This document shows, one piece after another, positions 1-64,000 of a DNA stretch of 64,000 bases. The DNA comes from Syntrophomonas sp. DTU019 (GTDB lineage: Bacteria > Bacillota > Syntrophomonadia > Syntrophomonadales > Syntrophomonadaceae). The stretch lies in the NCBI GenBank assembly GCA_913757435.1, contig CAJYDM010000001.1, forward strand, positions 1-64,000, read 5' to 3'. The notes beneath the pieces are model-generated. The model made no database searches. It was not told where the DNA came from and saw only the letters and a program-made list of their open reading frames with translations. How positions within the stretch are numbered: the stretch's first letter is position 1; each line of letters opens with the position of its first letter. The translations under genes were made by a program, and so were the position numbers.

Positions 1-775
1 CTTCTTTAGATGTAACTCTAATGTTTTCATGCTCTTCCAAGTCATCGAATGTCGCAGCCAATAATTTATCAAGTTTCCCCACTTTGACAGCAGGTCTTGT
101 ATCGACGCTCTTGAAATGCTTACGACTGATTCTGTTTTCCGTATCAAAACTGAAAATATAGTTCGTTGCAATATGATAGATTATATCGCTGGGTGCAAGC
201 CCATACAGTTGCTTCTATGTGCTTTAATCGCTCATCGTTATCAGGTATCTTCTCTTTCATTACCGGGTTGTTGAACAGGCGTTTTACCAATTCTGTAATG
301 TAAAGTCCGGACTTCATGAATAAATCAATAAAGGTCTTGTCGGGATCTTCAAATACATGCGGGTCTTCATCTTCGAGTTTCTGCACCATCATTATCTTTA
401 CAACCTGTTTTGGCGTGAATATCTGGTTGGTCTCCTGCGGCGGTATATAATTGAAGACATCCTCCTCATGGGATTCATCAAAATAATCCGCGAGTCTCTC
501 GCGTATATTTAGGAATTCCCGTATCGCCTCATCGAAAACTATTTTGTTGAACAATCCCCCGCTATAATATTTACAGTTTTTCTCCTAGTGATATGGGTTT
601 TGGCATCGGAACGCGGCCTGCATATATAGAGCCGGGCTGGAGACATTGCTCAGCATCATTACAGCTGTCCATTCGGGTATAGTCACGCCGGTGGTAAGCT
701 GCCCAACGCTGATTGTTAATTGTGTACTCATTTTCGGCAATGGCCTTCCGCACACACAACAACAATCATGCAGAA
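1..775 (-). pseudogene. Decayed helicase/N6-adenine methyltransferase restriction gene, 3' part cut by window edge
   Basis: Three pieces of one large restriction-modification protein lie in order on the minus strand but in different frames. Around 775-590 the translation gives RKAIAENEYT and then, after a frame change, ISVGQLTTGVTIPEW and YMQAAFRCQNP, which look like the last helicase motifs of an SF2 restriction helicase. After a stop, 554-220 reads NQIFTPKQVVKIM and FIDLFMKSGLYITELVKRL, resembling the start of an Eco57I-type N6-adenine methylase domain. A further frame change near 215 restores KQLYGLAPSDIIYHIATNY, which stays open to position 1. At least two frameshifts and one stop, plus apparent loss of the region between helicase and methylase, make it non-functional. 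The family assignment is by recalled motif similarity. Confidence 0.72.
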
Positions 776-804
776 GATAGCACTCATGATAGGCGCACCA
801 AAAG

Positions 805-836
805 CAACAAACCGCGCCGGATAGCGCGGTTTGTTG
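805..836. repeat. 13-bp perfect inverted repeat, possible terminator or boundary hairpin
   Basis: CAACAAACCGCGC at 805-817 pairs exactly with 824-836 across a 6-base loop. A weak T-rich stretch follows on the plus side. No complete gene ends here, so its role as a terminator is uncertain. Confidence 0.5.
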
Positions 837-1080
837 TATTGTCTCAATTTGGGCGCATTCATATTTGCGAAATTTATCTTACATTATCTTAAACACATCG
901 CTCTTTGAGTCTTCCAATCAATGTCCTCCCATATTAGTTTTTCTTGTCAAGAACATCTGAATATCTGCCCAGTTCCTACTATTGATGACTTGATATAGAT
1001 TGTAATTGTTTGATGTGACAAGAACGTGTCATTATGTAAGGTAATACTGGAGGCAAATATTTGGTAGGGGGAGTAAGGAC

Positions 1081-2001
1081 ATGGCTCATGAAGTGGAATC
1101 GATGTTCTATGTAAGGGAGGTCCCCTGGCACGGATTAGGGATCAATGTGGAGGTAGCCCCAGATAGCGCTGCCGCATTGAAGCTTTCGGGATTAGATTGG
1201 AACGTGCTGCGGAAGCCGGTGCAAGTCAATGGTAAAGACGTTGAAGATTATTTTGCTAATGTCCGCGATTTTGACGATAAGGTTCTGGGCATTGTGGGCA
1301 AAGACTACCGTATTGTTCAGAACCGGGAGGCCTTCGCTTTTACCGATATGCTGCTGGGCCAGGAAGGTATCCGCTATGAATCAGCCGGAAGCTTAAAGGG
1401 CGGCAAAAGGATTTGGATGCTGGCCCGAATGGATAGCCGGGAAATCCTGGGCGATGAAGTCGTTCCGTACCTGCTCTTTACAAACGGCCATGATGGCCGC
1501 CACGCGGTTAGGGTAGCTGTCACTCCGATAAGGGTGGTCTGCCAGAATACCCTCAATCTTGCTCTGCGAAAAGCTGAACGGTCTTGGGCTACGATTCATA
1601 TCGGGCGGCTGGAAGATAAGCTGCAGGAAGCGTCTCGTACTCTTCGGCTCACAACACGGTATGTTTCTGAACTCGGCCAGGCCGCCGAGATGCTGCTTAA
1701 AACCAGGGTGAATGATGAGCGACTTGAGGAGTTGATCGAGATGGTATTACCCCTGCCTAAAGACGGCCGGCGTCATAATAGGGTGTATGAGCTGCGGCAG
1801 GAATTGCTTACCCGTTATCATAATGCACCCGACCTGGAACGGTTTCGGGGAACCGGCTGGGGATTTGTAAGCGCGGTCAGCGACCTGGTAGGACACAGCA
1901 ATCCAAAACGTGAAACGCCCACTTTCAAAGAGAATAGGTTTTCCAGGGTAACCGGAGGAAGTGCTGAACTAGATCGGGCGGTTAGACTTCTGGCGGGATA
2001 G
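1081..2001 (+). CDS. DUF932 (phage/plasmid-type) protein
   Basis: A 306-residue soluble protein without signal peptide or membrane segment. It opens with MAHEVESMFYVREVPWHGLG and contains a block near residues 125-165 (LLFTNGHDGRHAVRVAVTPI, then VCQNTLNLAL) typical of the DUF932 / TIGR03299 'phage/plasmid-related' family. Members are common on plasmids, prophages and genomic islands; their biochemical role is not settled. The ATG is supported by a purine-rich Shine-Dalgarno site (GGGGGAG) 8-10 bases upstream. The gene stands alone between a decayed restriction gene and a convergent molybdoenzyme gene, in keeping with an accessory patch. Confidence 0.8.
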   Translation: MAHEVESMFYVREVPWHGLGINVEVAPDSAAALKLSGLDWNVLRKPVQVNGKDVEDYFANVRDFDDKVLGIVGKDYRIVQNREAFAFTDMLLGQEGIRYESAGSLKGGKRIWMLARMDSREILGDEVVPYLLFTNGHDGRHAVRVAVTPIRVVCQNTLNLALRKAERSWATIHIGRLEDKLQEASRTLRLTTRYVSELGQAAEMLLKTRVNDERLEELIEMVLPLPKDGRRHNRVYELRQELLTRYHNAPDLERFRGTGWGFVSAVSDLVGHSNPKRETPTFKENRFSRVTGGSAELDRAVRLLAG

Positions 2002-2002
2002 A

Positions 2003-2035
2003 TTTAGAATGCGCTCATCCCGAGCGCATTCTAAA
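2003..2035. terminator. Bidirectional hairpin between convergent genes
   Basis: A perfect 14-bp inverted repeat (TTTAGAATGCGCTC, loop of 5) sits just after the DUF932 stop and 10 bases past the end of the convergent molybdoenzyme gene. Short T/A runs flank both sides, so it can terminate in both directions. Confidence 0.75.
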
Positions 2036-2044
2036 ATACTCTGG

Positions 2045-4123
2045 TTACATTTTCGCTGTCACCCTGCAGGGAAGGTTTTTTAGGTTGGGAGTGCCGAATT
2101 CCCGTCCTAATTTGGCTATAGAGGTCAGGTTGTTAAAGTTGGATTTCTGCCAATCATACTGTGTATCGGGGCTGCCTTCCGGGAACCACCATCCCACAGC
2201 GGCACAGACCACCCCGGGCTGGACCCGGTCGGTAACATCAGCATGCTGCACAATCTGACCGTAAGGAGTTGATATTATAACTTCATCTCCGGCAGTTATA
2301 CCGTACGCTGCAGCCGTTTCCGGATTTATCTCGACCATTGGCAGCGGGCTTTTTTGGCGTAATTTCTCCACCCAGCGGTATGAGGAAAGGAGATTATGGG
2401 GGTCTTTGGCGCTTATCAACAACAGCGGATAAGCAGTACACTCATCCTCGGGCAGCCCGGTGTAATCCGGCAGGGCTTTGACTTTGAACTTATCTGCCCG
2501 ACTAAGCTTTAACTCCACTTTCGTGGTTGGTGTTTTAAATCCTTTCTGCTCATGCAGTTTGAAGCGGTCCGGGCCTTTGAGGTAGCCAAGTTCGCAAAAC
2601 TCAGCGAAACTCAAACCAGACGGTTTCAACACATCTTCCAGGAATTCTTCATAGTTTTCATGCCAGAGTTCAGGCGGTGAAACGCGTTTGCCCAGTTCAT
2701 TGAGGATTTTCATGTCCGGCCAGCAACCTTCGGGAGGGTCCACCACCTTAGGACGGGCAAAGATCATACCGTGCCCGAGGCCGTAATGGCCGATGTCATT
2801 GATTTCATATTGGTGGGCTACGGGTAGCACAATATCTGCCATGGCAGCGGTGGGGGTCATAAACAGGTCGGCTATGGCAATAAACTCCAGCCGGTTAAGA
2901 GCTGCATAGGTGGTCTGGCTGTCCGCCCAGATAAGCAGGGGATTAGTGCACATGCCATAGTACCCCTTAACCGGATAAGGGTTCTCAGTTAATATCGCCT
3001 GTCGGAAGTAGGCCGGTGGAACCGTCATCATACGGGGGATGGTGCCATGATGGGCTCCGATCATCGTCTTGGCTTTGTCGGGAATTAGATCAGCGCGAAC
3101 GAATTGACCTAGTCCCATGATTTTGGGGTCATGGGCATTTATATTGCCTCCCGGGACCTCCAGATTGCCGGTGATGGCCATAAGGCAGGCCAGAGCCCGG
3201 GCAGAATCAAATACATGAAGATCGTGTTCGATTGCATTGCCCCATTGCAGGGCGGCCGGCTTGCTGCCAGCATAGAGGCGAGCCCCCTCCTTGATGAAAT
3301 CAGCCTTAATGCCAGTGATAGCTTCTACCACCTCAGGGGTAAAGCGCTGCACATGGCTGCACAGATCTTCAAAACCAAAGGTGTAATTTTCCACAAAATC
3401 ACCATCGTAGAGCAACTCAGTGATAATCACATGAATGAACCCCAAGGCCAGAGCGGCGTCAGTCCCCGGCTTAAGCTGCAGGTGTAAATCAGCCCGATCA
3501 GCCAGTCTGGTGCGGCGCGGATCGACCACTATCAGTTTGGCGCCGTTCTTGAGTTGCTGCAAGGTCAAGTTGGAAATCTGGCCTTCTTCATTGGTTTCTA
3601 AGACATTGCTGCCCCAGGCCATTATCAGGTTGGTGGGGTTGTGCAGGTCGGCCACCGGATAGAAGCCGCAGGTGTGCATACCGCTCACTTCGCGGGGGGC
3701 ATGGCATACGTCCTGAGAAGCGACCACATTGGGGGAGTCAAACAAGTTGGCCAGGCGGATCAGGACGAAATGCTCCAATCCTTTGGGCATGCCTACCCCA
3801 AAGCCCACCGCGCGGGCTCCCCAGCGCTCTTTAATATCCAGCAAATTACCGGCGATCTCCTCTAAAGCCTCATCCCAGGTGATCTGCTGCCATCGGCCCG
3901 CGCCGCGTTGTCCAGCCCTTTTTAAAGGGTGGCCTAACCGGTCGGGATGGTTGAGCCGGTCAGCTGAAACGCGGCCTTTGTAACAGGTATAGCCTTTATT
4001 AAGATAACCGTCCAAATCACCTTTAATCTGAACAATGCGGTTGTCTTTCACCCCCACCTGCAGGGTGCAACCACCATGGTCCATCCGCCCGCAGTGAGTC
4101 CTGATCCATTTTATATCTGCCAT
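2045..4123 (-). CDS. Molybdopterin (Mo/W-bis-PGD) oxidoreductase
   Basis: A 692-residue catalytic subunit of the DMSO reductase superfamily. The N-terminal Fe-S segment reads C11-GRM-D15-HGG-C19 with the last Cys at 47 (TCYKG), so an Asp stands where the second Cys of the usual CxxCxxxC...C motif would be. Cys140 in QDVCHAPR is the expected Mo/W ligand, followed by His as in formate dehydrogenases and acetylene-hydratase-like enzymes. The central domain binds pterin (AWGSNVLETN, VVDPRRT, LPVAHQYE) and the C-terminal barrel starts near 570 (LLLISAKDPHNLLSSYRW). There is no Tat signal, so it is probably cytoplasmic. No small Fe-S subunit or anchor is adjacent. GAGGAG precedes the ATG. The substrate cannot be deduced. 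Confidence 0.85.
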   Translation of the reverse strand: MADIKWIRTHCGRMDHGGCTLQVGVKDNRIVQIKGDLDGYLNKGYTCYKGRVSADRLNHPDRLGHPLKRAGQRGAGRWQQITWDEALEEIAGNLLDIKERWGARAVGFGVGMPKGLEHFVLIRLANLFDSPNVVASQDVCHAPREVSGMHTCGFYPVADLHNPTNLIMAWGSNVLETNEEGQISNLTLQQLKNGAKLIVVDPRRTRLADRADLHLQLKPGTDAALALGFIHVIITELLYDGDFVENYTFGFEDLCSHVQRFTPEVVEAITGIKADFIKEGARLYAGSKPAALQWGNAIEHDLHVFDSARALACLMAITGNLEVPGGNINAHDPKIMGLGQFVRADLIPDKAKTMIGAHHGTIPRMMTVPPAYFRQAILTENPYPVKGYYGMCTNPLLIWADSQTTYAALNRLEFIAIADLFMTPTAAMADIVLPVAHQYEINDIGHYGLGHGMIFARPKVVDPPEGCWPDMKILNELGKRVSPPELWHENYEEFLEDVLKPSGLSFAEFCELGYLKGPDRFKLHEQKGFKTPTTKVELKLSRADKFKVKALPDYTGLPEDECTAYPLLLISAKDPHNLLSSYRWVEKLRQKSPLPMVEINPETAAAYGITAGDEVIISTPYGQIVQHADVTDRVQPGVVCAAVGWWFPEGSPDTQYDWQKSNFNNLTSIAKLGREFGTPNLKNLPCRVTAKM

Positions 4124-4925
4124 GAAACCAGCTCCTCTAAATCTTCAATTATTTAGCACAACGCAATTCTTTGTTTTTCCCCCGATAACCCTAAGATGTT
4201 TCGCTAACTTAAGTTTGGTGTACTAAGCAAAATGCTACCGCAAATCAACCCATCTTAAAAGGTAATAACTGGTATGTTTAGTTACTGTTCCATTCTACCC
4301 GCCTAACCGATAGGTGACAAATCACGCAAATGTAGCGTCTCACTGCCTATCCGGGCATTAAAGCGGGTATTTCCCCTCATCTATGGCAGTCTACTAAATG
4401 ATGTCGGATAAGCATCTTTATTAGACGCTGCCATTTGATGGCAACGCCTATTTCCAATACTCTCTAATTAATGACCCAGCCATCATAATCCAAGGAATTT
4501 TCTTTAATATGGCATAAATCCGTGAAGTCCGCAGCTTGCTAAAACGGGGCTGGCTGGAATGTCCTTATAGGCCTGGGAAAAAACTTGCACATAAGGAGAC
4601 TGATCACGAAGCGGGAAATATACAACCATTACCGGTCGTGCCAATAAATACAGCGGAAATCGCGGTTCCAGCAGAGTTCTGGTGGAGGGCTCATACTGGC
4701 GTTATCGAAATGCAAAGCCTTGACCTCAATGTGCTGAAGCTTAAAATATTCCATAGCCGCATCAATATGGCTAGTTGGTAAACCGCCTGCTGAGGCGCGA
4801 CGAAATCTGCAGATTCGGTTAGGTCTGCGGTTCTTTTTGATCAATCGATATATTTGCTGTTAAATAAGTCGAGCAGCTTTTAGGCAGCATTGGGTATTAT
4901 GTGGATATGGGAAGGAGGCCGGTCA
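4124..4925. other. Intergenic region without a supported gene
   Basis: About 800 bases between divergent genes. Two overlapping short frames on opposite strands (around 4536-4844) have no ribosome binding site and no recognised similarity. The region should hold promoters for the molybdoenzyme (minus) and the AraC regulator (plus), but I see no clear -35/-10 pair. Confidence 0.5.
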
Positions 4926-5789
4926 TTGTTAAAGGAATTAAATCAGGTCATGGATTATATTGAAGCTCATTTGACCGATGATCTATCTCTGGAAGTAATT
5001 GCTGAATATGCCGGGGTTTCTGATTATCATTTTAGAAAGATATTTTTCTATCTTTCCGGGTTTACGCTCAGTGAGTATATCAAAGGCAGAAAACTAGCGG
5101 AAGCCAATAAGGATCTATTGAATGGAGAAAAGGTAACCGAGGTCGCTTTCAAATATGGTTATCAGTCAATAGACGGCTTTACCAGGGCATTTAAAAAATG
5201 GAGCGGGTTTTTGCCCTCAGATGCAACCAAAAAAGGCCTGAGCAAATCGTTTCCCAGGCTATGGTTCGCAATAACCGTTAAAGGAGGAGTTTCCATGGAA
5301 TTTAGAATTGAAGACAAACCAGCTTTTAATCTGGTGGGTGTGAGCAAACGAGTTCCTATGCAGTTTGAAGGTGTTAACCAGGAGATTGTAAAGCTTGCCG
5401 AAAGCATAACCGCTGAACAAAGAGCAGCGATGCATGCCCTGCAAAATATGGAGCCTTATGAAGTTGTCAATGCCTCTTATGATGCTGACGCCAATTTCTT
5501 AAAAGAAGAAGGGGGTCTAACCCACCTGATCGGTGTTTTGACCACTGAAAATCAGGTCAGCGAGCTATTGGAAAAAGTGCCGGTCAAAGCCTGTACTTGG
5601 GCCATATTCCCCAATGAAGGACCATTTCCTTCCACTTTACAAAATACCATGGCCAGAATATATGCGGAATGGCTTCCTGCTTCCGATTACGAAGTAATCA
5701 ATCTCCCCACCTTTTCATTTACTAAAATGAATGAAGATAAGAATAATTACGCTTATAGCGAGGTTTGGATTCCGGTGCAGAAGAAATAA
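4926..5789 (+). CDS. AraC-family regulator with GyrI-like effector domain
   Basis: A two-domain transcription factor. Residues 1-105 form two AraC helix-turn-helix units (LEVIAEYAGVSDYHFRKIF; VTEVAFKYGYQSIDGFTRAF). Residues from about 120 form a GyrI/SOUL-like effector domain (MEFRIEDKPAFNLVGVSKRV ... YAYSEVWIPVQKK) of the kind that binds small hydrophobic ligands in Rob/BmrR-type regulators. I place the start at TTG 4926 because GGAAGGAGG lies 7 bases ahead; an upstream in-frame TTG at 4890 has no such site. The neighbouring transporter faces it across a shared terminator. Ligand and targets are unknown. Confidence 0.85.
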   Translation: MLKELNQVMDYIEAHLTDDLSLEVIAEYAGVSDYHFRKIFFYLSGFTLSEYIKGRKLAEANKDLLNGEKVTEVAFKYGYQSIDGFTRAFKKWSGFLPSDATKKGLSKSFPRLWFAITVKGGVSMEFRIEDKPAFNLVGVSKRVPMQFEGVNQEIVKLAESITAEQRAAMHALQNMEPYEVVNASYDADANFLKEEGGLTHLIGVLTTENQVSELLEKVPVKACTWAIFPNEGPFPSTLQNTMARIYAEWLPASDYEVINLPTFSFTKMNEDKNNYAYSEVWIPVQKK

Positions 5790-5800
5790 ACCAAAAAACA

Positions 5801-5823
5801 GCAGGGGGTTATTTTCCCCCTGC
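5801..5823. terminator. Bidirectional terminator hairpin
   Basis: GCAGGGGG and CCCCCTGC pair across a T-rich loop, flanked by A-rich sequence upstream. It follows the regulator stop by 12 bases, and the last codons of the convergent transporter lie inside it. Confidence 0.7.
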
Positions 5824-7089
5824 CTCTCCGCTGGCTGGCACCTGAGTATGAGCTGTTCCCAATGACTTCTTTCCGTCAGGTCGTTTGATGCTGAGGTTAA
5901 ATCCCAGGGCCACAATGGAGAACACCAACAGCATTATAAAGGTTGAGGTGAAAGAGCCGGTTTTAGTCACAAATGAACCCGCCAGAGTGGCCACAAAGGA
6001 TGTCGGAATCAAAAAGGTGTTAACAATACTGAAATTCAGGGGGAAGTTCTTGCTTCCGTAGAAGGAACTGATAACCACCGATGCGGTGGTAGGCACACAT
6101 CCATAAGAAAAGCCGCAGAGGCACAGTCCGACTATCACCAATGGCACACTGCTGTAGAGGACCGCGGCCAGGGTCACTGCCGGGGCAGCAATAGTGATAC
6201 CATTGGCGATCAACATGGTAGTGCGCCGCCCTAAGGAATCGAATAATGCTCCTGCCATGATCCGGCCCAGGCCATTGCAGACCGCCAGTACCCCTACCAG
6301 AGTTGTTGCCAGAGCTGCCGCTGCCCCAACTGACATGGATATGTCCCTGGCAGCGCTGATGACGGTGGTGCCAATAGCCGCAGTAAGAATGGAATAGAAA
6401 TAGAATCTCCAGAATGTGGCGCCACTGGTCATTTCTGCGGCGGTATAATCCTGGGGTTTAAGGTCTTGGCCTTTAATAGATTTGTTTGTTGCTGCCTTAG
6501 GCAGCGGCAGATCAGCGGGAGCGAATTTGATAATCATGCCAGCGGTCACGAGAATGGCACCGATGGCAACAGCCAGCACCACGTAGGTGTTTCTCCAGCC
6601 AATCGATTCTATCAGGCTGCTGGCTATAGTGCCTAATAGCAGGGTGCTGGCACCGAATCCCATCATGAGTGCTCCGGAGCAGGTACCGGCTTTATCTGGG
6701 AACCAGGACATGGTTCCTGAAATAATGGCATTATAGGCCATTCCAACCCCGCATCCGGTCAATACACCGTAGCTCAGATAAAGGTCTGTGGTGCTGGCAC
6801 CGCTCATGCGTGAAGTGAGAAAAAAGCCAAGAAAAGTCAGAATTCCACCAATGATGACCGGCACCTTCACACTAAATCTTTTGGTTACAACACCCGTGAG
6901 AATACCGCCCACACAGAAAAAACACATCATGATGGTGAAATTTAGGGCCAGGGCAGCCGGGGTCCAGTGGAATTCGGCGGCCAGAGGAGCTTTCAATATC
7001 GACCAGGCGTAGATAATTCCGGCAAATAACATAGTGATCACACCGACCACTAAATAAATCCATCTATTTACTGTTTTTGTTGCATCCAA
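5809..7089 (-). CDS. MFS transporter, OFA (oxalate/formate antiporter) type
   Basis: A 426-residue membrane protein with about 12 hydrophobic segments. The first helix region (NRWIYLVVGVITMLFAGIIY followed by AWSILKAPL) is the hallmark of the OxlT-like OFA family. Known members exchange small carboxylates such as oxalate and formate, but many Firmicute members are uncharacterised, so the substrate is open. In a fatty-acid oxidiser a monocarboxylate is plausible, as inference only. The gene ends inside a bidirectional terminator; upstream lies a gene-poor kilobase. Confidence 0.82.
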   Translation of the reverse strand: MDATKTVNRWIYLVVGVITMLFAGIIYAWSILKAPLAAEFHWTPAALALNFTIMMCFFCVGGILTGVVTKRFSVKVPVIIGGILTFLGFFLTSRMSGASTTDLYLSYGVLTGCGVGMAYNAIISGTMSWFPDKAGTCSGALMMGFGASTLLLGTIASSLIESIGWRNTYVVLAVAIGAILVTAGMIIKFAPADLPLPKAATNKSIKGQDLKPQDYTAAEMTSGATFWRFYFYSILTAAIGTTVISAARDISMSVGAAAALATTLVGVLAVCNGLGRIMAGALFDSLGRRTTMLIANGITIAAPAVTLAAVLYSSVPLVIVGLCLCGFSYGCVPTTASVVISSFYGSKNFPLNFSIVNTFLIPTSFVATLAGSFVTKTGSFTSTFIMLLVFSIVALGFNLSIKRPDGKKSLGTAHTQVPASGEAGGK

Positions 7090-7634
7090 TTTCTTTCCCC
7101 CCGATTTGCAATCCTTAGTGAAGAGTGCTGCTTATTAAAAAAACCCCGAACCTGATTTGTCTATGTTTATCTCCACCTCCGCTAACAGCCCAATTATTAG
7201 CTGACCGTTAAACTCAGGTCCCCTGTGCTACTGCCCTCAGCACCTATAATATATCGATCAAGCCTTATATCGAGGATTGATAAATAGACATATATTGGGC
7301 ACTCGAAACCTATGATCACATCCGGCTAAACCTTAAAGGCTCTATGGTATTTGATGTATCTTCTTTATATCTCAACACAGTTTCTATCCTACCAGCCCAT
7401 ATCTGAGCTGACAAGATGTATAACCTCTTCGCATCACAGATTTGCAGGAATCCCACCAATATGGGACGGCGATCTTAAGGTGGCCTTAGCTGCAACCCTA
7501 CTTATAAAGGGATGTTTGGGGAATACCGCTTTTCACCCGATCCGCCTTTATCAACAAGCCACAGTGATGCACCATGCTCGCAGCGGGAGCTTCTCCAGTA
7601 TAATTTGTACTGCAAGAACTTAACATATAAGGTC
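7090..7634. other. Intergenic region, no supported gene
   Basis: Only a short plus-strand frame (7351-7623) is open. It lacks a ribosome binding site and resembles nothing I know. The region next to 7090 must carry the transporter promoter, which I cannot define. Confidence 0.45.
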
Positions 7635-7680
7635 AAAAAAGCATGTTCTGGATTCAGCAGCAATTCCAGAAGCATGCTTT
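7635..7680 (-). terminator. Rho-independent terminator, minus strand
   Basis: On the minus strand AAAGCATG-C-TTCTGGA pairs with TCCAGAA-CATGCTTT across a loop of about a dozen bases and runs straight into T6 (the A-run at 7635-7640). It implies a minus-strand transcript coming from the 7.7-8.1 kb gap. Confidence 0.7.
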
Positions 7681-7705
7681 CAAGTAATTGATTTAGTTAG
7701 TCTGG

Positions 7706-7783
7706 CTACACTCCAAGAAAGCGCACCGCATAGTGCTCAAGCCGGTGGCAAGTACCGCATGGAGGCGTGCAGATTTCAAGCAT
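7706..7783 (-). CDS. Candidate 25-residue Cys-containing ORF, or gene remnant
   Basis: A 25-codon frame reads MLEICTPPCGTC then HRLEHYAVRFLGV, with a C-x3-C-x2-C pattern, and stops 26 bases before a good terminator. The same frame is open upstream as far as 8059 except for TAG at 7847-7849 and a TGA about 27 bases later, so it may be the tail of a decayed gene. A short AGGA lies close to the ATG but spacing is poor. I do not recognise the protein; this is a weak call. Confidence 0.2.
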   Translation of the reverse strand: MLEICTPPCGTCHRLEHYAVRFLGV

Positions 7784-7999
7784 GATTCCTGTACCAGGGC
7801 TTGACTCCTGTTTATTGTATCAAGGCCAATTTTCTTTCTGCATCATCTATAGATCGATCATGGGCAAACCGCAGGCGGTGAAGTACTCTTTTGCCAGTGT
7901 GAGTCCGTTCATATTTCCCAAGTTCCAGGGAATGGCCATCGCCTCTGATAAAAGGGCCGGCCTGATTTTAAGCCGGCATGGAGGGAAAATATTGATATT

Positions 8000-8080
8000 A
8001 AAAAATCGGCCCGGCCCGGGGAGGGTGGGGGGATTATCCTGTCCCGGGCCCGTTGCCAATGAGAGATAGGGACTTAATAT
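8000..8080 (-). ncRNA. Candidate sigma-54-driven small RNA with C-rich loop
   Basis: A transcript started from the sigma-54 element at 8091-8106 would begin near 8080 and end about 80 bases later at a strong terminator. The 8-bp stem GGCCCGGG/CCCGGGCC (8043-8050 with 8013-8020) is followed by a second GGGCC and T6. The 22-base loop contains CCCCCCACCCUC, complementary to G-rich Shine-Dalgarno sites, as in C-rich-loop regulatory RNAs of Gram-positives such as RsaE. No open frame of note lies inside. Existence and targets are inference. Confidence 0.4.
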
Positions 8081-8090
8081 GCATTAATAT

Positions 8091-8106
8091 TGCAATATGT
8101 GTACCA
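8091..8106 (-). promoter_or_regulatory. Sigma-54 promoter (-24/-12)
   Basis: The minus strand reads TGGTACACATATTGCA, with GG and GC separated by 10 bases as sigma-54 requires; the one departure from TGGCAC is T for C. It directs transcription away from phoU into the gene-poor gap. Confidence 0.55.
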
Positions 8107-8219
8107 ATTTTAGCGAATTGGGAGAATGTCCGTGTAAACTTGAGGTTGCATAGACGGAAAGAAGTAGGCTGGGACGGTTACTCAGGACATCCTTTGCCCA
8201 GGTATTTTGAAATTAATAA

Positions 8220-8894
8220 CTATGGATTGGACCGGGCCATGACATTAAGATCTACCCTTTTGCCTTCCACCATGTATATCACCATTTCACCTACATTAGT
8301 AGCGTGGTCTGCTATCCTCTCCAGGTGCCCGGCAGTGAGCAGCAAGGCGGTTGCCTGAGGAATATGGCCTTGATCACGCATCATATATCCCAAGAGTTCA
8401 GTGAAAACTTCATTGTATAGATACTCCACTTGCTTTTCCATGTTCACCAGGCTCATAGCCAAGTCAGAGTTACCATCTATAAAGGCTTTCATAGCGGTCA
8501 TTACCATGTCCTGGGCAATTCCCGCCATCCTGGGTATATCGATGAGCGGCTTCATATAGGGCTGCTCATAAAGCTGAATGGCGATCTTGGCGATATCCTC
8601 AGCATGATCCCCCATGCGTTCCAGGTCCACGATGATGCGCAAGGCGGTGCCGATAAAGCGCAGGTCCTTGGCCATGGGTTGTTTTAGAGCAATCAAGTAG
8701 AGGCATTTCTTTTCTATATCTAATTCCTTTTGATCTATAATGTCGTCCCTGGAAATGACTTCCTGGGCTAATTCCAGGTTCTTTTCGGTCAAGGCGCGGT
8801 TGGCTAAGAGGATCTGCTCTTGCAAGAGGAGCCCCATCTTCAATATGTCTTCCTTCAATGACTGCAACTGGTTTTCCAATGATTCAATGGCCAA
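8220..8894 (-). CDS. phoU: Phosphate transport/PhoR signalling regulator PhoU
   Basis: A 224-residue all-helical protein with the two PhoU repeats (LERMGDHAEDIAKIA near the middle, LERIADHATNVGEMVIYM near the end), each carrying the metal-binding E/DxxxD pattern. PhoU links the Pst transporter to the PhoR kinase and represses the Pho response when phosphate is sufficient. It is last in the phoP-phoR-pstSCAB-phoU order. I prefer TTG at 8894 as the start: GGAGGAGG lies 7 bases ahead, while an ATG six codons upstream overlaps that ribosome binding site and has none of its own. Confidence 0.93.
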   Translation of the reverse strand: MAIESLENQLQSLKEDILKMGLLLQEQILLANRALTEKNLELAQEVISRDDIIDQKELDIEKKCLYLIALKQPMAKDLRFIGTALRIIVDLERMGDHAEDIAKIAIQLYEQPYMKPLIDIPRMAGIAQDMVMTAMKAFIDGNSDLAMSLVNMEKQVEYLYNEVFTELLGYMMRDQGHIPQATALLLTAGHLERIADHATNVGEMVIYMVEGKRVDLNVMARSNP

Positions 8895-8930
8895 ACGAAT
8901 TACCTCCTCCATATATCTAATATATAATCA

Positions 8931-9698
8931 TCAACCGAATCTGCCGGTGATATAATCTTCTGTCTGTCGGTTGGCCGGGTTGACGAACAGCTCACTGGTG
9001 GTGTTGAATTCGATCAAGGCGCCGCTCAAAAAAAATCCGGTATAATCTGAAACCCGGGCGGCTTGCTGCATATTGTGGGTGACGATTACAATGGTGTAGT
9101 TCTTCTTGAGCTCGCTAATCAATTCCTCCAGTTTGGCAGTTGATATGGGATCTAAGGCCGACGCAGGTTCGTCCATGAGAATGACCTCGGGGTCGACCGC
9201 CAGCACCCGGGCTATTACCAGGCGCTGTTGCTGCCCTCCTGACATGCGATTGGCGGGTGAATTCAATCGGCTGCCCATTTCATCCCAAAGATTGGCGGCC
9301 TTGAGGCTCTTTTCCACAATCTCATCCAAATGGCTGCGGTTCTTAATACCGTGTATTCTCGGTCCATAAGCCACGTTGTCATATATTGACATAGGAAATA
9401 CGGAAGGCTTTTGAAAAACCATCCCTACTCGTTTCCTCAATCCGACCACATCAACCTCTTTGTCATAGATGGGGACTTCATCGAGATACACCTGACCTTT
9501 GATGGTAGTCCCTTCCACCAGATCATTCATTCGGTTTAGGGTGCGCAAGAATGTGGATTTTCCGCAGCCACTGGGTCCGATCAAGGCGGTAACGCGGTTG
9601 GCCGCAATGTTCATATCTATACCGCGCAGAGCCTGGTATTGCTGATAGAAAACTGCCAGGCCTTCACTTCTCATTTTCATTTTTTTAGGCTCCATCAT
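8931..9698 (-). CDS. pstB: Phosphate ABC transporter ATPase PstB
   Basis: A 255-residue ABC ATPase. Visible motifs are Walker [10 protein letters not shown] (about residues 42-50), signature MSGGQQQR, Walker [13 protein letters not shown] and the switch His in [11 protein letters not shown]. The segment [18 protein letters not shown] is typical of PstB. It powers high-affinity phosphate import with PstA and PstC at the cytoplasmic membrane. It follows pstA by 9 bases and has a good AGGAGG site overlapping the intergenic space. Confidence 0.96.
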
Positions 9699-9707
9699 GC
9701 TCCTCCT

Positions 9708-10544
9708 TCAGCGCACCGCCTGTGAAAATCTCTTTAAGCTTAGATTGGCCAGGTAATTGATAATCACGATGAGAATAACCAACAACAATGCAGTTCCAAA
9801 AGCCCTCTCGGCGGAGATACCTTCCATGGCCATCAGGTATAGATGCACTGCCATGGTGCGGGCCGGATCACTGGGGGCTATAGGCATTCCCAGGGAACTG
9901 CCCGCAGTGAGAATGATGGCCGCTGTTTCTCCTACCGCTCTGCCGATGGATAAGATAATCCCGGTTACGATTCCCGGCAAGGCCGATGGCAAAATCACCC
10001 TGCTCACCGTCTGCCAGCGGCTGGCCCCCAGAGCCAGGCTGTTTTCCCGGTACTCATGGGCAACCGCCAGAATGGCTTCCTGGGCGGTGCGGGTGATTGT
10101 TGGCAAAATCATGATCGCCAAGGTCAGGCTCCCCGACAGGATCGACCATCCCAGGTCCAGGAAGACCACGAAAAATACAAAACCGAACAGGCCGAAAACT
10201 ATTGAAGGTATCCCGGCTAGAGTTTCAGCGATCAGGTTGACCAGTCTGCCAAATCGGCTCTGGCTATGGGCATATTCCTGTAAATAAATGGCGCTGCCCA
10301 CCCCTACCGGCACGGCTATCAACAAAGACATCAAGGTCAAATATACCGTGCTGACAATGGTGGTGGAAATACCCCCGGCCCGCCCCGCTCTGCTGGGCGG
10401 CTGTAAAATAAAATCCAGGCTGATAGCAGATATGCCCTTTACGGCAATATAAGCTATGATGCTGGCTAAGATTAGGACTATAAACAGACCTGCCGACCAG
10501 AAGGCCGCCGTTATCATACGATCATACCATTTATTTTTTGCCAT
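9708..10544 (-). CDS. pstA: Phosphate ABC transporter permease PstA
   Basis: A 278-residue inner-membrane permease with six predicted helices and the binding-protein-dependent transport EAA loop (EYRENSLALGASRWQTVSRV). The N-terminal helix and the PSRAGRAGGISTTIVSTVYL segment fit PstA. It pairs with PstC to form the channel. Its start overlaps the end of pstC by 14 bases, indicating translational coupling. Confidence 0.95.
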   Translation of the reverse strand: MAKNKWYDRMITAAFWSAGLFIVLILASIIAYIAVKGISAISLDFILQPPSRAGRAGGISTTIVSTVYLTLMSLLIAVPVGVGSAIYLQEYAHSQSRFGRLVNLIAETLAGIPSIVFGLFGFVFFVVFLDLGWSILSGSLTLAIMILPTITRTAQEAILAVAHEYRENSLALGASRWQTVSRVILPSALPGIVTGIILSIGRAVGETAAIILTAGSSLGMPIAPSDPARTMAVHLYLMAMEGISAERAFGTALLLVILIVIINYLANLSLKRFSQAVR

Positions 10545-11418
10545 TTATTCCACCTGCCTTAGCGACTCGATTGACTACCAGATTTAAAGCCACTATAAAT
10601 ACAAACAGTACCATGCCGGTAGAGAATAGGGCCCCTTGATGATCTCCACTGGCATACCCCATTTCCAAAACAATGTTGCTGGTCATGGTTCTGACCGGAG
10701 CCAGTATACTATTCGGGGCAACGGGCGCATTCCCTGTCACCATTACCACTGCCATAGTTTCCCCTATGGCCCGGCCCATCCCTAAGACTATAGCTGTAAT
10801 AATCCCAGAACGGGCTGCCGGTATGATTACCCGGGCTATGGTCTGGTGATGGGAAGCACCCAGGGCCAGTGAGCCCTCAGCATATTCTTTTGGTACCGCC
10901 AGTATGGCATCACGGGAGATATTAATAACCGTCGGCAAAATCATAACCCCCAGAACTATGGCCCCGGCTAAAACGCTGAGTCCGTTCCCGCCCAGATGCT
11001 GGCGTATAAATGGAACCACTACCAGCAGACCCACGAAGCCATATACCACTGAGGGTATTCCCGCCAGCAACTCCACCAGACTGCCCAACATCCTGCCTAT
11101 GTGGCCTGGGGCGATTTCCGCCATAAATACCGCAGTCGCTATTCCTAATGGCACTGCCCATACCATGGCCGACACGGTCACCGCTATTGAACCCAAGACC
11201 ATGGCACCTATCCCAAAAATGCCTCTGGTAGGCCGCCAATCGGTATCGAAAATAAAATCCTGCCAGCCCACCTGCAGGAATACTGGCAGCCCTTTGCTGA
11301 AAATAAAAATGGTGATAACAGCAATTACCATAACGAATAGGCCAGCGCTGAAGGCCAGAGTCTTTTCGATAAAGCTTTCTTTATGGGACCGTCTTTTTTT
11401 TGCTGGACCCCTTTTCAT
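10531..11418 (-). CDS. pstC: Phosphate ABC transporter permease PstC
   Basis: A 295-residue permease with six hydrophobic segments and an EAA loop (EYAEGSLALGASHHQTIARV). I take ATG 11418 as the start (MKRGPAKKRRSHKESF) because GGGAGAAAAC precedes it. The longer frame reaching 11508 would cover a stable hairpin between pstS and pstC and has no ribosome binding site. It forms the translocation pore with PstA. Confidence 0.94.
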   Translation of the reverse strand: MKRGPAKKRRSHKESFIEKTLAFSAGLFVMVIAVITIFIFSKGLPVFLQVGWQDFIFDTDWRPTRGIFGIGAMVLGSIAVTVSAMVWAVPLGIATAVFMAEIAPGHIGRMLGSLVELLAGIPSVVYGFVGLLVVVPFIRQHLGGNGLSVLAGAIVLGVMILPTVINISRDAILAVPKEYAEGSLALGASHHQTIARVIIPAARSGIITAIVLGMGRAIGETMAVVMVTGNAPVAPNSILAPVRTMTSNIVLEMGYASGDHQGALFSTGMVLFVFIVALNLVVNRVAKAGGINGKK

Positions 11419-11435
11419 GTTTTCTCCCTTACTCG

Positions 11436-11461
11436 CCCCGGTGCCAGCTCTGGCACCGGGG
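11436..11461 (-). promoter_or_regulatory. Intercistronic stem-loop between pstS and pstC
   Basis: A perfect 12-bp inverted repeat (CCCCGGTGCCAG) with a 2-base centre lies between the pstS stop and the pstC ribosome binding site. No T-run follows it in the direction of transcription, so it is better read as an RNA-stabilising or processing element that raises pstS over the permease genes than as a full terminator. Confidence 0.6.
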
Positions 11462-11512
11462 ATGATCGCCATTCCACCTGATGTTGGGAATAAAATGCTT
11501 TCTCTCATCTTA

Positions 11513-12370
11513 TTACTTCACGCTGACGGCACCCTCTTCGACTATCAGCTGTTGACCCTCAGGGCTTAATATGAAATCGATGAATGCTTTGCTGAGTCCA
11601 GTCGGTTCGCCTTTGGTAACATAGATGAAGGGCCGCTGCAGTTTATAACTGCCATTTTTGACGTTGGCCTCGGTAGCTTCAGTCCCATCTATGGGCAGTG
11701 CTTTAACCTCCTGGTTGAGGCTGGATAAGGATACATATCCTATGGCATTCTTGTCACCAGCCACGGTAGTTCTGACCGCACCGGTAGAGTTTTGCACAAT
11801 AGCTGTCTTGATAGTATCCTTCTTATTCATGACTAAAGTGGTGAAGGCCTCTCTGGTGCCGGATCCATCTTCACGGGAGACCACGGTGATGGGGCCATCG
11901 GGTCCGCCCAACTGATTCCAGTTCTTGATGTTGCCCAGGTAGATATTCATCACATCCTCAGTTTTGACTGAGGCGATCGGGTTGCTGGGGTGAACTACTA
12001 CTGCGATACCATCCAGGGCGATGGTGGTATCAACCACACCCTTACTCTTTTCTTCACTGCTTACAGTCCGTGAAACTGCCCCTATCTGGGCGGTTCCTGA
12101 CACGGCAGCCTCGACCCCTACACTAGAACCTCCGCCTTGGACATTAATCTGCGTTCCCTTATGAGCGGCCATGAACTCCTCGGCTAAGACCTCACTGAAA
12201 GGCTGCACTGAGGTTGATCCCGCCACGGTCAGAGAACCGCTTAGAGCGGCACCATCCTTGGGGGCGGCACTGGGGTCTGTCTGGCCGCAGCCGGCCATCA
12301 GCAATACCGCTGAAAGTAACATTCCTACCATGAGAATACTACTGTGCTTTCTAACCGTGTATAAATCCAT
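11513..12370 (-). CDS. pstS: Phosphate-binding lipoprotein PstS
   Basis: A 285-residue extracytoplasmic lipoprotein with hydrophobic signal peptide and lipobox LLMAGC (about residues 23-28), then a PBP-like domain. Phosphate-contact segments are visible: VAGSTSVQPF, GGGSSVGVEA, SREDGSGTREAF. It delivers phosphate to PstCA. ATG 12370 is chosen because AAGGAGG lies 9 bases ahead; the upstream in-frame codon precedes that site. A Pho box lies 95-120 bases upstream. Confidence 0.95.
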   Translation of the reverse strand: MDLYTVRKHSSILMVGMLLSAVLLMAGCGQTDPSAAPKDGAALSGSLTVAGSTSVQPFSEVLAEEFMAAHKGTQINVQGGGSSVGVEAAVSGTAQIGAVSRTVSSEEKSKGVVDTTIALDGIAVVVHPSNPIASVKTEDVMNIYLGNIKNWNQLGGPDGPITVVSREDGSGTREAFTTLVMNKKDTIKTAIVQNSTGAVRTTVAGDKNAIGYVSLSSLNQEVKALPIDGTEATEANVKNGSYKLQRPFIYVTKGEPTGLSKAFIDFILSPEGQQLIVEEGAVSVK

Positions 12371-12464
12371 GCTTGCTTTCCTCCTTATCAATCACTGTTA
12401 AGTATTCATCACCTATAGAATAGGCGTTCAATGTAAAGGATAATCGCAAGCTGTTTTGCAATTG

Positions 12465-12492
12465 GGTAAATCCTATGTAAATTTTGTGTAAA
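12465..12492 (-). promoter_or_regulatory. PhoP box upstream of pstS
   Basis: Three direct repeats on the minus strand, TTTACA, TTTACA and TTTACC (12487-12492, 12476-12481, 12465-12470), have an exact 11-bp period. This matches the TT(A/C/T)ACA repeats bound by PhoP of Bacillus-type Pho systems. Location just upstream of pstS indicates activation under phosphate limitation by the adjacent PhoPR. Confidence 0.75.
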
Positions 12493-12526
12493 TGTGGGTT
12501 GGTATTATTGAGGCGGATCGGTTTGA

Positions 12527-14287
12527 TTATTTGAAGAAGGTGACCGAAAAAGTAGAGCCGATACCCAAGGTACTGTCTGCACTCACCTGTGCCTTTAATA
12601 CTTCCGCCAGGTGTTTGACAATGGCCAAGCCCAAGCCGGTGCCCCCGGTTTTGCGGGAGCGAGCCTTATCCACCCGATAAAAGCGTTCAAAAATCCGTGG
12701 TAATTCGGATACCGGTATACCTGGGCCATGATCTTTAACCCTGACAATGGCCCGGTCAGGTTGATCTTCCAGTTTAACTTCGATGCTGCTTCCCTGGTGG
12801 CTATATTTGATGGCATTGTCCAAAAGGTTGGTTATAATCTGCTCGATAGACTCAGCGTCACTACATATCTCAACAGCTCTTGGCAGTTCAGGATAGTGAA
12901 TACTCACACCTTTTTGCCCCGCTAAAATAGCCATCCTGCTTACCGTTGTGGCTATAATATGATTGAGATCAATCTTCTGCAGATTGAGGTTTACCGTGTC
13001 TGCCTCCAACCTGGACAAGGTCAATAATTCATTTATTAAAGTGCTCAGACGCTGAGCTTCATCGTAAATTATGCGCGAGAATTCAGCCACATTGGCAGGA
13101 TTCCGGCCTTCCTCATCCCATAGCGTTTCGGCAAATCCGCTGATGGTGGCTACCGGGGTTTTCAGTTCATGGGATACATTGGCCACGAAATCCCGGCGCA
13201 CCTGTTCCAGGCGCTTCATTTCAGATATATCATTGAAGACCAGCAGGATATCTTGACTGGTCTCGCCCTCGTATATCACCGGTACCACATTGACTTCCAC
13301 GGTACGATCTCCACGGGTGTGAAGGACGATGCTCTGCTTATTCTGCTTTCGACTCTGCCTAACCTCATCAACCATCTGCAGAATTTCAAAAGCAGTGAGG
13401 GTCTCAGTATAATTGCGGCCAATAGAATCAGCCTCTAACCCCAGAAGCAAGACTGCAGCAGGGTTGGCATATATTAAGCGACCCTCCCGCCCGATCAACA
13501 GGATACCGTTTACTGTGTTGCTGAGAATCGCCTCCAGGCGATCTTTGACCTCTGAGATCTGTTGCAGGTTCTGTTCTATATGCTGCCCCATGTCGTTAAA
13601 GCTAGCGGCTAGTATTCCCAGTTCATCTTCGCTATGCATAGAAATGCGCCGATTATAATTACCCCTTGCCATTTCCTGTACGGCCGAAGTTATCTCCCGG
13701 ATAGGCCGGGAAAAATAAGGGATAAGCACGAAACTCAATAAGAATGCCAAGCAGCCACATCCTAAGGCCACCATCAAAATCCCCATAAGTGCGTGGTCAT
13801 AGATGGTCTGCAAATCAGACAACGGCATTGCCATGCGTACCACGCCGCTACTCTCCTGGTTTGAGAAAGGCACCGCCACATAGAGCATATCCATCTTAAG
13901 GGTATCACTGTAGCGGATCTCCACCCCGGTTTTGCCTTGCAGGGCGGCGTAGACTTCGGGACGGGTGCTGTGGTTATCCAATTGTTGGGGAGATACCTCA
14001 GAATCGCCCCATACCATCCCTTGAGAGTTGATTATCGTCACTCGGGTGGAAGCGTCCCGGGCAGCGCTCACACATATATCCTGATAGCTGCGCACCAAGC
14101 CGTTATCCTGTGTGCGGTACCAGCACATGTCAGCCACCAGATAGGCTTCTTTGACCAATCTGGCTTCAAGGCTTTGCAGATAATAATTCTTGAACTGGTA
14201 ATAACCCAGTGCTGTCAATAAGCCCAAAAAGATGAGAATGGTAAGCAGGAAAGCGGTAAATAATTTATAGTGATAACTCTTATTCAT
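12527..14287 (-). CDS. phoR: Phosphate-sensing histidine kinase PhoR
   Basis: A 586-residue membrane kinase: TM1 near the N-terminus, an extracytoplasmic sensor of about 130 residues, TM2 around 170-195, HAMP (PIREITSAVQEMARGNYNRR), a PAS domain (ILSNTVNGILLIGREGRLIY), HisKA with phospho-acceptor His in VSHELKTPVATISGF, and HATPase with N box (NLLDNAIKY) and G boxes (VKDHGPGIP, GGTGLGLAIV). It phosphorylates the adjacent PhoP and is normally restrained by PhoU/Pst. ATG 14287 is favoured by GAGGAAG ahead; it overlaps the phoP stop. Confidence 0.92.
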   Translation of the reverse strand: MNKSYHYKLFTAFLLTILIFLGLLTALGYYQFKNYYLQSLEARLVKEAYLVADMCWYRTQDNGLVRSYQDICVSAARDASTRVTIINSQGMVWGDSEVSPQQLDNHSTRPEVYAALQGKTGVEIRYSDTLKMDMLYVAVPFSNQESSGVVRMAMPLSDLQTIYDHALMGILMVALGCGCLAFLLSFVLIPYFSRPIREITSAVQEMARGNYNRRISMHSEDELGILAASFNDMGQHIEQNLQQISEVKDRLEAILSNTVNGILLIGREGRLIYANPAAVLLLGLEADSIGRNYTETLTAFEILQMVDEVRQSRKQNKQSIVLHTRGDRTVEVNVVPVIYEGETSQDILLVFNDISEMKRLEQVRRDFVANVSHELKTPVATISGFAETLWDEEGRNPANVAEFSRIIYDEAQRLSTLINELLTLSRLEADTVNLNLQKIDLNHIIATTVSRMAILAGQKGVSIHYPELPRAVEICSDAESIEQIITNLLDNAIKYSHQGSSIEVKLEDQPDRAIVRVKDHGPGIPVSELPRIFERFYRVDKARSRKTGGTGLGLAIVKHLAEVLKAQVSADSTLGIGSTFSVTFFK

Positions 14288-14984
14288 TCCCGTCTTCCTC
14301 AAACTTGTAGCCCACTCCGCGTACGGTTTTGATCAATGCGGGCTGACTGCTGTCGGCTTCAATCTTGTCGCGCAGTTTGCTGACGTGAACATCCAGAACC
14401 CGTGTGGAAACTCCTGCCGGTGAATCCCATAAAACTTGCAGCAGGTAGTCCCGCTTCATCACCTTGCCCCGGTTTCTGAGTAATAGTGAGAACAGTTCGT
14501 ATTCCTTCAATGTCAGCTGCAAAAGCTGACCATGGCGGTAAATCTCGTATTGTTGAGGCCTGATTTCAAAGCTGCCGACCTTGACACAGTCTGATAGCGA
14601 TTGAGCTTCCGCTTTTATGCCTTTGCGGCGCAAAACCGCCTTGACTCGGGCTGTCAATTCCCTCACGCTAAAGGGTTTGGTTACATAATCGTCAGCCCCA
14701 AGCTCCAATCCCAGAACCCGATCAATTTCTTCATCCCTGGCCGTAAGCATTATTATCGGTATTGGTAAGCCAGCAGCGCGCATTTCCCGACAGATCTCCA
14801 GCCCGTCTTTACCGGGCAGCATCAAATCAAGGATAATAAGGTCAGGCTGCTCGTGATAGATAAGTTGGCAGGCATGCAGTCCATCGTAAGCGTATACAGT
14901 TTCAAAGCCAGCTTTGTTCAAATTGTATGTAATTAGCCTGACCAGGCTGTCTTCATCATCAACCACTAAGATTTTACCTGACAA
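14280..14984 (-). CDS. phoP: Response regulator PhoP (PhoB type)
   Basis: A 234-residue OmpR-family regulator: receiver domain with phospho-acceptor Asp in LIILDLMLPGKDG (about residue 53), acidic pair DDED near 9-12, conserved Lys in YVTKPF, then a winged helix (LTLKEYELFSLLLRNRGKVM ... VRGVGYKFEE). It lies upstream of, and overlaps, phoR. With the Pho box ahead of pstS it should activate the transporter genes at low phosphate. Confidence 0.92.
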   Translation of the reverse strand: MSGKILVVDDEDSLVRLITYNLNKAGFETVYAYDGLHACQLIYHEQPDLIILDLMLPGKDGLEICREMRAAGLPIPIIMLTARDEEIDRVLGLELGADDYVTKPFSVRELTARVKAVLRRKGIKAEAQSLSDCVKVGSFEIRPQQYEIYRHGQLLQLTLKEYELFSLLLRNRGKVMKRDYLLQVLWDSPAGVSTRVLDVHVSKLRDKIEADSSQPALIKTVRGVGYKFEEDGNE

Positions 14985-15010
14985 AGTTCTGCTCCAATTT
15001 GTTTAGTTTT

Positions 15011-15502
15011 CTACTCCTGTCCGCACTCTGAGGAGTCGCCCTTCAAGGTGTCCAATCCATGAGGCAAGACCGGCAGAACGGCTTCCAGGGATTCCCTCAC
15101 CCCTTTGACACTTCCGGGCATATTGATTATCAAAGTCTTGCCCCTAATGCCAGCCACACCGCGGCTGAGCATGGCTTTGGGTGTCTTCTCCATGCCGATG
15201 GCGCGGATAGCTTCAGAAATGCCGGGAACTGGTTTCTCGATCACTTCCATAGTGGCTTCAGGAGTCACATCGCGGGGGGCAAACCCGGTTCCTCCAGAAG
15301 TCAAGACCAAATCCAGCCTCATCTCATCACACAACATTTGCAAACGCTCTCCAATAATAGTTTTTTCGTCGGGGATCATAGCATAATATTCCACTGAGAA
15401 CTGATTTCCCAGCATGGTCTCGATCTGTTTGCCGCTTTTGTCTTCGCGTTCTCCCCGGCTGCCTTTGTCACTCATTATCAGAATGCCGGTCTTATAGATC
15501 AT
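15011..15502 (-). CDS. mogA: Molybdenum cofactor biosynthesis protein, MogA/MoaB family
   Basis: A 163-residue protein of the MoCF_biosynth fold. The family signatures are LVLTSGGTGFAPRDVTPEA and LIINMPGSVKGVRESLEAVL. It adenylylates molybdopterin before molybdate insertion. A GAGGTGG site precedes the ATG. moaE lies 350 bases upstream on the same strand, and the window carries a molybdopterin enzyme at 2-4 kb, so a cofactor role is consistent. Whether it is best named mogA or moaB cannot be settled here. Confidence 0.87.
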   Translation of the reverse strand: MIYKTGILIMSDKGSRGEREDKSGKQIETMLGNQFSVEYYAMIPDEKTIIGERLQMLCDEMRLDLVLTSGGTGFAPRDVTPEATMEVIEKPVPGISEAIRAIGMEKTPKAMLSRGVAGIRGKTLIINMPGSVKGVRESLEAVLPVLPHGLDTLKGDSSECGQE

Positions 15503-15852
15503 ATCGATTCCACCTCGCCTTTATCAATAGCATACCGCTCTTACGCGTTTCTGACTATCTGTCCGCATCTTGCGCCGCTCTAATTCAGAAGCTTGCATCA
15601 TAGAGGACCATCCAGTGGTCGATGGCCTTGCACTTATCGTAGTTATGAGGGCGGTGCTGACGTTCCTCCCAGCTTACATCTCCACTACGTTTTTACCGCT
15701 GTTCTTGGGTTACCCGGAATATTATAGTGCATTCCAGGCCTAAAAGTAATCCAGAGCCGCTCAGTAACCACCTCCGCTCTGATACCTCTTAGGCCGGTTG
15801 TCCTGGCCCACCTGCCATCATATGAAGCTTTTACGGTTTATCAAGATAACCT
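15503..15852. other. 350-base gap between moaE and mogA
   Basis: No supported gene. On the minus strand short open stretches change frame with stops, perhaps an eroded gene, but I recognise nothing. I looked for a molybdenum-cofactor riboswitch and could not make out its conserved elements. Confidence 0.4.
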
Positions 15853-16269
15853 TTACAATGACTGCTTATTCTCAATCTCAGTGACACATTCGTTTTTGAT
15901 TTTGCCGACCAGAAATTGCAAGGCCTCGATAACATGGGGCCTGATATCGCCACCAATCAGAACATACATTATGTCGTCGCCGACCTCAAGATGGCCTTCA
16001 TTAAGCCATACCTTTACGAAGAAGATACCTTCCATGGCATAGGTTTCAGCAATCACCACCTCAACCTGGGCTGCATCGTAGGTAAATTCCATTCCCAATA
16101 CAACGGAACCATCATCCATTCCTTGGCGCACCTGGGCTTTGGGCGTCTCCCGCACCACCCCGTTATGGACTAAAAACATTCCCGCCTGGGCTGCCTTGGG
16201 ATGCGCTTTGGCTTCTTTCAACCATTCATCAACAGATGGTCTTGCCTTTTTGCTGTTTTGATTCACCAT
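15853..16269 (-). CDS. moaE: Molybdopterin synthase large subunit, MoaE family
   Basis: A 138-residue protein with MoaE features: GMFLVHNGVVRETPKAQVR near the N-terminus, YAMEGIFFVKVWLNEGHLEV in the middle, and DDIMYVLIGGDIRPHVIEAL toward the end. MoaE with thiocarboxylated MoaD converts cPMP to molybdopterin. No moaD is adjacent. ATG 16269 has GGAGGAG 8 bases upstream; the in-frame GTG three codons earlier overlaps that site. The gene follows a terminator, so it has its own promoter or reads through. Confidence 0.8.
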   Translation of the reverse strand: MVNQNSKKARPSVDEWLKEAKAHPKAAQAGMFLVHNGVVRETPKAQVRQGMDDGSVVLGMEFTYDAAQVEVVIAETYAMEGIFFVKVWLNEGHLEVGDDIMYVLIGGDIRPHVIEALQFLVGKIKNECVTEIENKQSL

Positions 16270-16291
16270 GCTTAACACTCCTCCCAGAAAA

Positions 16292-16319
16292 AAGCTCCCC
16301 GGAGAGTTCCGGGGAGCTT
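16292..16319 (-). terminator. Rho-independent terminator after the zinc-ribbon gene
   Basis: AAGCTCCCCGGA pairs with TCCGGGGAGCTT across 4 bases and runs into a T6 tract on the minus strand (A-run 16288-16293). It lies 14 bases past the zinc-ribbon stop and just ahead of moaE. Confidence 0.85.
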
Positions 16320-16332
16320 GCAGTAGTTCGGC

Positions 16333-16644
16333 TTACCAGCTATTTCTGCGCGGTGCCGGTTTGTAGCAGTCTCTGCAATAAACCGGTCTGTCTCCGCTGG
16401 GCTTGAACGGTAAGGTAGTGTCTTTGCCGCAGGTGGCGCATACTGCAGCGTACATCTGGCGGTCTGACTGACCATATCCGCCGCCACGGTTTCCACCCAT
16501 CTGGGACTTGCGGGCAGCACGACATTCGGGACACCGGCCGGGCTCATTGGTGAACCCTTTCTGTGCGTAGAATTCCTGCTCGGAAGCAGTGAAGTCAAAA
16601 TCACGACCACAATCCTTACAGTTCAGAGTTTTGTCAGAATACAT
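16333..16644 (-). CDS. Small double zinc-ribbon protein
   Basis: A 103-residue soluble protein with two Cys4 zinc-binding units: C9-x2-C12 with CPEC around 38-41, and CATC around 69-72 with CRDC around 89-92. A Gly/Arg-rich linker (GGNRGGGYGQ) joins them. It matches small Firmicute 'probable zinc-ribbon domain' proteins (zf-trcl type), likely nucleic-acid binding but uncharacterised. An AGGAGG site lies 8-9 bases ahead of the ATG. It is monocistronic, with a terminator directly downstream. Confidence 0.8.
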   Translation of the reverse strand: MYSDKTLNCKDCGRDFDFTASEQEFYAQKGFTNEPGRCPECRAARKSQMGGNRGGGYGQSDRQMYAAVCATCGKDTTLPFKPSGDRPVYCRDCYKPAPRRNSW

Positions 16645-16982
16645 TAAAAAAAACCTCCTTGATTTGTTGCCCTACCAAGGGAAGCGCCTATCATCTGTTA
16701 CTCCCCTAAGTTGAAGCAATCGAGAAGGTTCGTTCATCCGCATGGGTATAGGGCTAAAATCAGTTTAACTGATTATTCCAAGATAATCAAATACTTGTCG
16801 TATATTATTTTTACAAATTATTTAATAATTATTCAAAAATCCTTATGACAGTTTTATACACCATGCTATCTCGGTAACAACTCGGTGTAATTATGAATAC
16901 ATTAACGGTAGAACTGGCAGATTCATGTTTTATTCCAAAAAAGTGTATACAAATCCAATCTTTAAGTTAGGAGGTAATATTA
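16645..16982. other. AT-rich divergent promoter region
   Basis: About 340 AT-rich bases between the zinc-ribbon gene (minus) and the Cys-rich trio (plus). It should hold both promoters. I tested for sporulation sigma motifs (a TGAATA at about 16894 with a later CAT...TA) but the spacing is wrong, so I cannot name a promoter class. Confidence 0.4.
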
Positions 16983-17636
16983 GTGGCTGAATTCAAAACG
17001 CCGCGTCATGCTATCCCCTGTTCCGCTGATCCTGAATACACCCAATCGGTTAAAGATCATGAAGATTTCTGCTGCCCTCCAGAACCGAGGCCTAATCCAA
17101 AGCCCCAGCGGCACCATAAAAATAAGATCAAGTTTGCTTGCGGGAATGGCTCCGGCCTGTCTCTGCCAGTGTTTGGCGGGGTATTATTATCTGCAACACC
17201 AGGTGCACCGTGCAGTTTCCCGTCCCTGATAGCAGGCAGCGTAAGTCTGGATACGTCTAAATTGGTTGATCCAACTGTAAAGATCGACTTTTCCAGTATT
17301 GTAAATTTTATCATCGACATTAGTGCTTACCAAGCAGGGGTTTTGATTTCCATCGATTTCCACCTTATCAAAATCTGCGATGGCAACAAAGTGCCACTCG
17401 GTACCTGGACTTATCATAAGTCGATCAACGCGGGCGGAGGTCTTCCAGGGGTGCAGTCGAACGGTGGCTTCGGGATTGAAGTCGATTTTAGGGAGCCTTT
17501 TAATTTCTCGTGGTGTGAATGTCAAGAATGCCCGGGCTGCTGCACTTATGTAGTCGAGATCAGCAATGTGAATTCATTTGGTATCGCCTCGGCCTCACTG
17601 ACCAATGTCAGCATCAGCGCCCTGGCTGTAGGTTAA
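16983..17636 (+). CDS. Cys-rich DUF4489-like protein, copy 1
   Basis: A 217-residue protein, first of three tandem paralogues. The N-terminal 45 residues are polar and basic, rich in Pro/His/Lys. The core starts at KIKFACGNGSGLSLPV, continues with VSLDTSKLVDPTVKIDFSSI, then KICDGNKVPLGTWTYHKS, and ends in the Cys cluster WCECQECPGCCTYVVEI. I recall this layout from DUF4489, a family of unknown role in spore-forming Firmicutes. There is no signal peptide. The start is GTG 16983 with GGAGG 8 bases ahead. A spore-coat or surface role is speculation based on family distribution and the beta-rich, Cys-rich sequence. Confidence 0.7.
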   Translation: MAEFKTPRHAIPCSADPEYTQSVKDHEDFCCPPEPRPNPKPQRHHKNKIKFACGNGSGLSLPVFGGVLLSATPGAPCSFPSLIAGSVSLDTSKLVDPTVKIDFSSIVNFIIDISAYQAGVLISIDFHLIKICDGNKVPLGTWTYHKSINAGGGLPGVQSNGGFGIEVDFREPFNFSWCECQECPGCCTYVVEISNVNSFGIASASLTNVSISALAVG

Positions 17637-17688
17637 GCTCCCCGCCTATTTCCTAGAATTTAATTAATATTGGGAGGTAGATACAATT

Positions 17689-18264
17689 ATGTCCAAATTT
17701 AAAGTCTCACATGAAAAAGACCATCATGATAAACACCCGGTCAAACAAGAAGTAGTACTCTCCTGTGGCACCGGCTCTGGAGTGGCCTTACCCTCCAATT
17801 CGGGTGTACCTGTATTGATTGGCGCCCCTCAGTCCGAACTGGTAGTGGGAATCGTTACCCTGGATACCAGGGATATGGAAAAACCATCCGTGAAAATTGA
17901 CTTCTCCAGTGTGGTCAATTTTTTGGCTGAAGTCAACCTGGGCGGGGTCTTTATTTCTCTTCTGTTCACCCTCAAAAAGATTTGCGATGGCGATAAAATC
18001 CCGCTCGGCACCTGGACTTATCAAAAGGCAGTGTCTTTTGGATTCATACAAGGGGCTGTAGAGGATGGCGTACAAGTGAACACCCAGGTCAATGGCGGCG
18101 TTGAGATTGATTTCCGCGAAAGCTTTGGGTTCACCTGGTGCGAATGCCAGGACTGCCCGGACTGCTGCACCTATATTGTAGAGGTGGCCGATTTCCAAAC
18201 CTATAACGTGCAATGTGCCTCCATTACCAATGTCAGCCTCAGTGCACTGGCGGTAAGTTGTTAA
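17689..18264 (+). CDS. Cys-rich DUF4489-like protein, copy 2
   Basis: A 191-residue paralogue of its neighbours with a shorter His/Lys-rich head. It shares LSCGTGSGVALPS, VTLDTRDMEKPSVKIDFSSV, KICDGDKIPLGTWTYQKA, EIDFRESFGF and WCECQDCPDCCTYIVEV, ending in TNVSLSALAVSC. GGGAGG precedes the ATG. It lies 52 bases after copy 1 and 27 bases before copy 3, clearly one operon. Divergence between copies is considerable outside these blocks, so the duplication is old and function has probably diversified. Confidence 0.7.
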   Translation: MSKFKVSHEKDHHDKHPVKQEVVLSCGTGSGVALPSNSGVPVLIGAPQSELVVGIVTLDTRDMEKPSVKIDFSSVVNFLAEVNLGGVFISLLFTLKKICDGDKIPLGTWTYQKAVSFGFIQGAVEDGVQVNTQVNGGVEIDFRESFGFTWCECQDCPDCCTYIVEVADFQTYNVQCASITNVSLSALAVSC

Positions 18265-18291
18265 ATTTTGCTTTTAAAGGAGGTAAAGAAA

Positions 18292-18906
18292 TTGCCCAAA
18301 GTTAAGAAACCCTATTATGCAGAGCCTCTTCAGCCTGACCCGGACTATTCCCATATCAAACCAGATGATGATGCTGAGGACCACAAGAAAAAGATTAAGC
18401 TGGCCTGCGGCAATGCCTCCGGTCTGAGTTTGCCGGTCAGCGGAATTCCCATCTGGCAGGTTGCCGGCATCGGCCCGCCCAGACTGACAGCCGGAACTGT
18501 CACTTTGGACACCTCCAATATGGTTGACCCGGCCGTTAAAATAGATTTTTCTGGAATAATCAACTTTTTGATCAATCAACAGCAGTATGCCAACAGCGGC
18601 CTCTTATTGTCTGTCGACTTCCAATTGAGCAAAGTCTGCGCTGGTGACAGAATCCCCTTAGCTACCTGGAATTATCAGAAATCGGTCCACCTGGATAATT
18701 ATGTCCCTGCTACGGCCCCCGCATTAGCTATCGGCTATGGTCTGCAGGTCGATTTCCGCGAATCGTTTAATTTTTCATGGTGTGAGCGCCAGACCTGCCC
18801 TGCTTGCTGCACTTATGTGGTGGAGATAGTCAATGTAAATTCCAACCAGATCGAGTCAGCGTCGATCACCAATACTAATATCACTGCAATGGCGGTAGGA
18901 TGCTGA
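18292..18906 (+). CDS. Cys-rich DUF4489-like protein, copy 3
   Basis: A 204-residue third paralogue: KIKLACGNASGLSLPVSG, VTLDTSNMVDPAVKIDFSGI, KVCAGDRIPLATWNYQKS, VDFRESFNFSWCERQTCPAC and CTYVVEIVNVNSN. One Cys of the CECQ motif is replaced by Arg here. I use TTG 18292, which has AAAGGAGG 8 bases upstream; a longer in-frame start at 18268 would overlap that site. It is the last gene before a terminator. Confidence 0.7.
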   Translation: MPKVKKPYYAEPLQPDPDYSHIKPDDDAEDHKKKIKLACGNASGLSLPVSGIPIWQVAGIGPPRLTAGTVTLDTSNMVDPAVKIDFSGIINFLINQQQYANSGLLLSVDFQLSKVCAGDRIPLATWNYQKSVHLDNYVPATAPALAIGYGLQVDFRESFNFSWCERQTCPACCTYVVEIVNVNSNQIESASITNTNITAMAVGC

Positions 18907-18934
18907 TGTTTTCCATAATGTTACCGTAAGTAAT

Positions 18935-18960
18935 AAAAGCCTCCTAAAAGGGGGCTTTTA
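18935..18960 (+). terminator. Rho-independent terminator after the Cys-rich trio
   Basis: AAAAGCCTCC pairs with GGGGGCTTTT around a short A-rich loop (one G:T pair), followed by TATAAT. It lies about 30 bases beyond the third gene. Confidence 0.75.
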
Positions 18961-18979
18961 TAATGCCATTATGTCATCT

Positions 18980-19038
18980 GCGGGCGGAGCAGAGCCCCGC
19001 CCCTACTGCGGCGGGCGGAGCAGAGCCCCGCCCCTACT
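18980..19038. repeat. Two tandem copies of a 28-bp GC-rich palindromic repeat
   Basis: The unit starting GCGGGCGGAGCAGAG and ending in CCCCGCCCCTACT occurs at 18980-19007 and 19011-19038, period 31. Each copy can fold (GGGCGG with CCGCCC). On the minus strand it reads GTAGGGGCGGGG..., like REP-type dispersed repeats seen in many environmental bacteria. The second copy overlaps the last codons of the amidase gene. Confidence 0.7.
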
Positions 19039-19726
19039 TTTTCACTACTGCATCCAAAAGATTTAAGGCCACCTGCAGGACAAACCACTTGGAGGCAGCA
19101 TCATCGGGCTCATGTGGGGAGGTTACCAAACCGTTTTGGGCAGCTCTATCCATGATATTGAGTTTCCATTGCTCCACTACTGGATTCTCCACCGGTCTAT
19201 CCACAAAATCGTTTAATCCATCAACTATCGACCGGGCCAGGCGAGCCTGACCTTCACTGCTCTTTAAAATAACCTCCTGTGCCGGGTTGCTGATGAAGCC
19301 GCATTCACAAAGAACAGCCGGCATCATGGTCTCCCGGGTCATGTGCAGGTTCTGTACCCTGACTCCACCGTCTGGCCACCCGGTGGTTTGAACCATCCGG
19401 GCTTGAACCTTTTCCGCTAACTGCTCAGCCTCTCCGCCCGAGGCCTGCACAAATGTACTTATATAATTGGGCCTGGGATTATTAGAAGAATTACAGTGTA
19501 TACTTATGACATAATCGACTTTGGCACCATTGAGCAGGTTGGATCTGGTCATCAGGCTTTTTGAACTGTCATCAGTGCGGGTCATAACGGTCTCGATTCC
19601 CATCCGCTTGAGGAGAAATTCAACCCGCTGAGCTATGGCCAAGTTAACATCTTTCTCCCGGGTTCCGTACGCACCCATTGCACCTGGGTCTTCACCACCG
19701 TGACCGGGATCAATCCCTATTTTCAT
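19034..19726 (-). CDS. N-acetylmuramoyl-L-alanine amidase (Amidase_3)
   Basis: A 230-residue zinc amidase that cuts the amide bond between MurNAc and the stem peptide. Visible zinc and catalytic residues: His in DPGHGGEDPGA near residue 10, Glu in TREKDVNLA, His in ISIHCNSS, and Glu in VLCECGFISNPAQE. I start at ATG 19726 with GGAGGGAGGATAATA ahead; the frame is open for another 71 codons but that extension is neither family-like nor preceded by a ribosome binding site. No signal peptide is evident, as in some sporulation or holin-exported amidases. A C-terminal tail of about 50 residues is unassigned. Confidence 0.87.
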   Translation of the reverse strand: MKIGIDPGHGGEDPGAMGAYGTREKDVNLAIAQRVEFLLKRMGIETVMTRTDDSSKSLMTRSNLLNGAKVDYVISIHCNSSNNPRPNYISTFVQASGGEAEQLAEKVQARMVQTTGWPDGGVRVQNLHMTRETMMPAVLCECGFISNPAQEVILKSSEGQARLARSIVDGLNDFVDRPVENPVVEQWKLNIMDRAAQNGLVTSPHEPDDAASKWFVLQVALNLLDAVVKK

Positions 19727-19928
19727 TATTATCCTCCCTCCTATGCTAGATTCCGTCACTACTAGCATATTCAGGAGCCCTCCTTGACGAACCCAGGCAC
19801 TAAAATAAAGTTGCTGCAACGGCTGAGGTTTCAGCTGATAATAGGTTTCTACAATCCCCTCACAGCTTAAATATACCGAGAAAAAGCCAAGACAGCGGCT
19901 CAATCTCCAGATGAAGCTACAGCTCGAA

Positions 19929-21455
19929 TTATCCGCCAATAAAGCCGGGGCCTGCAGCTATTTTTCCCTTCAGCCGCGATCCGTCCGGAAACCCGTATTT
20001 TAATGCCCCCGATGGGCAGCGATCGATAGCCTTGATTATCTTCTGCGGGGCATCACCGTCTATGTTGACCCAGGGGCGGCGAGCCGGGTTAAAGACGGTT
20101 CCCAGAGTATGGAAACAATTGGTATCATGGGTGCACATGGCCGGATCCCAGTAAATGACGATATCTTCATTCTGGTAGGTCCTGGGGTAATCTTCGGCTG
20201 CCTTATGAGAGCCGTAATGGGGATTGATTTGTATTTGGTAATGCAGGTCGGTCTGCGCCTGGCCCAATTCCCCCTGCAGGGCTGCGGCAAAACTCCGGCC
20301 CAGGGCGCGGGCGGCCTCCAATTGCTCCGGGGTAGGCTTAAGACGCACCCTTAACCCTGGCAGGAGGTGCATACGCAGCATACGCAAGCGGGATTCGACA
20401 TGAGGAACCCCTTCCCCACTCCAGCCGTAGGAGCCAAAAGCAGCGGCGATCATCCCCCCGTGAGTCACCGGGGAAAGGTGGGCCAAAAGCTGCCAAACCG
20501 GTAGAACGGCATCCTTATTCAATGTGGGGGTGCCAATCAAAAGCCCCTGGGCACCCTCCAATTCAGCAACCACCTCTTCAGGGGCCTTTTCCACCAGGTC
20601 GAACCATTTAACGGTTAGGTCACCTTGCTCCAGTATTCCTGCTGCAATGCTCTCACCCAGCATTTTGGTGTACCCGTAGGCACTGGCATAAGCGATCACC
20701 ACTTTTTTATGCAAAGCTGTAGGTGGAACCGCCCATTGGCGGTAAAGTTCGATATATTGACGAGGATTGAACCTCAATACAGGTCCGTGCCCGGGACAGA
20801 TGATGTCAATGTCGACACGCTGCAAACGGTCCATGGCCCTTTCCACATAGCTGCGGAACGGCGCCATGATGCCCTGATAATAGTATTTAAAAGCTGGTAA
20901 TAATAAGTCAGCCTTAATCTCGTCATTGAAGAGTTTATCAGCGGTGAAATGGCTGCCAAAGCAATCCCCGCTGAACAGTATCTTGTCCTCTCTCAGGTAG
21001 GTGAATATATTATCCGGCCAGTGCAAGAGCAGGGCGCTTAGGAAAGTCAGGGTTTTACCCCCCAGATCGATTCTAAAGCCCTTGTGAATGGCCTGGCAGT
21101 CGAAAGGCCGGGCACAGATTTCACTCAGAAACTCCAGAGCGGTGCCACTAGCTACCACAGTCAAATGGGGCATTACATCCAACAGTCTCTCCACGGCGCC
21201 GGAATGGTCAGGTTCGGTATGGTTGATAATCAGGTATTTAATCTGTTCAAGGTCAACGACTTCACGCAGCGAACTGAGGTATTCATCGAAAAATGGTTCT
21301 TTCACAGTATCAATTAAGGCGGCTGACTTGTCACCCTTGACCAGATAAGCGTTATATGTAGTACCTACATCGGTGGTCATAACTATATCGAAATGCCTCA
21401 GCTCCGGATCCTTTACCCCCAGCCAGAACACGCCTTCGGTGATCGGTATGGCCAT
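19929..21455 (-). CDS. Flavodiiron protein (FprA type) fused to a 4Fe-4S ferredoxin domain
   Basis: A 508-residue fusion. Residues 1-250 form a metallo-beta-lactamase-like diiron domain with H79-x-E81-x-D83-H84, H145, D164 and H223, the usual ligands for O2 or NO reduction. Residues 252-400 form an FMN flavodoxin domain (VVIAYASAYGYTKMLGESIA). Residues 430-495 form an extra domain with MCTHDTNCFHTLG and IDRCPSGALKY, which looks like the single-cluster Fer4_19 type. The fused ferredoxin may feed electrons directly to FMN, replacing a separate rubredoxin. Role: oxygen or NO detoxification in an anaerobe, by family knowledge. GGGGG precedes the ATG. Confidence 0.88.
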   Translation of the reverse strand: MAIPITEGVFWLGVKDPELRHFDIVMTTDVGTTYNAYLVKGDKSAALIDTVKEPFFDEYLSSLREVVDLEQIKYLIINHTEPDHSGAVERLLDVMPHLTVVASGTALEFLSEICARPFDCQAIHKGFRIDLGGKTLTFLSALLLHWPDNIFTYLREDKILFSGDCFGSHFTADKLFNDEIKADLLLPAFKYYYQGIMAPFRSYVERAMDRLQRVDIDIICPGHGPVLRFNPRQYIELYRQWAVPPTALHKKVVIAYASAYGYTKMLGESIAAGILEQGDLTVKWFDLVEKAPEEVVAELEGAQGLLIGTPTLNKDAVLPVWQLLAHLSPVTHGGMIAAAFGSYGWSGEGVPHVESRLRMLRMHLLPGLRVRLKPTPEQLEAARALGRSFAAALQGELGQAQTDLHYQIQINPHYGSHKAAEDYPRTYQNEDIVIYWDPAMCTHDTNCFHTLGTVFNPARRPWVNIDGDAPQKIIKAIDRCPSGALKYGFPDGSRLKGKIAAGPGFIGG

Positions 21456-21532
21456 ATTTATCCCCCACTTTCCAGGTTGATGGTGCTGTATTAATTATAC
21501 CGTAACTGGATTGTCGTCTAAGCACTCCCTAT

Positions 21533-21573
21533 AAAAAATTAGAAGGCCTGCCAGCGCTATAACTGGAAGGCCT
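21533..21573 (-). terminator. Terminator after the CoA-transferase gene
   Basis: On the minus strand AGGCCTTCCAG pairs with CTGGCAGGCCT (one mismatch pair) and is followed closely by TTTTTTAT. It closes the beta-oxidation operon, whose last stop is at 21653. Confidence 0.75.
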
Positions 21574-21652
21574 CCCTGCAGGTGATTACCCATTGATGTC
21601 AAAATGTACGACTGATTTTGCAGCTGGTTTAGTACGTCAGCATCCGTTCCGC

Positions 21653-22996
21653 TTACACAATTTTGTTGCTGCGGTGCCAGATGCCCATATCATTGGCCTG
21701 TTTGACCAAGTCATCCCTGAACTGCGGATGGGCGATATTGATGAGTGCTTCCGCCCGCTCATAGGTGGATTTGCCCTGCAGATTGACAATTCCGTATTCA
21801 GTGACCACATAGGTGACGATAGTGCGCGGCACGGTGACGATGGCCCCGGTGGGCAGAGTGGGAACCACTCGGGAGATGAGTTCGCCGTCTTTTCCAGTAA
21901 CCGTGGAACTGAGGCAAATGAAGCCTTTGCCGCCTTTAGATTTGAAAGAGCCCATAATGAAGTCTAGCTGCCCTCCGGTCCCAGTTATATGCCTGATGCC
22001 GGAGGATTCGGAACAGACCTGCCCATACAGGTCAATCTCGATAGCGTTGTTGATAGCCATAACATTGTCGTTTTGACCGATGACCCAGGGGTTGTTGGTG
22101 TAGTCCACCGGATACATGGCGCATTCAGCGTTGTTATCCAAGAAGTCATACAGTTTGTTAGTTCCCATAGCAAAGGTGAAGACCATCTTTTCCCGGTCAA
22201 TTTGTTTGCGCTTGCCGGTTATGCGTCCCGCCTGATGCATGTCGACATAGGAGTCAACCAGCATTTCAGTGTGCACTCCCAGATCCTTGATGTCCGATTC
22301 GGCTATCAATGAGCCGATAGCATTAGGCATGGCCCCAATGCCCAGCTGTATGCAGCCTCCGTCAGGGATCTCGTTAACAATGATCTCGGCCACTTTGTTA
22401 TCCACATCAGTTACAGGAATGGTAGGAAGTTGTATCAAGGGCCGATGGTCACCTTCGACAATGTAATCCACTTTAGAGATGTGGATGGTTTCGTAATGGC
22501 CTCCAAAAGTGCGGGGAACCGCATTGCACACCTCTACAATGATTTTCTTAGCCACCCGGGTGGTTGCCGAAGTTATGGAATGGGAGGTGCCCAGACTGAA
22601 ATAGCCGAATTTATCCATGGGGCCTACTTTGATCATGGCTACATCAACGTCAACATAGCCGCGTTTGTACCATTCCGGGGTGTAATGATAGGTCAGGGGG
22701 GTATAGTAGCACAATCCTTTATCGTGCAATTTGCGGCTGGCCCCGCTGAAATGCAGGTCGGTGAAGGTGAAGTGTTCCATTGTCGGGTCCACCTGTGCGA
22801 TCTGCGCCGGGAATGGACATACCACGGTGCTCACCTTGACATCGAACAATTCGTCTTTACGCTTGGCCAGGGCGGCATCCAGCACATGAGAATTCATCAT
22901 AAATTCTCCATACTGAACCTTGTCTCCAGATTTGACAACTTTAACAGCTTCATCTGCGCTAACCAGTTTCCGTTGATATTCCTCCGCAAAACTCAT
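21653..22996 (-). CDS. Acetyl-CoA hydrolase/transferase family CoA-transferase (butyryl-CoA:acetate type)
   Basis: A 447-residue family I CoA-transferase. The expected catalytic Glu is E244 in LGVHTEMLVDSYVDM, and the CoA/oxyanion segments SESSGIRHITGTGGQLDF and QLGIGAMPNAIGSLI are present. Length and motifs fit butyryl-CoA:acetate or 4-hydroxybutyrate CoA-transferases. In a butyrate oxidiser it would activate butyrate using acetyl-CoA and release acetate. It is the last gene of hbd-crt-thl-acd-CoA-transferase, 83 bases after the dehydrogenase, with a G/C hairpin in that gap. Exact acyl specificity is inference. Confidence 0.88.
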   Translation of the reverse strand: MSFAEEYQRKLVSADEAVKVVKSGDKVQYGEFMMNSHVLDAALAKRKDELFDVKVSTVVCPFPAQIAQVDPTMEHFTFTDLHFSGASRKLHDKGLCYYTPLTYHYTPEWYKRGYVDVDVAMIKVGPMDKFGYFSLGTSHSITSATTRVAKKIIVEVCNAVPRTFGGHYETIHISKVDYIVEGDHRPLIQLPTIPVTDVDNKVAEIIVNEIPDGGCIQLGIGAMPNAIGSLIAESDIKDLGVHTEMLVDSYVDMHQAGRITGKRKQIDREKMVFTFAMGTNKLYDFLDNNAECAMYPVDYTNNPWVIGQNDNVMAINNAIEIDLYGQVCSESSGIRHITGTGGQLDFIMGSFKSKGGKGFICLSSTVTGKDGELISRVVPTLPTGAIVTVPRTIVTYVVTEYGIVNLQGKSTYERAEALINIAHPQFRDDLVKQANDMGIWHRSNKIV

Positions 22997-23079
22997 GTAA
23001 GTCTCCTCCTCCTCTTCTTTTTGTTGGGCTGATTAGAACGGGGCGGGTGTCTGGCACCTCAAATGCCCCGCTACAAACA

Positions 23080-24222
23080 TTATCCTCTTAAGAGATCACC
23101 GGCAATAACCAGTCTCTGCACCTCGCCGGTACCTTCATAAATTTGGAATATCTTGGCGTCACGCATCAGTTTTTCCACCGGGTATTCACGAGTATAGCCA
23201 TATCCGCCAAACACCTGCACAGCTTCTATGGCGTTCAGCATGGCGGCATCTCCGGCAAAAGCCTTGGCTAGAGAAGCCGCCTTACTGAAACGGGGCACAT
23301 CCATATCCTGCAAAGAAGAGGCCTCGTAGTAAAGCAAACGTGAGGCTTGCACGCGCATAGCCATGTCAGCCAGCTTGAACTGAATGGCCTGGAAACTAGA
23401 AATAGGTTTGCCAAACTGAGTGCGCAGCTTTGAATAAGCCAGCGACTCGTCCAAGCAGCGCTGGGCCACCCCCGTAGCCATGGCGGCGATACTGGCCCGG
23501 GATATATCCAAGGTCTTCATAATAATATAGAAGCCCTGGCCTTCTTTACCGATTAGATTCTTGGCCGGTACTTTGACATCCTCAAAAATCACCTCCGTGG
23601 TGTTGGAGGTCCTGATGCCCAGTTTGTCTTCTACCTTGCCTACCGTGATGCCTGGGGTATTGCGATCCACCATGAAACAGCACATGCCTTTGGTACCCAT
23701 TTTCTTGTCCAGTGTGGCCAGTACTGTGTACATCCCTGCGGTGCCACCGTTGCTGATGAATTGCTTGGAGCCGTTCAGTATGTACTCATCACCAACCTTG
23801 GTGCATCGGGTGGAGATTCCAGCCGCATCTGAACCTGCGCCAGGCTCGGTTAAACAGAAGGCCCCCAGTTCTCCGTCTACTATACGCCCAAACCACTCCT
23901 TCTTCTGTTCTTCATTGGCGGCCACATGAATGGGGTCGGTGGCCAATAGGGAGCTGGCTACCATGATGGTGCCAACACCGGCATCTCCCCAACAGATTTC
24001 TTCAGCTACTATATTCTGAGTAACATGGTCGAGTCCCGGGCCACCGTATTCAGCAGGTACGCCTATAGCCATAAACCCCAATTCCTGCATTTTGTCAAGA
24101 CAATCTTGGGGATATATGTGGTTATGATCCCATTCACTGGCGAAAGGTGCGATCTCATTGGCTGAGAAATCGTGCGCCATGCGTTTCATCATCTCTTGCT
24201 CTTCAGTTAATCTAAAATCCAC
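23080..24222 (-). CDS. Short-chain acyl-CoA dehydrogenase (butyryl-CoA dehydrogenase-like)
   Basis: A 380-residue FAD enzyme. Signatures: FCLTEPGAGSDAAGIST for FAD and substrate binding, FGKPISSFQAIQFKLADMA, VQVFGGYGYTREYPVEKLMR, and catalytic base Glu367 in YEGTGEVQRLVIA as in short-chain dehydrogenases. It oxidises butyryl-CoA to crotonyl-CoA and passes electrons to ETF. No etfAB is in the window. It lies between thiolase and CoA-transferase in the same operon. Confidence 0.92.
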   Translation of the reverse strand: MDFRLTEEQEMMKRMAHDFSANEIAPFASEWDHNHIYPQDCLDKMQELGFMAIGVPAEYGGPGLDHVTQNIVAEEICWGDAGVGTIMVASSLLATDPIHVAANEEQKKEWFGRIVDGELGAFCLTEPGAGSDAAGISTRCTKVGDEYILNGSKQFISNGGTAGMYTVLATLDKKMGTKGMCCFMVDRNTPGITVGKVEDKLGIRTSNTTEVIFEDVKVPAKNLIGKEGQGFYIIMKTLDISRASIAAMATGVAQRCLDESLAYSKLRTQFGKPISSFQAIQFKLADMAMRVQASRLLYYEASSLQDMDVPRFSKAASLAKAFAGDAAMLNAIEAVQVFGGYGYTREYPVEKLMRDAKIFQIYEGTGEVQRLVIAGDLLRG

Positions 24223-24279
24223 TTTTCTACCTCCTTAATGCTGCCGACCCGGTTTATGGGCACGGCCGACCGATTACAA

Positions 24280-25479
24280 CTAGATCTCGCGGCTCCATAG
24301 TGAACACATGGCCGGGCCGCCTCCCACGCACAGAGAAGCTCCGCCCAGGGTAGCGCCCATCTTCTCCATCTGGTAATACAGGCTGACAACGATGCGCAGC
24401 GCAGTACACCCTACCGGATGTCCCAGGGCAATTCCGGAGCCGTTGAGGTTGCATTTATTCATATCCAGCTCTAAGCCGAAGTCTTCCTTGAGCATGCGTC
24501 CAACTCCCAAAAACTGTGCGGCGAAGGCCTCATTGATTTCCCAGTAGTCAATATCTTCGAATTTAAGACCAGCCTGTTGCAAGCAGCGGGGAATGGCCAG
24601 AGCCGGGCCCAATCCCATGACTTCCGGGGCCACACCGGCATGGCAGACATTGATCAGTTTCATCAACGGTTTAATCCCCAATTCCATGGCTCTGTCTTTG
24701 GACATGAGCACTACCGCGGCGGCGGCATCATTTATGCCCGAGGCATTAGCAGCGGTAACCACCCCGCCCTTTTTGAAGGCCGGCGGCAGCTTGGCCATCT
24801 TTTCCAGGCTGGCATCAGGTATCATATGCTCGTCAGTGGCGTAGAATGTGCTGCCTTTTTTGGTTTTAATCTCGAAGGGAACGATTTCTCGTTCAAAGGT
24901 ACCGTCATCCCTGGCCCGAGTAGCCCGCTGATGGCTCATCAAGGCCAGTTGATCACACTCTTCGCGGGTGATGCCATATTTCTCAGCAACATTCTCGGCG
25001 CTAATACCCATGTGCCCGGGTATCATGCTGTCAAACAAACCGTCATGGATCATAACATCTTCTAATTTACCTGGACCCATGCGGTATCCCATACGCCCTT
25101 TCAACGCCATATAAGGGGCGTTGGTCATGCTCTCCGCCCCGATGACCAGGGCTGCATCATTGGACCCTACCTGTATGTTACGGGCCGCTACCTCCAGGGC
25201 GCGCATCCCCGAAGCACAGTTCTGGTTCACATTGACAGCAGTGCTGTCAAAGGGCAGACCAATGCCCATAGCCACCTGGCGTGCCGGCAATGAGCCCTGC
25301 CCGTGTGGATAGACCTGCCCCATGCATAATTCTTTGACCAGGGATATATCAATGCCAGACCTCTCAATAGCTGCTTTACCGGCGGCGATGGCCAGTTCTT
25401 TGGCCTGCACATCTTTCAAGCTGCCCATAAACGCACCTATAGCAGTCCTGCATGCACTTACCAATACGATTTCCTGCAA
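24280..25479 (-). CDS. Acetyl-CoA acetyltransferase (thiolase), copy 1
   Basis: A 399-residue thiolase. Nucleophile Cys in QNCASGMRALEVAA (about residue 89), INEAFAAQFLGV with the conserved His region, and GSGIALGHPVGCTALRI with the second Cys. It cleaves acetoacetyl-CoA to two acetyl-CoA in beta-oxidation. The start is TTG 25479 (MQEIVLVSACRTAIGAF) with GAGGAGG 8 bases ahead; the frame extends 15 codons further without a site. A close paralogue lies at 29627-30835. Confidence 0.93.
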   Translation of the reverse strand: MQEIVLVSACRTAIGAFMGSLKDVQAKELAIAAGKAAIERSGIDISLVKELCMGQVYPHGQGSLPARQVAMGIGLPFDSTAVNVNQNCASGMRALEVAARNIQVGSNDAALVIGAESMTNAPYMALKGRMGYRMGPGKLEDVMIHDGLFDSMIPGHMGISAENVAEKYGITREECDQLALMSHQRATRARDDGTFEREIVPFEIKTKKGSTFYATDEHMIPDASLEKMAKLPPAFKKGGVVTAANASGINDAAAAVVLMSKDRAMELGIKPLMKLINVCHAGVAPEVMGLGPALAIPRCLQQAGLKFEDIDYWEINEAFAAQFLGVGRMLKEDFGLELDMNKCNLNGSGIALGHPVGCTALRIVVSLYYQMEKMGATLGGASLCVGGGPAMCSLWSREI

Positions 25480-25524
25480 ATTACAAACCTCCTCAATTAT
25501 ACATTCAGTAGGCCTTCCCCTCAA

Positions 25525-26307
25525 TCATCTGTTCTTAAACTGTGGTTTGCGTTTTTCCACAAAAGCCCCCAGACCTTCGTTCTTATCCTCAGTTGCACAG
25601 CACATCCCGAACATGTCGGATTCGATACTCATGGCGGTATCAATATCCACCTGCATGCCTTTGCCGATGGCGAATTTAGCGTATCCTACTGCCAGTGGGG
25701 CTTTAGCAGCGATCCGGCTGGCCATCTTTTTGGCTTGATCCATCAATTCCTCGGCCGGATAGACATGGTTTACCAGCCCGATACGGTAGGCTTCATCTGC
25801 TTTAATGTTGTCAGCGGTATAAGTTAACTCTTTAGCCCGGCCTTCCCCGACCAGTCGGGGCAGCCGCTGCGTGCCGCCGAATCCTGGGATTATGCCCAAC
25901 CCCACCTCAGGTTGCCCGAACAGAGCGTTTTCTGCAGCCAGACGAATATCGCAGGCCATGGCCAGCTCACACCCGCCTCCCAGGGCGAAGCCATTGATCG
26001 CTGCGATCACCGGCTTTTCCATGAGTTCCAGTTTGCGAAAAACCTTTTCCCCCATATCGGAAAAATATCTTCCTTCCGCAGGGGAAAGAGGCAGCATGAA
26101 ATTGATGTCGGCACCTGCTACGAACGCTTTCTCGCCTGCACCAGTAATTATCAGCACCTTAGCTTCAGGGTCACGGCTGACCTCGTCCACCGCCTGGGAG
26201 ATCTCTTCCAGTGTCTGAGCATTGAGGGCGTTCAGGTATTTGGGCCGGTTGATATACAAAATGGCGATGTCCTTCTCCCTCTCTAAGATCAGGTTTTCAA
26301 ATGACAC
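25525..26307 (-). CDS. crt: Enoyl-CoA hydratase (crotonase)
   Basis: A 260-residue crotonase-fold enzyme. The oxyanion-hole segments are AGADINFML and NGFALGGGCELAMACDI, and the two catalytic Glu are in GGGCELA and GQPEVGLGIIPGFGGTQRLPR. It hydrates crotonyl-CoA to 3-hydroxybutyryl-CoA. It lies 34 bases after hbd and is followed closely by thiolase, fixing its pathway role. Confidence 0.93.
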   Translation of the reverse strand: MSFENLILEREKDIAILYINRPKYLNALNAQTLEEISQAVDEVSRDPEAKVLIITGAGEKAFVAGADINFMLPLSPAEGRYFSDMGEKVFRKLELMEKPVIAAINGFALGGGCELAMACDIRLAAENALFGQPEVGLGIIPGFGGTQRLPRLVGEGRAKELTYTADNIKADEAYRIGLVNHVYPAEELMDQAKKMASRIAAKAPLAVGYAKFAIGKGMQVDIDTAMSIESDMFGMCCATEDKNEGLGAFVEKRKPQFKNR

Positions 26308-26341
26308 GATTATCCCCCCTTATCACTCACCCAAGCCGAGG

Positions 26342-27199
26342 CTATTTTTTGCTGTAATCATAGAAGCCTTTGCCGGTCTTCATCCCCAGCCAGCCAGCGC
26401 GCACCATTTGTTTCAGGGGCGCAGCGGGACGGTATTTCTGATCACCGGTCTCCGCGTGCAGTGTCTCCAACACCGCCAGGGCGATATCTGCACCTACCAG
26501 GTCGCTCAGGGTCAAAGGACCCATAGGCCAACCGGCGCCTAGTTTCATAGCGGTGTCAATATCCTCGGCGCTGGCCAGGCCTTCATTTAGGATGAAGGCT
26601 GCTTCATTTATGCTTGGCACCAGAATACGGTTGACCACAAATCCTGGCCCTTCCTTGACTAGAACCGGGGTCTTGCCTATAGCCTTGGATAATTCCATTA
26701 CGATATCGATGGTTTCCTGGGAGGTCTGGGCGGCGGGAATCACTTCTATCAGTTTCATCACATTGGCAGGATTGAAAAAGTGCATACCGATAACCTTGGC
26801 GGAGCGTTTGGTTATCGCAGCGATTTCGGTAATGGAAAGTGATGAAGTATTGGTGGCTATAATGATGTCGGGCTTGAGGATGGCGTCCAGGCGAGTGTAG
26901 ACATCCTTTTTGATCTCCATTTTTTCAAAAACGCATTCTATAATAAAATCTGCTTCAGCAAGCTTTTCAAATTCACCGCTGGGCTCGATCTTGGCAGTAA
27001 TAGCTTCAGCAGTGCCGGCCGGCACCTTGCCCTTTTCTTCCTGTTTGGCCAGGCTCTTGCCGATGGCCTTGATAGCCCGATCACAGTATTCTGGATAAAT
27101 GTCAAACAGTATCACTTCTTTCCCTGCAGCAGCCAGAGCCCAGGCAATGCCTTGTCCCATCGTGCCAGCACCCATTACCGCGATTTTGTTTAATTCCAT
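26342..27199 (-). CDS. hbd: 3-hydroxybutyryl-CoA dehydrogenase
   Basis: A 285-residue NAD-dependent enzyme. Rossmann motif GAGTMGQGIAWALAAAG at the N-terminus, catalytic His in GMHFFNPANVMKLIEVI, and NTSSLSITEIA are typical. The C-terminal domain has GPGFVVNRILVPSINEA. It oxidises (S)-3-hydroxybutyryl-CoA to acetoacetyl-CoA. It is first in the hbd-crt-thl-acd-CoA-transferase operon, with AAGGAGGAAG ahead of the ATG and a sigma-54-like element about 110 bases upstream. Confidence 0.94.
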   Translation of the reverse strand: MELNKIAVMGAGTMGQGIAWALAAAGKEVILFDIYPEYCDRAIKAIGKSLAKQEEKGKVPAGTAEAITAKIEPSGEFEKLAEADFIIECVFEKMEIKKDVYTRLDAILKPDIIIATNTSSLSITEIAAITKRSAKVIGMHFFNPANVMKLIEVIPAAQTSQETIDIVMELSKAIGKTPVLVKEGPGFVVNRILVPSINEAAFILNEGLASAEDIDTAMKLGAGWPMGPLTLSDLVGADIALAVLETLHAETGDQKYRPAAPLKQMVRAGWLGMKTGKGFYDYSKK

Positions 27200-27309
27200 T
27201 TATTTCTTCCTCCTTGCATAAATCGTTGTTAATCTTTCTACAGATTGCGTTTTGCGTTAAAGCCCTTTTATCACCTCCTAATAATGAACTGGGTCTGTAT
27301 TGGGACCTA

Positions 27310-27326
27310 TTCAATAATCGTGCCAG
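27310..27326 (-). promoter_or_regulatory. Sigma-54-like promoter of the hbd operon
   Basis: The minus strand reads CTGGCACGATTATTGAA. The -24 half is full consensus (CTGGCACGA) and the spacing is right, but the -12 half has TTGA in place of TTGC. It points at hbd, giving a leader of about 100 bases. The -12 deviation makes it weaker or questionable. Confidence 0.5.
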
Positions 27327-27535
27327 ACACCGGGCAATCTGCCCAAAGGCCTATATTACGGGTTCCTTTAGTGTTACCGGTGGCTTCCCGCCTCGATATC
27401 AAGGGCGCCAGTAAGCCGTATCTCACCTATTCCGAATGGCCTTTTCAATATTTCTCGGGCAACACCTGGAAAGGTCAGCATTTGCAGGTTCATCCCAATT
27501 TGAGAGGATGTCTCTTAAAAGAGGAGACCGGATGC

Positions 27536-27579
27536 AAAAAGGGGATCTGAGCCAGCCCGAGCTACCCCGGACTGGCTCA
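27536..27579 (-). terminator. Terminator after the long acyl-CoA dehydrogenase gene
   Basis: TGAGCCAG pairs with CTGGCTCA (27572-27579 with 27548-27555) around a GC-rich loop, and T5 follows on the minus strand after a short CCCC. It separates the 612-residue dehydrogenase gene from the hbd operon. The rest of the 27.2-27.6 kb gap holds no gene I can support. Confidence 0.6.
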
Positions 27580-27614
27580 AACTCGGTTAGGTGTAGGGAA
27601 TATGGGCTGCCACT

Positions 27615-29453
27615 TTAATAATTAAAAGACTCACTGGGAATATCCACAACTGAAGTATCTTCACTGGCCAATAACTCAGCGATCAGCCATACATTGGGAA
27701 CAACATTGAGCAGATAATACCGGGCCGCTTCCACTTTGCCTTGATAAAAGGCCCGATCATAATGATCAGCTGGCAATTCCCCGAGACGCTTTTGGGCCAG
27801 GCAAGCCTGGTCAAGAATAAGATAGGCCCCGTATAGCTGGGCAGTAGCTGTAAGAATTCGCCGGGCATACACTGCAACCAGATTCATTTGCTGATTGCTG
27901 GCAAGCTTCAGCAATATTTTCTGCATCTGTCGGTAAGCAGTTAATGCCTTTTCTAGATTGGCGAATTCCCGGGTAAATTGCCCCTCATTTCGCGGGGCGG
28001 AGCAGAATTCTGCAATATTTTCAATAAAGGCCGTAAAAACGCTGCCTTTCTTCATAGTCATCTTGCGCCCCACCAAGTCTAGAGCCTGAATGTAATTGGT
28101 TCCCTCCCAGATGGAATAGATCTTGATGTCGCGGGCGATCTGCGCCACCGGGTATTCCTCGCAATAGCCGTAGCCGCCATAGGCCTGTATGGCTTCTCCA
28201 CACAGCCACCAGCCTTCATCACTGGGGTAGGCCTTGCATAATGGGGTGGTCACTTCAATCAGATCATTGGCCTTCTCACGCCGGGCAGGATCGGGGTCAT
28301 GGGCGCGCACGTCAAAGGCGAAATAGGTCTTATAAAGCATGGCGCGCATCACCTCAACATGGGCTTTGCCCATCAACAAGGTACGTTTGATGTCTTCATG
28401 CTTCATAATGGGTACCCGGCCGGATTTGGGGTCGGTCAGTAAGCGCCCCTGAATACGCTCGCGGCAATAATCGCGGGCGTTATAAAAGGCGTTAGCGATG
28501 CAGGACAAGGCCAGGTGCCCGGTCTCCATGCGAGCCATATTCATCATCTGAAACATCATGGCCATGCCCTGCCCCTTGCCTTCGTTTTCCAGGGGATTGA
28601 CTCCTAAGAGCCAGCCCCGGCATGCGTCATTCTCTCCGAAACTGAGGGCGGCGGTAACCGAACCGGCCTGTCCCAATTTGTGCTCCACCCCGGTAGTCTG
28701 TACGTCATTGCCAGAAAAACTGCCATCATCATTAACCCAGTACTTGGGTACGACAAACAAAGATATGCCTGCAGTTCCGGGTCGGGCGCCTTCTACTCGG
28801 GCCAGATAGAGATGAATAATATTCTCGGTGAAATCATTGTCCCCGCCGGTTATGAATATCTTCTGCCCTTTTATCTTGAAAATCTCCGGGGTTTCGGTGG
28901 GATAAGCCCGAGACAGGATATCGCCCACATCAGAGCCTGCGCTGGGTTCAGTTAAGCACATGGTTCCCGACCAGGTTCCGTCCATCAGTTTGGGTAAAAA
29001 CATATCTTTTAACCGACGGCTGCCAAAACTCTGGATCAAGCCGGCCGCGCCGCTGGTGAGGATGATGTACGGCCCAAAGGTAGGATTTGCTGCATTAAAC
29101 ATTTCCCAAACCATGGCATGCAAGATATGGGGCATAACCATAGCATCTTCAGATTCGTCAATATTGCTGGTACCCCAGCCTTCTCCCTGCAGTTTGGCAA
29201 ATAGAGGCCCGAAGCTGGGCGGGGTTTTGACCTGACCGTTTTCAAACCGCACCGGGTTTTTCTCGCCATCAGTATTTGTAGGTTCTATGACTTCTTTGCA
29301 CATTTTCAGAATCGGTGCTAAAAAGGTCTTGACCTCATCTTTGGAATAATAGGCCGCAAATCTTGGATAATTGAATATCTGCTCGGTAGGCAGCCATTCC
29401 TGTAGAATGAATTCAAAGTCACGGGTATTTTGATAAGCAAAATTAGCTGACAT
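27615..29453 (-). CDS. Long-type acyl-CoA dehydrogenase with C-terminal extension
   Basis: A 612-residue acyl-CoA dehydrogenase about 230 residues longer than the short-chain type. Core motifs: MCLTEPSAGSDVGDILS, KIFITGGDNDFTENIIHLYL, MEVGHLALS-like segment METGHLALSCIANAFY, AYGGYGYCEEYPVAQIARDI and catalytic Glu in SIWEGTNYIQALDLVGRKM. The C-terminal 130 residues are a helical extension like that of longer-chain enzymes. It may act on another chain length than the 380-residue enzyme. GGAGGG precedes the ATG. It lies between two terminators, so it can be transcribed alone. Confidence 0.9.
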   Translation of the reverse strand: MSANFAYQNTRDFEFILQEWLPTEQIFNYPRFAAYYSKDEVKTFLAPILKMCKEVIEPTNTDGEKNPVRFENGQVKTPPSFGPLFAKLQGEGWGTSNIDESEDAMVMPHILHAMVWEMFNAANPTFGPYIILTSGAAGLIQSFGSRRLKDMFLPKLMDGTWSGTMCLTEPSAGSDVGDILSRAYPTETPEIFKIKGQKIFITGGDNDFTENIIHLYLARVEGARPGTAGISLFVVPKYWVNDDGSFSGNDVQTTGVEHKLGQAGSVTAALSFGENDACRGWLLGVNPLENEGKGQGMAMMFQMMNMARMETGHLALSCIANAFYNARDYCRERIQGRLLTDPKSGRVPIMKHEDIKRTLLMGKAHVEVMRAMLYKTYFAFDVRAHDPDPARREKANDLIEVTTPLCKAYPSDEGWWLCGEAIQAYGGYGYCEEYPVAQIARDIKIYSIWEGTNYIQALDLVGRKMTMKKGSVFTAFIENIAEFCSAPRNEGQFTREFANLEKALTAYRQMQKILLKLASNQQMNLVAVYARRILTATAQLYGAYLILDQACLAQKRLGELPADHYDRAFYQGKVEAARYYLLNVVPNVWLIAELLASEDTSVVDIPSESFNY

Positions 29454-29511
29454 TTTGAAATTCCCTCCGTTCCCAGGCTGCTATTCTCGATCAAGAACAG
29501 CAATCCAGTAT

Positions 29512-29555
29512 AAAAAGCCGAGCCGGGTGGCGGCAGCTTGCACAACCGCCACCCG
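29512..29555 (-). terminator. Terminator after thiolase copy 2
   Basis: CGGGTGGCGG pairs perfectly with CCGCCACCCG across 12 bases, followed by GCTCGGCTTTTTAT on the minus strand. Confidence 0.8.
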
Positions 29556-29626
29556 TATACCAAAAAAGAGGAGAGGTATATGGTTAAGGGTTAATTGGGT
29601 AATCTGGTAATCACAGGCCTTGCCAT

Positions 29627-30835
29627 TTATATATCCCTGGTCCACAGCGAGGCCATGGCCGGGCCGCCACCCACGCACAGGGAAGCTCCCCCAACGGTGA
29701 GGCTCAATCTTTCCATTTCATAATAAAGGCTGACAATTATCCTGAGCGCGGTGCATCCCACCGGATGTCCCAGGGCGATTCCAGAGCCGTTGTGGTTGGT
29801 CTTTTCTAGATCGATCTTCAATCCAAAATCCTCCTGAATCATACGCTCAACCCCGATGAACTGTGCCGCGAAGGCTTCATTGATTTCCCAGTACTCCACG
29901 TCGTCATACGCCATTTCCGCCTGTTTAAGGCATTTGGGTATGGCTACCGCGGGACCCAGCCCCATGACCTTGGCTTCCACCCCTTCGGTGCAGACGTTGA
30001 TCAACTTCATCAATGGTTTGATACCCAGCTCTTCAGCCTTCTGTTTGGTCATGAAAATAGCTGCCGCCGATCCGTCATTAATACCGGAGGCATTGGCTGC
30101 AGTCACCACCCCATCTTTTTTAAACGCCGGGGGCAGCTTGCTCATGGTCTCCAAACTGGCTCCGTTAATAGGATGCTCGTCATTTTCGAAGCTGATACTG
30201 CCTTTTTTGGTCTTGATATTTACAGGAACAATTTCCCTCTTAAAACGCCCTTCGGCTATGGCCTGCGCAGCCCGCTTGTGGCTTAAGACCGCCAGTTCAT
30301 CACATTCAGCCCTGGTAATGCCGTATTTTTCGGCCACAATCTCTGCGGTCAGGCCCATATGGCCACCTGCTAAAGCGCATATCAAGCCATCTGATAACAT
30401 GGCATCCTGGGCTTTGCTATCCCCCATGCGAAATCCGCTGCGCCCCTGTTGCAGAATATAGGGGATGTTGCTCATACTCTCTGTGCCTACTACCAGAGCG
30501 ATTTCGGTCTTGCCCAGGGCCAGGCTGTATGCCGCCACCTCTACAGCCCTCATGCCTGAGGCGCAATTCTGACTGAGCATGGTCGATCCGGAACGAGGGT
30601 CCATACCTATAGCCATAGCCACCTGCCGGGGAGGCAGGGAACCATTGCCGTGATGCAGGCACATCCCCATTACTATTTCGTCGATCATTTTAGAGTCGAG
30701 GCCGGCCCGCCTGATGGCTTCAGTCGCAGTGATCACCGATAACTCGTTGGCTCTGACCGATTTTAGTGATCCCAGGAAGTCTCCAATGGGGGTGCGGCAG
30801 GCGCTGACCATTACAATTTCATTGATTGCTGACAT
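29627..30835 (-). CDS. Acetyl-CoA acetyltransferase (thiolase), copy 2
   Basis: A 402-residue thiolase closely related to copy 1 over its full length. Nucleophile Cys in QNCASGMRAVEVAA, INEAFAAQFIGVERM, and GSGIALGHPVGCTALRIIVS. Both copies share KKGGVV/KKDGVVTAANASGIND. It is transcribed from its own sigma-54 promoter only 26-50 bases upstream and ends in its own terminator, so the two thiolases are separately regulated. AGGAGGAAAA precedes the ATG. Confidence 0.93.
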   Translation of the reverse strand: MSAINEIVMVSACRTPIGDFLGSLKSVRANELSVITATEAIRRAGLDSKMIDEIVMGMCLHHGNGSLPPRQVAMAIGMDPRSGSTMLSQNCASGMRAVEVAAYSLALGKTEIALVVGTESMSNIPYILQQGRSGFRMGDSKAQDAMLSDGLICALAGGHMGLTAEIVAEKYGITRAECDELAVLSHKRAAQAIAEGRFKREIVPVNIKTKKGSISFENDEHPINGASLETMSKLPPAFKKDGVVTAANASGINDGSAAAIFMTKQKAEELGIKPLMKLINVCTEGVEAKVMGLGPAVAIPKCLKQAEMAYDDVEYWEINEAFAAQFIGVERMIQEDFGLKIDLEKTNHNGSGIALGHPVGCTALRIIVSLYYEMERLSLTVGGASLCVGGGPAMASLWTRDI

Positions 30836-30871
30836 GCATTTTCCTCCTCCTAATCCTTTTCAGATCAATAG

Positions 30872-30888
30872 AGCAATAAGCATGCCAA
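30872..30888 (-). promoter_or_regulatory. Sigma-54 promoter of thiolase copy 2
   Basis: The minus strand reads TTGGCATGCTTATTGCT: GG and GC are 10 bases apart and both halves are near consensus. Predicted transcription start near 30861 gives a leader of about 26 bases that contains the AGGAGG site. An inverted repeat ATCGC-TTAAT-GCGAT at 31013-31027, about 150 bases upstream, is a possible enhancer site. Confidence 0.7.
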
Positions 30889-31159
30889 AGAAACCCGATA
30901 GGGGACAATTCCCGGAATAACGGGCTTTATAAGCTGAGAAAACATGTTTGGCCGCGACTTAAGAACCGCTATTTTATCCTATTCTGGGAAAGGGTAAAAC
31001 ATTGAGGCATTGATCGCTTAATGCGATATTCGGTGTTTTGGGGATTTGAGGGGCAAGGAGGTAGTCTTCCAAAACAGGAGAAACTTGGCGCACCATTTTA
31101 TCTGGAATCATTTCTTCAGTAGGTCGCCTTACTTTTATATCGATGTGGTGATAGATCAG

Positions 31160-33280
31160 TCATCGGTTAAGTCCGTATTTATCAAGTTTGCGGTATAGGG
31201 CTGAGCTGTGAATGCCCAGGATCTTGGCGGTTTTGGATCGATTGCCGCCGGTTTTATTCAGGGTGCGGGCAATGATCTCTTTTTCTATCATTTCCACAGT
31301 TTGGGTAAGCCCCTGTTCCAATTGCTGCGGAATGACAAATGGAACAGCATCTCGCGGGGATAGAGAAGGAAAATGTGCAGGTTCTAAACGGTTGCAGGTC
31401 TCCATGCTGGCCAAATTTACGGCCCGCTCCAGCAAATTTTCCAATTCGCGTACATTTCCCGGCCAGGAATAACCCTGCAGGAGTTGCAATGCTTGAACAG
31501 AGATATCGGCAACATTAGTCTCCAAATTGCGGTTTATACGATTGAGCAGATCGTCTACCAGCATAGGCAGATCCCCGAGGCGCTTGCGCAAGGGAGGTAT
31601 CCGCAGCCTTACCACATTCAAACGATAATAAAGGTCCTCACGAAACTCACGCCTGGCCACCAACTCCTCCAGATCACGATTGGTGGCCGCTATAATGCGG
31701 GCATTGATCGCAATCGGAGTGGTGCCGCCCACCCTTTCTACCACCCTTTCCTGCAAAACCGAAAGCAATTTGGTCTGCATGGTAAGGGGCATATCACCGA
31801 TTTCGTCTAAAAACAGTGTGCCCCCTTTAGCCAACTCAAACTTTCCAGGCTTGCCGCCTTTCTTAGCCCCGGTGAAAGCACCTTCCTCATAACCAAAAAG
31901 TTCGGATTCCAAAAGGTTTTCTGGCAGAGCGGCGCAATTTATGCGAATAAACGGCCCAAAGGAACGGCTGCTGGCATCATGGATGGACTGGGCGAACATT
32001 TCCTTGCCGGTACCGCTTTCACCGGTGATCAATAGAGTGGATGAAGTAGCTGCGAATTGGCGGGCCATGTCTTTGGTCAATGAGAATTCGGCACTGTCAC
32101 CGACCAGGTCGGCAAACTGCCAGCGGGTGCGGTACATCGACCAAACCTCGTTCTTATAAATGTTCAATTCCTTTTCGATCTGCTCCAGCTTGCGGCTCAT
32201 GATCTTAGCCCCGGACATATCCAAAGCCACACTATGTCCTATAGCCCCGATTATCTCACCGTTTCTCACAATAGGCTGGCGGTTGACTACCATCTCACGG
32301 CCATTAACGGCCCAGTAGTCCGCCTGATAAACTTTGCCGGTTTTCAAGACTTCCGGTAGTTTAGACTGGGGAGTGATCTCCAGGATGTGCTTGCCTATTA
32401 CGTCGGAGCGCTTTTTTCCCAGGGTATCGAGATAAGTTTGGTTCATGAAGGTTATCGTGGCGTTCTTATCAACGATCACATACGCCAGGTAGGGGCTCTC
32501 GATCAATCCGTTGATAACCGTCACAAATCGTTGTTCGCTTTCTTCCAACATATTCATCAATATCTGAGCACCGGACATGTCCAGAACGAAATAGTGAGCG
32601 ATGGCGCCAGTTATTTCTCCATCCATTCTGATAGGCATGCGGGTAACCAGGGTTTCCTGGCCATTGATATGCCAGAGTTTGGCATTATCGATGCGCCCGG
32701 TGCGGAGCACCTCCGGCAGCTCTGAATTAGGGATGATATCCAGGATATAGTGGTTTAGAGCGGCTTCTTTGGGTAAATCGCCGAGCAATTTCAGGAAAGG
32801 GGAATTGATGCGGGTTATAAGGCCATCCTTATCCACCATCACGAACCCGATATGAGGGTTTTCAAAGAGTGTATCCAGGATTACAGAAAATTCATGTTCG
32901 GTCTGTTGGAGGCGTTTCATTATGGCCTGGGCCCCGGACATATCGAGGAACAGGCTGCGGGATAAGGCCCCTACCACCTCTCCCTTGTGTACAATGGGCA
33001 GAGCAGTAACAATAGTCTCCTGGCCGTTTATGGAACATATGTCGGCGCTTACCACCCGTCCGGTTTTTAAAACCCTCGGCAACTGACATTCAGGGATGAC
33101 ATCCAGAATATATCTTCCCAGTACATCTTCTTTACGTAGTTGCAGAACATCTAGCAAAGTCTGGTTGATGTTTCTGATAAAGCCCGCTTTATCCACGATC
33201 ACATAGAACATGTACCAGCTTTCAATAAGCCCGTTCAATACCTCGGCAATCTCTTCAAAGTCTAAGGGCCATTCTGACAA
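31160..33280 (-). CDS. Sigma-54-dependent activator with three PAS domains (PAS3-AAA+-Fis)
   Basis: A 706-residue enhancer-binding protein. The N-terminal 370 residues are three closely similar PAS repeats of about 120 residues, each ending in LDMSGAxxxM (near 113, 234 and 354) and each with LPxVLxTG followed by NGxE. Then a sigma-54 AAA+ domain: Walker A GESGTGKE (420-427), GAFTGA loop for sigma-54 contact (467-472), Walker [12 protein letters not shown], sensor [12 protein letters not shown]. The C-terminal Fis-type HTH is [23 protein letters not shown] start at TTG 33280 after GGAGGTGAT. It directly precedes the thiolase with a sigma-54 promoter and is the natural candidate regulator of the beta-oxidation genes. 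The PAS ligand is unknown. Confidence 0.92.
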
Positions 33281-33489
33281 GCCTAGATCACCTCCACGCA
33301 ATACTTACCATAATATTGTGTCTTTCAACCTTAAGCCAGGCAGTATACCTGTTGCGAAATGTGTTATCCGATGCTTTAGAGGGCTTAATAGATGATTAGT
33401 CTAATTATAACTGAACGAGCCGGTAATTGATCGAAAACTCTTCGCTTGTGAAAATTATACTATAGTGGAAAATTGTTGTACCATGTTGT

Positions 33490-34032
33490 CTATAGCATGT
33501 GATTGCGGTACATTTCTTCCTGAAATATTGCAGCCGTATCCCACCAGCCGTAAGCGCGTTCCAAGGTTTTGAAGCCTTCGATCTCCAGGGTCCGGGTATA
33601 TACTATGGCGCCTCCCAGACTCTGATAAAAGCGCTGGTAGGGATTATCATGCAAGGCCCACACCATCAAAGAGTGTATCCCCATTTCCATCAAACGATTT
33701 CGGGCTGCAGCCACCAGGCGGGTGCCGATGCCTTTGCGCTGGAAGGCTTTTAGAACATATATTACATACAGTTCCCCTTTGAAGGGCAGATTGCCTACCC
33801 GTTCCGGGCCGAAGGCCGAAAATCCAACTATCCTACCATTTTCGGTTTCGGCTACCACTATGCCCTTGTCAGGAGAACTGATAACTTCTCTAGCATAACG
33901 GACCCGGTCAGGAACCGTCACCAGAGCGAGCTGATGCGGAGGCAGGATCCCATGATAGGTGCTGTTCCAGGTATCCACATTGACTCGGGCAATTCCAGCC
34001 GCATCAGACAGTTTTGCTTCTCTGATTAACAC
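33490..34032 (-). CDS. GNAT-family N-acetyltransferase
   Basis: A 180-residue acetyltransferase with the acetyl-CoA loop motif in VLKAFQRKGIGTRLVAAARNRL (R/QxxGxG/A type) and the preceding strand GELYVIYV. The N-terminus LIREAKLSDAAGIARVNVDTW is typical. Substrate unknown. It lies between the sigma-54 activator and a DUF362 protein on the same strand, about 35 bases after the latter, so the two may be cotranscribed. Confidence 0.85.
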   Translation of the reverse strand: MLIREAKLSDAAGIARVNVDTWNSTYHGILPPHQLALVTVPDRVRYAREVISSPDKGIVVAETENGRIVGFSAFGPERVGNLPFKGELYVIYVLKAFQRKGIGTRLVAAARNRLMEMGIHSLMVWALHDNPYQRFYQSLGGAIVYTRTLEIEGFKTLERAYGWWDTAAIFQEEMYRNHML

Positions 34033-34066
34033 AACAACCTCCTGCTGGCTTATTTACAATATAATA

Positions 34067-35227
34067 TTATAACACCGGTGGTTTTAGGTAATTAAATGCC
34101 TGCCCCAAAACCGGAATACGCAAAACGATGGCGCCTTCCGGGCACAATTCCTGACAGCAGTAACAGCGAATGCAGCAGTCATAATTATAGACGGGCGGAA
34201 CCTGGCGATCATTCTCGGAGTCCTCCTGCTGCCACTGCAGGGCTTTGGGGGACACCGGACAGACCTGCACACAAATCCCGCAACGAATGCAGGAGTTCTC
34301 TTGGATTTCGGGTCTTTCTACCACCGCATTACGCAGGCGGTGGTTAGCCATCTGCATGATTCTGCGGGCATGGGCCAGCTCGAAGTCGGCTGCCACCAAT
34401 GGGGTCATAGCATCTCCCAGGAGGGTGATGCCCTGTTTATCCATGACTCCCAGACCCAACTTTTGGCCGGTGCGGATCATCTCCACAGTCTCCGGCACCA
34501 CGCCCACCATCCTGGCCGCAGTAGCATCGATTGCGACCGGATCAGTGCTTAACAGTAACGCTCCGATCTTTCGTGGCTTGCCGTTACGGGGCCCATTGCC
34601 TTCCATGGCCATGATAGCATCCATTACAAACAGGCGTGGTGCTACCAACCGGGTCAGGTCCACCAGCATGGTTACGAATTGTGTCATTTCGGTGAGTTTG
34701 GCATGGTATTCCCCTTTGAGAAGACCGGGAATGCAGCCGAATTGGTTTTTTATGGCGCCGGTCAGGGTGGTGAGGGCATGCGCTTTCAGCTTAGGAAGGC
34801 TGATTATGCCCTGGCTGTGTGCAGCAGCCTGAGCGATGACAAAAGATTTGTGCTGAACTCCTGCCTCAAAGATGAGGCGCTCACCTACCTCAAAATTTCC
34901 AGTTTCGATGCCCATTTTATCAGCGACCATGGCCAATCCTGATTTTTTGGCGGCCCTGGCCATTTCGCCAATACCCGGAGAGTCTCCGTAGGTGAGCTGG
35001 GCTCCCTGCCTTTGGAAGGCCTGGGCAACTGCCGCGAACACCGCCGGATGAGTAGTGACACATCGTTCGGGAGGGTCAGCCGCCAGCAGATTGGGTTTCA
35101 AGAGGATTCTCTCCCCGGGGCGGGCAAATTGTTCCACCCCGCCCAACAAATCCAGGCCTCGGTTTACGGCAGCCTGCACCTTATCGCCCTGATAATCATC
35201 ACAGCGTATTATCGCTACTGTCGACAT
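34067..35227 (-). CDS. DUF362 domain protein with C-terminal 2[4Fe-4S] ferredoxin
   Basis: A 386-residue iron-sulfur protein. Residues 1-290 are a DUF362 domain (GERILLKPNLLAADPPERCV, THPAVFAAVAQAF, SLPKLKAHALTTLTGAIKN). The C-terminal ferredoxin has two cluster motifs: CIRCGICVQVCPVSPKAL and CCIRCYCCQELCPEGAI. The first has the usual CxxCxxCxxxCP. Function is unproven; such proteins occur with electron-transfer genes in anaerobes. ATG 35227 (MSTVAIIRCDDY) follows GAGGAGAAGAT, preferred over the frame opening 10 codons upstream. Confidence 0.85.
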   Translation of the reverse strand: MSTVAIIRCDDYQGDKVQAAVNRGLDLLGGVEQFARPGERILLKPNLLAADPPERCVTTHPAVFAAVAQAFQRQGAQLTYGDSPGIGEMARAAKKSGLAMVADKMGIETGNFEVGERLIFEAGVQHKSFVIAQAAAHSQGIISLPKLKAHALTTLTGAIKNQFGCIPGLLKGEYHAKLTEMTQFVTMLVDLTRLVAPRLFVMDAIMAMEGNGPRNGKPRKIGALLLSTDPVAIDATAARMVGVVPETVEMIRTGQKLGLGVMDKQGITLLGDAMTPLVAADFELAHARRIMQMANHRLRNAVVERPEIQENSCIRCGICVQVCPVSPKALQWQQEDSENDRQVPPVYNYDCCIRCYCCQELCPEGAIVLRIPVLGQAFNYLKPPVL

Positions 35228-35257
35228 ATCTTCTCCTCTGTAGATCGGTCTTGGCAC

Positions 35258-35437
35258 TATTACACCATTATAATTCTTTAAGTCTCCTTTGGGTACTCGA
35301 TAATTTTTCGGCCAAAACCTGACTTTCAGGCTAACGAAATTCCGTTAGAAAGCCATCCGCATAAATTGCAGATGGCCTGGTTGGATTATTTTACCCGGTT
35401 GATAGCATAAAAGTATAACTTAGGCTGCTATAGCCTA
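35258..35437. other. Intergenic hairpins
   Basis: Two small inverted repeats are visible: CTAACG/CGTTAG at about 35332-35349 and an imperfect GCCATC...GATGGC at about 35352-35377. The second could terminate the minus-strand lipoprotein gene only if it lay below 35438, which it does, but it has no good T-run. Confidence 0.35.
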
Positions 35438-36553
35438 TTAAGACTCACCTCCAGAATTCTGCCCGGAACCTTGAGCGCCCTGTTGACCGGAGCCTTGCTG
35501 ATCCTGCCCCGAACCCTGGCCGTTTCGCCCGCCGCTCTTCCCGCCGTTTTTCTGTGTGAGCTGCTTCCTTAAATCCTCCAGGTTCTGTATGGCAATTTCA
35601 GCTTTGATCATCACCAACTGTCTCTGTTGCAGCTCCACCGCACGCTTGACATCGTTAAGTGAGTATTCAGTCTTGGTAAAGGTTTCACGGTTCTGGCCTT
35701 CATCCTTCATCTTTAACATTTCCCAATGGGGGATTAAGGTATCGGCATGTTGTTTAGCCGCTTCCCATTGGGATGTGTTGGCCAGGGCAGCGATTGTCAT
35801 GACCTCGTACTTCACCCGGTAATAAGGCGGAGGCAGTTTGGATTTAAGCGCAGAGGCCATATCCCCGTAGTGACGGTAAAGCTCAATAGCCTCCAGAAGG
35901 CTGCTTTGGGCCTTTTTATCACTTATGCTCATGGTCAAGTCTTCCATGGTTTTTTCGAATCGATCTCTTACTTCAGGGGCTAATCCGGCTTTAATAGCTT
36001 CCGGTTCCAGGCTGTTCCACTGTTGATTGATCTTGCGTATACTCTCTTGCTCTTGGGCCCACCCAGCAGTGCCTTGCTGCTGGCCTGGCAGCTGTTGGCC
36101 TTGCTGCTGCTGGCCCTGCTGCTGCTGCCCTTGCTGTTGTTGACTTTGCTGCTGCTGGCCTTGCTGTTGTTGACCTTGCTGCTGCTGGCCTTGCTGCTGT
36201 TGGCCTTGCTGCTGGCCCTGCTGTTGTTGACCTTGCTGCTGCTGGCCTTGCTGCTGGCCCTGCTGTTGCTGGCCCTGCTGTTGCTGGCCCTGCCGCTGTC
36301 CGGATTCAGATCCGCCCTGTTCCTGGGTCGGCATTTCAATAAAGTTGGTCTTGTTGCCTAATGCCATAATCAGAGCATCCGTTTCTTTTACTATATTGGT
36401 GAAACTTTCCGGTTCCTTAGACTCACTCTGTGTGTTCTGACCCTGGCCTTGAGGCTTTTGTTCCGGTTCATTTTTAGAGCATCCGCTCAATGTAGTGAGT
36501 AATACCAACAGCAGGAGCATAACTGTGTTTTTATGACAACGGTATGCCTTCAT
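35438..36553 (-). CDS. Lipoprotein with a long Gln/Gly repeat tract
   Basis: A 371-residue predicted lipoprotein: signal peptide VMLLLLVLLTTLSGC with the lipid-modified Cys near 25, a polar linker, then about 75 residues of (GQQQ/GQQQQ)n at roughly 85-160. A helical domain follows (about 165-330, including IRKINQQWNSLEPEAIKAGL and PPYYRVKYEVMTIAAL), and a Gly/Gln/Ser-rich tail ends it. I do not recognise the helical domain. It would sit on the outer face of the membrane with a flexible, hydrophilic spacer. The repeat DNA is prone to slippage, so the length may vary between strains. Confidence 0.75.
   Translation of the reverse strand: MKAYRCHKNTVMLLLLVLLTTLSGCSKNEPEQKPQGQGQNTQSESKEPESFTNIVKETDALIMALGNKTNFIEMPTQEQGGSESGQRQGQQQQGQQQQGQQQGQQQQGQQQQGQQQGQQQQGQQQQGQQQQGQQQQSQQQQGQQQQGQQQQGQQLPGQQQGTAGWAQEQESIRKINQQWNSLEPEAIKAGLAPEVRDRFEKTMEDLTMSISDKKAQSSLLEAIELYRHYGDMASALKSKLPPPYYRVKYEVMTIAALANTSQWEAAKQHADTLIPHWEMLKMKDEGQNRETFTKTEYSLNDVKRAVELQQRQLVMIKAEIAIQNLEDLRKQLTQKNGGKSGGRNGQGSGQDQQGSGQQGAQGSGQNSGGES
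36070..36300. repeat. Tandem CTG-rich minisatellite coding for Gln/Gly repeats
   Basis: Units of 12 or 15 bases built on CTTGCTGCTGCTGGC and close variants repeat about 15 times inside the lipoprotein gene. All length changes seen are multiples of 3, so the reading frame is kept. Synonymous variation (CTGTTGTTG versus CTGCTGCTG) shows the array is not perfectly fresh. Confidence 0.85.
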
Positions 36554-36661
36554 AAGTTCACCTCATCATAAAGGACTACATAATACATGTGGATACAGAT
36601 TTAGATTATCCAGAACGTGCGCCTATCATTCCCGACCTCAATTGTTGGTCAGGCGCATGCC

Positions 36662-36686
36662 AAAAAAAAAGAGGAAAGTTTCCTCT
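36662..36686 (-). terminator. Terminator after the NERD gene
   Basis: AGAGGAAA and TTTCCTCT (one base between) are followed on the minus strand by a run of T9 (A-run 36662-36670). A second inverted repeat, CCACCGCT...AGCGGTGG (about 36730-36775), lies between it and the gene. Confidence 0.75.
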
Positions 36687-36839
36687 CCTCTGCGGATCAG
36701 GCACGCTGATCCATATCCTTTCGTCAATCCACCGCTGTATTAACCTCATGGGTCAGGCTATTTCATAGCGGTGGACCAAGCTTTTTAAGAGACTACAGCC
36801 CAAGGCTGCTGCTGCAGGCCTTATGTAATACCTGCAACC

Positions 36840-37508
36840 TTAATTGGCTTGTGCCATCTGGTTCATGCTCTCTATCTTGCGACATATCTTTTTGATGGTG
36901 CGGGGATATATTACCAGATTCCCCGTTTTGTACTGTTTGATATAGTCTACCAGTTGATGGCGGCCAAGAATCGGGACTTCTAATTTTTTCTTCTGATTCT
37001 GCCGTAAGGTGATACGATCGCAGGATAGGACGATGATACCCTGGGTGGGTAGATTCTTAACTCCTACTACCTTCATAAGAAATCCGCGCAGTCGGTATTC
37101 ATGTGAATCAACCTGGCCTATCGGATTGGTAATCATTTTTGAATATCCACTCTTCTTGTGAAGAATCCAGTTGTCTTTGCTGTCAATGTCGATAATTCCG
37201 CCCCGTTCACCGCCATAATTCTTGGTTTCAATGTGAAATATACCATTGGGGCCGACAACTACTGTGTCATATTCATTGGTGTGCTCCGGATCAGGACCCA
37301 GTCTGATATTATGATAAACCTTATATCTCGATTTTGGGCTTTCCAGGCTGCCCAAAACTGCGCGAACCTTGTGTTCGCCTCTGTCTCCGCTGGCCATGAT
37401 CTGCTTCTTGATCTGGTTCTTCTTGTCGCGGTAGCGAACCGCATAAAAGAAGTAGATAGCAGCGATCAAGACCACCACGATCGGAGACAAAATTATAAAA
37501 ATATTCAC
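36840..37508 (-). CDS. Membrane-anchored NERD domain protein
   Basis: A 222-residue protein with one N-terminal membrane helix (FIILSPIVVVLIAAIYFFYA) and a NERD (nuclease-related) domain from about 43 (GDRGEHKVRAVL). The nuclease-fold residues are present: Asp in NEYDTVVVGPNGIFHIETKN, with Glu-x-Lys at ETK. The C-terminal part is basic. NERD proteins are inferred nucleases or DNA-processing factors; the role is untested. It is monocistronic with its own terminator. Confidence 0.85.
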   Translation of the reverse strand: MNIFIILSPIVVVLIAAIYFFYAVRYRDKKNQIKKQIMASGDRGEHKVRAVLGSLESPKSRYKVYHNIRLGPDPEHTNEYDTVVVGPNGIFHIETKNYGGERGGIIDIDSKDNWILHKKSGYSKMITNPIGQVDSHEYRLRGFLMKVVGVKNLPTQGIIVLSCDRITLRQNQKKKLEVPILGRHQLVDYIKQYKTGNLVIYPRTIKKICRKIESMNQMAQAN

Positions 37509-37648
37509 TTTTCTCTCCTTTCCTCATTTATTCCTGGAAACTATATCACTATTAATTATATACATATCCTGGCATAATGGCAAATGCTGCTCCCATTAAT
37601 ATCTTGACAATGCTCGATTATATTGTTCAAGGGCTGTAATTAGTTCGG

Positions 37649-37677
37649 TTGAAATATAGGCATAATCAAGGTATAAT
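37649..37677 (+). promoter_or_regulatory. Sigma-A promoter of tRNA-Leu
   Basis: TTGAAA (37649-37654), 17-base spacer, TATAAT (37672-37677). Transcription would start near 37684, about 14 bases before the tRNA. Confidence 0.8.
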
Positions 37678-37697
37678 ACTCAAGTACAATCTAATCG

Positions 37698-37782
37698 GCG
37701 GATGTGGCGGAATTGGCAGACGCACCAGACTTAGGATCTGGCGGGTAACACCGTGGGGGTTCGAGTCCCTTCATCCGCACCA
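37698..37782 (+). tRNA. tRNA-Leu (anticodon TAG)
   Basis: An 85-base class II tRNA. The acceptor stem GCGGATG pairs with CATCCGC, the anticodon stem CCAGA/TCTGG encloses CTTAGGA (anticodon TAG, reading CUN codons), a long variable arm follows (GCGGGTAACACCGT), the T loop is GGTTCGAGTCC, and CCA is encoded. Confidence 0.96.
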
Positions 37783-37791
37783 TGCAAGACA

Positions 37792-37816
37792 AAAAGGAGG
37801 AAACCCTCCTTTTCCT
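37792..37816 (+). terminator. Terminator after tRNA-Leu
   Basis: AAAAGGAGG pairs exactly with CCTCCTTTT across a 4-base loop, ten bases after the tRNA; T4 follows. Confidence 0.75.
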
Positions 37817-37953
37817 GCATTATTAGGGACAATGGCCGCAACCCCGGTTTTGTCCCACCCCTCTAATAATCTTCTTCTTAGATATGTGCAGGTGGTTATG
37901 AGAAGAAATTACACTTCAAAAATCATGCTATATTGCACTGTATACACTGTACA

Positions 37954-37982
37954 TTGACGCTGAAATGCCGCTATGCTAAGAT
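37954..37982 (+). promoter_or_regulatory. Sigma-A promoter of the met operon
   Basis: TTGACG (37954-37959), 17-base spacer, TAAGAT (37977-37982), about 30 bases ahead of the SAM riboswitch. Confidence 0.65.
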
Positions 37983-38010
37983 TAATTGAGTCAAAATCAA
38001 TTGAATAATA

Positions 38011-38117
38011 TCTTATCCAGAGCGGCCGAGGGACAGGCCCAATGACGCCCGGCAACCAGCCAAGATTTATGGCAATGGTGCTAACTCCTGCAGATTAAGT
38101 GTCTGGCAGATAAGCGT
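38011..38117 (+). promoter_or_regulatory. SAM-I (S-box) riboswitch
   Basis: P1 is formed by CTTATC and GATAAG. Inside are the conserved S-box blocks: CCAGAGCGGCCGAGGGA, GCCCAATGACGCCCGGCAACC, and GGTGCTAACTCCTGCAG. SAM binding stabilises the aptamer and favours the downstream terminator, so metNIQ is expressed when SAM or methionine is low. Confidence 0.95.
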
Positions 38118-38132
38118 GAGAACAGCCATCTT

Positions 38133-38166
38133 ACCTCTTTGCATTGGACAAAGAGGTCTTTGTTTG
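38133..38166 (+). terminator. Riboswitch expression-platform terminator
   Basis: ACCTCTTTG pairs exactly with CAAAGAGGT across 7 bases, followed by the T-rich CTTTGTTTG, just before the metN ribosome binding site (GAGGAGG). Confidence 0.85.
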
Positions 38167-38182
38167 TTGAGGAGGATTCTTT

Positions 38183-39205
38183 TTGATCGAAATCAAGCAC
38201 CTAACCAAGATATATCATACTGCTAACCAAGATATACTGGCTTTAGATGATGTCAGTTTATCTGTTAACCGGGGGGAAATTTTCGGTATTATCGGCCTCA
38301 GCGGAGCCGGCAAAAGCACCTTGATCAGGTGCATAAATATGCTGGAAAAACCCAGCCAGGGTTCCATCATAGTCGATGGTCAGGATGTCACCGCTTTAAA
38401 ACAGCGGGAACTACGGGCAGCCCGGCAAAAGATTGGCATCATATTTCAGCAGTTTAATCTGCTCTCCTCCCGAACGGTATTCGACAACATCATGTTCCCC
38501 CTGGAGATAGCGGCTGTTCCCGGCAAAGAGGCTCGTGATAGGGTTAATCAACTCTTGGAGATGGTGGGCCTGACCGATAAGGCCCGGGTTTATCCGGAAC
38601 AGCTCAGCGGTGGCCAGAAACAGCGGGTCGGCATTGCCCGGGCTCTGGCCAATGATCCCAAAGTCCTTTTATCCGATGAAGCTACCTCAGCTCTGGACCC
38701 GGAAACCACTCGCTCCATTTTGAAACTGCTCAAAGACATTAATAGGCAGCTCAATCTCACCATCCTGCTCATCACTCATGATATGAACGTCATTAAGCAG
38801 ATTTGCGATCGGGTAGCCGTGATTAATAACTCCAAGATAGAAGAAGTAGGCGATGTATTATCGATTTTTACCAATCCGCAGACTCCAACCTCGCAGAGCT
38901 TTATCAAGGCCATTATAAACAAAGGCGACTCCGAAGAATATATGCAGGACTTATTGAAAGAGCACCGCGGCAAATTCTCCAAACTGATCAGGGTATCGTT
39001 CATCGGCGCTTCAGCAGGTGATCCCATTATCTCCTCGATGATAAAAAAGTTCGATGTGGACGCCAATATTCTGCACGGAAATATCGATCGGGTTAAGGAT
39101 GTGCCTTTTGGCCACTTGACTTTGGAGTTGATCGGATCTCAACAAGGAATTATTGAATCCATGGAGTATCTCAAAAATAGTGGCTTGGATATTGAGGTGA
39201 TATAA
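38183..39205 (+). CDS. metN: Methionine ABC transporter ATPase MetN
   Basis: A 340-residue ABC ATPase: Walker [10 protein letters not shown] (about 38-46), signature [15 protein letters not shown], Walker [13 protein letters not shown], switch His in [11 protein letters not shown]. The C-terminal 95 residues are a NIL domain, the methionine-sensing domain of MetN. It starts at TTG 38183 after GAGGAGG. With MetI and MetQ it imports methionine. It is the first gene under the SAM riboswitch. Confidence 0.95.
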
Positions 39206-39907
39206 ATGATTATATTAGCGAATACGGTATTGAACTCTTTTTGGGTAGAAAACTCCTGGATTATGGAAGAACTGCTCACCGCCACCTGGGAAACCCTATA
39301 TATGGTATTTATTTCTACGGCCTTAAGCTACCTGTTCGGCCTGCCCCTGGGGGTTATTCTGGTGACCACAGAAGCGGGGCATGTGCTGGAGAATAAATGG
39401 GTCAACCGGGTCCTGGGCGTGATCGTCAATGCCACCCGTTCCATACCCTTTATCATTTTCTTGATCCTGGTAATTCCTCTTACCCGCTTGATAGTAGGAA
39501 CTCCCATCGGCACGGTGGCATCGATGGTGCCTTTGACCTTAGCGGCCATACCTTTTGTAGCCCGGATGGTAGAGACTTCTCTGAAGGAGATTCATTGGGG
39601 ATTGATAGAAGCAGCAGTATCCATGGGGGCCAATGCCTGGCAGGTCATCACCAAGGTGTTGCTCCCCGAAGCCACGCCCTCGATTATCCTGGGAGTGGCT
39701 ATCACCACCATTAGCCTGGTAGGTTATTCGGCAATGGCTGGTATAGTGGGAGGAGGTGGATTGGGAACTCTGGCCTATTACCAAGGCTATCAGCGTTATG
39801 AGAGTTTAGTAATGTGGGCTACGGTTATAGTGCTTATTCTATTTGTTCAGTGTATTCAAATCCTGGGTGACAAAATGGCAGCCAAAACGATTAACAAGAG
39901 GAGGTAA
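39206..39907 (+). CDS. metI: Methionine ABC transporter permease MetI
   Basis: A 233-residue inner-membrane permease with about five helices and an EAA loop (HWGLIEAAVSMGANAWQVI). NATRSIPFIIFLILVIPLTR and YSAMAGIVGGGGLGTLAYYQGYQR are characteristic of MetI. Its ATG follows the metN stop without a gap, so the two are translationally coupled. Confidence 0.95.
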   Translation: MIILANTVLNSFWVENSWIMEELLTATWETLYMVFISTALSYLFGLPLGVILVTTEAGHVLENKWVNRVLGVIVNATRSIPFIIFLILVIPLTRLIVGTPIGTVASMVPLTLAAIPFVARMVETSLKEIHWGLIEAAVSMGANAWQVITKVLLPEATPSIILGVAITTISLVGYSAMAGIVGGGGLGTLAYYQGYQRYESLVMWATVIVLILFVQCIQILGDKMAAKTINKRR

Positions 39908-39916
39908 ACAGACCGT

Positions 39917-40744
39917 ATGAAAAGAATACTTATACTGGCAGTCTGCCTTACATTGCTGCTTTCCAGCGTAGTGGGATGCAGCCAGCAGCCTGCGGCTGAA
40001 GGTGACAAAAACGCAGCTCCGCAAATGACCAAATTGGTGGTGGGGGCAACCGCCAAACCTCACGCTGAAATTTTGGAAGTGGTCAAACCCTTGCTGGCCA
40101 AAGAGAATGTTGACCTGGAAATTAAGGTGTTTACTGATTATGTATTGCTCAATCCGTCCCTTAAAGACGGACAAATCGATGCCAACTTCTTTCAGCATAT
40201 CCCCTATTTAGATGATTACAATGCTAAAAACAAAGCTGATCTGGTCTGGACCGTTAAAGTACATAATGAACCCATGGGGGTATACTCCAAGAGGATTAAA
40301 AGCCTGGATGAACTGCCCGATGGCGCCAAGGTGGGTATCCCTAACGATGCTACCAATGGCGGCCGGGCCTTGATGGTCCTCGACCAGGCCAAAGTCATAA
40401 AGCTTAAAGAAGGGGTCGGGGTTACCGCAACTGAGAAGGACATAGTAGAAAATCCTAAAAATATCGAAATAACCCAGATGGATGCGGCTATGTTGCCCAG
40501 AACCCTGGAAGACGCCAGTATCTGCGTCATCAATAGCAACTATGCCCTGGAGGCCAAGCTGAATCCAACCACCGACGCCATTTTCTCCGAGCCTAAGGAT
40601 TCACCTTTTGCCAATGTACTGGCGGTAAGACCAGCCGATAAGGATAAAGAAGCTATCGTTAAACTGGGTAAAGCCCTGCAGTCCCCGGAAGTGAAGAAGT
40701 TCCTGGAGGACAACTACGCAGGCAGTTGTGTACCTTCATTTTAG
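39917..40744 (+). CDS. metQ: Methionine-binding lipoprotein MetQ
   Basis: A 275-residue NlpA/MetQ-family lipoprotein. The signal peptide ends in a lipobox (SSVVGC, Cys near 22). Family segments VVGATAKPHAEIL, GQIDANFFQHIPYLDDYN and VGIPNDATNGGRAL are present, as is the C-terminal SCVPSF-type end. It captures methionine outside the membrane for MetNI. AAGAGGAGG precedes the ATG, ten bases after metI. Confidence 0.95.
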   Translation: MKRILILAVCLTLLLSSVVGCSQQPAAEGDKNAAPQMTKLVVGATAKPHAEILEVVKPLLAKENVDLEIKVFTDYVLLNPSLKDGQIDANFFQHIPYLDDYNAKNKADLVWTVKVHNEPMGVYSKRIKSLDELPDGAKVGIPNDATNGGRALMVLDQAKVIKLKEGVGVTATEKDIVENPKNIEITQMDAAMLPRTLEDASICVINSNYALEAKLNPTTDAIFSEPKDSPFANVLAVRPADKDKEAIVKLGKALQSPEVKKFLEDNYAGSCVPSF

Positions 40745-40773
40745 GCTTGATCGAAAAGCTCATAAATAACAAA

Positions 40774-40808
40774 ACTGCCGGACTAATAAAAGCCGGCAGT
40801 ATTTTTTA
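40774..40808 (+). terminator. Terminator of metNIQ
   Basis: ACTGCCGG pairs with CCGGCAGT, followed by ATTTTTTAT. Confidence 0.9.
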
Positions 40809-40838
40809 TCTATGCAGCATAGGCCGCTGTGCCATTGT

Positions 40839-40886
40839 TGTATCATATGCGTGTCAAGCGGCTCATGTTGAGACAGCTATGATACA
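40839..40886 (+). promoter_or_regulatory. Inverted repeat, candidate sigma-54 enhancer site
   Basis: TGTATCATA at 40839-40847 and its exact complement TATGATACA at 40878-40886 lie about 110-160 bases upstream of a consensus sigma-54 promoter, the usual distance for an enhancer-binding-protein site. A hairpin is an alternative reading. Confidence 0.45.
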
Positions 40887-40995
40887 CACCTTAAACCTCT
40901 CGCTTTTCTCCCCCAATATTATTCCTTTTAAAAGAATGCCGTTCTTTCGCACTATAGCATATGTGCTAACATTTTTTTCACAAGCAATACTGAAG

Positions 40996-41011
40996 TGGCA
41001 CGCATATTGCT
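40996..41011 (+). promoter_or_regulatory. Sigma-54 promoter, full consensus
   Basis: TGGCACGCATATTGCT matches TGGCACG-N4-TTGCT at every conserved position. Predicted start is near 41022, leaving an untranslated leader of about 90 bases before the next gene. Confidence 0.82.
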
Positions 41012-41110
41012 AATTTGATATGCAAGCAGGCCACACGACACGGAAGAAAACGCAGTTGCTACTATTGTTGGAACAAAGTGAACATCCAGTCAGGAAAGAG
41101 GTGTTGGTCG

Positions 41111-41698
41111 ATGAAAGCAACGAGTACCCAGTCCGGGGCAGCAGTCCTTAAAACGTATCCTGACAAAGTCGGTACCGGCAGGGAGCCAGTCACCAATAAG
41201 AAGGCTTTCGGCACCTTAATCAAAATTGAACAATGTCCACGAAATGTCAGCCATGTTTATGCTCTAGGTGTGAGACTGCAGAACTACATTGTAGACCGCT
41301 ATCTGGAATTGGCAGCCACGCAACAGTGCATGGGAGCGAGTTGTGAAGCTCTGGCGGGTCAGCGGCTCGAGAGCAAAAAGCAGATCGAATCCATGGCCAA
41401 TCACCACCTCAATCAGTTGTTGACTTACTTTTACGATAACGGCGGACCAGTAATAGAGGACCCCGTATCAGAACAGGAAGCCCGTTTGATATTGCCCTTT
41501 TTCAGCCGTATAATGACCAATTTTGAAAAGCACCTTCATTCCATATTGATAAAAGCGGTAGCACAAAAGATTTCTTCCGACCAGTTACAAGCTTCTATTA
41601 ACGGTATGTTGGTTTCAACTTACAGCGCTATCAGCGACCTTTATCAAAACCAGGATATGCAAAGCGCTTTTATGGATTTGTCAGAATTAAGCAGATAA
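41111..41698 (+). CDS. Unrecognised protein behind a sigma-54 promoter
   Basis: A 195-residue soluble, mostly helical protein with no signal peptide or membrane segment and no domain I recognise. It has a Lys/Thr-rich head, a segment HVYALGVRLQNYIVDRYLEL, two Cys in QQCMGASCEAL, and a helical C-terminal half (ILPFFSRIMTNFEKHLHSIL ... ISDLYQNQDMQSAFMDLSEL). ATG 41111 is chosen because AGGAAAGAGG precedes it; an upstream extension to 41015 would begin inside the promoter leader. A full-consensus sigma-54 promoter implies tight, activator-dependent control. A small membrane protein gene follows. Confidence 0.65.
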   Translation: MKATSTQSGAAVLKTYPDKVGTGREPVTNKKAFGTLIKIEQCPRNVSHVYALGVRLQNYIVDRYLELAATQQCMGASCEALAGQRLESKKQIESMANHHLNQLLTYFYDNGGPVIEDPVSEQEARLILPFFSRIMTNFEKHLHSILIKAVAQKISSDQLQASINGMLVSTYSAISDLYQNQDMQSAFMDLSELSR

Positions 41699-41761
41699 TC
41701 ACACTAACAGTAATTGGAGCGGAGGTTTTTATCTCCCTACAGAGAAAGCGAGGGATTAGAT

Positions 41762-42007
41762 ATGTTAACCAAGAAAGAAGTAATCATGAGATATATTGCC
41801 TGCGTCATCTTGTTCTTCCTTTCCGGTAGTGAAATTGTCACTGGATGGGCAGGCACTATGTGCGGAGTGCTTGGTACCATTGAATTGGCTACGGCTTTGT
41901 TGCATTATTCGCCACTGATTGAAGCCTTTACCATGCTGCGTCCGGCTAAAACCAAGCAAATCACCTTTACCGCAGATCTGAGTGTACCAGTACATCGGGT
42001 ACCATAA
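41762..42007 (+). CDS. Small membrane protein, possibly DUF2892-like
   Basis: An 81-residue protein with a hydrophobic core of two likely helices (MRYIACVILFFLSGSEIV and TMCGVLGTIELATALLHYSP) and a polar tail. The size and the two-helix pattern recall DUF2892 (YgaP-type) proteins, but the usual CP motif is missing, so the link is weak. ATG 41762 has GCGAGGG upstream. It lies 63 bases after the sigma-54 gene on the same strand and before a terminator, so probably the second gene of that transcript. Confidence 0.5.
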   Translation: MLTKKEVIMRYIACVILFFLSGSEIVTGWAGTMCGVLGTIELATALLHYSPLIEAFTMLRPAKTKQITFTADLSVPVHRVP

Positions 42008-42036
42008 CTATCACAACCCTCTCTATGCTATAGCAT

Positions 42037-42072
42037 CCAAAACGGGCGGCTCCCCTCAGCCGTCCGTTTTGG
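42037..42072 (+). terminator. Hairpin after the small membrane protein gene
   Basis: CCAAAACGG-CGGCT pairs with AGCCG-CCGTTTTGG across CCCCTC (one mismatch). T-richness is within the stem only, so efficiency is uncertain. Confidence 0.6.
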
Positions 42073-42593
42073 CGCGGATATGCATCGGCCGTTCCCTTAG
42101 CTCCTTCAATAAAATCCTTCAATAAAATCATAGTTATTCCTACAGACGCTACAGTTTCGACTCCCTTATGCGGTATATGCAGCCCGGGCGAAATAGAAAG
42201 ACCAGCAATTGCATTTGACTGCCTGCTGGCCTTCCTATTTTGTGTAGTTGTACAAGAGAGGTAATCCTCCTTTGTTTTGTCACCCTGGCCCCAGGCTTAG
42301 CATTGCCTGTCAACCAATGCGCCTGCTTCTGATTGCTAACAGTGCTCTTGACAGCAATGTCAGTCAAGCTTCCTGTTCACCTCTATGAGGTTTGCCCGAT
42401 ACTCCTGCACCTTTAAGGAATCTACCAGAATCAACCGGATGCACCTCGCCTACATTGCAGTCATCTATCGGCACTTGCCTTTCCACGAACTACATTGTAA
42501 CCTTCGGTGAGGAGAACTCTCTGGGCCTAATTTCACAATGCTCTCAGAACCTCCAGGGCGTTCCCAGGCTACAACTTCCTGGTGCTTTTATAA
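42073..42593. other. Gene-poor stretch before the mobile element
   Basis: About 520 bases with no supported gene. It contains a short direct repeat (CCTTCAATAAAAT at about 42105-42130) and an imperfect hairpin (CCAGCA...TGCTGG, about 42204-42232). Short open frames on both strands lack ribosome binding sites. Confidence 0.45.
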
Positions 42594-42694
42594 TAAAGCA
42601 GCCAACTACACCAAGTCAATAAAATCGGGCTGTTGTGAATGCTTTCTTTTTCTTAATCCACCGGCCGGGGTTTTTGCCATTCTATTAGTAACTC
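42594..42694. repeat. 101-bp direct repeat, left copy (target duplication)
   Basis: Identical base for base to 46159-46259. It begins TAAAGCAGCC and ends TTAGTAACTC. This copy carries a duplicate of the last 42 bases of the holin-like gene found beside the right copy, showing that the duplication arose on insertion of the element between them. Confidence 0.9.
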
Positions 42695-42820
42695 GGGTCT
42701 TTGACAGTTGAATAGTAGAAAAAGGTTAGAGAAGCCCGAAAAGGGCTAATTTTTTTGTCAATTGTTACACTTTTGTGTTGAGTACTTTTGAGTAATGTGT
42801 CATAATATAGGGGATGGGAG

Positions 42821-44491
42821 GTGTTTTCTATGCGGCTAAAAATTTCTAGGTCAAAAAATGCTGCTTCGCTTTATGTCATAAAGTCCACCTATGTCAATGG
42901 CGTTCATTCTTCCAAGATTGTTGAAAAGCTTGGTACATATGATGAACTTAAGAAAAAATTGGGCGGGCAAGACCCGATCGAGTGGGCCAAGGAGTATATT
43001 GCCAAACTTAACGAGGAGGAAAAGCTTAACAAACGCGATGTCCTAGTTAAGTATTCCCCGATCAAGACTATTGATAAAGGCCAGCAGCGCTTATTCAACG
43101 GCGGATACCTCTTTTTGCAGAAGATATATCACGAACTGAAGCTTGATAAAATGTGCAGAGCTATCTCTAAGAAGTACAAGTTTTCTTACGACCTGGACTC
43201 CATCCTATCCAGACTTATCTACGCCAGGATTATCTACCCTTCCTCTAAGCTTTCTACATTCCAACTTTCCTCAAGGTTCATAGAACAGCCATCGTTTGAT
43301 CTCCACCAAATCTACCGTGCGTTGGAGATAATTGCCAAAGAGGCTGACTCTATCCAGGCGTCTCTTTATTCCAACAGCCTGGCTGTGTCAGAGCGGAACA
43401 CGCGGGTGCTGTACTATGACTGCACCAATTACTTCTTCGAAATTGAGCAGGAGTCAGGCATCAAGCAATACGGCTACTCCAAAGAGCACCGCCCTAACCC
43501 CATTGTCCAGATGGGGCTTTTCATGGATGGGGATGGGGTGCCTTTAGCCGTATATATTGGCAAAGGCAATACTAACGAGCAACTGACGCTAAAACCGCTG
43601 GAGAAGAAAATACTGTCTGACTTTAACTGCTCCAAGTTCATCGTCTGCACCGATGCAGGGCTCGCTTCCAATAGTAACCGTCAATTCAACAACCAGGGCG
43701 AGCGAGCTTTCATCACTACGCAGTCGGTCAAGAAGCTGAAGAAACACCTAAGAGAATGGGCATTAAGCCCTGAGGGCTGGCGCCTCCCGGGCGATACCTC
43801 CGTATACAGTCTGGACAAGCTTGATGAAAACAAAGACATGGAAAAGACTTTTTACAAGGAGCGTTGGATTGTGGAGGATGGGCTGGAGCAGAAGCTTATT
43901 GTGTCTTTTTCGCTCAAGTACCAAGATTATCAACGCAAGGTCAGGAACGCCCAAATTGAGCGTGCTCGCAAAGTCCTTAACACGAATTTGGGGAAACTTA
44001 CGAAGGTGAACCAAAACGACTACAAACGTTTTATCAAGAAAACCAGCATTACCCCTGAGGGTGAGGTTGCCAGCAAGGCGGTATATGAAATCGATAACTC
44101 TGTCATCCAGAAAGAGGAGGCTTTTGATGGTTTCTACGCGGTTTGCACTAACCTTGACGGCGACGCCGCTGCTATCCTTGCGGTAAATAGGAGGCGCTGG
44201 CAGATTGAGGAGTGCTTCAGGATCATGAAAAGCGAGTTTAAGGCTAGACCGGTATACCTTAGCCGCGATGACAGGATAATGGCGCATTTTATTATATGTT
44301 TTATCGCGCTGGTGATCTACCGACTCTTGAAGAAGACGTTAGGTGAGCAATACACCTGCAGTGAGATCGTTCAGGGGCTGCGTGACATGAATTTCTATGA
44401 GGTCAAAGGGGAGGGTTTCGTCCCCACCTATATGAGAACGGACTTCACGGATAATCTTCATGATGTGTTTGGCTTCCGTACTGGGTTGTGA
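42821..44491 (+). CDS. IS1634-family transposase
   Basis: A 556-residue DDE transposase of the IS4-superfamily IS1634 branch. The N-terminus SKNAASLYVIKSTYVNG and IVEKLGTYDELKKKLGG are family hallmarks. The catalytic Asp lie in VLYYDCTNYFFEIE and FIVCTDAGLASNSN, and the Glu is in RRRWQIEECFRIMKSEF, the YREK-like block. The frame is intact, starting at ATG 42831 or an upstream TTG; GGGAGG lies just before. It may be active. Confidence 0.9.
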   Translation: MFSMRLKISRSKNAASLYVIKSTYVNGVHSSKIVEKLGTYDELKKKLGGQDPIEWAKEYIAKLNEEEKLNKRDVLVKYSPIKTIDKGQQRLFNGGYLFLQKIYHELKLDKMCRAISKKYKFSYDLDSILSRLIYARIIYPSSKLSTFQLSSRFIEQPSFDLHQIYRALEIIAKEADSIQASLYSNSLAVSERNTRVLYYDCTNYFFEIEQESGIKQYGYSKEHRPNPIVQMGLFMDGDGVPLAVYIGKGNTNEQLTLKPLEKKILSDFNCSKFIVCTDAGLASNSNRQFNNQGERAFITTQSVKKLKKHLREWALSPEGWRLPGDTSVYSLDKLDENKDMEKTFYKERWIVEDGLEQKLIVSFSLKYQDYQRKVRNAQIERARKVLNTNLGKLTKVNQNDYKRFIKKTSITPEGEVASKAVYEIDNSVIQKEEAFDGFYAVCTNLDGDAAAILAVNRRRWQIEECFRIMKSEFKARPVYLSRDDRIMAHFIICFIALVIYRLLKKTLGEQYTCSEIVQGLRDMNFYEVKGEGFVPTYMRTDFTDNLHDVFGFRTGL

Positions 44492-44498
44492 ACATCCT

Positions 44499-45976
44499 TC
44501 AGTGTAAATGGAATAATCATCCTAAAATTTGACCATAATATTATTGCAGCATAAATCGGGCAACGCTGAGGAGCGACCCAACGCTCGCTGTGGCTTATAC
44601 GGTGAGACGGCGGGCAATGAGTCTGCCGTTTTCTGCTTCACCGGTAAGCCCTGAGCGGGTAAACCTCGGGAGTTTGAGGGCAGAGCCCTCAAGGCCTTAT
44701 GCCACTAACCTGTCTGCAAAGAATATCATAATCTGGCTGTACGCCATTGCCCAGTCCCTTGATGGCTGCGTCCACTTCTTCGTGATTTCCTTAGTCGAAA
44801 GAAATACCACTTTCCGGATTGAGTCATCTGTGGGGAAGATGGATTTTGTCTTCGTAAATTTCCGCACCATCCTGTGGTACGCTTCCACTGCATTTGTCGT
44901 ATAAATCAAATGCCGGATCTGTTCAGGATAATTGAAAAACGTGGTGAGTTCTGCCCAATTAGCATCCCAGGACCGCAAAATGGAGGGATACTTCCTATCC
45001 CATTTTTCCCGGAATTCTTCCTTGGCATACTCTGCGTCGTCTAAATTTACTGCACCGTAGATTTTTTTAAGGTCAGCGCAAATTGCTTTTCGATCCTTAT
45101 ACTGCACAAATTTAGTGGAATTGCGAATCTGATGGACTATGCAAAGCTGTTGCTTTGTCCTTGGGAAAACCGCATTTATGGCTTCGCCAAGTCCTCTCAG
45201 GTTATCATGACAGGCGATAAAAATGTCTTGCACGCCGCGCTTTTTCAGGTCGGAACAGATGGATGCGTAAAAGCTTGCGCTTTCATTCTCGCTGATCCAG
45301 ATGCCCAGGATGTCTTTTTGGCCGCTCATATCAATGCCTAGCACTGAGTAGACGCATTTGTTGATGATCTGACTGTCCTTGCGGCTTTTGAATACGATCC
45401 CGTCAAAGTAGATGATCGGGTAAATCGACTCCAGCGGCCGATTCTGCCACTCGTTCACTTCCGGGAGGATTTTATCTGTTATCTTAGAAATCAAAGCCTG
45501 CGATATTTCTGCCCCGTAAATCTCCCGTAGATTATCTTCAATGTCGCGCTGGCTCATTCCTTTTGAATACATCGCCATGATTTTATGTTCGATTTCATCC
45601 GTCCGTGTCTGCCTCTTTTCGAGGATTTTAGGCTCAAATTCTCCGTTGCGGTCACGGGGCACGGCAATTTCACTCTCGCCGTAATCGCTGATGATGGTCT
45701 TTCGGTTATACCCATTGCGGGAATTACCAGTGTTGTTTCCTTCGGTGCTGTGCTTTTCGTATCCCAAATGATTTTCCATTTCGGCTTCCAGCATCTGCTC
45801 AATTGTTCCCGCAAAAAGGCGTTTTAGCTTCGACTGAATGTCACCCGTGCTTTGGCAGTCCTGCATTAATAGGCTCACTAATTCCATTTCCTTGTCCGTA
45901 AGAATGTTTTTTGACTGTCTCATTTTAATAACCTCCATTTTGTTTTATATGGAGATTATTGCCATTTACACAGGTT
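44499..45976. mobile_element. IS256-family insertion sequence nested in the IS1634 element
   Basis: Near-matching terminal inverted repeats, CAGTGTAAATGGAATAATC at the left and CTGTGTAAATGGCAATAATC (reverse strand) at the right, bracket one transposase gene. Size of about 1.48 kb is normal for the family. It begins 8 bases after the IS1634 transposase stop. I cannot see an 8-9 bp target duplication, so the exact ends are approximate. Confidence 0.8.
44697..45923 (-). CDS. IS256-family transposase
   Basis: A 408-residue mutator-type transposase. Typical segments: LKRLFAGTIEQMLEAEMENH near the N-terminus, ISQALISKITDKILPEVNEW, catalytic Asp in IIYFDGIVFKSR and LGIWISENESASFYASI, IACHDNLRGLGEAI, QLCIVHQIRNSTKFV, and the Glu near TTNAVEAYHRMVRKF. 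ATG 45923 follows GGAGG by 8 bases. The frame is uninterrupted. Confidence 0.93.
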   Translation of the reverse strand: MRQSKNILTDKEMELVSLLMQDCQSTGDIQSKLKRLFAGTIEQMLEAEMENHLGYEKHSTEGNNTGNSRNGYNRKTIISDYGESEIAVPRDRNGEFEPKILEKRQTRTDEIEHKIMAMYSKGMSQRDIEDNLREIYGAEISQALISKITDKILPEVNEWQNRPLESIYPIIYFDGIVFKSRKDSQIINKCVYSVLGIDMSGQKDILGIWISENESASFYASICSDLKKRGVQDIFIACHDNLRGLGEAINAVFPRTKQQLCIVHQIRNSTKFVQYKDRKAICADLKKIYGAVNLDDAEYAKEEFREKWDRKYPSILRSWDANWAELTTFFNYPEQIRHLIYTTNAVEAYHRMVRKFTKTKSIFPTDDSIRKVVFLSTKEITKKWTQPSRDWAMAYSQIMIFFADRLVA

Positions 45977-46158
45977 CTTAATCAGCCTCCCGTACTGACT
46001 ACCAGATTCTCCCCATGCGACAGATGAAAAAAATTTTCAAAGCTACTAAGTCTTAGACAAATAGTACTCACTTTTTACTAACACGTGAAAAGCTCGCAAC
46101 CCCCTTGTTTTAGGAGTTTACGAGCTTTTTTCTCTTCACTAAGTGTCAAAGACGGGAT

Positions 46159-46259
46159 TAAAGCAGCCAACTACACCAAGTCAATAAAATCGGGCTGTTG
46201 TGAATGCTTTCTTTTTCTTAATCCACCGGCCGGGGTTTTTGCCATTCTATTAGTAACTC
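46159..46259. repeat. 101-bp direct repeat, right copy
   Basis: Exact match to 42594-42694. It includes the last 42 bases of the holin-like gene (46218 onward, minus strand) and the sequence just beyond its stop, so this is the original copy still joined to the gene. Confidence 0.9.
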
Positions 46260-46580
46260 ATCCTTCAACTGGCGCAAGGCCGCTTCAATGAGGCCTCTAA
46301 TCTCAGCCTCGCTTATGGTGAAGCCATACCGGTTGATCTGTTCAGTTAGCCAGGTGGCTGCCTGCTTATATTTATCTTCTCCGTGCAAGTCCTTGTAGGC
46401 TTGTTCCACAAACCGCACTGCTATTAAAGCTAGTTCTTTTTTGCTGCTGATTGCCCGGTCGATCTGTTCCATTTTCTGCAAGCCCATATATCGCCTGATA
46501 ACTTCCACCGCCATGACAGCTATAACCGGTATGACCAGGGCCAGGAAATTATAAGCCAGATCAATAAGCACTGTATCCAT
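46218..46580 (-). CDS. Phage holin-like protein (LLH type)
   Basis: A 120-residue protein with one N-terminal membrane helix (FLALVIPVIAVMAVEVIRRY) and a long charged helical tail (IAVRFVEQAYKDLHGEDKYK ... EAEIRGLIEAALRQLKDELL). This matches the phage holin LLH family. ATG 46580 has GGAAGGAG 8 bases ahead. It is paired with another small membrane protein but not with other phage genes, so it may be a prophage remnant or a domesticated holin. The IS element inserted at its 3' edge and left the coding sequence intact. Confidence 0.78.
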   Translation of the reverse strand: MDTVLIDLAYNFLALVIPVIAVMAVEVIRRYMGLQKMEQIDRAISSKKELALIAVRFVEQAYKDLHGEDKYKQAATWLTEQINRYGFTISEAEIRGLIEAALRQLKDELLIEWQKPRPVD

Positions 46581-46632
46581 ATGATTCACTCCTTCCGCTA
46601 GGATGCTTCAGCCACCCAACATGGTTCCTGTT

Positions 46633-46899
46633 TTATAAGCATTTTTCCCGCCGCGCATAGGCCACCAGTTCATCCAATTTGGTCTCCTGCCGGGTCAGTG
46701 TTACCTCTATCATAGTTTCCAGGCGATTCAGGGCGGCGGTATTATTCTCAATGACCTCTGTCACTGCGGCTACGGTTTTGATCATCTCTGCTTTATCGCC
46801 TTTTTTTGACCACATGCTGATCACCTGTGAGAACAGGTAAATCAGGCCTGCTACCGCGAAAAAGGCGATACCGTACTCTGCTATTGACTCACCCGGCAT
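46633..46899 (-). CDS. Small membrane/coiled-coil protein, holin-like partner
   Basis: An 88-residue protein: one membrane helix near the N-terminus (YGIAFFAVAGLIYLFSQVI) and a coiled-coil tail (AAVTEVIENNTAALNRLETM). The layout recalls BhlA/UviB-type holin-associated proteins. I start at ATG 46899 (MPGESIAEYG), with AGGTGG ahead; the frame is open 11 codons more. It lies 53 bases upstream of the LLH holin gene on the same strand, so the two are probably cotranscribed. Confidence 0.65.
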   Translation of the reverse strand: MPGESIAEYGIAFFAVAGLIYLFSQVISMWSKKGDKAEMIKTVAAVTEVIENNTAALNRLETMIEVTLTRQETKLDELVAYARREKCL

Positions 46900-46932
46900 G
46901 TCTGCCACCACCTTTCTAATACCCAGCATCAT

Positions 46933-47338
46933 GTTTCTTAGATAGGTTATTCCTGGTTTACCTTAAAGGTGCCAATAAAAACCAGCGCGATTAGTCAATA
47001 GCATCAGCAGCATTTCAGGCACTGTGACCATGGATACCGATCCCAGAGGAGGTGGCGGGAGATATACAGGATTCAATTTGATGCCGAAGAGACCCAGGTG
47101 GTCAAACAGGCCACCGCAGTTAATTGGTCTGCGGACCTATGCATATCGATGATGCGGCGTCCAGTTTCCACCTCATGGTCGGTGATGATGAAACCTACAT
47201 TGTCCTGGCCAATCTTGTACTGCAACGTCTGAGGTGCCACCTTTCGGAAAGATACTGTATACCCCTGGAAAGCGCCCGGTTAACGGCAGCTGAAATGGCG
47301 GATAACAGTATTGAGCAGGTACGGAGTTTACCGCATAT
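46933..47338. other. Gap with weak coding-like traces
   Basis: Short plus-strand stretches in shifting frames (about 47010-47330) look mildly protein-like (IDDAASSFHLMVGDDETYI) but have stops and no ribosome binding site. I cannot assign them; an eroded gene is possible. Confidence 0.35.
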
Positions 47339-47366
47339 AAAAAACCCGGTCCGATATGGACCGGGC
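47339..47366 (-). terminator. Terminator of the pur-his block
   Basis: CCCGGTCC pairs exactly with GGACCGGG across 5 bases and runs into T6 on the minus strand, about 50 bases past the hisIE stop. Confidence 0.9.
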
Positions 47367-47415
47367 AATGCCATTTTTGATATATGAGACAGGCACTCAA
47401 ACCAATTGGCTGAAT

Positions 47416-48069
47416 TTAACGTCGCGATCTCAGCTCAGAGAATATATCCGGCAGTTCAATGCCCTGCTCCACCAGGAGGACCATCAGATGGTAGATGAGA
47501 TCGGCACTTTCGTAAACCAGTTCAGGTTTTTCACGGTTCTTGGCGGCAATAATAACTTCGGCGCTTTCCTCGCCGACCTTTTTCAGTATTTTATCCAACC
47601 CCTGGTTGAACAGGTAACTGGTATAGGAGTTTTCTGGTCGAGTTTTCTGGCGTTCGCGAATCACATCCATCAGTTCAAACAACACACCGGGACCTTCCTT
47701 ATCTGGTCGCAGCCATTCCTCCGGCTCGAAACGCATTGGTGCGACCTGCTGACCGTCCAGATCACGGTAGAAACAGCTATAATGGCCGGTATGACACGCA
47801 GCCCCGATCTGTCGTACCTTTATCAACAGACAATCCTGGTCACAGTCGAGGAGAATCTCTTCCACCTCCTGCACGTGCCCGGAAGTCTCGCCTTTCATCC
47901 ACAAGCGTTGTCGGCTGCGGGAGAAAAACCAGGTTTTGCCGGTGTCTATGGTCTTCTGCAGGGCAGTCTCATTCATATAGGCCACCATTAAGACCTGACC
48001 GCTGCTGGCATCCTGTATTACAGCCGGCACCAGGCCGCCCTGTTTGGCGAAATCAATATTCTCAATCAT
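47416..48069 (-). CDS. hisIE: Phosphoribosyl-AMP cyclohydrolase / phosphoribosyl-ATP pyrophosphatase HisIE
   Basis: A 217-residue bifunctional enzyme of histidine synthesis steps 2 and 3. Residues 1-120 are the HisI cyclohydrolase ([39 protein letters not shown], and zinc Cys in LDCDQDCLL and [12 protein letters not shown]). Residues 125-217 are the HisE helical pyrophosphatase ([33 protein letters not shown]). It is last in the his block, overlapping hisF by 8 bases. Confidence 0.95.
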
Positions 48070-48826
48070 TGCGTACTGCCACTCCTTTGTTTCTCAGGTA
48101 TTGTTTGGCCTCACGGATGGTATATTCACGATAATGGAAAATAGAGGCACATAAGACGGCATCAGCATGGCCAATCTGCACTGCATCATATAAATGGTCA
48201 AGGTTTCCCGCTCCTCCCGAGGCTATCACCGGTATTCCAGCCTGATCGCTGATGGCGGCGGTCAATTCCAGGTCGTAACCGTCTTTGGTGCCATCTTTGT
48301 CCATACTGGTCAGAAGGATCTCTCCTGCGCCCAGCGATTCCACTTGACTGGCCCATTCCAGAGCGTCTATCCCGGTAGATACCTTGCCGCCGTTAATAAA
48401 TACCTCCCAACCCTGTGCATCCTTACGGCGGCGCGCATCTATGGCCACCACTATGCACTGACTACCAAAATGGCGCGCCGCGTCGGTAATCAGGCCGGGG
48501 TCGCGTACCGCTGCAGAGTTCACCGAAACTTTATCCGCCCCTGCAGACAGCAAACTGCGGATATCGTCGATAGTGCCGATGCCCCCGCCCACGGCAAAGG
48601 GAATAAATACCTCCCGGGCGGTGTTGCGCACCACTTCAATCATGGTCTTGCGCTGTTCATGCGAAGCGCTGATATCCAGAAAGACCAATTCGTCGGCACC
48701 CTCCCGGTCATAATAAGCGGCTAATTCCACCGGGTCGCCAGCATCGCGCAAATCCACAAAATTAATGCCCTTTACCACTCGGCCTTGATGAACATCCAAG
48801 CAGGGAATAATCCTTTTTGCCAGCAT
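48062..48826 (-). CDS. hisF: Imidazole glycerol phosphate synthase cyclase subunit HisF
   Basis: A 254-residue TIM barrel. Catalytic Asp11 in [16 protein letters not shown] and Asp near 130 in [13 protein letters not shown]; phosphate loops in [12 protein letters not shown] and [14 protein letters not shown]. It makes IGP and AICAR from PRFAR with ammonia from HisH. ATG 48826 has AGAGAGGGATC ahead; the open frame continues into hisA without a site. The AICAR released feeds PurH, encoded upstream in the same block. Confidence 0.95.
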
Positions 48827-48839
48827 TTTCGATCCCTCT

Positions 48840-49568
48840 CTATTCGTTAGCAGCAGCCAGGGCCTGAATAAGGTCCAGTTTGCCGTCATATAATGCCTTA
48901 CCTACTATAGCCCCTGAAAGCCCTGAATTGCTCAAGGCTTTTAAGGCCCGGATATCCTCCAGGCTGGAAACCCCTCCCGAAGCTATGATGTTCAGTCCGG
49001 TCTGTTGCAGCATGGTAGAAATGGCCTTCAAGTTCGGTCCCTGCAGCCTGCCGTCGCGGCTGATATCAGTATATACCGCCGTGCGGATGCCCAATTCATA
49101 CATCCGTTGCCCGAACTCTACTGCCTCCAGGTCAGATACCTCGACCCATCCCTGCACCGCAACCTTGCCATCACGGGCGTCGACACCCAGCACAATGCGC
49201 TCCGCACCGAAACGCTGCAGCAGTCTCTGCACAAATCCTGGACTATGCACCGCTTTGGTCCCAATGATCACCCGTGCTGCTCCCAGGTTCAAGGTATATT
49301 CCACATCCTCTTCGCTGCGCAATCCGCCCCCCACCTGAATAGGTATCTGAACCGCTGCAGCTATGGCCTTAATAGCCTGACGGTTTTTGGGGGTGCCGCC
49401 AAAAGCCCCGTCCAGATCCACTATGTGCAGAAATCGGGCTCCAGCAGCTTCAAAACCCTGCGCAATCAGTTGCGGATCACTGGAATAAACGGTTTTTTGA
49501 TCGGCCCGCCCTTCAATCAGGCGCACACAACAGCCATCTTTCAGATCGATGGCCGGATAAAGCATCAT
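48840..49568 (-). CDS. hisA: ProFAR isomerase HisA
   Basis: A 242-residue TIM barrel homologous to HisF. Catalytic Asp8 in [17 protein letters not shown] and Asp in [16 protein letters not shown]; phosphate-binding loops [11 protein letters not shown] and [12 protein letters not shown]. It opens the ribose of ProFAR to PRFAR. It lies between hisH (77 bases before) and hisF (13 bases after). Confidence 0.95.
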
Positions 49569-49645
49569 AACTGTCTACCTCCCCGGTTTAATGGAAACAG
49601 GGCCCGGTGCCGCCTCCAGTTCTGTACGGCCATAATGCACAGATT

Positions 49646-50251
49646 TTACATGCAAGCGAAATTGTTCAAGACCTTTAAGCCCATATCCCCAGATTTCTCG
49701 GGATGGAACTGAGCAGCGAACAGGTTTTCCCGCTCGTATGCACACACGAAATCATAACCATAGTTGCATCTAGCTCCGACCCATTTCTCATCCTCGATAT
49801 TGACATGATAGGAATGCACAAAATAAAAGTAGCTGGAATCTGGCACCCCCGAAAACAGCCGGCTCTTTTCCGCAGGATGGATTTCATTCCATCCCATGTG
49901 GGGAACTTTGAACTCCGGCGGTAACTGAAAACGGGTGACCCGGCCGGGAACCAGGCTTAAGCCCCGGTGTAGGCCGTTTTCTTCGCTCTCATCGCAAAGC
50001 AGCTGCATTCCCAGGCAGATGCCCAACAGCGGTATGCCCCGGAATACTGTTTCTTTGATCGCATCGTCCAGCCCTTTTTGGTAAAGATTTTTCATGGCCT
50101 CGGCAAAGCTGCCCACCCCAGGCAGTATTATTTTACAAGCCTGGCCCACCTTGTCAGGATCGCTGCTGATCTCACAGCTGTGTCCCAATTTATACAGGGC
50201 ATTCTGAACACTGCCCAAATTGCCCATACCATAATCGATTATTAATATCAA
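49646..50251 (-). CDS. hisH: Imidazole glycerol phosphate synthase glutaminase subunit HisH
   Basis: A 201-residue class I glutamine amidotransferase. Nucleophile Cys in PLLGICLGMQLLCDES and His/Glu in AAQFHPEKSGDMG complete the triad. It supplies ammonia to HisF. I start at TTG 50251 (MILIIDYGMGNLGSV) with AGGGG ahead. The frame is open 43 codons further, but that would run inside hisB. Confidence 0.93.
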   Translation of the reverse strand: MILIIDYGMGNLGSVQNALYKLGHSCEISSDPDKVGQACKIILPGVGSFAEAMKNLYQKGLDDAIKETVFRGIPLLGICLGMQLLCDESEENGLHRGLSLVPGRVTRFQLPPEFKVPHMGWNEIHPAEKSRLFSGVPDSSYFYFVHSYHVNIEDEKWVGARCNYGYDFVCAYERENLFAAQFHPEKSGDMGLKVLNNFACM

Positions 50252-50282
50252 ATTCGCATCCCCTATGACATAAAGAAGTAGA

Positions 50283-50876
50283 TCACAGTTTGCCTTTGGT
50301 CGACCAAACCCCCTCAATACGGGGCTCGCGGGCAATGGCAACCTTGAAAGCCCGGGCAAAGGCCTTGAAAACCGCCTCAATTATATGATGGCTGTTTTTT
50401 CCGCGCAGCTGGTCGATATGTATATTCATGCCAGCCTGATTGGCGATGGCCCGGAAGAATTCGGCCACGTTTTCCGTGGCGAAGTTCCCGATCTGATCAC
50501 GTTCCAGGCTGACCTTGTAAACCAGGCAGGCCCGGCCGGACAGGTCCAGAACTACGCGCACCAGGGCTTCATCCATGGGAACGGTCGCTTCCCCGTAGCG
50601 GTTTATGCCCTGTTTGTCTCCTACTGCCTGATTGATGGCTTGGCCCAGACAGATACCTATATCCTCCACGGAGTGGTGATCATCCACTTCCAAATCTCCT
50701 CTGGCCGCGACTTTCAGGTTGCATAAGCTGTGCACCGCGAACAGGGTGAGCATATGGCTGAAGAAGGGTATCTCTGTATCTATCTGATGCTTGCCGGTGC
50801 CATCCAATTCCAATTGCAGCAAAATCTCAGTTTCATTGGTTTTCCTCAATACTTCAGCGTTTCGCATGGTGTCCAT
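50283..50876 (-). CDS. hisB: Imidazoleglycerol-phosphate dehydratase HisB
   Basis: A 197-residue monofunctional dehydratase. Metal-binding His clusters are visible in FFSHMLTLFAVHSL, VDDHHSVEDIGICLG and GKNSHHIIEAVFKAFARA. It converts IGP to imidazole acetol phosphate. It lacks the phosphatase domain of enterobacterial HisB. The ATG directly abuts the hisD stop. Confidence 0.95.
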   Translation of the reverse strand: MDTMRNAEVLRKTNETEILLQLELDGTGKHQIDTEIPFFSHMLTLFAVHSLCNLKVAARGDLEVDDHHSVEDIGICLGQAINQAVGDKQGINRYGEATVPMDEALVRVVLDLSGRACLVYKVSLERDQIGNFATENVAEFFRAIANQAGMNIHIDQLRGKNSHHIIEAVFKAFARAFKVAIAREPRIEGVWSTKGKL

Positions 50877-52166
50877 CTAGCCATCACTGCCTTTCCTGAG
50901 CCGCACCGAGTTGGCATGCGCGGTCAAACCCTCAACAGTAGCCAATTTGATTATGTGGTCGGCATCTTCCTCGATCCCCTGACGGGAATAGTAGATGATG
51001 CTGGATGTCTTGGTAAAGGTATCGACTGTGACCGGTGAGTAGAAGCGTGCCGTCCCCCCGGTGGGAAGTATATGATTCGGGCCGGCGAAATAATCGCCTA
51101 CTGGTTCAGGGGTATATTGACCCATGAATATGGCCCCCGCATTATGAATTTTGCTTAAAAGATCGAAAGGGGCCTCCACCATCAGCTCCAGGTGTTCAGG
51201 GGCGATCAGGTTGGCTACTTTACAGGCTTCCTCGATATTGCTGGTTATGACAAAAGCTCCGTTCTTCTCTAATGCTGCAAGGATCATATGGTGGCGCGAA
51301 AGGCTTGCCACCTGCCGTCTCAGTTCCGCCTCGACGCGGTCCAGCAAGGTGGCGTCGGGGGTCACCAGTATACTCCTGGCGAGCACATCATGTTCCGCCT
51401 GCGACATCAGGTCTGCAGCTATATAAGCTGGATCAGCATTATGGTCAGCTATTATCAAAATCTCACTCGGCCCGGCTAGCATATCTATATTCACATCCCC
51501 ATAGACCATCTTTTTGGCCAGGGTAACATAGATATTTCCGGGGCCGCTGATGAGGTCGACTTTTTTTATTCTGGCAGTCCCCCAGGCCAGGGCAAATACC
51601 GCCTGGGCCCCCCCCACTTTATAGACTTCCTCCAGGCCCAGTTCATACGCTGCCACCAAGGTGTAGGGATTCATCTTGCCCCGACGGTCGGGAGGGCTGA
51701 CCATGGCGATCTGCGGCACTCCTGCCACCTGTGCGGGAATGGCATTCATTAGCACTGAAGAGGGATAAGCAGCCGTCCCGCCCGGCACATATATGCCCAC
51801 ACGTTCCAGGGGACGGTGCAGTTGTCCCAGAATAACGCCGCGTTCATCCGGTTCCATCCAAGAGTTTCTTAACTGGCGGTTGTGAAAAGCGGTGATATTT
51901 TCAATGGCATTACGAATAGCATAGATGTATTCGTCGTCTACCGCTTCGTAGGCTTCGTCAAATTCAGCCTCGGTCACCAGCAGGTTGGATTCATCTACGG
52001 GACCGTCAAACCTGCAGGTATACTCAAATACCGCCTCGTCACCACGGGCCTTGATCTGTTGGCCGATGGCCCGGACCTGTTCTTCATAGGTCTGCAGGTT
52101 CTCCGCGCCGGCAGCCGCCAGGCCTTGCAGAGCTTCATCCTCGGCTTTGATCCTCTTGATATTCAT
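50877..52166 (-). CDS. hisD: Histidinol dehydrogenase HisD
   Basis: A 429-residue zinc- and NAD-dependent enzyme for the last two steps of histidine synthesis. Family signature around IDMLAGPSEILIIADHNADP and DLMSQAEHDVLARSILVT; the catalytic Glu-His pair is in LIAPEHLELMV. Its start overlaps the hisG stop by 4 bases (ATGA-type coupling). Confidence 0.95.
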   Translation of the reverse strand: MNIKRIKAEDEALQGLAAAGAENLQTYEEQVRAIGQQIKARGDEAVFEYTCRFDGPVDESNLLVTEAEFDEAYEAVDDEYIYAIRNAIENITAFHNRQLRNSWMEPDERGVILGQLHRPLERVGIYVPGGTAAYPSSVLMNAIPAQVAGVPQIAMVSPPDRRGKMNPYTLVAAYELGLEEVYKVGGAQAVFALAWGTARIKKVDLISGPGNIYVTLAKKMVYGDVNIDMLAGPSEILIIADHNADPAYIAADLMSQAEHDVLARSILVTPDATLLDRVEAELRRQVASLSRHHMILAALEKNGAFVITSNIEEACKVANLIAPEHLELMVEAPFDLLSKIHNAGAIFMGQYTPEPVGDYFAGPNHILPTGGTARFYSPVTVDTFTKTSSIIYYSRQGIEEDADHIIKLATVEGLTAHANSVRLRKGSDG

Positions 52167-52819
52167 TTACTGTTACCGCCTTTCGCTAGAGATTGCAGCC
52201 TTTCTATAAGCGGCTGGATGCGTTCATGCTTGGTCCGGTAGCTGACCCGGTTGCAAATCAGACGAGTGGTGGAATCCATTATCTTGACCAATTCCACCAG
52301 ATTGTTCTCACGCAGGGTACGCCCTGTGGAGACGATATCGACGATCATATCCGACAATCCCATCAATGGCGCTAATTCGATATTACCATGCAATTCTATG
52401 ATTTCCACCTGCAGCCCCTGGTCGCGGAAAAAGCGCTCCGCTGTCACCGGGAATTTAGTTGCCACCCGTTTGTAATTCAGGTCGGCAAGTCTGAAGTTTT
52501 CCATTTCTTCCGGCACTGCCACCACAAAGCGGCAGTAGCCATACTGCAGGTCGACCATTTCAAAAATATCCTTACCCTGCTCCACTATCACGTCCTTGCC
52601 GACTATACCCAGGTCTGCCGCCCCCTGTTCCACATAGGTGGGCACATCGGTGGGACGGCACATGATATATTTTATCATGGGCTGTTCATAATCGAACACC
52701 ATGCTGCGACTGTCCTCTGTAACACCCTCGCAAGGCAGCCCAGCCCTCTCAAAAAGCTCCATGGTGGGCTTTAATAAGGTTCCTTTGGATAAAGCTATAG
52801 TCAGGTATTGCTGTTCCAT
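52163..52819 (-). CDS. hisG: ATP phosphoribosyltransferase HisG, short form
   Basis: A 218-residue catalytic subunit with no C-terminal ACT domain, so it needs HisZ, encoded just upstream. Motifs: IALSKGTLLKPTMELFERAG, DLGIVGKDVIVEQ, and the PRPP loop VDIVSTGRTLRENNL. It joins PRPP and ATP in the first, committed step. ATG 52819 is used because AGGGGGAAC precedes it; the open frame continues 12 codons upstream. Confidence 0.95.
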   Translation of the reverse strand: MEQQYLTIALSKGTLLKPTMELFERAGLPCEGVTEDSRSMVFDYEQPMIKYIMCRPTDVPTYVEQGAADLGIVGKDVIVEQGKDIFEMVDLQYGYCRFVVAVPEEMENFRLADLNYKRVATKFPVTAERFFRDQGLQVEIIELHGNIELAPLMGLSDMIVDIVSTGRTLRENNLVELVKIMDSTTRLICNRVSYRTKHERIQPLIERLQSLAKGGNSK

Positions 52820-52855
52820 CTTGTTCCCCCTGTCGTCTGTGGAACGGTTCGCCAC

Positions 52856-54010
52856 TTAGTCGTCGAGATATTCCAGGCTCCAGTTATCCCTGGACTCGAC
52901 TACTGCCTGCAGTTCTTCGCGGCTGCGCCCCAGTACATCCATCTCCGCCACCAGACCAGCCTGTCGCAGTTCTTGGCAGTGTTTTAGCACCTCGTCCATA
53001 TTGTTCCCCCCGACCAGGCAATGGTGGGGTTCAGCTTCACGGCATTTTAAAACCAGGGCCAGGCGATCGATGCCTACTGCAAAACCGGTGGCCGGGCAGG
53101 AGAAACCGAATTGTTCCATCAGTCGGTCATAGCGGCCGCCGCCTAGAAGTCCATAGCCCAGGTCAGGAGAGTAGCCCTCAAATACAAGGCCAGTATAATA
53201 ATCCAGACGGCGCAACACGCCCAGGTCGATCATGATTTCATCCAAGACACCATATTGACCCAGAGCCGCGTAGGCCTGCAACAGTTCTTCCACTGCAGCA
53301 GATGCCGCCCGGTTCTTTTCTATATAGGGGATGCGTTTTATTACCTCCAGGCCGCCGTGAAGTATGGGCAGACTGGCGATGGTTTCTTTGAGGCCATCGT
53401 CTATGCGCATAGTACTGAGGACCCGGTTCAGTTCTACCAGGTCTTTGCTCTCCACCAGGGCACGGATTTGTTCCCGTTCTGGACCGGATAAGGCCTTGTC
53501 ATCCAATAGCGCGTTGAATATACCGATTTGATTGATGCTGATTTTGAATTTGCTCAGTCCCAGCTCGCGCAACAGACGCACGGCTATGTTGATGATCTCG
53601 GCATCAGCCCAGGGCCCGGGAGCCCCCAACAATTCCAGCCCGGCCTGCCAGTACTCGCGGTACTGGGCTAGATGCGGCTGGACATGACGAAAAACGTTGC
53701 TAATGTAGAAGAGCCGCTGGGGCATCTCATCGCGCAAATGGGTTGAGGCCAGCCTGGCGATGGAAACCGTCACCTCGGGACGGAGTGAAAGTATGCCCCC
53801 TTCACGGTCCAAAAAGAGGAACAGTTCCCCGCGGATATTCTTACCGGCTCCGCTCTCGATAACCTCCAGGAACTCAAAAGTGGGGGTGATCACCTCTTGA
53901 TAGCCATAACTGTTGAACAAGCGGGCCGCTTTACGTTCGATATTGCGTTTTACCTTGACCTCCTCAGGCAGCATATCCCGCAAGCCCTTGGGTACTTCTC
54001 TTTTCTTCAT
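52856..54010 (-). CDS. hisZ: ATP phosphoribosyltransferase regulatory subunit HisZ
   Basis: A 384-residue HisRS-like paralogue that activates short-form HisG. It has class II synthetase motifs: GLRDMLPEEV, motif 2-like FYISNVFRHVQPHLAQYREY, and motif 3-like GLLGGGRYDRLMEQFG and TGFAVGIDRLALVL. It lacks the anticodon-binding domain of HisRS. It heads the his part of the block, 18 bases after the HD-domain gene. Confidence 0.93.
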   Translation of the reverse strand: MKKREVPKGLRDMLPEEVKVKRNIERKAARLFNSYGYQEVITPTFEFLEVIESGAGKNIRGELFLFLDREGGILSLRPEVTVSIARLASTHLRDEMPQRLFYISNVFRHVQPHLAQYREYWQAGLELLGAPGPWADAEIINIAVRLLRELGLSKFKISINQIGIFNALLDDKALSGPEREQIRALVESKDLVELNRVLSTMRIDDGLKETIASLPILHGGLEVIKRIPYIEKNRAASAAVEELLQAYAALGQYGVLDEIMIDLGVLRRLDYYTGLVFEGYSPDLGYGLLGGGRYDRLMEQFGFSCPATGFAVGIDRLALVLKCREAEPHHCLVGGNNMDEVLKHCQELRQAGLVAEMDVLGRSREELQAVVESRDNWSLEYLDD

Positions 54011-54028
54011 GGTCTTCTCCTTACCGCT

Positions 54029-54691
54029 TTACAATAACTTAGCATCATTTATCATCAGTTCAAATTGGCAGCCCAGGTACTCTGCAGCCCTTCTGCTCAT
54101 CATCATCTTGGTGAGAAAGATTTCAAAATATTCCACCACCGAAGTGACTTCGATGTCAATAGTGATCTTCAGGCTAATCAGCCTTTTCTTTGCGTCCACC
54201 TCCAGATGTGAATCAGTAACCGCATAATTGACCCGGTCGCGGGGGGTGAAGGCGGCAAAATCCCTTTTTCTGACGCGAGTCCGTTTTACATCGGATTTAT
54301 CCGCTAATATCAAGGCGGCCGCGACATTGTTGACGCTTTTCCCTTCGGCACGTTCTTCATGGTTGCCTATGGCACCCATTATGATGGCGATTTCTTCTGG
54401 GTCCATGCCCATATCCAAGAGGATGCGAAAAGACATCAAGGCCCCTGACATGCCGTGGCCGTAACGGTTGATCAGATTGCCAATATCATGCAGATACCCG
54501 GCTATGGCGGCTAATTCCGCCTCGCGCTCTGGAAAACCCAGTTTGCTCAGGATGTCCCGACTCAGCTGTGAGACCAGCTCAGCGTGGCTGATATTGTGCT
54601 CAATAGCGCCGATGGTGCCTATATAGTCGTTGCCGATCAGCATATAGGTCTGTACGGCTGGATTGTTTTGGATGTCTTGCAGAGTGATCAA
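54029..54691 (-). CDS. HD-domain phosphohydrolase
   Basis: A 220-residue soluble protein with an HD metal-binding domain: His in ISHAELVSQLSRDIL, the HD pair in AAIAGYLHDIGNLI, His in RYGHGMSGALMSFRIL, and NHEERAEGKSVNNVAAALILADKSD with the last Asp. The C-terminal part is beta-rich (LEVDAKKRLISLKITIDIEV). Substrate unknown; nucleotide hydrolysis is plausible. It starts at TTG 54691 after GGGGAGG. It sits between the pur and his genes in a continuous minus-strand series. Confidence 0.85.
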   Translation of the reverse strand: MITLQDIQNNPAVQTYMLIGNDYIGTIGAIEHNISHAELVSQLSRDILSKLGFPEREAELAAIAGYLHDIGNLINRYGHGMSGALMSFRILLDMGMDPEEIAIIMGAIGNHEERAEGKSVNNVAAALILADKSDVKRTRVRKRDFAAFTPRDRVNYAVTDSHLEVDAKKRLISLKITIDIEVTSVVEYFEIFLTKMMMSRRAAEYLGCQFELMINDAKLL

Positions 54692-54698
54692 TTCTAAG

Positions 54699-55232
54699 CT
54701 AGCCTCCCCATTCTTTCTTGAGCTTCTCGGCTTGGACGGCAGCCCGGGTGCCAGGGGGGATACTGTTCAGCACTTCCAGGGCTTGTTGACTTTGGCCATC
54801 CTGGTTGAGCTGTTGGGCTTGCTGCAGCAATTGGGCCGCATAAGACTCCTTCTCCACCAGGGCAATACGCTCGTTCATATCCTGAGTTTTTCCTAATGCT
54901 TCCAGATCACGATAACGCTCAATGGCTTCCTGGTAACGCCCCTGGCCCAGTAACTCGCTGCCTTCCATAACAATGCGGCGCACCTCTATGCGCTGCGGCA
55001 GGGAGTACAAAAGGTACAGATAAGCAGCGCCGATCACCAGCAGCAGGGCCGCTGAAATCACATAGGGCACAGAATAACGGCGCTGTTTGACCAGATACCC
55101 TAAAACGAATATAAAAGGTACACCCAGCATGAAGGTGACCTTGAGGAATTCACGGGTAGGCAGAAAAAACAGCATAGCCACTACTATAAGCAATACCGCC
55201 CAACGCAGGGCGATCTGCTTTGACCAGTTCAA
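54699..55232 (-). CDS. Membrane protein with C-terminal TPR-like repeats
   Basis: A 177-residue protein: three hydrophobic helices in the first 90 residues (AVLLIVVAMLFFLPT, VTFMLGVPFIFVLGYLV, ISAALLLVIGAAYLYLLYSL), then a helical tail resembling tetratricopeptide repeats (GSELLGQGRYQEAIERYRDL; QQLNQDGQSQQALEVLNSIP). It starts at TTG 55232 after AGGGAGG, 3 bases beyond purD. Function unknown. Confidence 0.7.
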   Translation of the reverse strand: MNWSKQIALRWAVLLIVVAMLFFLPTREFLKVTFMLGVPFIFVLGYLVKQRRYSVPYVISAALLLVIGAAYLYLLYSLPQRIEVRRIVMEGSELLGQGRYQEAIERYRDLEALGKTQDMNERIALVEKESYAAQLLQQAQQLNQDGQSQQALEVLNSIPPGTRAAVQAEKLKKEWGG

Positions 55233-55235
55233 TAA

Positions 55236-56522
55236 TTAGTCCTCCCTTACGAGAGCTTTACGCCCGATATCCTTGCGGTAATGCATGTTTTCAAAACTGA
55301 TTTTAGCGGCTTCCCTATACACCTTATCAATGGCTTCACGGATGGTGGCGCCGGTTTTGACCACATTCAAAACCCGCCCTCCATTGGTCACTATCTGGCC
55401 TGATTTTTTGGCGGTGCCCGCATGAAACACCAAGGTGTCATGATCCACCGCATCCAAACCTGTGATGGGAAAGCCCTTTTGATAGCTTTCCGGGTAGCCT
55501 CCCGAAGCCAGCACCAGGCACACACAGCTGCCTGGCTTAAGACCCATCTCAACGCCCTTGATATCTCCGCGGGCTGAAGCCTCTAGGACTGGCAGCAAAT
55601 CTCCTTCCAACATAGGCATGATAGCCTGAGTTTCGGGGTCCCCAAAGCGGCAGTTGAATTCCAGCACTTTAGGTCCGTCAGCAGTGATCATCAACCCCGC
55701 GTATAAAACCCCCTGATAGGGACATCCCTCAGCCTGCATGGCATAAATGACCGGTTCAATTATCTTATTCAGAACCTCCTGGTGAAGCTCCGCAGTAAAA
55801 ACCGGGGGATTCACATAAGCACCCATTCCGCCGGTATTGGGACCCTGGTCATTATCAAACACCTGTTTGTGGTCCTGAGCGGCAATCAGCGGCAAATAAT
55901 TTTGCCCGTCGCTGATGGCAAAAAAGCTGACTTCTTCGCCCTCCAGGAATTCCTCTATTACCACCTGGTCACCGGCGCCCCCGAATTGACGTTCTTGCAT
56001 CATACTAATCAAGGCCGTCCTAGCCTCAGCTTCGGTTGAGGCAATAATCACACCTTTGCCGGCGGCCAGGCCATCAGCTTTGATGACCACCCGGCGCCCG
56101 TTGCTAACAAATCCCAGGGCAAACTCCAGGGCTGGGTCAAAGCTCTCAAAGGTCTCATAAGCAGCGGTAGGAATGTTGTACTTGTGCAAAAGGTTTTTGG
56201 CAAACACTTTGCTGCCTTCCAGTCTGGCAGCCATAGAGGTAGGACCGAATATTTGCAGGTCATGGTCGTGGAATAACTCTACGATGCCTGCCATCAAGGG
56301 TACTTCGGGACCTACCACAGTGAGATCGATTTTTTGGCTCCAGGCAAAATAAAGAATCTCACTGAGATCGTCAACCTCAATATCCTCACATTGGGCCAAC
56401 CCGGCCATGCCGGGGTTGCCTGGGGCGGCATAAATCTTTTCCACCTCGGGACTTTGGGCTAGTTTCCATACCAGGGCATGTTCTCTGCCGCCCTGACCGA
56501 TCACCAGTATCTTCTTACCCAT
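55236..56522 (-). CDS. purD: Phosphoribosylamine-glycine ligase PurD
   Basis: A 428-residue ATP-grasp enzyme. N-terminal VIGQGGREHALVWKL, ATP-binding GRRVVIKADGLAAGKGVIIA, and the metal/substrate segment CRFGDPETQAIMPML are all present. It makes glycinamide ribonucleotide. ATG 56522 (MGKKILVIG) has GAGGGGGGT ahead; five upstream codons are dropped. Confidence 0.96.
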   Translation of the reverse strand: MGKKILVIGQGGREHALVWKLAQSPEVEKIYAAPGNPGMAGLAQCEDIEVDDLSEILYFAWSQKIDLTVVGPEVPLMAGIVELFHDHDLQIFGPTSMAARLEGSKVFAKNLLHKYNIPTAAYETFESFDPALEFALGFVSNGRRVVIKADGLAAGKGVIIASTEAEARTALISMMQERQFGGAGDQVVIEEFLEGEEVSFFAISDGQNYLPLIAAQDHKQVFDNDQGPNTGGMGAYVNPPVFTAELHQEVLNKIIEPVIYAMQAEGCPYQGVLYAGLMITADGPKVLEFNCRFGDPETQAIMPMLEGDLLPVLEASARGDIKGVEMGLKPGSCVCLVLASGGYPESYQKGFPITGLDAVDHDTLVFHAGTAKKSGQIVTNGGRVLNVVKTGATIREAIDKVYREAAKISFENMHYRKDIGRKALVRED

Positions 56523-56657
56523 TCTTACCCCCCTCATACGCGGTCTTATACAGACGGTCCTCGATAATAGTCCGAATTTAAACTGACACTGTTACCATCT
56601 CTGCCAGAAATGGTACAGATTAATAGATACCATTAATCTTTCTGGGGTTAATAAGTA

Positions 56658-58181
56658 TTAGTGCTTAAAATGCCGCACCCCGGTGAAAACCATAGCAATT
56701 CCATGCTTATTGCATTCGGCGATGCTCTCTTCATCACGGATGGAACCGCCCGGTTGTATGATAGCTTTGACGCCTGCAGCTGCAGCAACTTCCACTGAAT
56801 CTTTAAAGGGGAAGTAAGCATCGGAGGCCATAACCGACTGATCCGCTTTATCCCCGGCCATTTCTACGGCGATGCGGGTCGAACCGACCCGATTCATCTG
56901 CCCGGCTCCTACCCCCACGGCTTGACCGGCTTTGGCCAGAACGATGGCATTGGACTTGACATGTTTGCACACCTTCCAGGCGAACAGCAGGTCTTCAATC
57001 TGTTCCGGGCTGGGTTGAGCCGTCGTTACAACCTGCAGATCGCTGGCCTTGATATGATCCTGGTCTGATTGCTGAACTATGAATCCCCCATCTACGCTCT
57101 TCACCTGCCAGGACGCGGGAGGGTTTATTTCCAGGCGCAATATGCGCAGATTCTTCTTTTTGCGCAGGATTTCCAAAGCCGACTCATCGTATTGCGGCGC
57201 GATTATGACCTCCATAAAAAGTGACGCTGCCTTCTGCGCAGTCTCCTGGTCAACCCGTCCATTGAAGGCCACTATGCCTCCGTAGGCGGAAACCGGGTCA
57301 GCAGCCAGAGCCCGTTCATAAGCTTCGGCCAACGTGCCCCCTAGAGCGGTGCCGCAGGGGTTGTTATGTTTTATAATCACACAGGCTGGCTTTTCAAATT
57401 CGCGCACCAGATCCCAGGCTGCCTGAGTATCGATGATATTATTATACGATAGTTCTTTGCCGTTCAGCTGCTGGGCATCAGGCAGCCCTGCCGCTGATGG
57501 CAGCACATCCTTATAAAAGGCAGCCCGCTGATGGGGGTTTTCCCCATAACGCAACGAATACACCTTTTCACCGGCATTAACATAGATGTCAGCCAGATCG
57601 CTCCCGGTCTTTCTGGCTAAATACGCACTTATCATGGCGTCGTAGCTAGCGGTGTGGCGGAAGGCTTCCAGTGCCAGGTTCAAGCGGGTTGTCTCATCCA
57701 CCTCGCCGCTCTGGAGTTGCTGCAAGATCAGCGGATACATTTCAGGGTTGGTCACGATCAGTACATGGCGGTAGTTCTTAGCAGCCGCCCTGACCATGCT
57801 AGGCCCGCCTATATCAATATTCTCGATGGCTTCTTCCAGGCTCACTCCAGGTTTGCTCACCGTGGCCTTAAAGGGATATAAGTTTACCGCTACCAGGTCG
57901 ATAGGTGTTATCTGGTTTTGCTCCAACTCAGCCAGATGCTGCGGATTGCGCATAGCCAGAATGCCACCATGTATTTTGGGATGCAAGGTCTTCACGCGCC
58001 CATCTAAAATCTCTGGGAAACCAGTCACTTCAGCCACCTTGGTGACTGTCACGCCCGATTCCTGCAGAGCATTATAAGTACCGCCGGTGCTGATGATCTC
58101 ATAGCCCAAATCGCTTAGGCCCCGAGCGAATGCAATCAGACCGCTTTTGTCGGATACGCTTATCAAAGCCCTTTTGGTCAT
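56658..58181 (-). CDS. purH: AICAR transformylase / IMP cyclohydrolase PurH
   Basis: A 507-residue bifunctional enzyme. Residues 1-200 are the IMP cyclohydrolase/MGS-like domain ([35 protein letters not shown]). The remainder is the AICAR transformylase with the catalytic Lys-His in [12 protein letters not shown] and [15 protein letters not shown]. It completes IMP synthesis and also uses AICAR made by HisF. A 135-base gap separates it from purD. Confidence 0.96.
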
Positions 58182-58269
58182 AACATTACCTCCTTTAGGA
58201 AATCAACCTATTATTATCAACTTGCTTATACCACTGATTTTATACTCTAGCCGAGTTCAAGTCTCTGTC

Positions 58270-58896
58270 TCAACGTATGAATACGCGCCGCCCCTCAAGG
58301 TAGACCCGTCCTTCCGCAATCAACTGCAAAGAGCGCCAGTAGATTTTGTGTTCTTCCACCAATATCCTGGTGGCCAGGCTGTCTTCATCATCGTCTTGAT
58401 ATACCGGTACCACCGCTTGCATAATTATGGGACCGGTGTCCATGCCAGTATCGACCAGGTGCACAGTGCAGCCGCTGTATTTCACCCCATACTCAACCGC
58501 CTGGCCCTGGGCGTTTAAGCCCATAAAAGAAGGCAACAAGGCCGGGTGAATGTTTACCACCCGATCCTTAAAGGCACTCAGCATTACGCTTCCCAGTATG
58601 CGCATGTATCCAGCCAGAACCACCAGGTTGACCGATTCAGCCTGCAGCAGCTCAACCAGGTGTTGTTCATACTTGCTTTTACTTTCAAAATCACGTGGGT
58701 TGACAAAGTAGTTTTTGACATTACGTACTGCAGCCTTTTGTAAGACTGCTGCGTCACGGTTGTCACTTATCACCAGAGCCATGCTGGCGTTCAAATCCTG
58801 GCGGATGATGGCAGCCATTATGGCATCGAAATTACTTCCCCGCCCCGAAGCCAGTAGACCCAGACGCAATTTGCCGGCTTCCATCAAGCGCTTCAT
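58270..58896 (-). CDS. purN: Glycinamide ribonucleotide formyltransferase PurN
   Basis: A 208-residue formyltransferase. [14 protein letters not shown] at the N-terminus, catalytic Asn/His in [15 protein letters not shown], and the Asp in [19 protein letters not shown]. It transfers formyl from 10-formyl-THF to GAR. ATG 58896 has AAGGAG upstream and overlaps the purM stop by 4 bases. Confidence 0.95.
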
Positions 58897-59930
58897 AAAA
58901 GCTTGACTCCTTCCCACTCGTCGCTCACCTTCCCGATCACCAGAGGTCTTTCCCCCTGTTGGTCCAGAACCTGCATGGTCAGATCAACATCGGCGGCGTC
59001 CACAACCAGAACAAAACCAATTCCCATATTGAAGGTGCGATACATCTCGTCTTTATCCACTCCGCCATAAGCAGCGATCAAATCGAATATTACCGGGACA
59101 GAAACAGCACTGCTGTCGATTATCGCACCCAGGTTCGATGGCAAGACCCGGGCGAAGTTTTCCACTATTCCTCCTCCGGTGATGTGGGCCATGCCATGCA
59201 CATCTACCTGTGACAACAGATGCAGCACCGGTTTTACATAAATACGAGTAGGTGTCAAAAGGATTTCCCCCAGTGGCCGGTCCAGATCCCCAGGCTTTGC
59301 CGACAGGTCCAGGGCGGCGTGTTCCAGCAAGACTTTGCGGGCTAGAGAAAACCCGTTGGAATGCAGCCCTGATGAAGGCAAGCCGATGAGCACATCTCCG
59401 GCGGCAATCTTGCTGCCCTGGAGCAGTCTAGGTCTATCTGCTACTCCTACCGCAAACCCGGCCAGGTCATATTCGTCTTCACCATAAAAGCCGGGCATCT
59501 CTGCAGTCTCGCCACCTATTAGAGCGCACCCCGCTTGTACGCACCCCAGGCTTACGCCTTTGACCAGCATTTCAATAACTTCGGGCTTCAACTTGCCTAC
59601 TCCGATATAATCCAGGAAGAACAGCGGCTCAGCACCGTGCACTAGGATATCGTTGACACACATGGCGACCAAATCTATTCCTACTGTATCATGTATATCC
59701 ATCAACTGGGCTATCTTTAATTTGGTTCCAACCCCATCGGTGCCTGACACCAAGACCGGTTCACGGTATTTGGAGGTGTCCAGGGCGAAAAAGCCTGCAA
59801 AGGCGCCGATGTCATTTATAACCTCGGGTCGTCTGGTCATTCCCACCCATTTTTTTATCATTTCCACCGAAGTGCTGGCGGCATCGATATCTACTCCAGC
59901 CTGCTTGTAATCTAAGCCCGGCTTTTTCAT
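58893..59930 (-). CDS. purM: AIR synthetase PurM
   Basis: A 345-residue ATP-dependent cyclo-ligase. Signature blocks [54 protein letters not shown] and [15 protein letters not shown]. It closes the imidazole ring of AIR. ATG 59930 ([15 protein letters not shown]) follows GGGGGAG. Confidence 0.96.
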
Positions 59931-59961
59931 GGTTTTCTCCCCCATTCATAATTTCGATCAT

Positions 59962-61377
59962 TTATCCGCAGGCTGAACCGGGATCGAATCCCTCTACTGC
60001 AATCGGATAATCTCCGTTGAAACATGCCGCGCAAAAGCTGCCCGACCCTCCTGCCATGGCGGCGAACATGCCTTCCGTACTGAGATAGTGCAGGCTGTCG
60101 GCGCCGATAAAATTCTGTATCTGTTCCACCTTCATGACGCTGGCGATCAATTCCTCACGCCGTGAAGTATCTATGCCGTAAAAGCAAGAATAACGTGTCG
60201 GGGGCGAGGCCACTGCCATATGCACCTCTGTCGCTCCGGCGTCACGCAGCATCTGCACGATCTGTCGGCTGGTGGTGCCTCTTACAATAGAGTCGTCAAC
60301 CATGATCACCCGCTTATCCTTGACTATCTCTTGCACCGCGTTAAGTTTGATGCGTACGCTGATCTCACGCAGGGCCTGCGTGGGTTGAATAAAGGTTCGT
60401 CCCACATAACGATTTTTTATGAGCCCTTCATGGAAGGGCAGCCTGGCCTCTTCCGCGTAGCCTAAGGCTGCTGAGGTGCCGGAATCAGGCACCGATATCA
60501 CCATGTCAGCTGCCACGCCGCACTCTCGGGCCAGCTGACATCCCATAGCCCGCCGCGCATGGTAAACGTTGATATTGTCGATAGTACTGTCCGGGCGTGC
60601 GAAGTAGATGTATTCGAATATGCATAAGGCCTTACGCGATGATGGCGTATGCTGTACAGAGCGCAGCCCCTGGCTATCGATGGCCACTATCTCCCCGGGT
60701 TCAATATCCCGGATCAAGGTAGCGCCAATAGTATCGAAAGCCACCGATTCCGATGCCAGGACATAATTACCGTTCAGTTCTCCCAAACATAACGGCCTGA
60801 TGCCCATGGGATCGCGGGCCCCCAGGAGGCGGTCATCAGTGGCTATCACCAGGGCGTAACCGCCCTTGAGATCGATCATGCATTTGGCCAGGGCCTGTTC
60901 TATGGGGTCATGGGAATAGCGTGCCAGGAGGTTGGCTATGATTTCGGTATCAGTGGTGGTTTGAAAAACCGAGCCGTAGGTAGCCAACTGCTGGCGCAGC
61001 ACCTGGGCATTGACCAGATTGCCGTTATATGTCAAGCCTACCATACCCTGCAGATAATGAAAAACCATAGGCTGACTATTGACCACATTGCTGGCCCCGC
61101 TGGTTGAATAGCGTACATGACCAACCGCTATATGCCCGCTCAAAGCATTGATGTGCTCGTCCTTAATGACCTCTGGCACCAATCCCATGCCTTTATGCAA
61201 ATGGATCTGGCGGCCGTTGGCGACTGCCAGGCCAGCGCTCTCCTGCCCGCGGTGCTGCAGGCCATATAGGCCGTAAAAGGCTGTGCGGGCGGCATCAGTA
61301 GCGTTTTCCGGACAGTTCAGAAATATCCCGAAAACCCCGCACTCATCATGGAAATGATCTTTAAACTCATATGGCAT
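59962..61377 (-). CDS. purF: Amidophosphoribosyltransferase PurF (Fe-S type)
   Basis: A 472-residue enzyme for the first step of purine synthesis from PRPP. A short propeptide precedes Cys13 in HDECGVFGIF, the expected mature N-terminal nucleophile. The PRPP loop is VIMVDDSIVRGTTSRQIV. Cysteines of the Bacillus-type [4Fe-4S] cluster are visible (CIFEYIYFARPD, CFYGIDT, and C449/C452 in FCAACFNGDY), so it should be oxygen-sensitive. ATG 61377 (MPYEFKDHF) has GGGAGG ahead. Confidence 0.96.
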   Translation of the reverse strand: MPYEFKDHFHDECGVFGIFLNCPENATDAARTAFYGLYGLQHRGQESAGLAVANGRQIHLHKGMGLVPEVIKDEHINALSGHIAVGHVRYSTSGASNVVNSQPMVFHYLQGMVGLTYNGNLVNAQVLRQQLATYGSVFQTTTDTEIIANLLARYSHDPIEQALAKCMIDLKGGYALVIATDDRLLGARDPMGIRPLCLGELNGNYVLASESVAFDTIGATLIRDIEPGEIVAIDSQGLRSVQHTPSSRKALCIFEYIYFARPDSTIDNINVYHARRAMGCQLARECGVAADMVISVPDSGTSAALGYAEEARLPFHEGLIKNRYVGRTFIQPTQALREISVRIKLNAVQEIVKDKRVIMVDDSIVRGTTSRQIVQMLRDAGATEVHMAVASPPTRYSCFYGIDTSRREELIASVMKVEQIQNFIGADSLHYLSTEGMFAAMAGGSGSFCAACFNGDYPIAVEGFDPGSACG

Positions 61378-61520
61378 GCTATGGAATCCTCCCAACTGCA
61401 GGCGGCCTGTTCAATCCGACAACCAGCCAGTTATCACCTATGCTAAACTGCAACTGGGATCCTTCGTCCTTTCCCAGAGGAGTTCTCTCGCTATTCTTAG
61501 TTTTGTCTCTTCGGGATAAA

Positions 61521-62816
61521 TTAGTCCAGTCCGCAACGTTTGAATATATAATCCACGTTCTTGAAGTATATCGACATATCGAAGACTGCTTCTATCTCCT
61601 CGAGACTCATGATATTCATGATCTTCTGATCCTTGAGGACCAGTTCTTTAAAGCTGCAGCGTTCAGTCCAGCTCTTCATGGCATGGCCCTGCACCAACAG
61701 GTAGGCGGTTTCCCGCAGCATACCCTTATCGATTAAATGCAGCATCAATTCCTGGGAGAATATCAAACCCCCAGTCAGGTTGATGTTGCGGGTCATGTTG
61801 TCTTCATATACTACCAGGCCTTGGATAACACCAGTCAGTTTTTCCAACATATAATCCAACAGAATGCAACTGTCCGGTATAATGATTCTTTCCACTGAAG
61901 AGTGAGTCAGATCACGCTCATGCCACAAGGCTACGTTTTCCATAGCAGCCAAGGCATTGCCGCGCAGAACTCGAGACAATCCCGCCACCCTTTCACTCAT
62001 CATGGGATTCCGTTTGTGAGGCATGGCTGAAGAGCCCTTCTGCCCTTTGCGAAATGGCTCTTCCACCTCCAGTATCTCGGTTCGTTGCAGATTTCTGATC
62101 TCGGTGGCTATCTTCTCCACAGAAGCCCCTATTACCGCCAGGATGTTCATAAAATGGGCGTGGCGGTCGCGCTGGATTACCTGTGTGGATACCGGGCAAG
62201 GCTTTAAACCCACGGCTGCGCAGACATATTCCTCCACCTGCGGGTCTATGTGGGCAAAATTGCCCATAGCACCTGAAATAGCCCCGTAGGCGATATCCTC
62301 TTCGGCCTGCTCCAACCTGGCTGCGGCTCGCCCCAAGTCGGAGTACCACAGAGCCATTTTCAGGCCAAAGGTGCTGGGTTCTCCATGCACTCCATGACTG
62401 CGTCCCATGTTCAAAGTATATTTGTATTTGACCGCCTGACTGGCTATCACCTGCCGCAGCCCCACCAGTTTGGTCCTGATGATAGCTGCCGCATCTCGCA
62501 TCTGCATGGCTAGTCCGGTATCGAGAATATCTGAGGAGGTCATGCCAAGATGTATATATTTAGAGGGTTCGCCCACATGTTCAGCCACATTGGTGAGAAA
62601 GGCGATAACGTCATGATGGACTTCAGCTTCGATCTGCTCGATGCGCGCGGGATCATAAGCGGCTCTGGCTTTAATGGCCGCAAGCGCCTCAGCCGGGATA
62701 TTGCCCAGTCTGGCCTGGGCCTCACAGGCAGCGATCTCGATCTTCAGCCAATTCTGCAGTTTGTTTTCCTGTGACCAGATGCGGCCCATTTCAGGAAGGG
62801 TATAGCGATCAATCAT
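61521..62816 (-). CDS. purB: Adenylosuccinate lyase PurB
   Basis: A 431-residue fumarase/aspartase-superfamily enzyme. Superfamily signature GSSAMPHKRNPMMSERV, the catalytic His in GRSHGVHGEPSTFGLK, and MTSSDILDTGLAMQM. It cleaves SAICAR and adenylosuccinate with release of fumarate. It follows purE by 13 bases and precedes purF. Confidence 0.96.
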   Translation of the reverse strand: MIDRYTLPEMGRIWSQENKLQNWLKIEIAACEAQARLGNIPAEALAAIKARAAYDPARIEQIEAEVHHDVIAFLTNVAEHVGEPSKYIHLGMTSSDILDTGLAMQMRDAAAIIRTKLVGLRQVIASQAVKYKYTLNMGRSHGVHGEPSTFGLKMALWYSDLGRAAARLEQAEEDIAYGAISGAMGNFAHIDPQVEEYVCAAVGLKPCPVSTQVIQRDRHAHFMNILAVIGASVEKIATEIRNLQRTEILEVEEPFRKGQKGSSAMPHKRNPMMSERVAGLSRVLRGNALAAMENVALWHERDLTHSSVERIIIPDSCILLDYMLEKLTGVIQGLVVYEDNMTRNINLTGGLIFSQELMLHLIDKGMLRETAYLLVQGHAMKSWTERCSFKELVLKDQKIMNIMSLEEIEAVFDMSIYFKNVDYIFKRCGLD

Positions 62817-62829
62817 CTATTATATCTCC

Positions 62830-63339
62830 TCAGCCTTCAAGGTAGGCTTTAATTCCCAGCTGGTTGAGCTTACGGTCTTTGTTGAGTACTGCCTTCGCCA
62901 TCTCACGGCGGTAGTCCTGCAGGGCCTGGCGCAATGCGGCGTTTTCCATAGCCAGCATCTGTACCGCCAATAAAGCCGCATTGGCACTGCCGTTGATGGC
63001 CACGGTAGCCACTGGAATGCCCCGAGGCATCTGCACGATAGCATAGAGGGCATCAACCCCTGCCAAAGCACCACTCTGGATCGGCACCCCAATAACCGGC
63101 AGAAGAGTTGAGGCCGCAATAACACCGGGCAGATGGGCAGCACCACCGGCTCCGGCGATTATGACTTCCAGGCCTCGATCGATGGCGGAATTAGCATAAC
63201 GGAAGGTTTCCTCAGGCAAACGGTGCGCCGAGCAAATGGTGATTTCATAATCAACCCCGAACTGACTAAGGATCTCGGCTGCATCTTTCATGATTGCCAG
63301 ATCAGAATCACTGCCCATAATTATTCCTACTTTAGGCAT
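62830..63339 (-). CDS. purE: N5-carboxyaminoimidazole ribonucleotide mutase PurE
   Basis: A 169-residue class I PurE. N-terminal GIIMGSDSDLAIMKDAAEIL, catalytic His in ICSAHRLPEETFRYA, and AGAGGAAHLPGVIAASTLLP. No purK is adjacent. It is the first gene of the pur operon, preceded by a ykkC-type leader and terminator. Confidence 0.96.
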   Translation of the reverse strand: MPKVGIIMGSDSDLAIMKDAAEILSQFGVDYEITICSAHRLPEETFRYANSAIDRGLEVIIAGAGGAAHLPGVIAASTLLPVIGVPIQSGALAGVDALYAIVQMPRGIPVATVAINGSANAALLAVQMLAMENAALRQALQDYRREMAKAVLNKDRKLNQLGIKAYLEG

Positions 63340-63370
63340 TAAAAAGCCTCCTTTTCTGACAGCTTATACA

Positions 63371-63423
63371 AAAAATAGAATACCCAGACGAACCGTTTCG
63401 TAACCGAAACCTGTCCGCCTGGG
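63371..63423 (-). terminator. Leader terminator of the pur operon
   Basis: CCCAGGCGGAC pairs with GTTCGTCTGGG on the minus strand (63413-63423 with 63383-63393), enclosing an inner GTTTCG/CGAAAC hairpin, followed by T6 (A-run 63370-63375). Its 5' arm overlaps the 3' edge of the aptamer, the normal arrangement of a transcriptional riboswitch. Confidence 0.75.
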
Positions 63424-63522
63424 CTTTTATCCCTATACGGTGTAGTGCCTTTAGCACCTGTACCACTCGGACCTGTCCATCCCTTTATGATGCGGAACCC
63501 TAGGCACACTTTCGCATTTTTT
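63413..63522 (-). promoter_or_regulatory. ykkC-type riboswitch, probably the PRPP class
   Basis: The minus strand carries ykkC-family blocks in order: GTGTGCCTAGGGTTCCGC, GGACAGGTCCGAGTGG, ACAGGTGC...GCACTACACCG, and GGGATAAAAGCCCAGGCGG. ykkC leaders sense guanidine (subtype 1), ppGpp (2a) or PRPP (2b). Subtype 2b stands in front of purine synthesis genes, so PRPP is the likely ligand here: PRPP would turn the operon on. I see no guanine aptamer in tandem. Subtype assignment is from context. Confidence 0.65.
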
Positions 63523-63544
63523 CGCCATATTTTATTACAATTTG

Positions 63545-63573
63545 ATATTAGCAGAGCTGGTTAATAGTGTCAA
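63545..63573 (-). promoter_or_regulatory. Sigma-A promoter of the pur-his block
   Basis: TTGACA (63568-63573), 17-base spacer, TAATAT (63545-63550) on the minus strand, about 25 bases ahead of the riboswitch. The -35 is exact consensus. Confidence 0.85.
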
Positions 63574-63614
63574 CCAACCCTTCCACTGGTTGGCTGCAAT
63601 TTTAACAGGCAGAC

Positions 63615-63806
63615 TCAGGCTGTAAAATCGCGGTTCACTTCTAACAAACGCTCCTTCAACTCCTGGATCTGCTGCTGCAGGAAAAAGGCTTCAGCTCCAA
63701 TCTCTTGACTGCTTTGTAGACGCAAAGCTTCGAAGTCGACTTCCTGTTCGATATCATTTAGTTGACTGACCAGACTATTCACCAGTTCCTTGATCAGGTC
63801 GTTCAT
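63615..63806 (-). CDS. Small coiled-coil protein of unknown function
   Basis: A 63-residue acidic helical protein (MNDLIKELVNSLVSQL ... FLQQQIQELKERLLEVNRDF). ATG 63806 has AGAGGGG upstream; the frame extends 12 codons further without a site. I considered the Spo0E-like phosphatase family, but the SxxLD signature is absent. It reads toward the pur promoter on the same strand. Confidence 0.5.
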   Translation of the reverse strand: MNDLIKELVNSLVSQLNDIEQEVDFEALRLQSSQEIGAEAFFLQQQIQELKERLLEVNRDFTA

Positions 63807-63947
63807 ATAAGCCCCTCTATTCTGCGGTTGATCAAACGCCATCTTATTGGTAGATTATTGCCTCTCAGGTTAAGGGGTTATACTAATGGAGCCGGATTAT
63901 TTTCAGGCAGAGTATGTGGTTGTGGTCATTCCCAACCGGAGGCTGAC

Positions 63948-64000
63948 ATGGTTATGGTACTCTATGATAAACGCTTGAAGCAGACCTTGAACGCAGACTT
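63948..64000 (+). CDS. Possible start of a gene cut by the window end
   Basis: ATG 63948 follows CGGAGG by 5 bases and stays open to the end (MVMVLYDKRLKQTLNAD). Too short to identify. Confidence 0.3.
   Translation, partial: MVMVLYDKRLKQTLNAD

Follow-up and report, generated by a model that had tools for sequence, protein, structure and literature searches.

Three genes stand in tandem on the plus strand of the window (the whole stretch of 64,000 nucleotides that was analysed): gene 1 at 16983..17636 (P1; 217 aa, GTG start), gene 2 at 17689..18264 (P2; 191 aa, ATG start) and gene 3 at 18292..18906 (P3; 204 aa). The reading frame of gene 3 is open from 18268, and its start is probably TTG 18292 rather than 18268; from this TTG, the intergenic gaps are 52 nt (P1-P2) and 27 nt (P2-P3). 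The proteins are paralogues with pairwise identities of 52, 54 and 45%, and each gene is preceded by a strong ribosome binding site (AGGAGG at 16969..16974, GGGAGG at 17672..17677 and AGGAGG at 18278..18283). Upstream of gene 1 lies a sigmaK-type promoter (16876..16904, plus strand) composed of AACA (16876-16879), N16 and AATACATTA (16896-16904), and gene 3 is followed on the same strand by a terminator-like hairpin of 13 bp with a short T run (18933..18961; -17.5 kcal/mol, z -4.39), which was equalled by 0 of 200 shuffles. A plain terminator scan of the operon region found 2 candidates against a shuffle mean of 2.9, i.e. no excess. P1-P2-P3 form a single operon, as shown by its sole promoter, a strong ribosome binding site for each gene, the short gaps and a terminal hairpin, and the tandem, binding sites and terminator named in the original prediction were all recovered.

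Other features were observed around the operon. On its 3' side, the window holds two tandem copies (18982-19037) of a GC-rich 25-bp palindromic element (GGGCGGAGCAGAGCCCCGCCCCTAC), with no further copy elsewhere in the window, followed by a convergent amidase gene on the minus strand (19034-19939) for which the top match was spore CwlD (120 bits, below the cut-off of 221). A lipoprotein-like ORF carrying a long GQQQQ repeat lies at 35438-36553 on the minus strand.

All three proteins were assigned to DUF4489 (PF14879) by an HMM check, as had been predicted, with scores of 90.4 (P1), 91.7 (P2) and 89.5 bits (P3) against a cut-off of 27, and each aligned along nearly the entire profile, which was also matched by 46/46 relatives. 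The common motif blocks proposed for the three DUF4489 paralogues held in part, as gene 2 reads SCGTGSG and LDTR, and gene 3 lacks the second Cys of WCxC because its motif is WCERQTCPACC. Six DUF4489 copies are present in the organism's own Syntrophomonadaceae genome (the three of the operon plus L001, L005 and L006), and the family was carried by 27/63 genomes of the class sample, 11/398 of the phylum sample and 0/14 controls; named carriers were Syntrophomonas, Syntrophomonadaceae genomes and Clostridium hydrogeniformans. In a tree, the window's P1 grouped with its orthologues from two other genomes of the genus, as did P2 with its own, and P3 was the sister of the P1 group. Within the literature searched, no paper named DUF4489, PF14879 or two further identifiers; as had been stated beforehand, this is a family without a described function in that literature. 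Searches of the PDB gave no sequence relatives of DUF4489 (best E about 1). Two other origins were considered and rejected: a plasmid-borne trait, since a plasmid collection gave no match, and a phage structural protein, since no PHROG match was found at E 0.1 and the genes lie among housekeeping genes. Phage baseplate and tail chains do appear in the fold-search listing for the DUF4489 models.

The promoter of the operon differs from the sigmaK consensus given in PMC5749712 (a/cACa/c N16 CATA N3 TA) at a single position: the -10 begins with A instead of C. When the upstream regions of DUF4489 genes were read, a recurring GTAAC...GAATANNNTA element was seen, the strict GTAAC form of which occurred in 21/49 DUF4489 upstream regions (mean of 0 over 200 Markov shuffles) and in 0/30 spoIVA upstream regions. 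We then scanned 160 bp upstream for the pattern [AC]AC[AC]-N16-[CA]ATANNNT[AG] at different spacings, and the N16 form was found upstream of 34/50 DUF4489 genes compared to 0-8/50 for other spacings; these 50 regions came from related genomes and included genes internal to operons (two from the window, one from a relative), as well as a truncated copy (L012:3318-3515) of a gene already counted. A few genomes were present twice in this set, from which proteins recognised as identical over the last 60 residues had been deleted. The same pattern preceded 6/81 neighbouring genes and 0/106 genes in SpoIVA loci, motif-selected loci being excluded from these controls. The own genome has four DUF4489 units, of which two, the operon and L005, had the N16 spacing (L005 ending in TG), L001 had N17, and the paralogue L006 had no sigmaK-type pattern upstream. 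This genome encodes SigK (335 bits, cut-off 298.65); YabG, sought as a positive control for sigmaK promoters, was found in none of 63 genomes.

Genome-wide, the enrichment of the strict pattern was modest: it occurred 6 times in the own genome relative to 4 for the reversed control, and 55 times relative to 33 in 12 relatives, so that chance accounts for much of the signal across genomes. The own-genome hits lay before the operon, L001, a BclA_C-like gene and murC, with two not associated with a gene. Hits in relatives lay before BclA_C-like orthologues (G011 and G012), a CotJA gene (G018; 43 bits, cut-off 25), NDP-sugar dehydrogenase genes in five genomes, and murC. In one genome (G042), a DUF4489 gene lies <20 kb from a fucosyltransferase-family gene and an NDP-sugar dehydrogenase gene with the same element. 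Together, promoter pattern, shared regulon and gene company suggest that DUF4489 likely has a role at the spore surface with late, mother-cell timing.

The murC hits correspond to a conserved GTAACCACTT...GCATACTATA-like element 36-45 nt upstream of murC in the own genome and relatives (L064, L100, L102, L103, L108, L123 and L128); among the sites in the 12 relatives, six were assigned by site similarity only, and the downstream ORF was read in the other six and in the own genome. The element fits a -10 of sigmaK/sigmaE type and hints at mother-cell expression of murC, which to our knowledge is not a known sigmaK gene.

Three of the proteins encoded by neighbouring genes with the N16 pattern resemble one another and have CBM-like regions; one of them scored 48 bits against NTTRR-F1 (below the cut-off of 70). 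CBM96/DNRLRE proteins adjoining and opposing DUF4489 genes were observed at L039:3859-4728, L046:5735-6598 and L050:3839-4711, and these neighbour proteins are candidate spore-surface partners of DUF4489. An LRAT-domain gene was seen directly 3' of DUF4489 at L039:5979-6473 (Pfam-checked) and, by resemblance, at L042:5876-6358 and L047:5874-6368; in the own genome, L001 adjoins a similar-looking putative LRAT gene (L007, about 7387). The own genome has SpoIVA, which was present in 11/11 DUF4489 genomes. Its co-occurrence was rejected as proof of a spore role because 340/398 sampled genomes also have SpoIVA, making it uninformative; within the class, it was found in 25/27 DUF4489 carriers vs 29/36 others (p 0.28).

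AlphaFold models of P1 (36 sequences; pLDDT 80.7, pTM 0.73) and P2 (46 sequences; pLDDT 85.7, pTM 0.80) were all-beta save for one short P1 helix, with low-confidence tails, in line with the beta-rich cores that had been proposed from the sequence. The predicted fold is a jelly roll: Foldseek and VIA-align matches of both models were TNF/C1q-like jelly rolls. Trimer formation is widespread in this fold class. BxpB of Bacillus anthracis (8d02) matched the two models at Z 9.3 (2.8 A, 118 aa) and Z 9.4 (2.9 A, 119 aa), and ExsFA/ExsF chains at Z 8.2-8.8, which raises the prospect of a TNF-like trimeric adaptor that, as BxpB/ExsF, tethers nap or appendage proteins to the spore. The own genome offers a possible cargo in the BclA_C-like gene under the same promoter element (L138:2129-2680; Pfam BclA_C 34 bits, below the cut-off of 38, E 3e-8), of which the 184-aa product was seen to be without a collagen region. 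However, identity to BxpB/ExsFA was 3-7%, neither ExsF nor BxpB was matched up to E 10 when PDB sequences were searched with a profile, and TNF folds, Pgp3, the PLTL and BC2L-C lectins and birnavirus VP2 scored level with BxpB. As such unrelated jelly rolls tie with BxpB, this widespread fold does not reveal a function; moreover, six divergent copies per genome fit a structural role better, and we consider an adaptor rather unlikely. The sugar-binding lectins PLTL and BC2L-C among the fold matches could alternatively point to a carbohydrate-binding lectin or enzyme of the vegetative envelope. This is highly improbable given the sigmaK-type promoter, the Cys-rich core and the N termini: P1-P3 have no hydrophobic N-terminal segment, consistent with the predicted lack of signal peptides.

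Cysteines are distributed differently among the three proteins. P1 has 11, with Cys 13, 30 and 31 in its N-terminal tail and none near the C terminus; P2 and P3 have tails free of Cys and end in Cys191 and Cys204, respectively. Among relatives, core Cys26, 151 and 159 (P2 numbering) were present in 46/46, and Cys99, 153, 156 and 160 in 37-42 of 46; in the P2 model, the C-terminal Cys cluster spans the last part of strand 137-153, the turn and the first part of strand 159-172. The tail preceding Cys26 (16-96 residues long across DUF4489 relatives) contained Cys in 39/46 proteins, reaching 11 in Clostridium hydrogeniformans, and a tail CC was found in 18/46 relative to 6.1 expected when each tail was shuffled. 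The P1 Cys pattern, including the tail CC, was kept in both P1 orthologues, and the P2 orthologue in G012 had one tail Cys. This layout is consistent with disulfide coupling. The original prediction of a cross-linked, coat-like assembly is supported in part by the sigmaK-type promoter and regulon, the jelly-roll models and a Cys layout fitting disulfides, from which we infer the disulfide itself. The microcompartment-like layer proposed along with it was not borne out: DUF4489 was the sole Pfam match of P1-P3, and a microcompartment shell was rejected as the BMC domain profile was not matched.

A published parallel to this layout is Ena1A/B/C (Enas, PF13157, formerly DUF3992). According to PMC8619143, Ena1B has a 15-residue tail in which Cys10/Cys11 bond to Cys109/Cys24 of other subunits, and PMC12921279 describes tail Cys in Ena1A/B and anchoring of Ena1C through Cys142. 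The operon resembles Ena1 in being a small paralogue cluster with late sporulation timing (here promoter-based), in the jelly-roll core predicted in P1 and P2, and in the CC of the P1 tail. It might accordingly be a functional ena1ABC analogue that builds fibres, with P1 as the tail-linked subunit and P2/P3, through their C-terminal Cys, as acceptor, cap or anchor. In contrast to Ena1, DUF4489 tails are of 16 residues or more and, in the window operon, tail Cys are confined to P1, although the tail Cys of the G012 P2 orthologue does not follow this division; in addition, most relatives carry one or two DUF4489 copies rather than three. The Enas profile was matched by 0/46 DUF4489 proteins at E 0.1, as was that of DUF4183 (PF13799) by 0/46; DUF4183 represents F-ENA, described in PMC11952670 as a beta-rich spore appendage subunit that is present in Clostridia too. 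By profile, DUF4489 is not a member of the Enas, DUF4183 or microcompartment families. Ena1B (7A02) was not among the 50 VIA-align matches listed, which excludes nothing. Enas were found in 0/63 class genomes, in a search with no positive control, and DUF4183 in 2/63, a near absence that counts towards a separate fibre-forming family. We regard fibres of this kind as less likely than not.

Somewhat better placed, if still short of even odds, is a two-dimensional lattice, in which the proteins would be cross-linked into a coat or exosporium sheet rather than fibres. The model here is CsxA of Clostridium sporogenes, reported in PMC7333573 as a Cys-rich self-assembling sheet protein, whose authors propose that other Cys-rich spore proteins act likewise; DUF4489 is similar in being Cys-rich and, on our reading, a spore-surface protein of Clostridia. 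Clostridium hydrogeniformans has five DUF4489 genes interleaved with those of two Cys-rich proteins that belong to no known family, an arrangement that favours a lattice, but the combination of tail Cys and jelly roll is nearer to Ena fibres. The two interleaved proteins (L053:4007-4801 and 2-322) are mutually related, and L053:4007-4801, considered as a known coat protein, gave no Pfam, NCBIfam or PDB match.

Overall, we favour the reading that the operon is a late, mother-cell, sigmaK-dependent unit whose jelly-roll products assemble on the spore surface and are joined by disulfides, with a probability of about 0.72. P1-P3 would be transcribed under sigmaK in the mother cell at a late stage of sporulation, and the small jelly-roll products, apparently free of signal peptides, would assemble, probably as trimers or higher polymers, on the outside of the developing spore, in its coat, exosporium or surface fibres. 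Disulfides would then join N-terminal tail Cys of one subunit to core or C-terminal Cys of another. Since P1 has tail Cys and no C-terminal Cys, whereas P2/P3 show the reverse, a mixed assembly of P1 with P2/P3 in which labour is divided is likely. By analogy with known spore-surface systems, we infer polymerisation and disulfide coupling; the location on the spore, the type of polymer (lattice or fibre) and the heteromers are further parts of the proposal. More speculatively, and with the odds against it, DUF4489 may be an additional class of proteins that build endospore appendages or lattices and that reached the Ena1 solution separately, namely a jelly-roll subunit whose N-terminal connector bears Cys and fastens neighbours through disulfides, with P1 as tail donor and the C-terminal Cys of P2/P3 as acceptors.

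These results give a testable role to a family without a described function, and they bear on the little-known spore surfaces of syntrophic fatty-acid oxidisers, which are central to methane formation; known appendage families were nearly absent in the class sample. If the appendage or lattice reading is true, DUF4489 would be a builder in syntrophic Clostridia lacking most known ENA families. If disulfide self-assembly is true, the family would represent a further independent case of Cys-locked, enzyme-free assembly on spores, and might be used to obtain robust fibres or sheets of protein.
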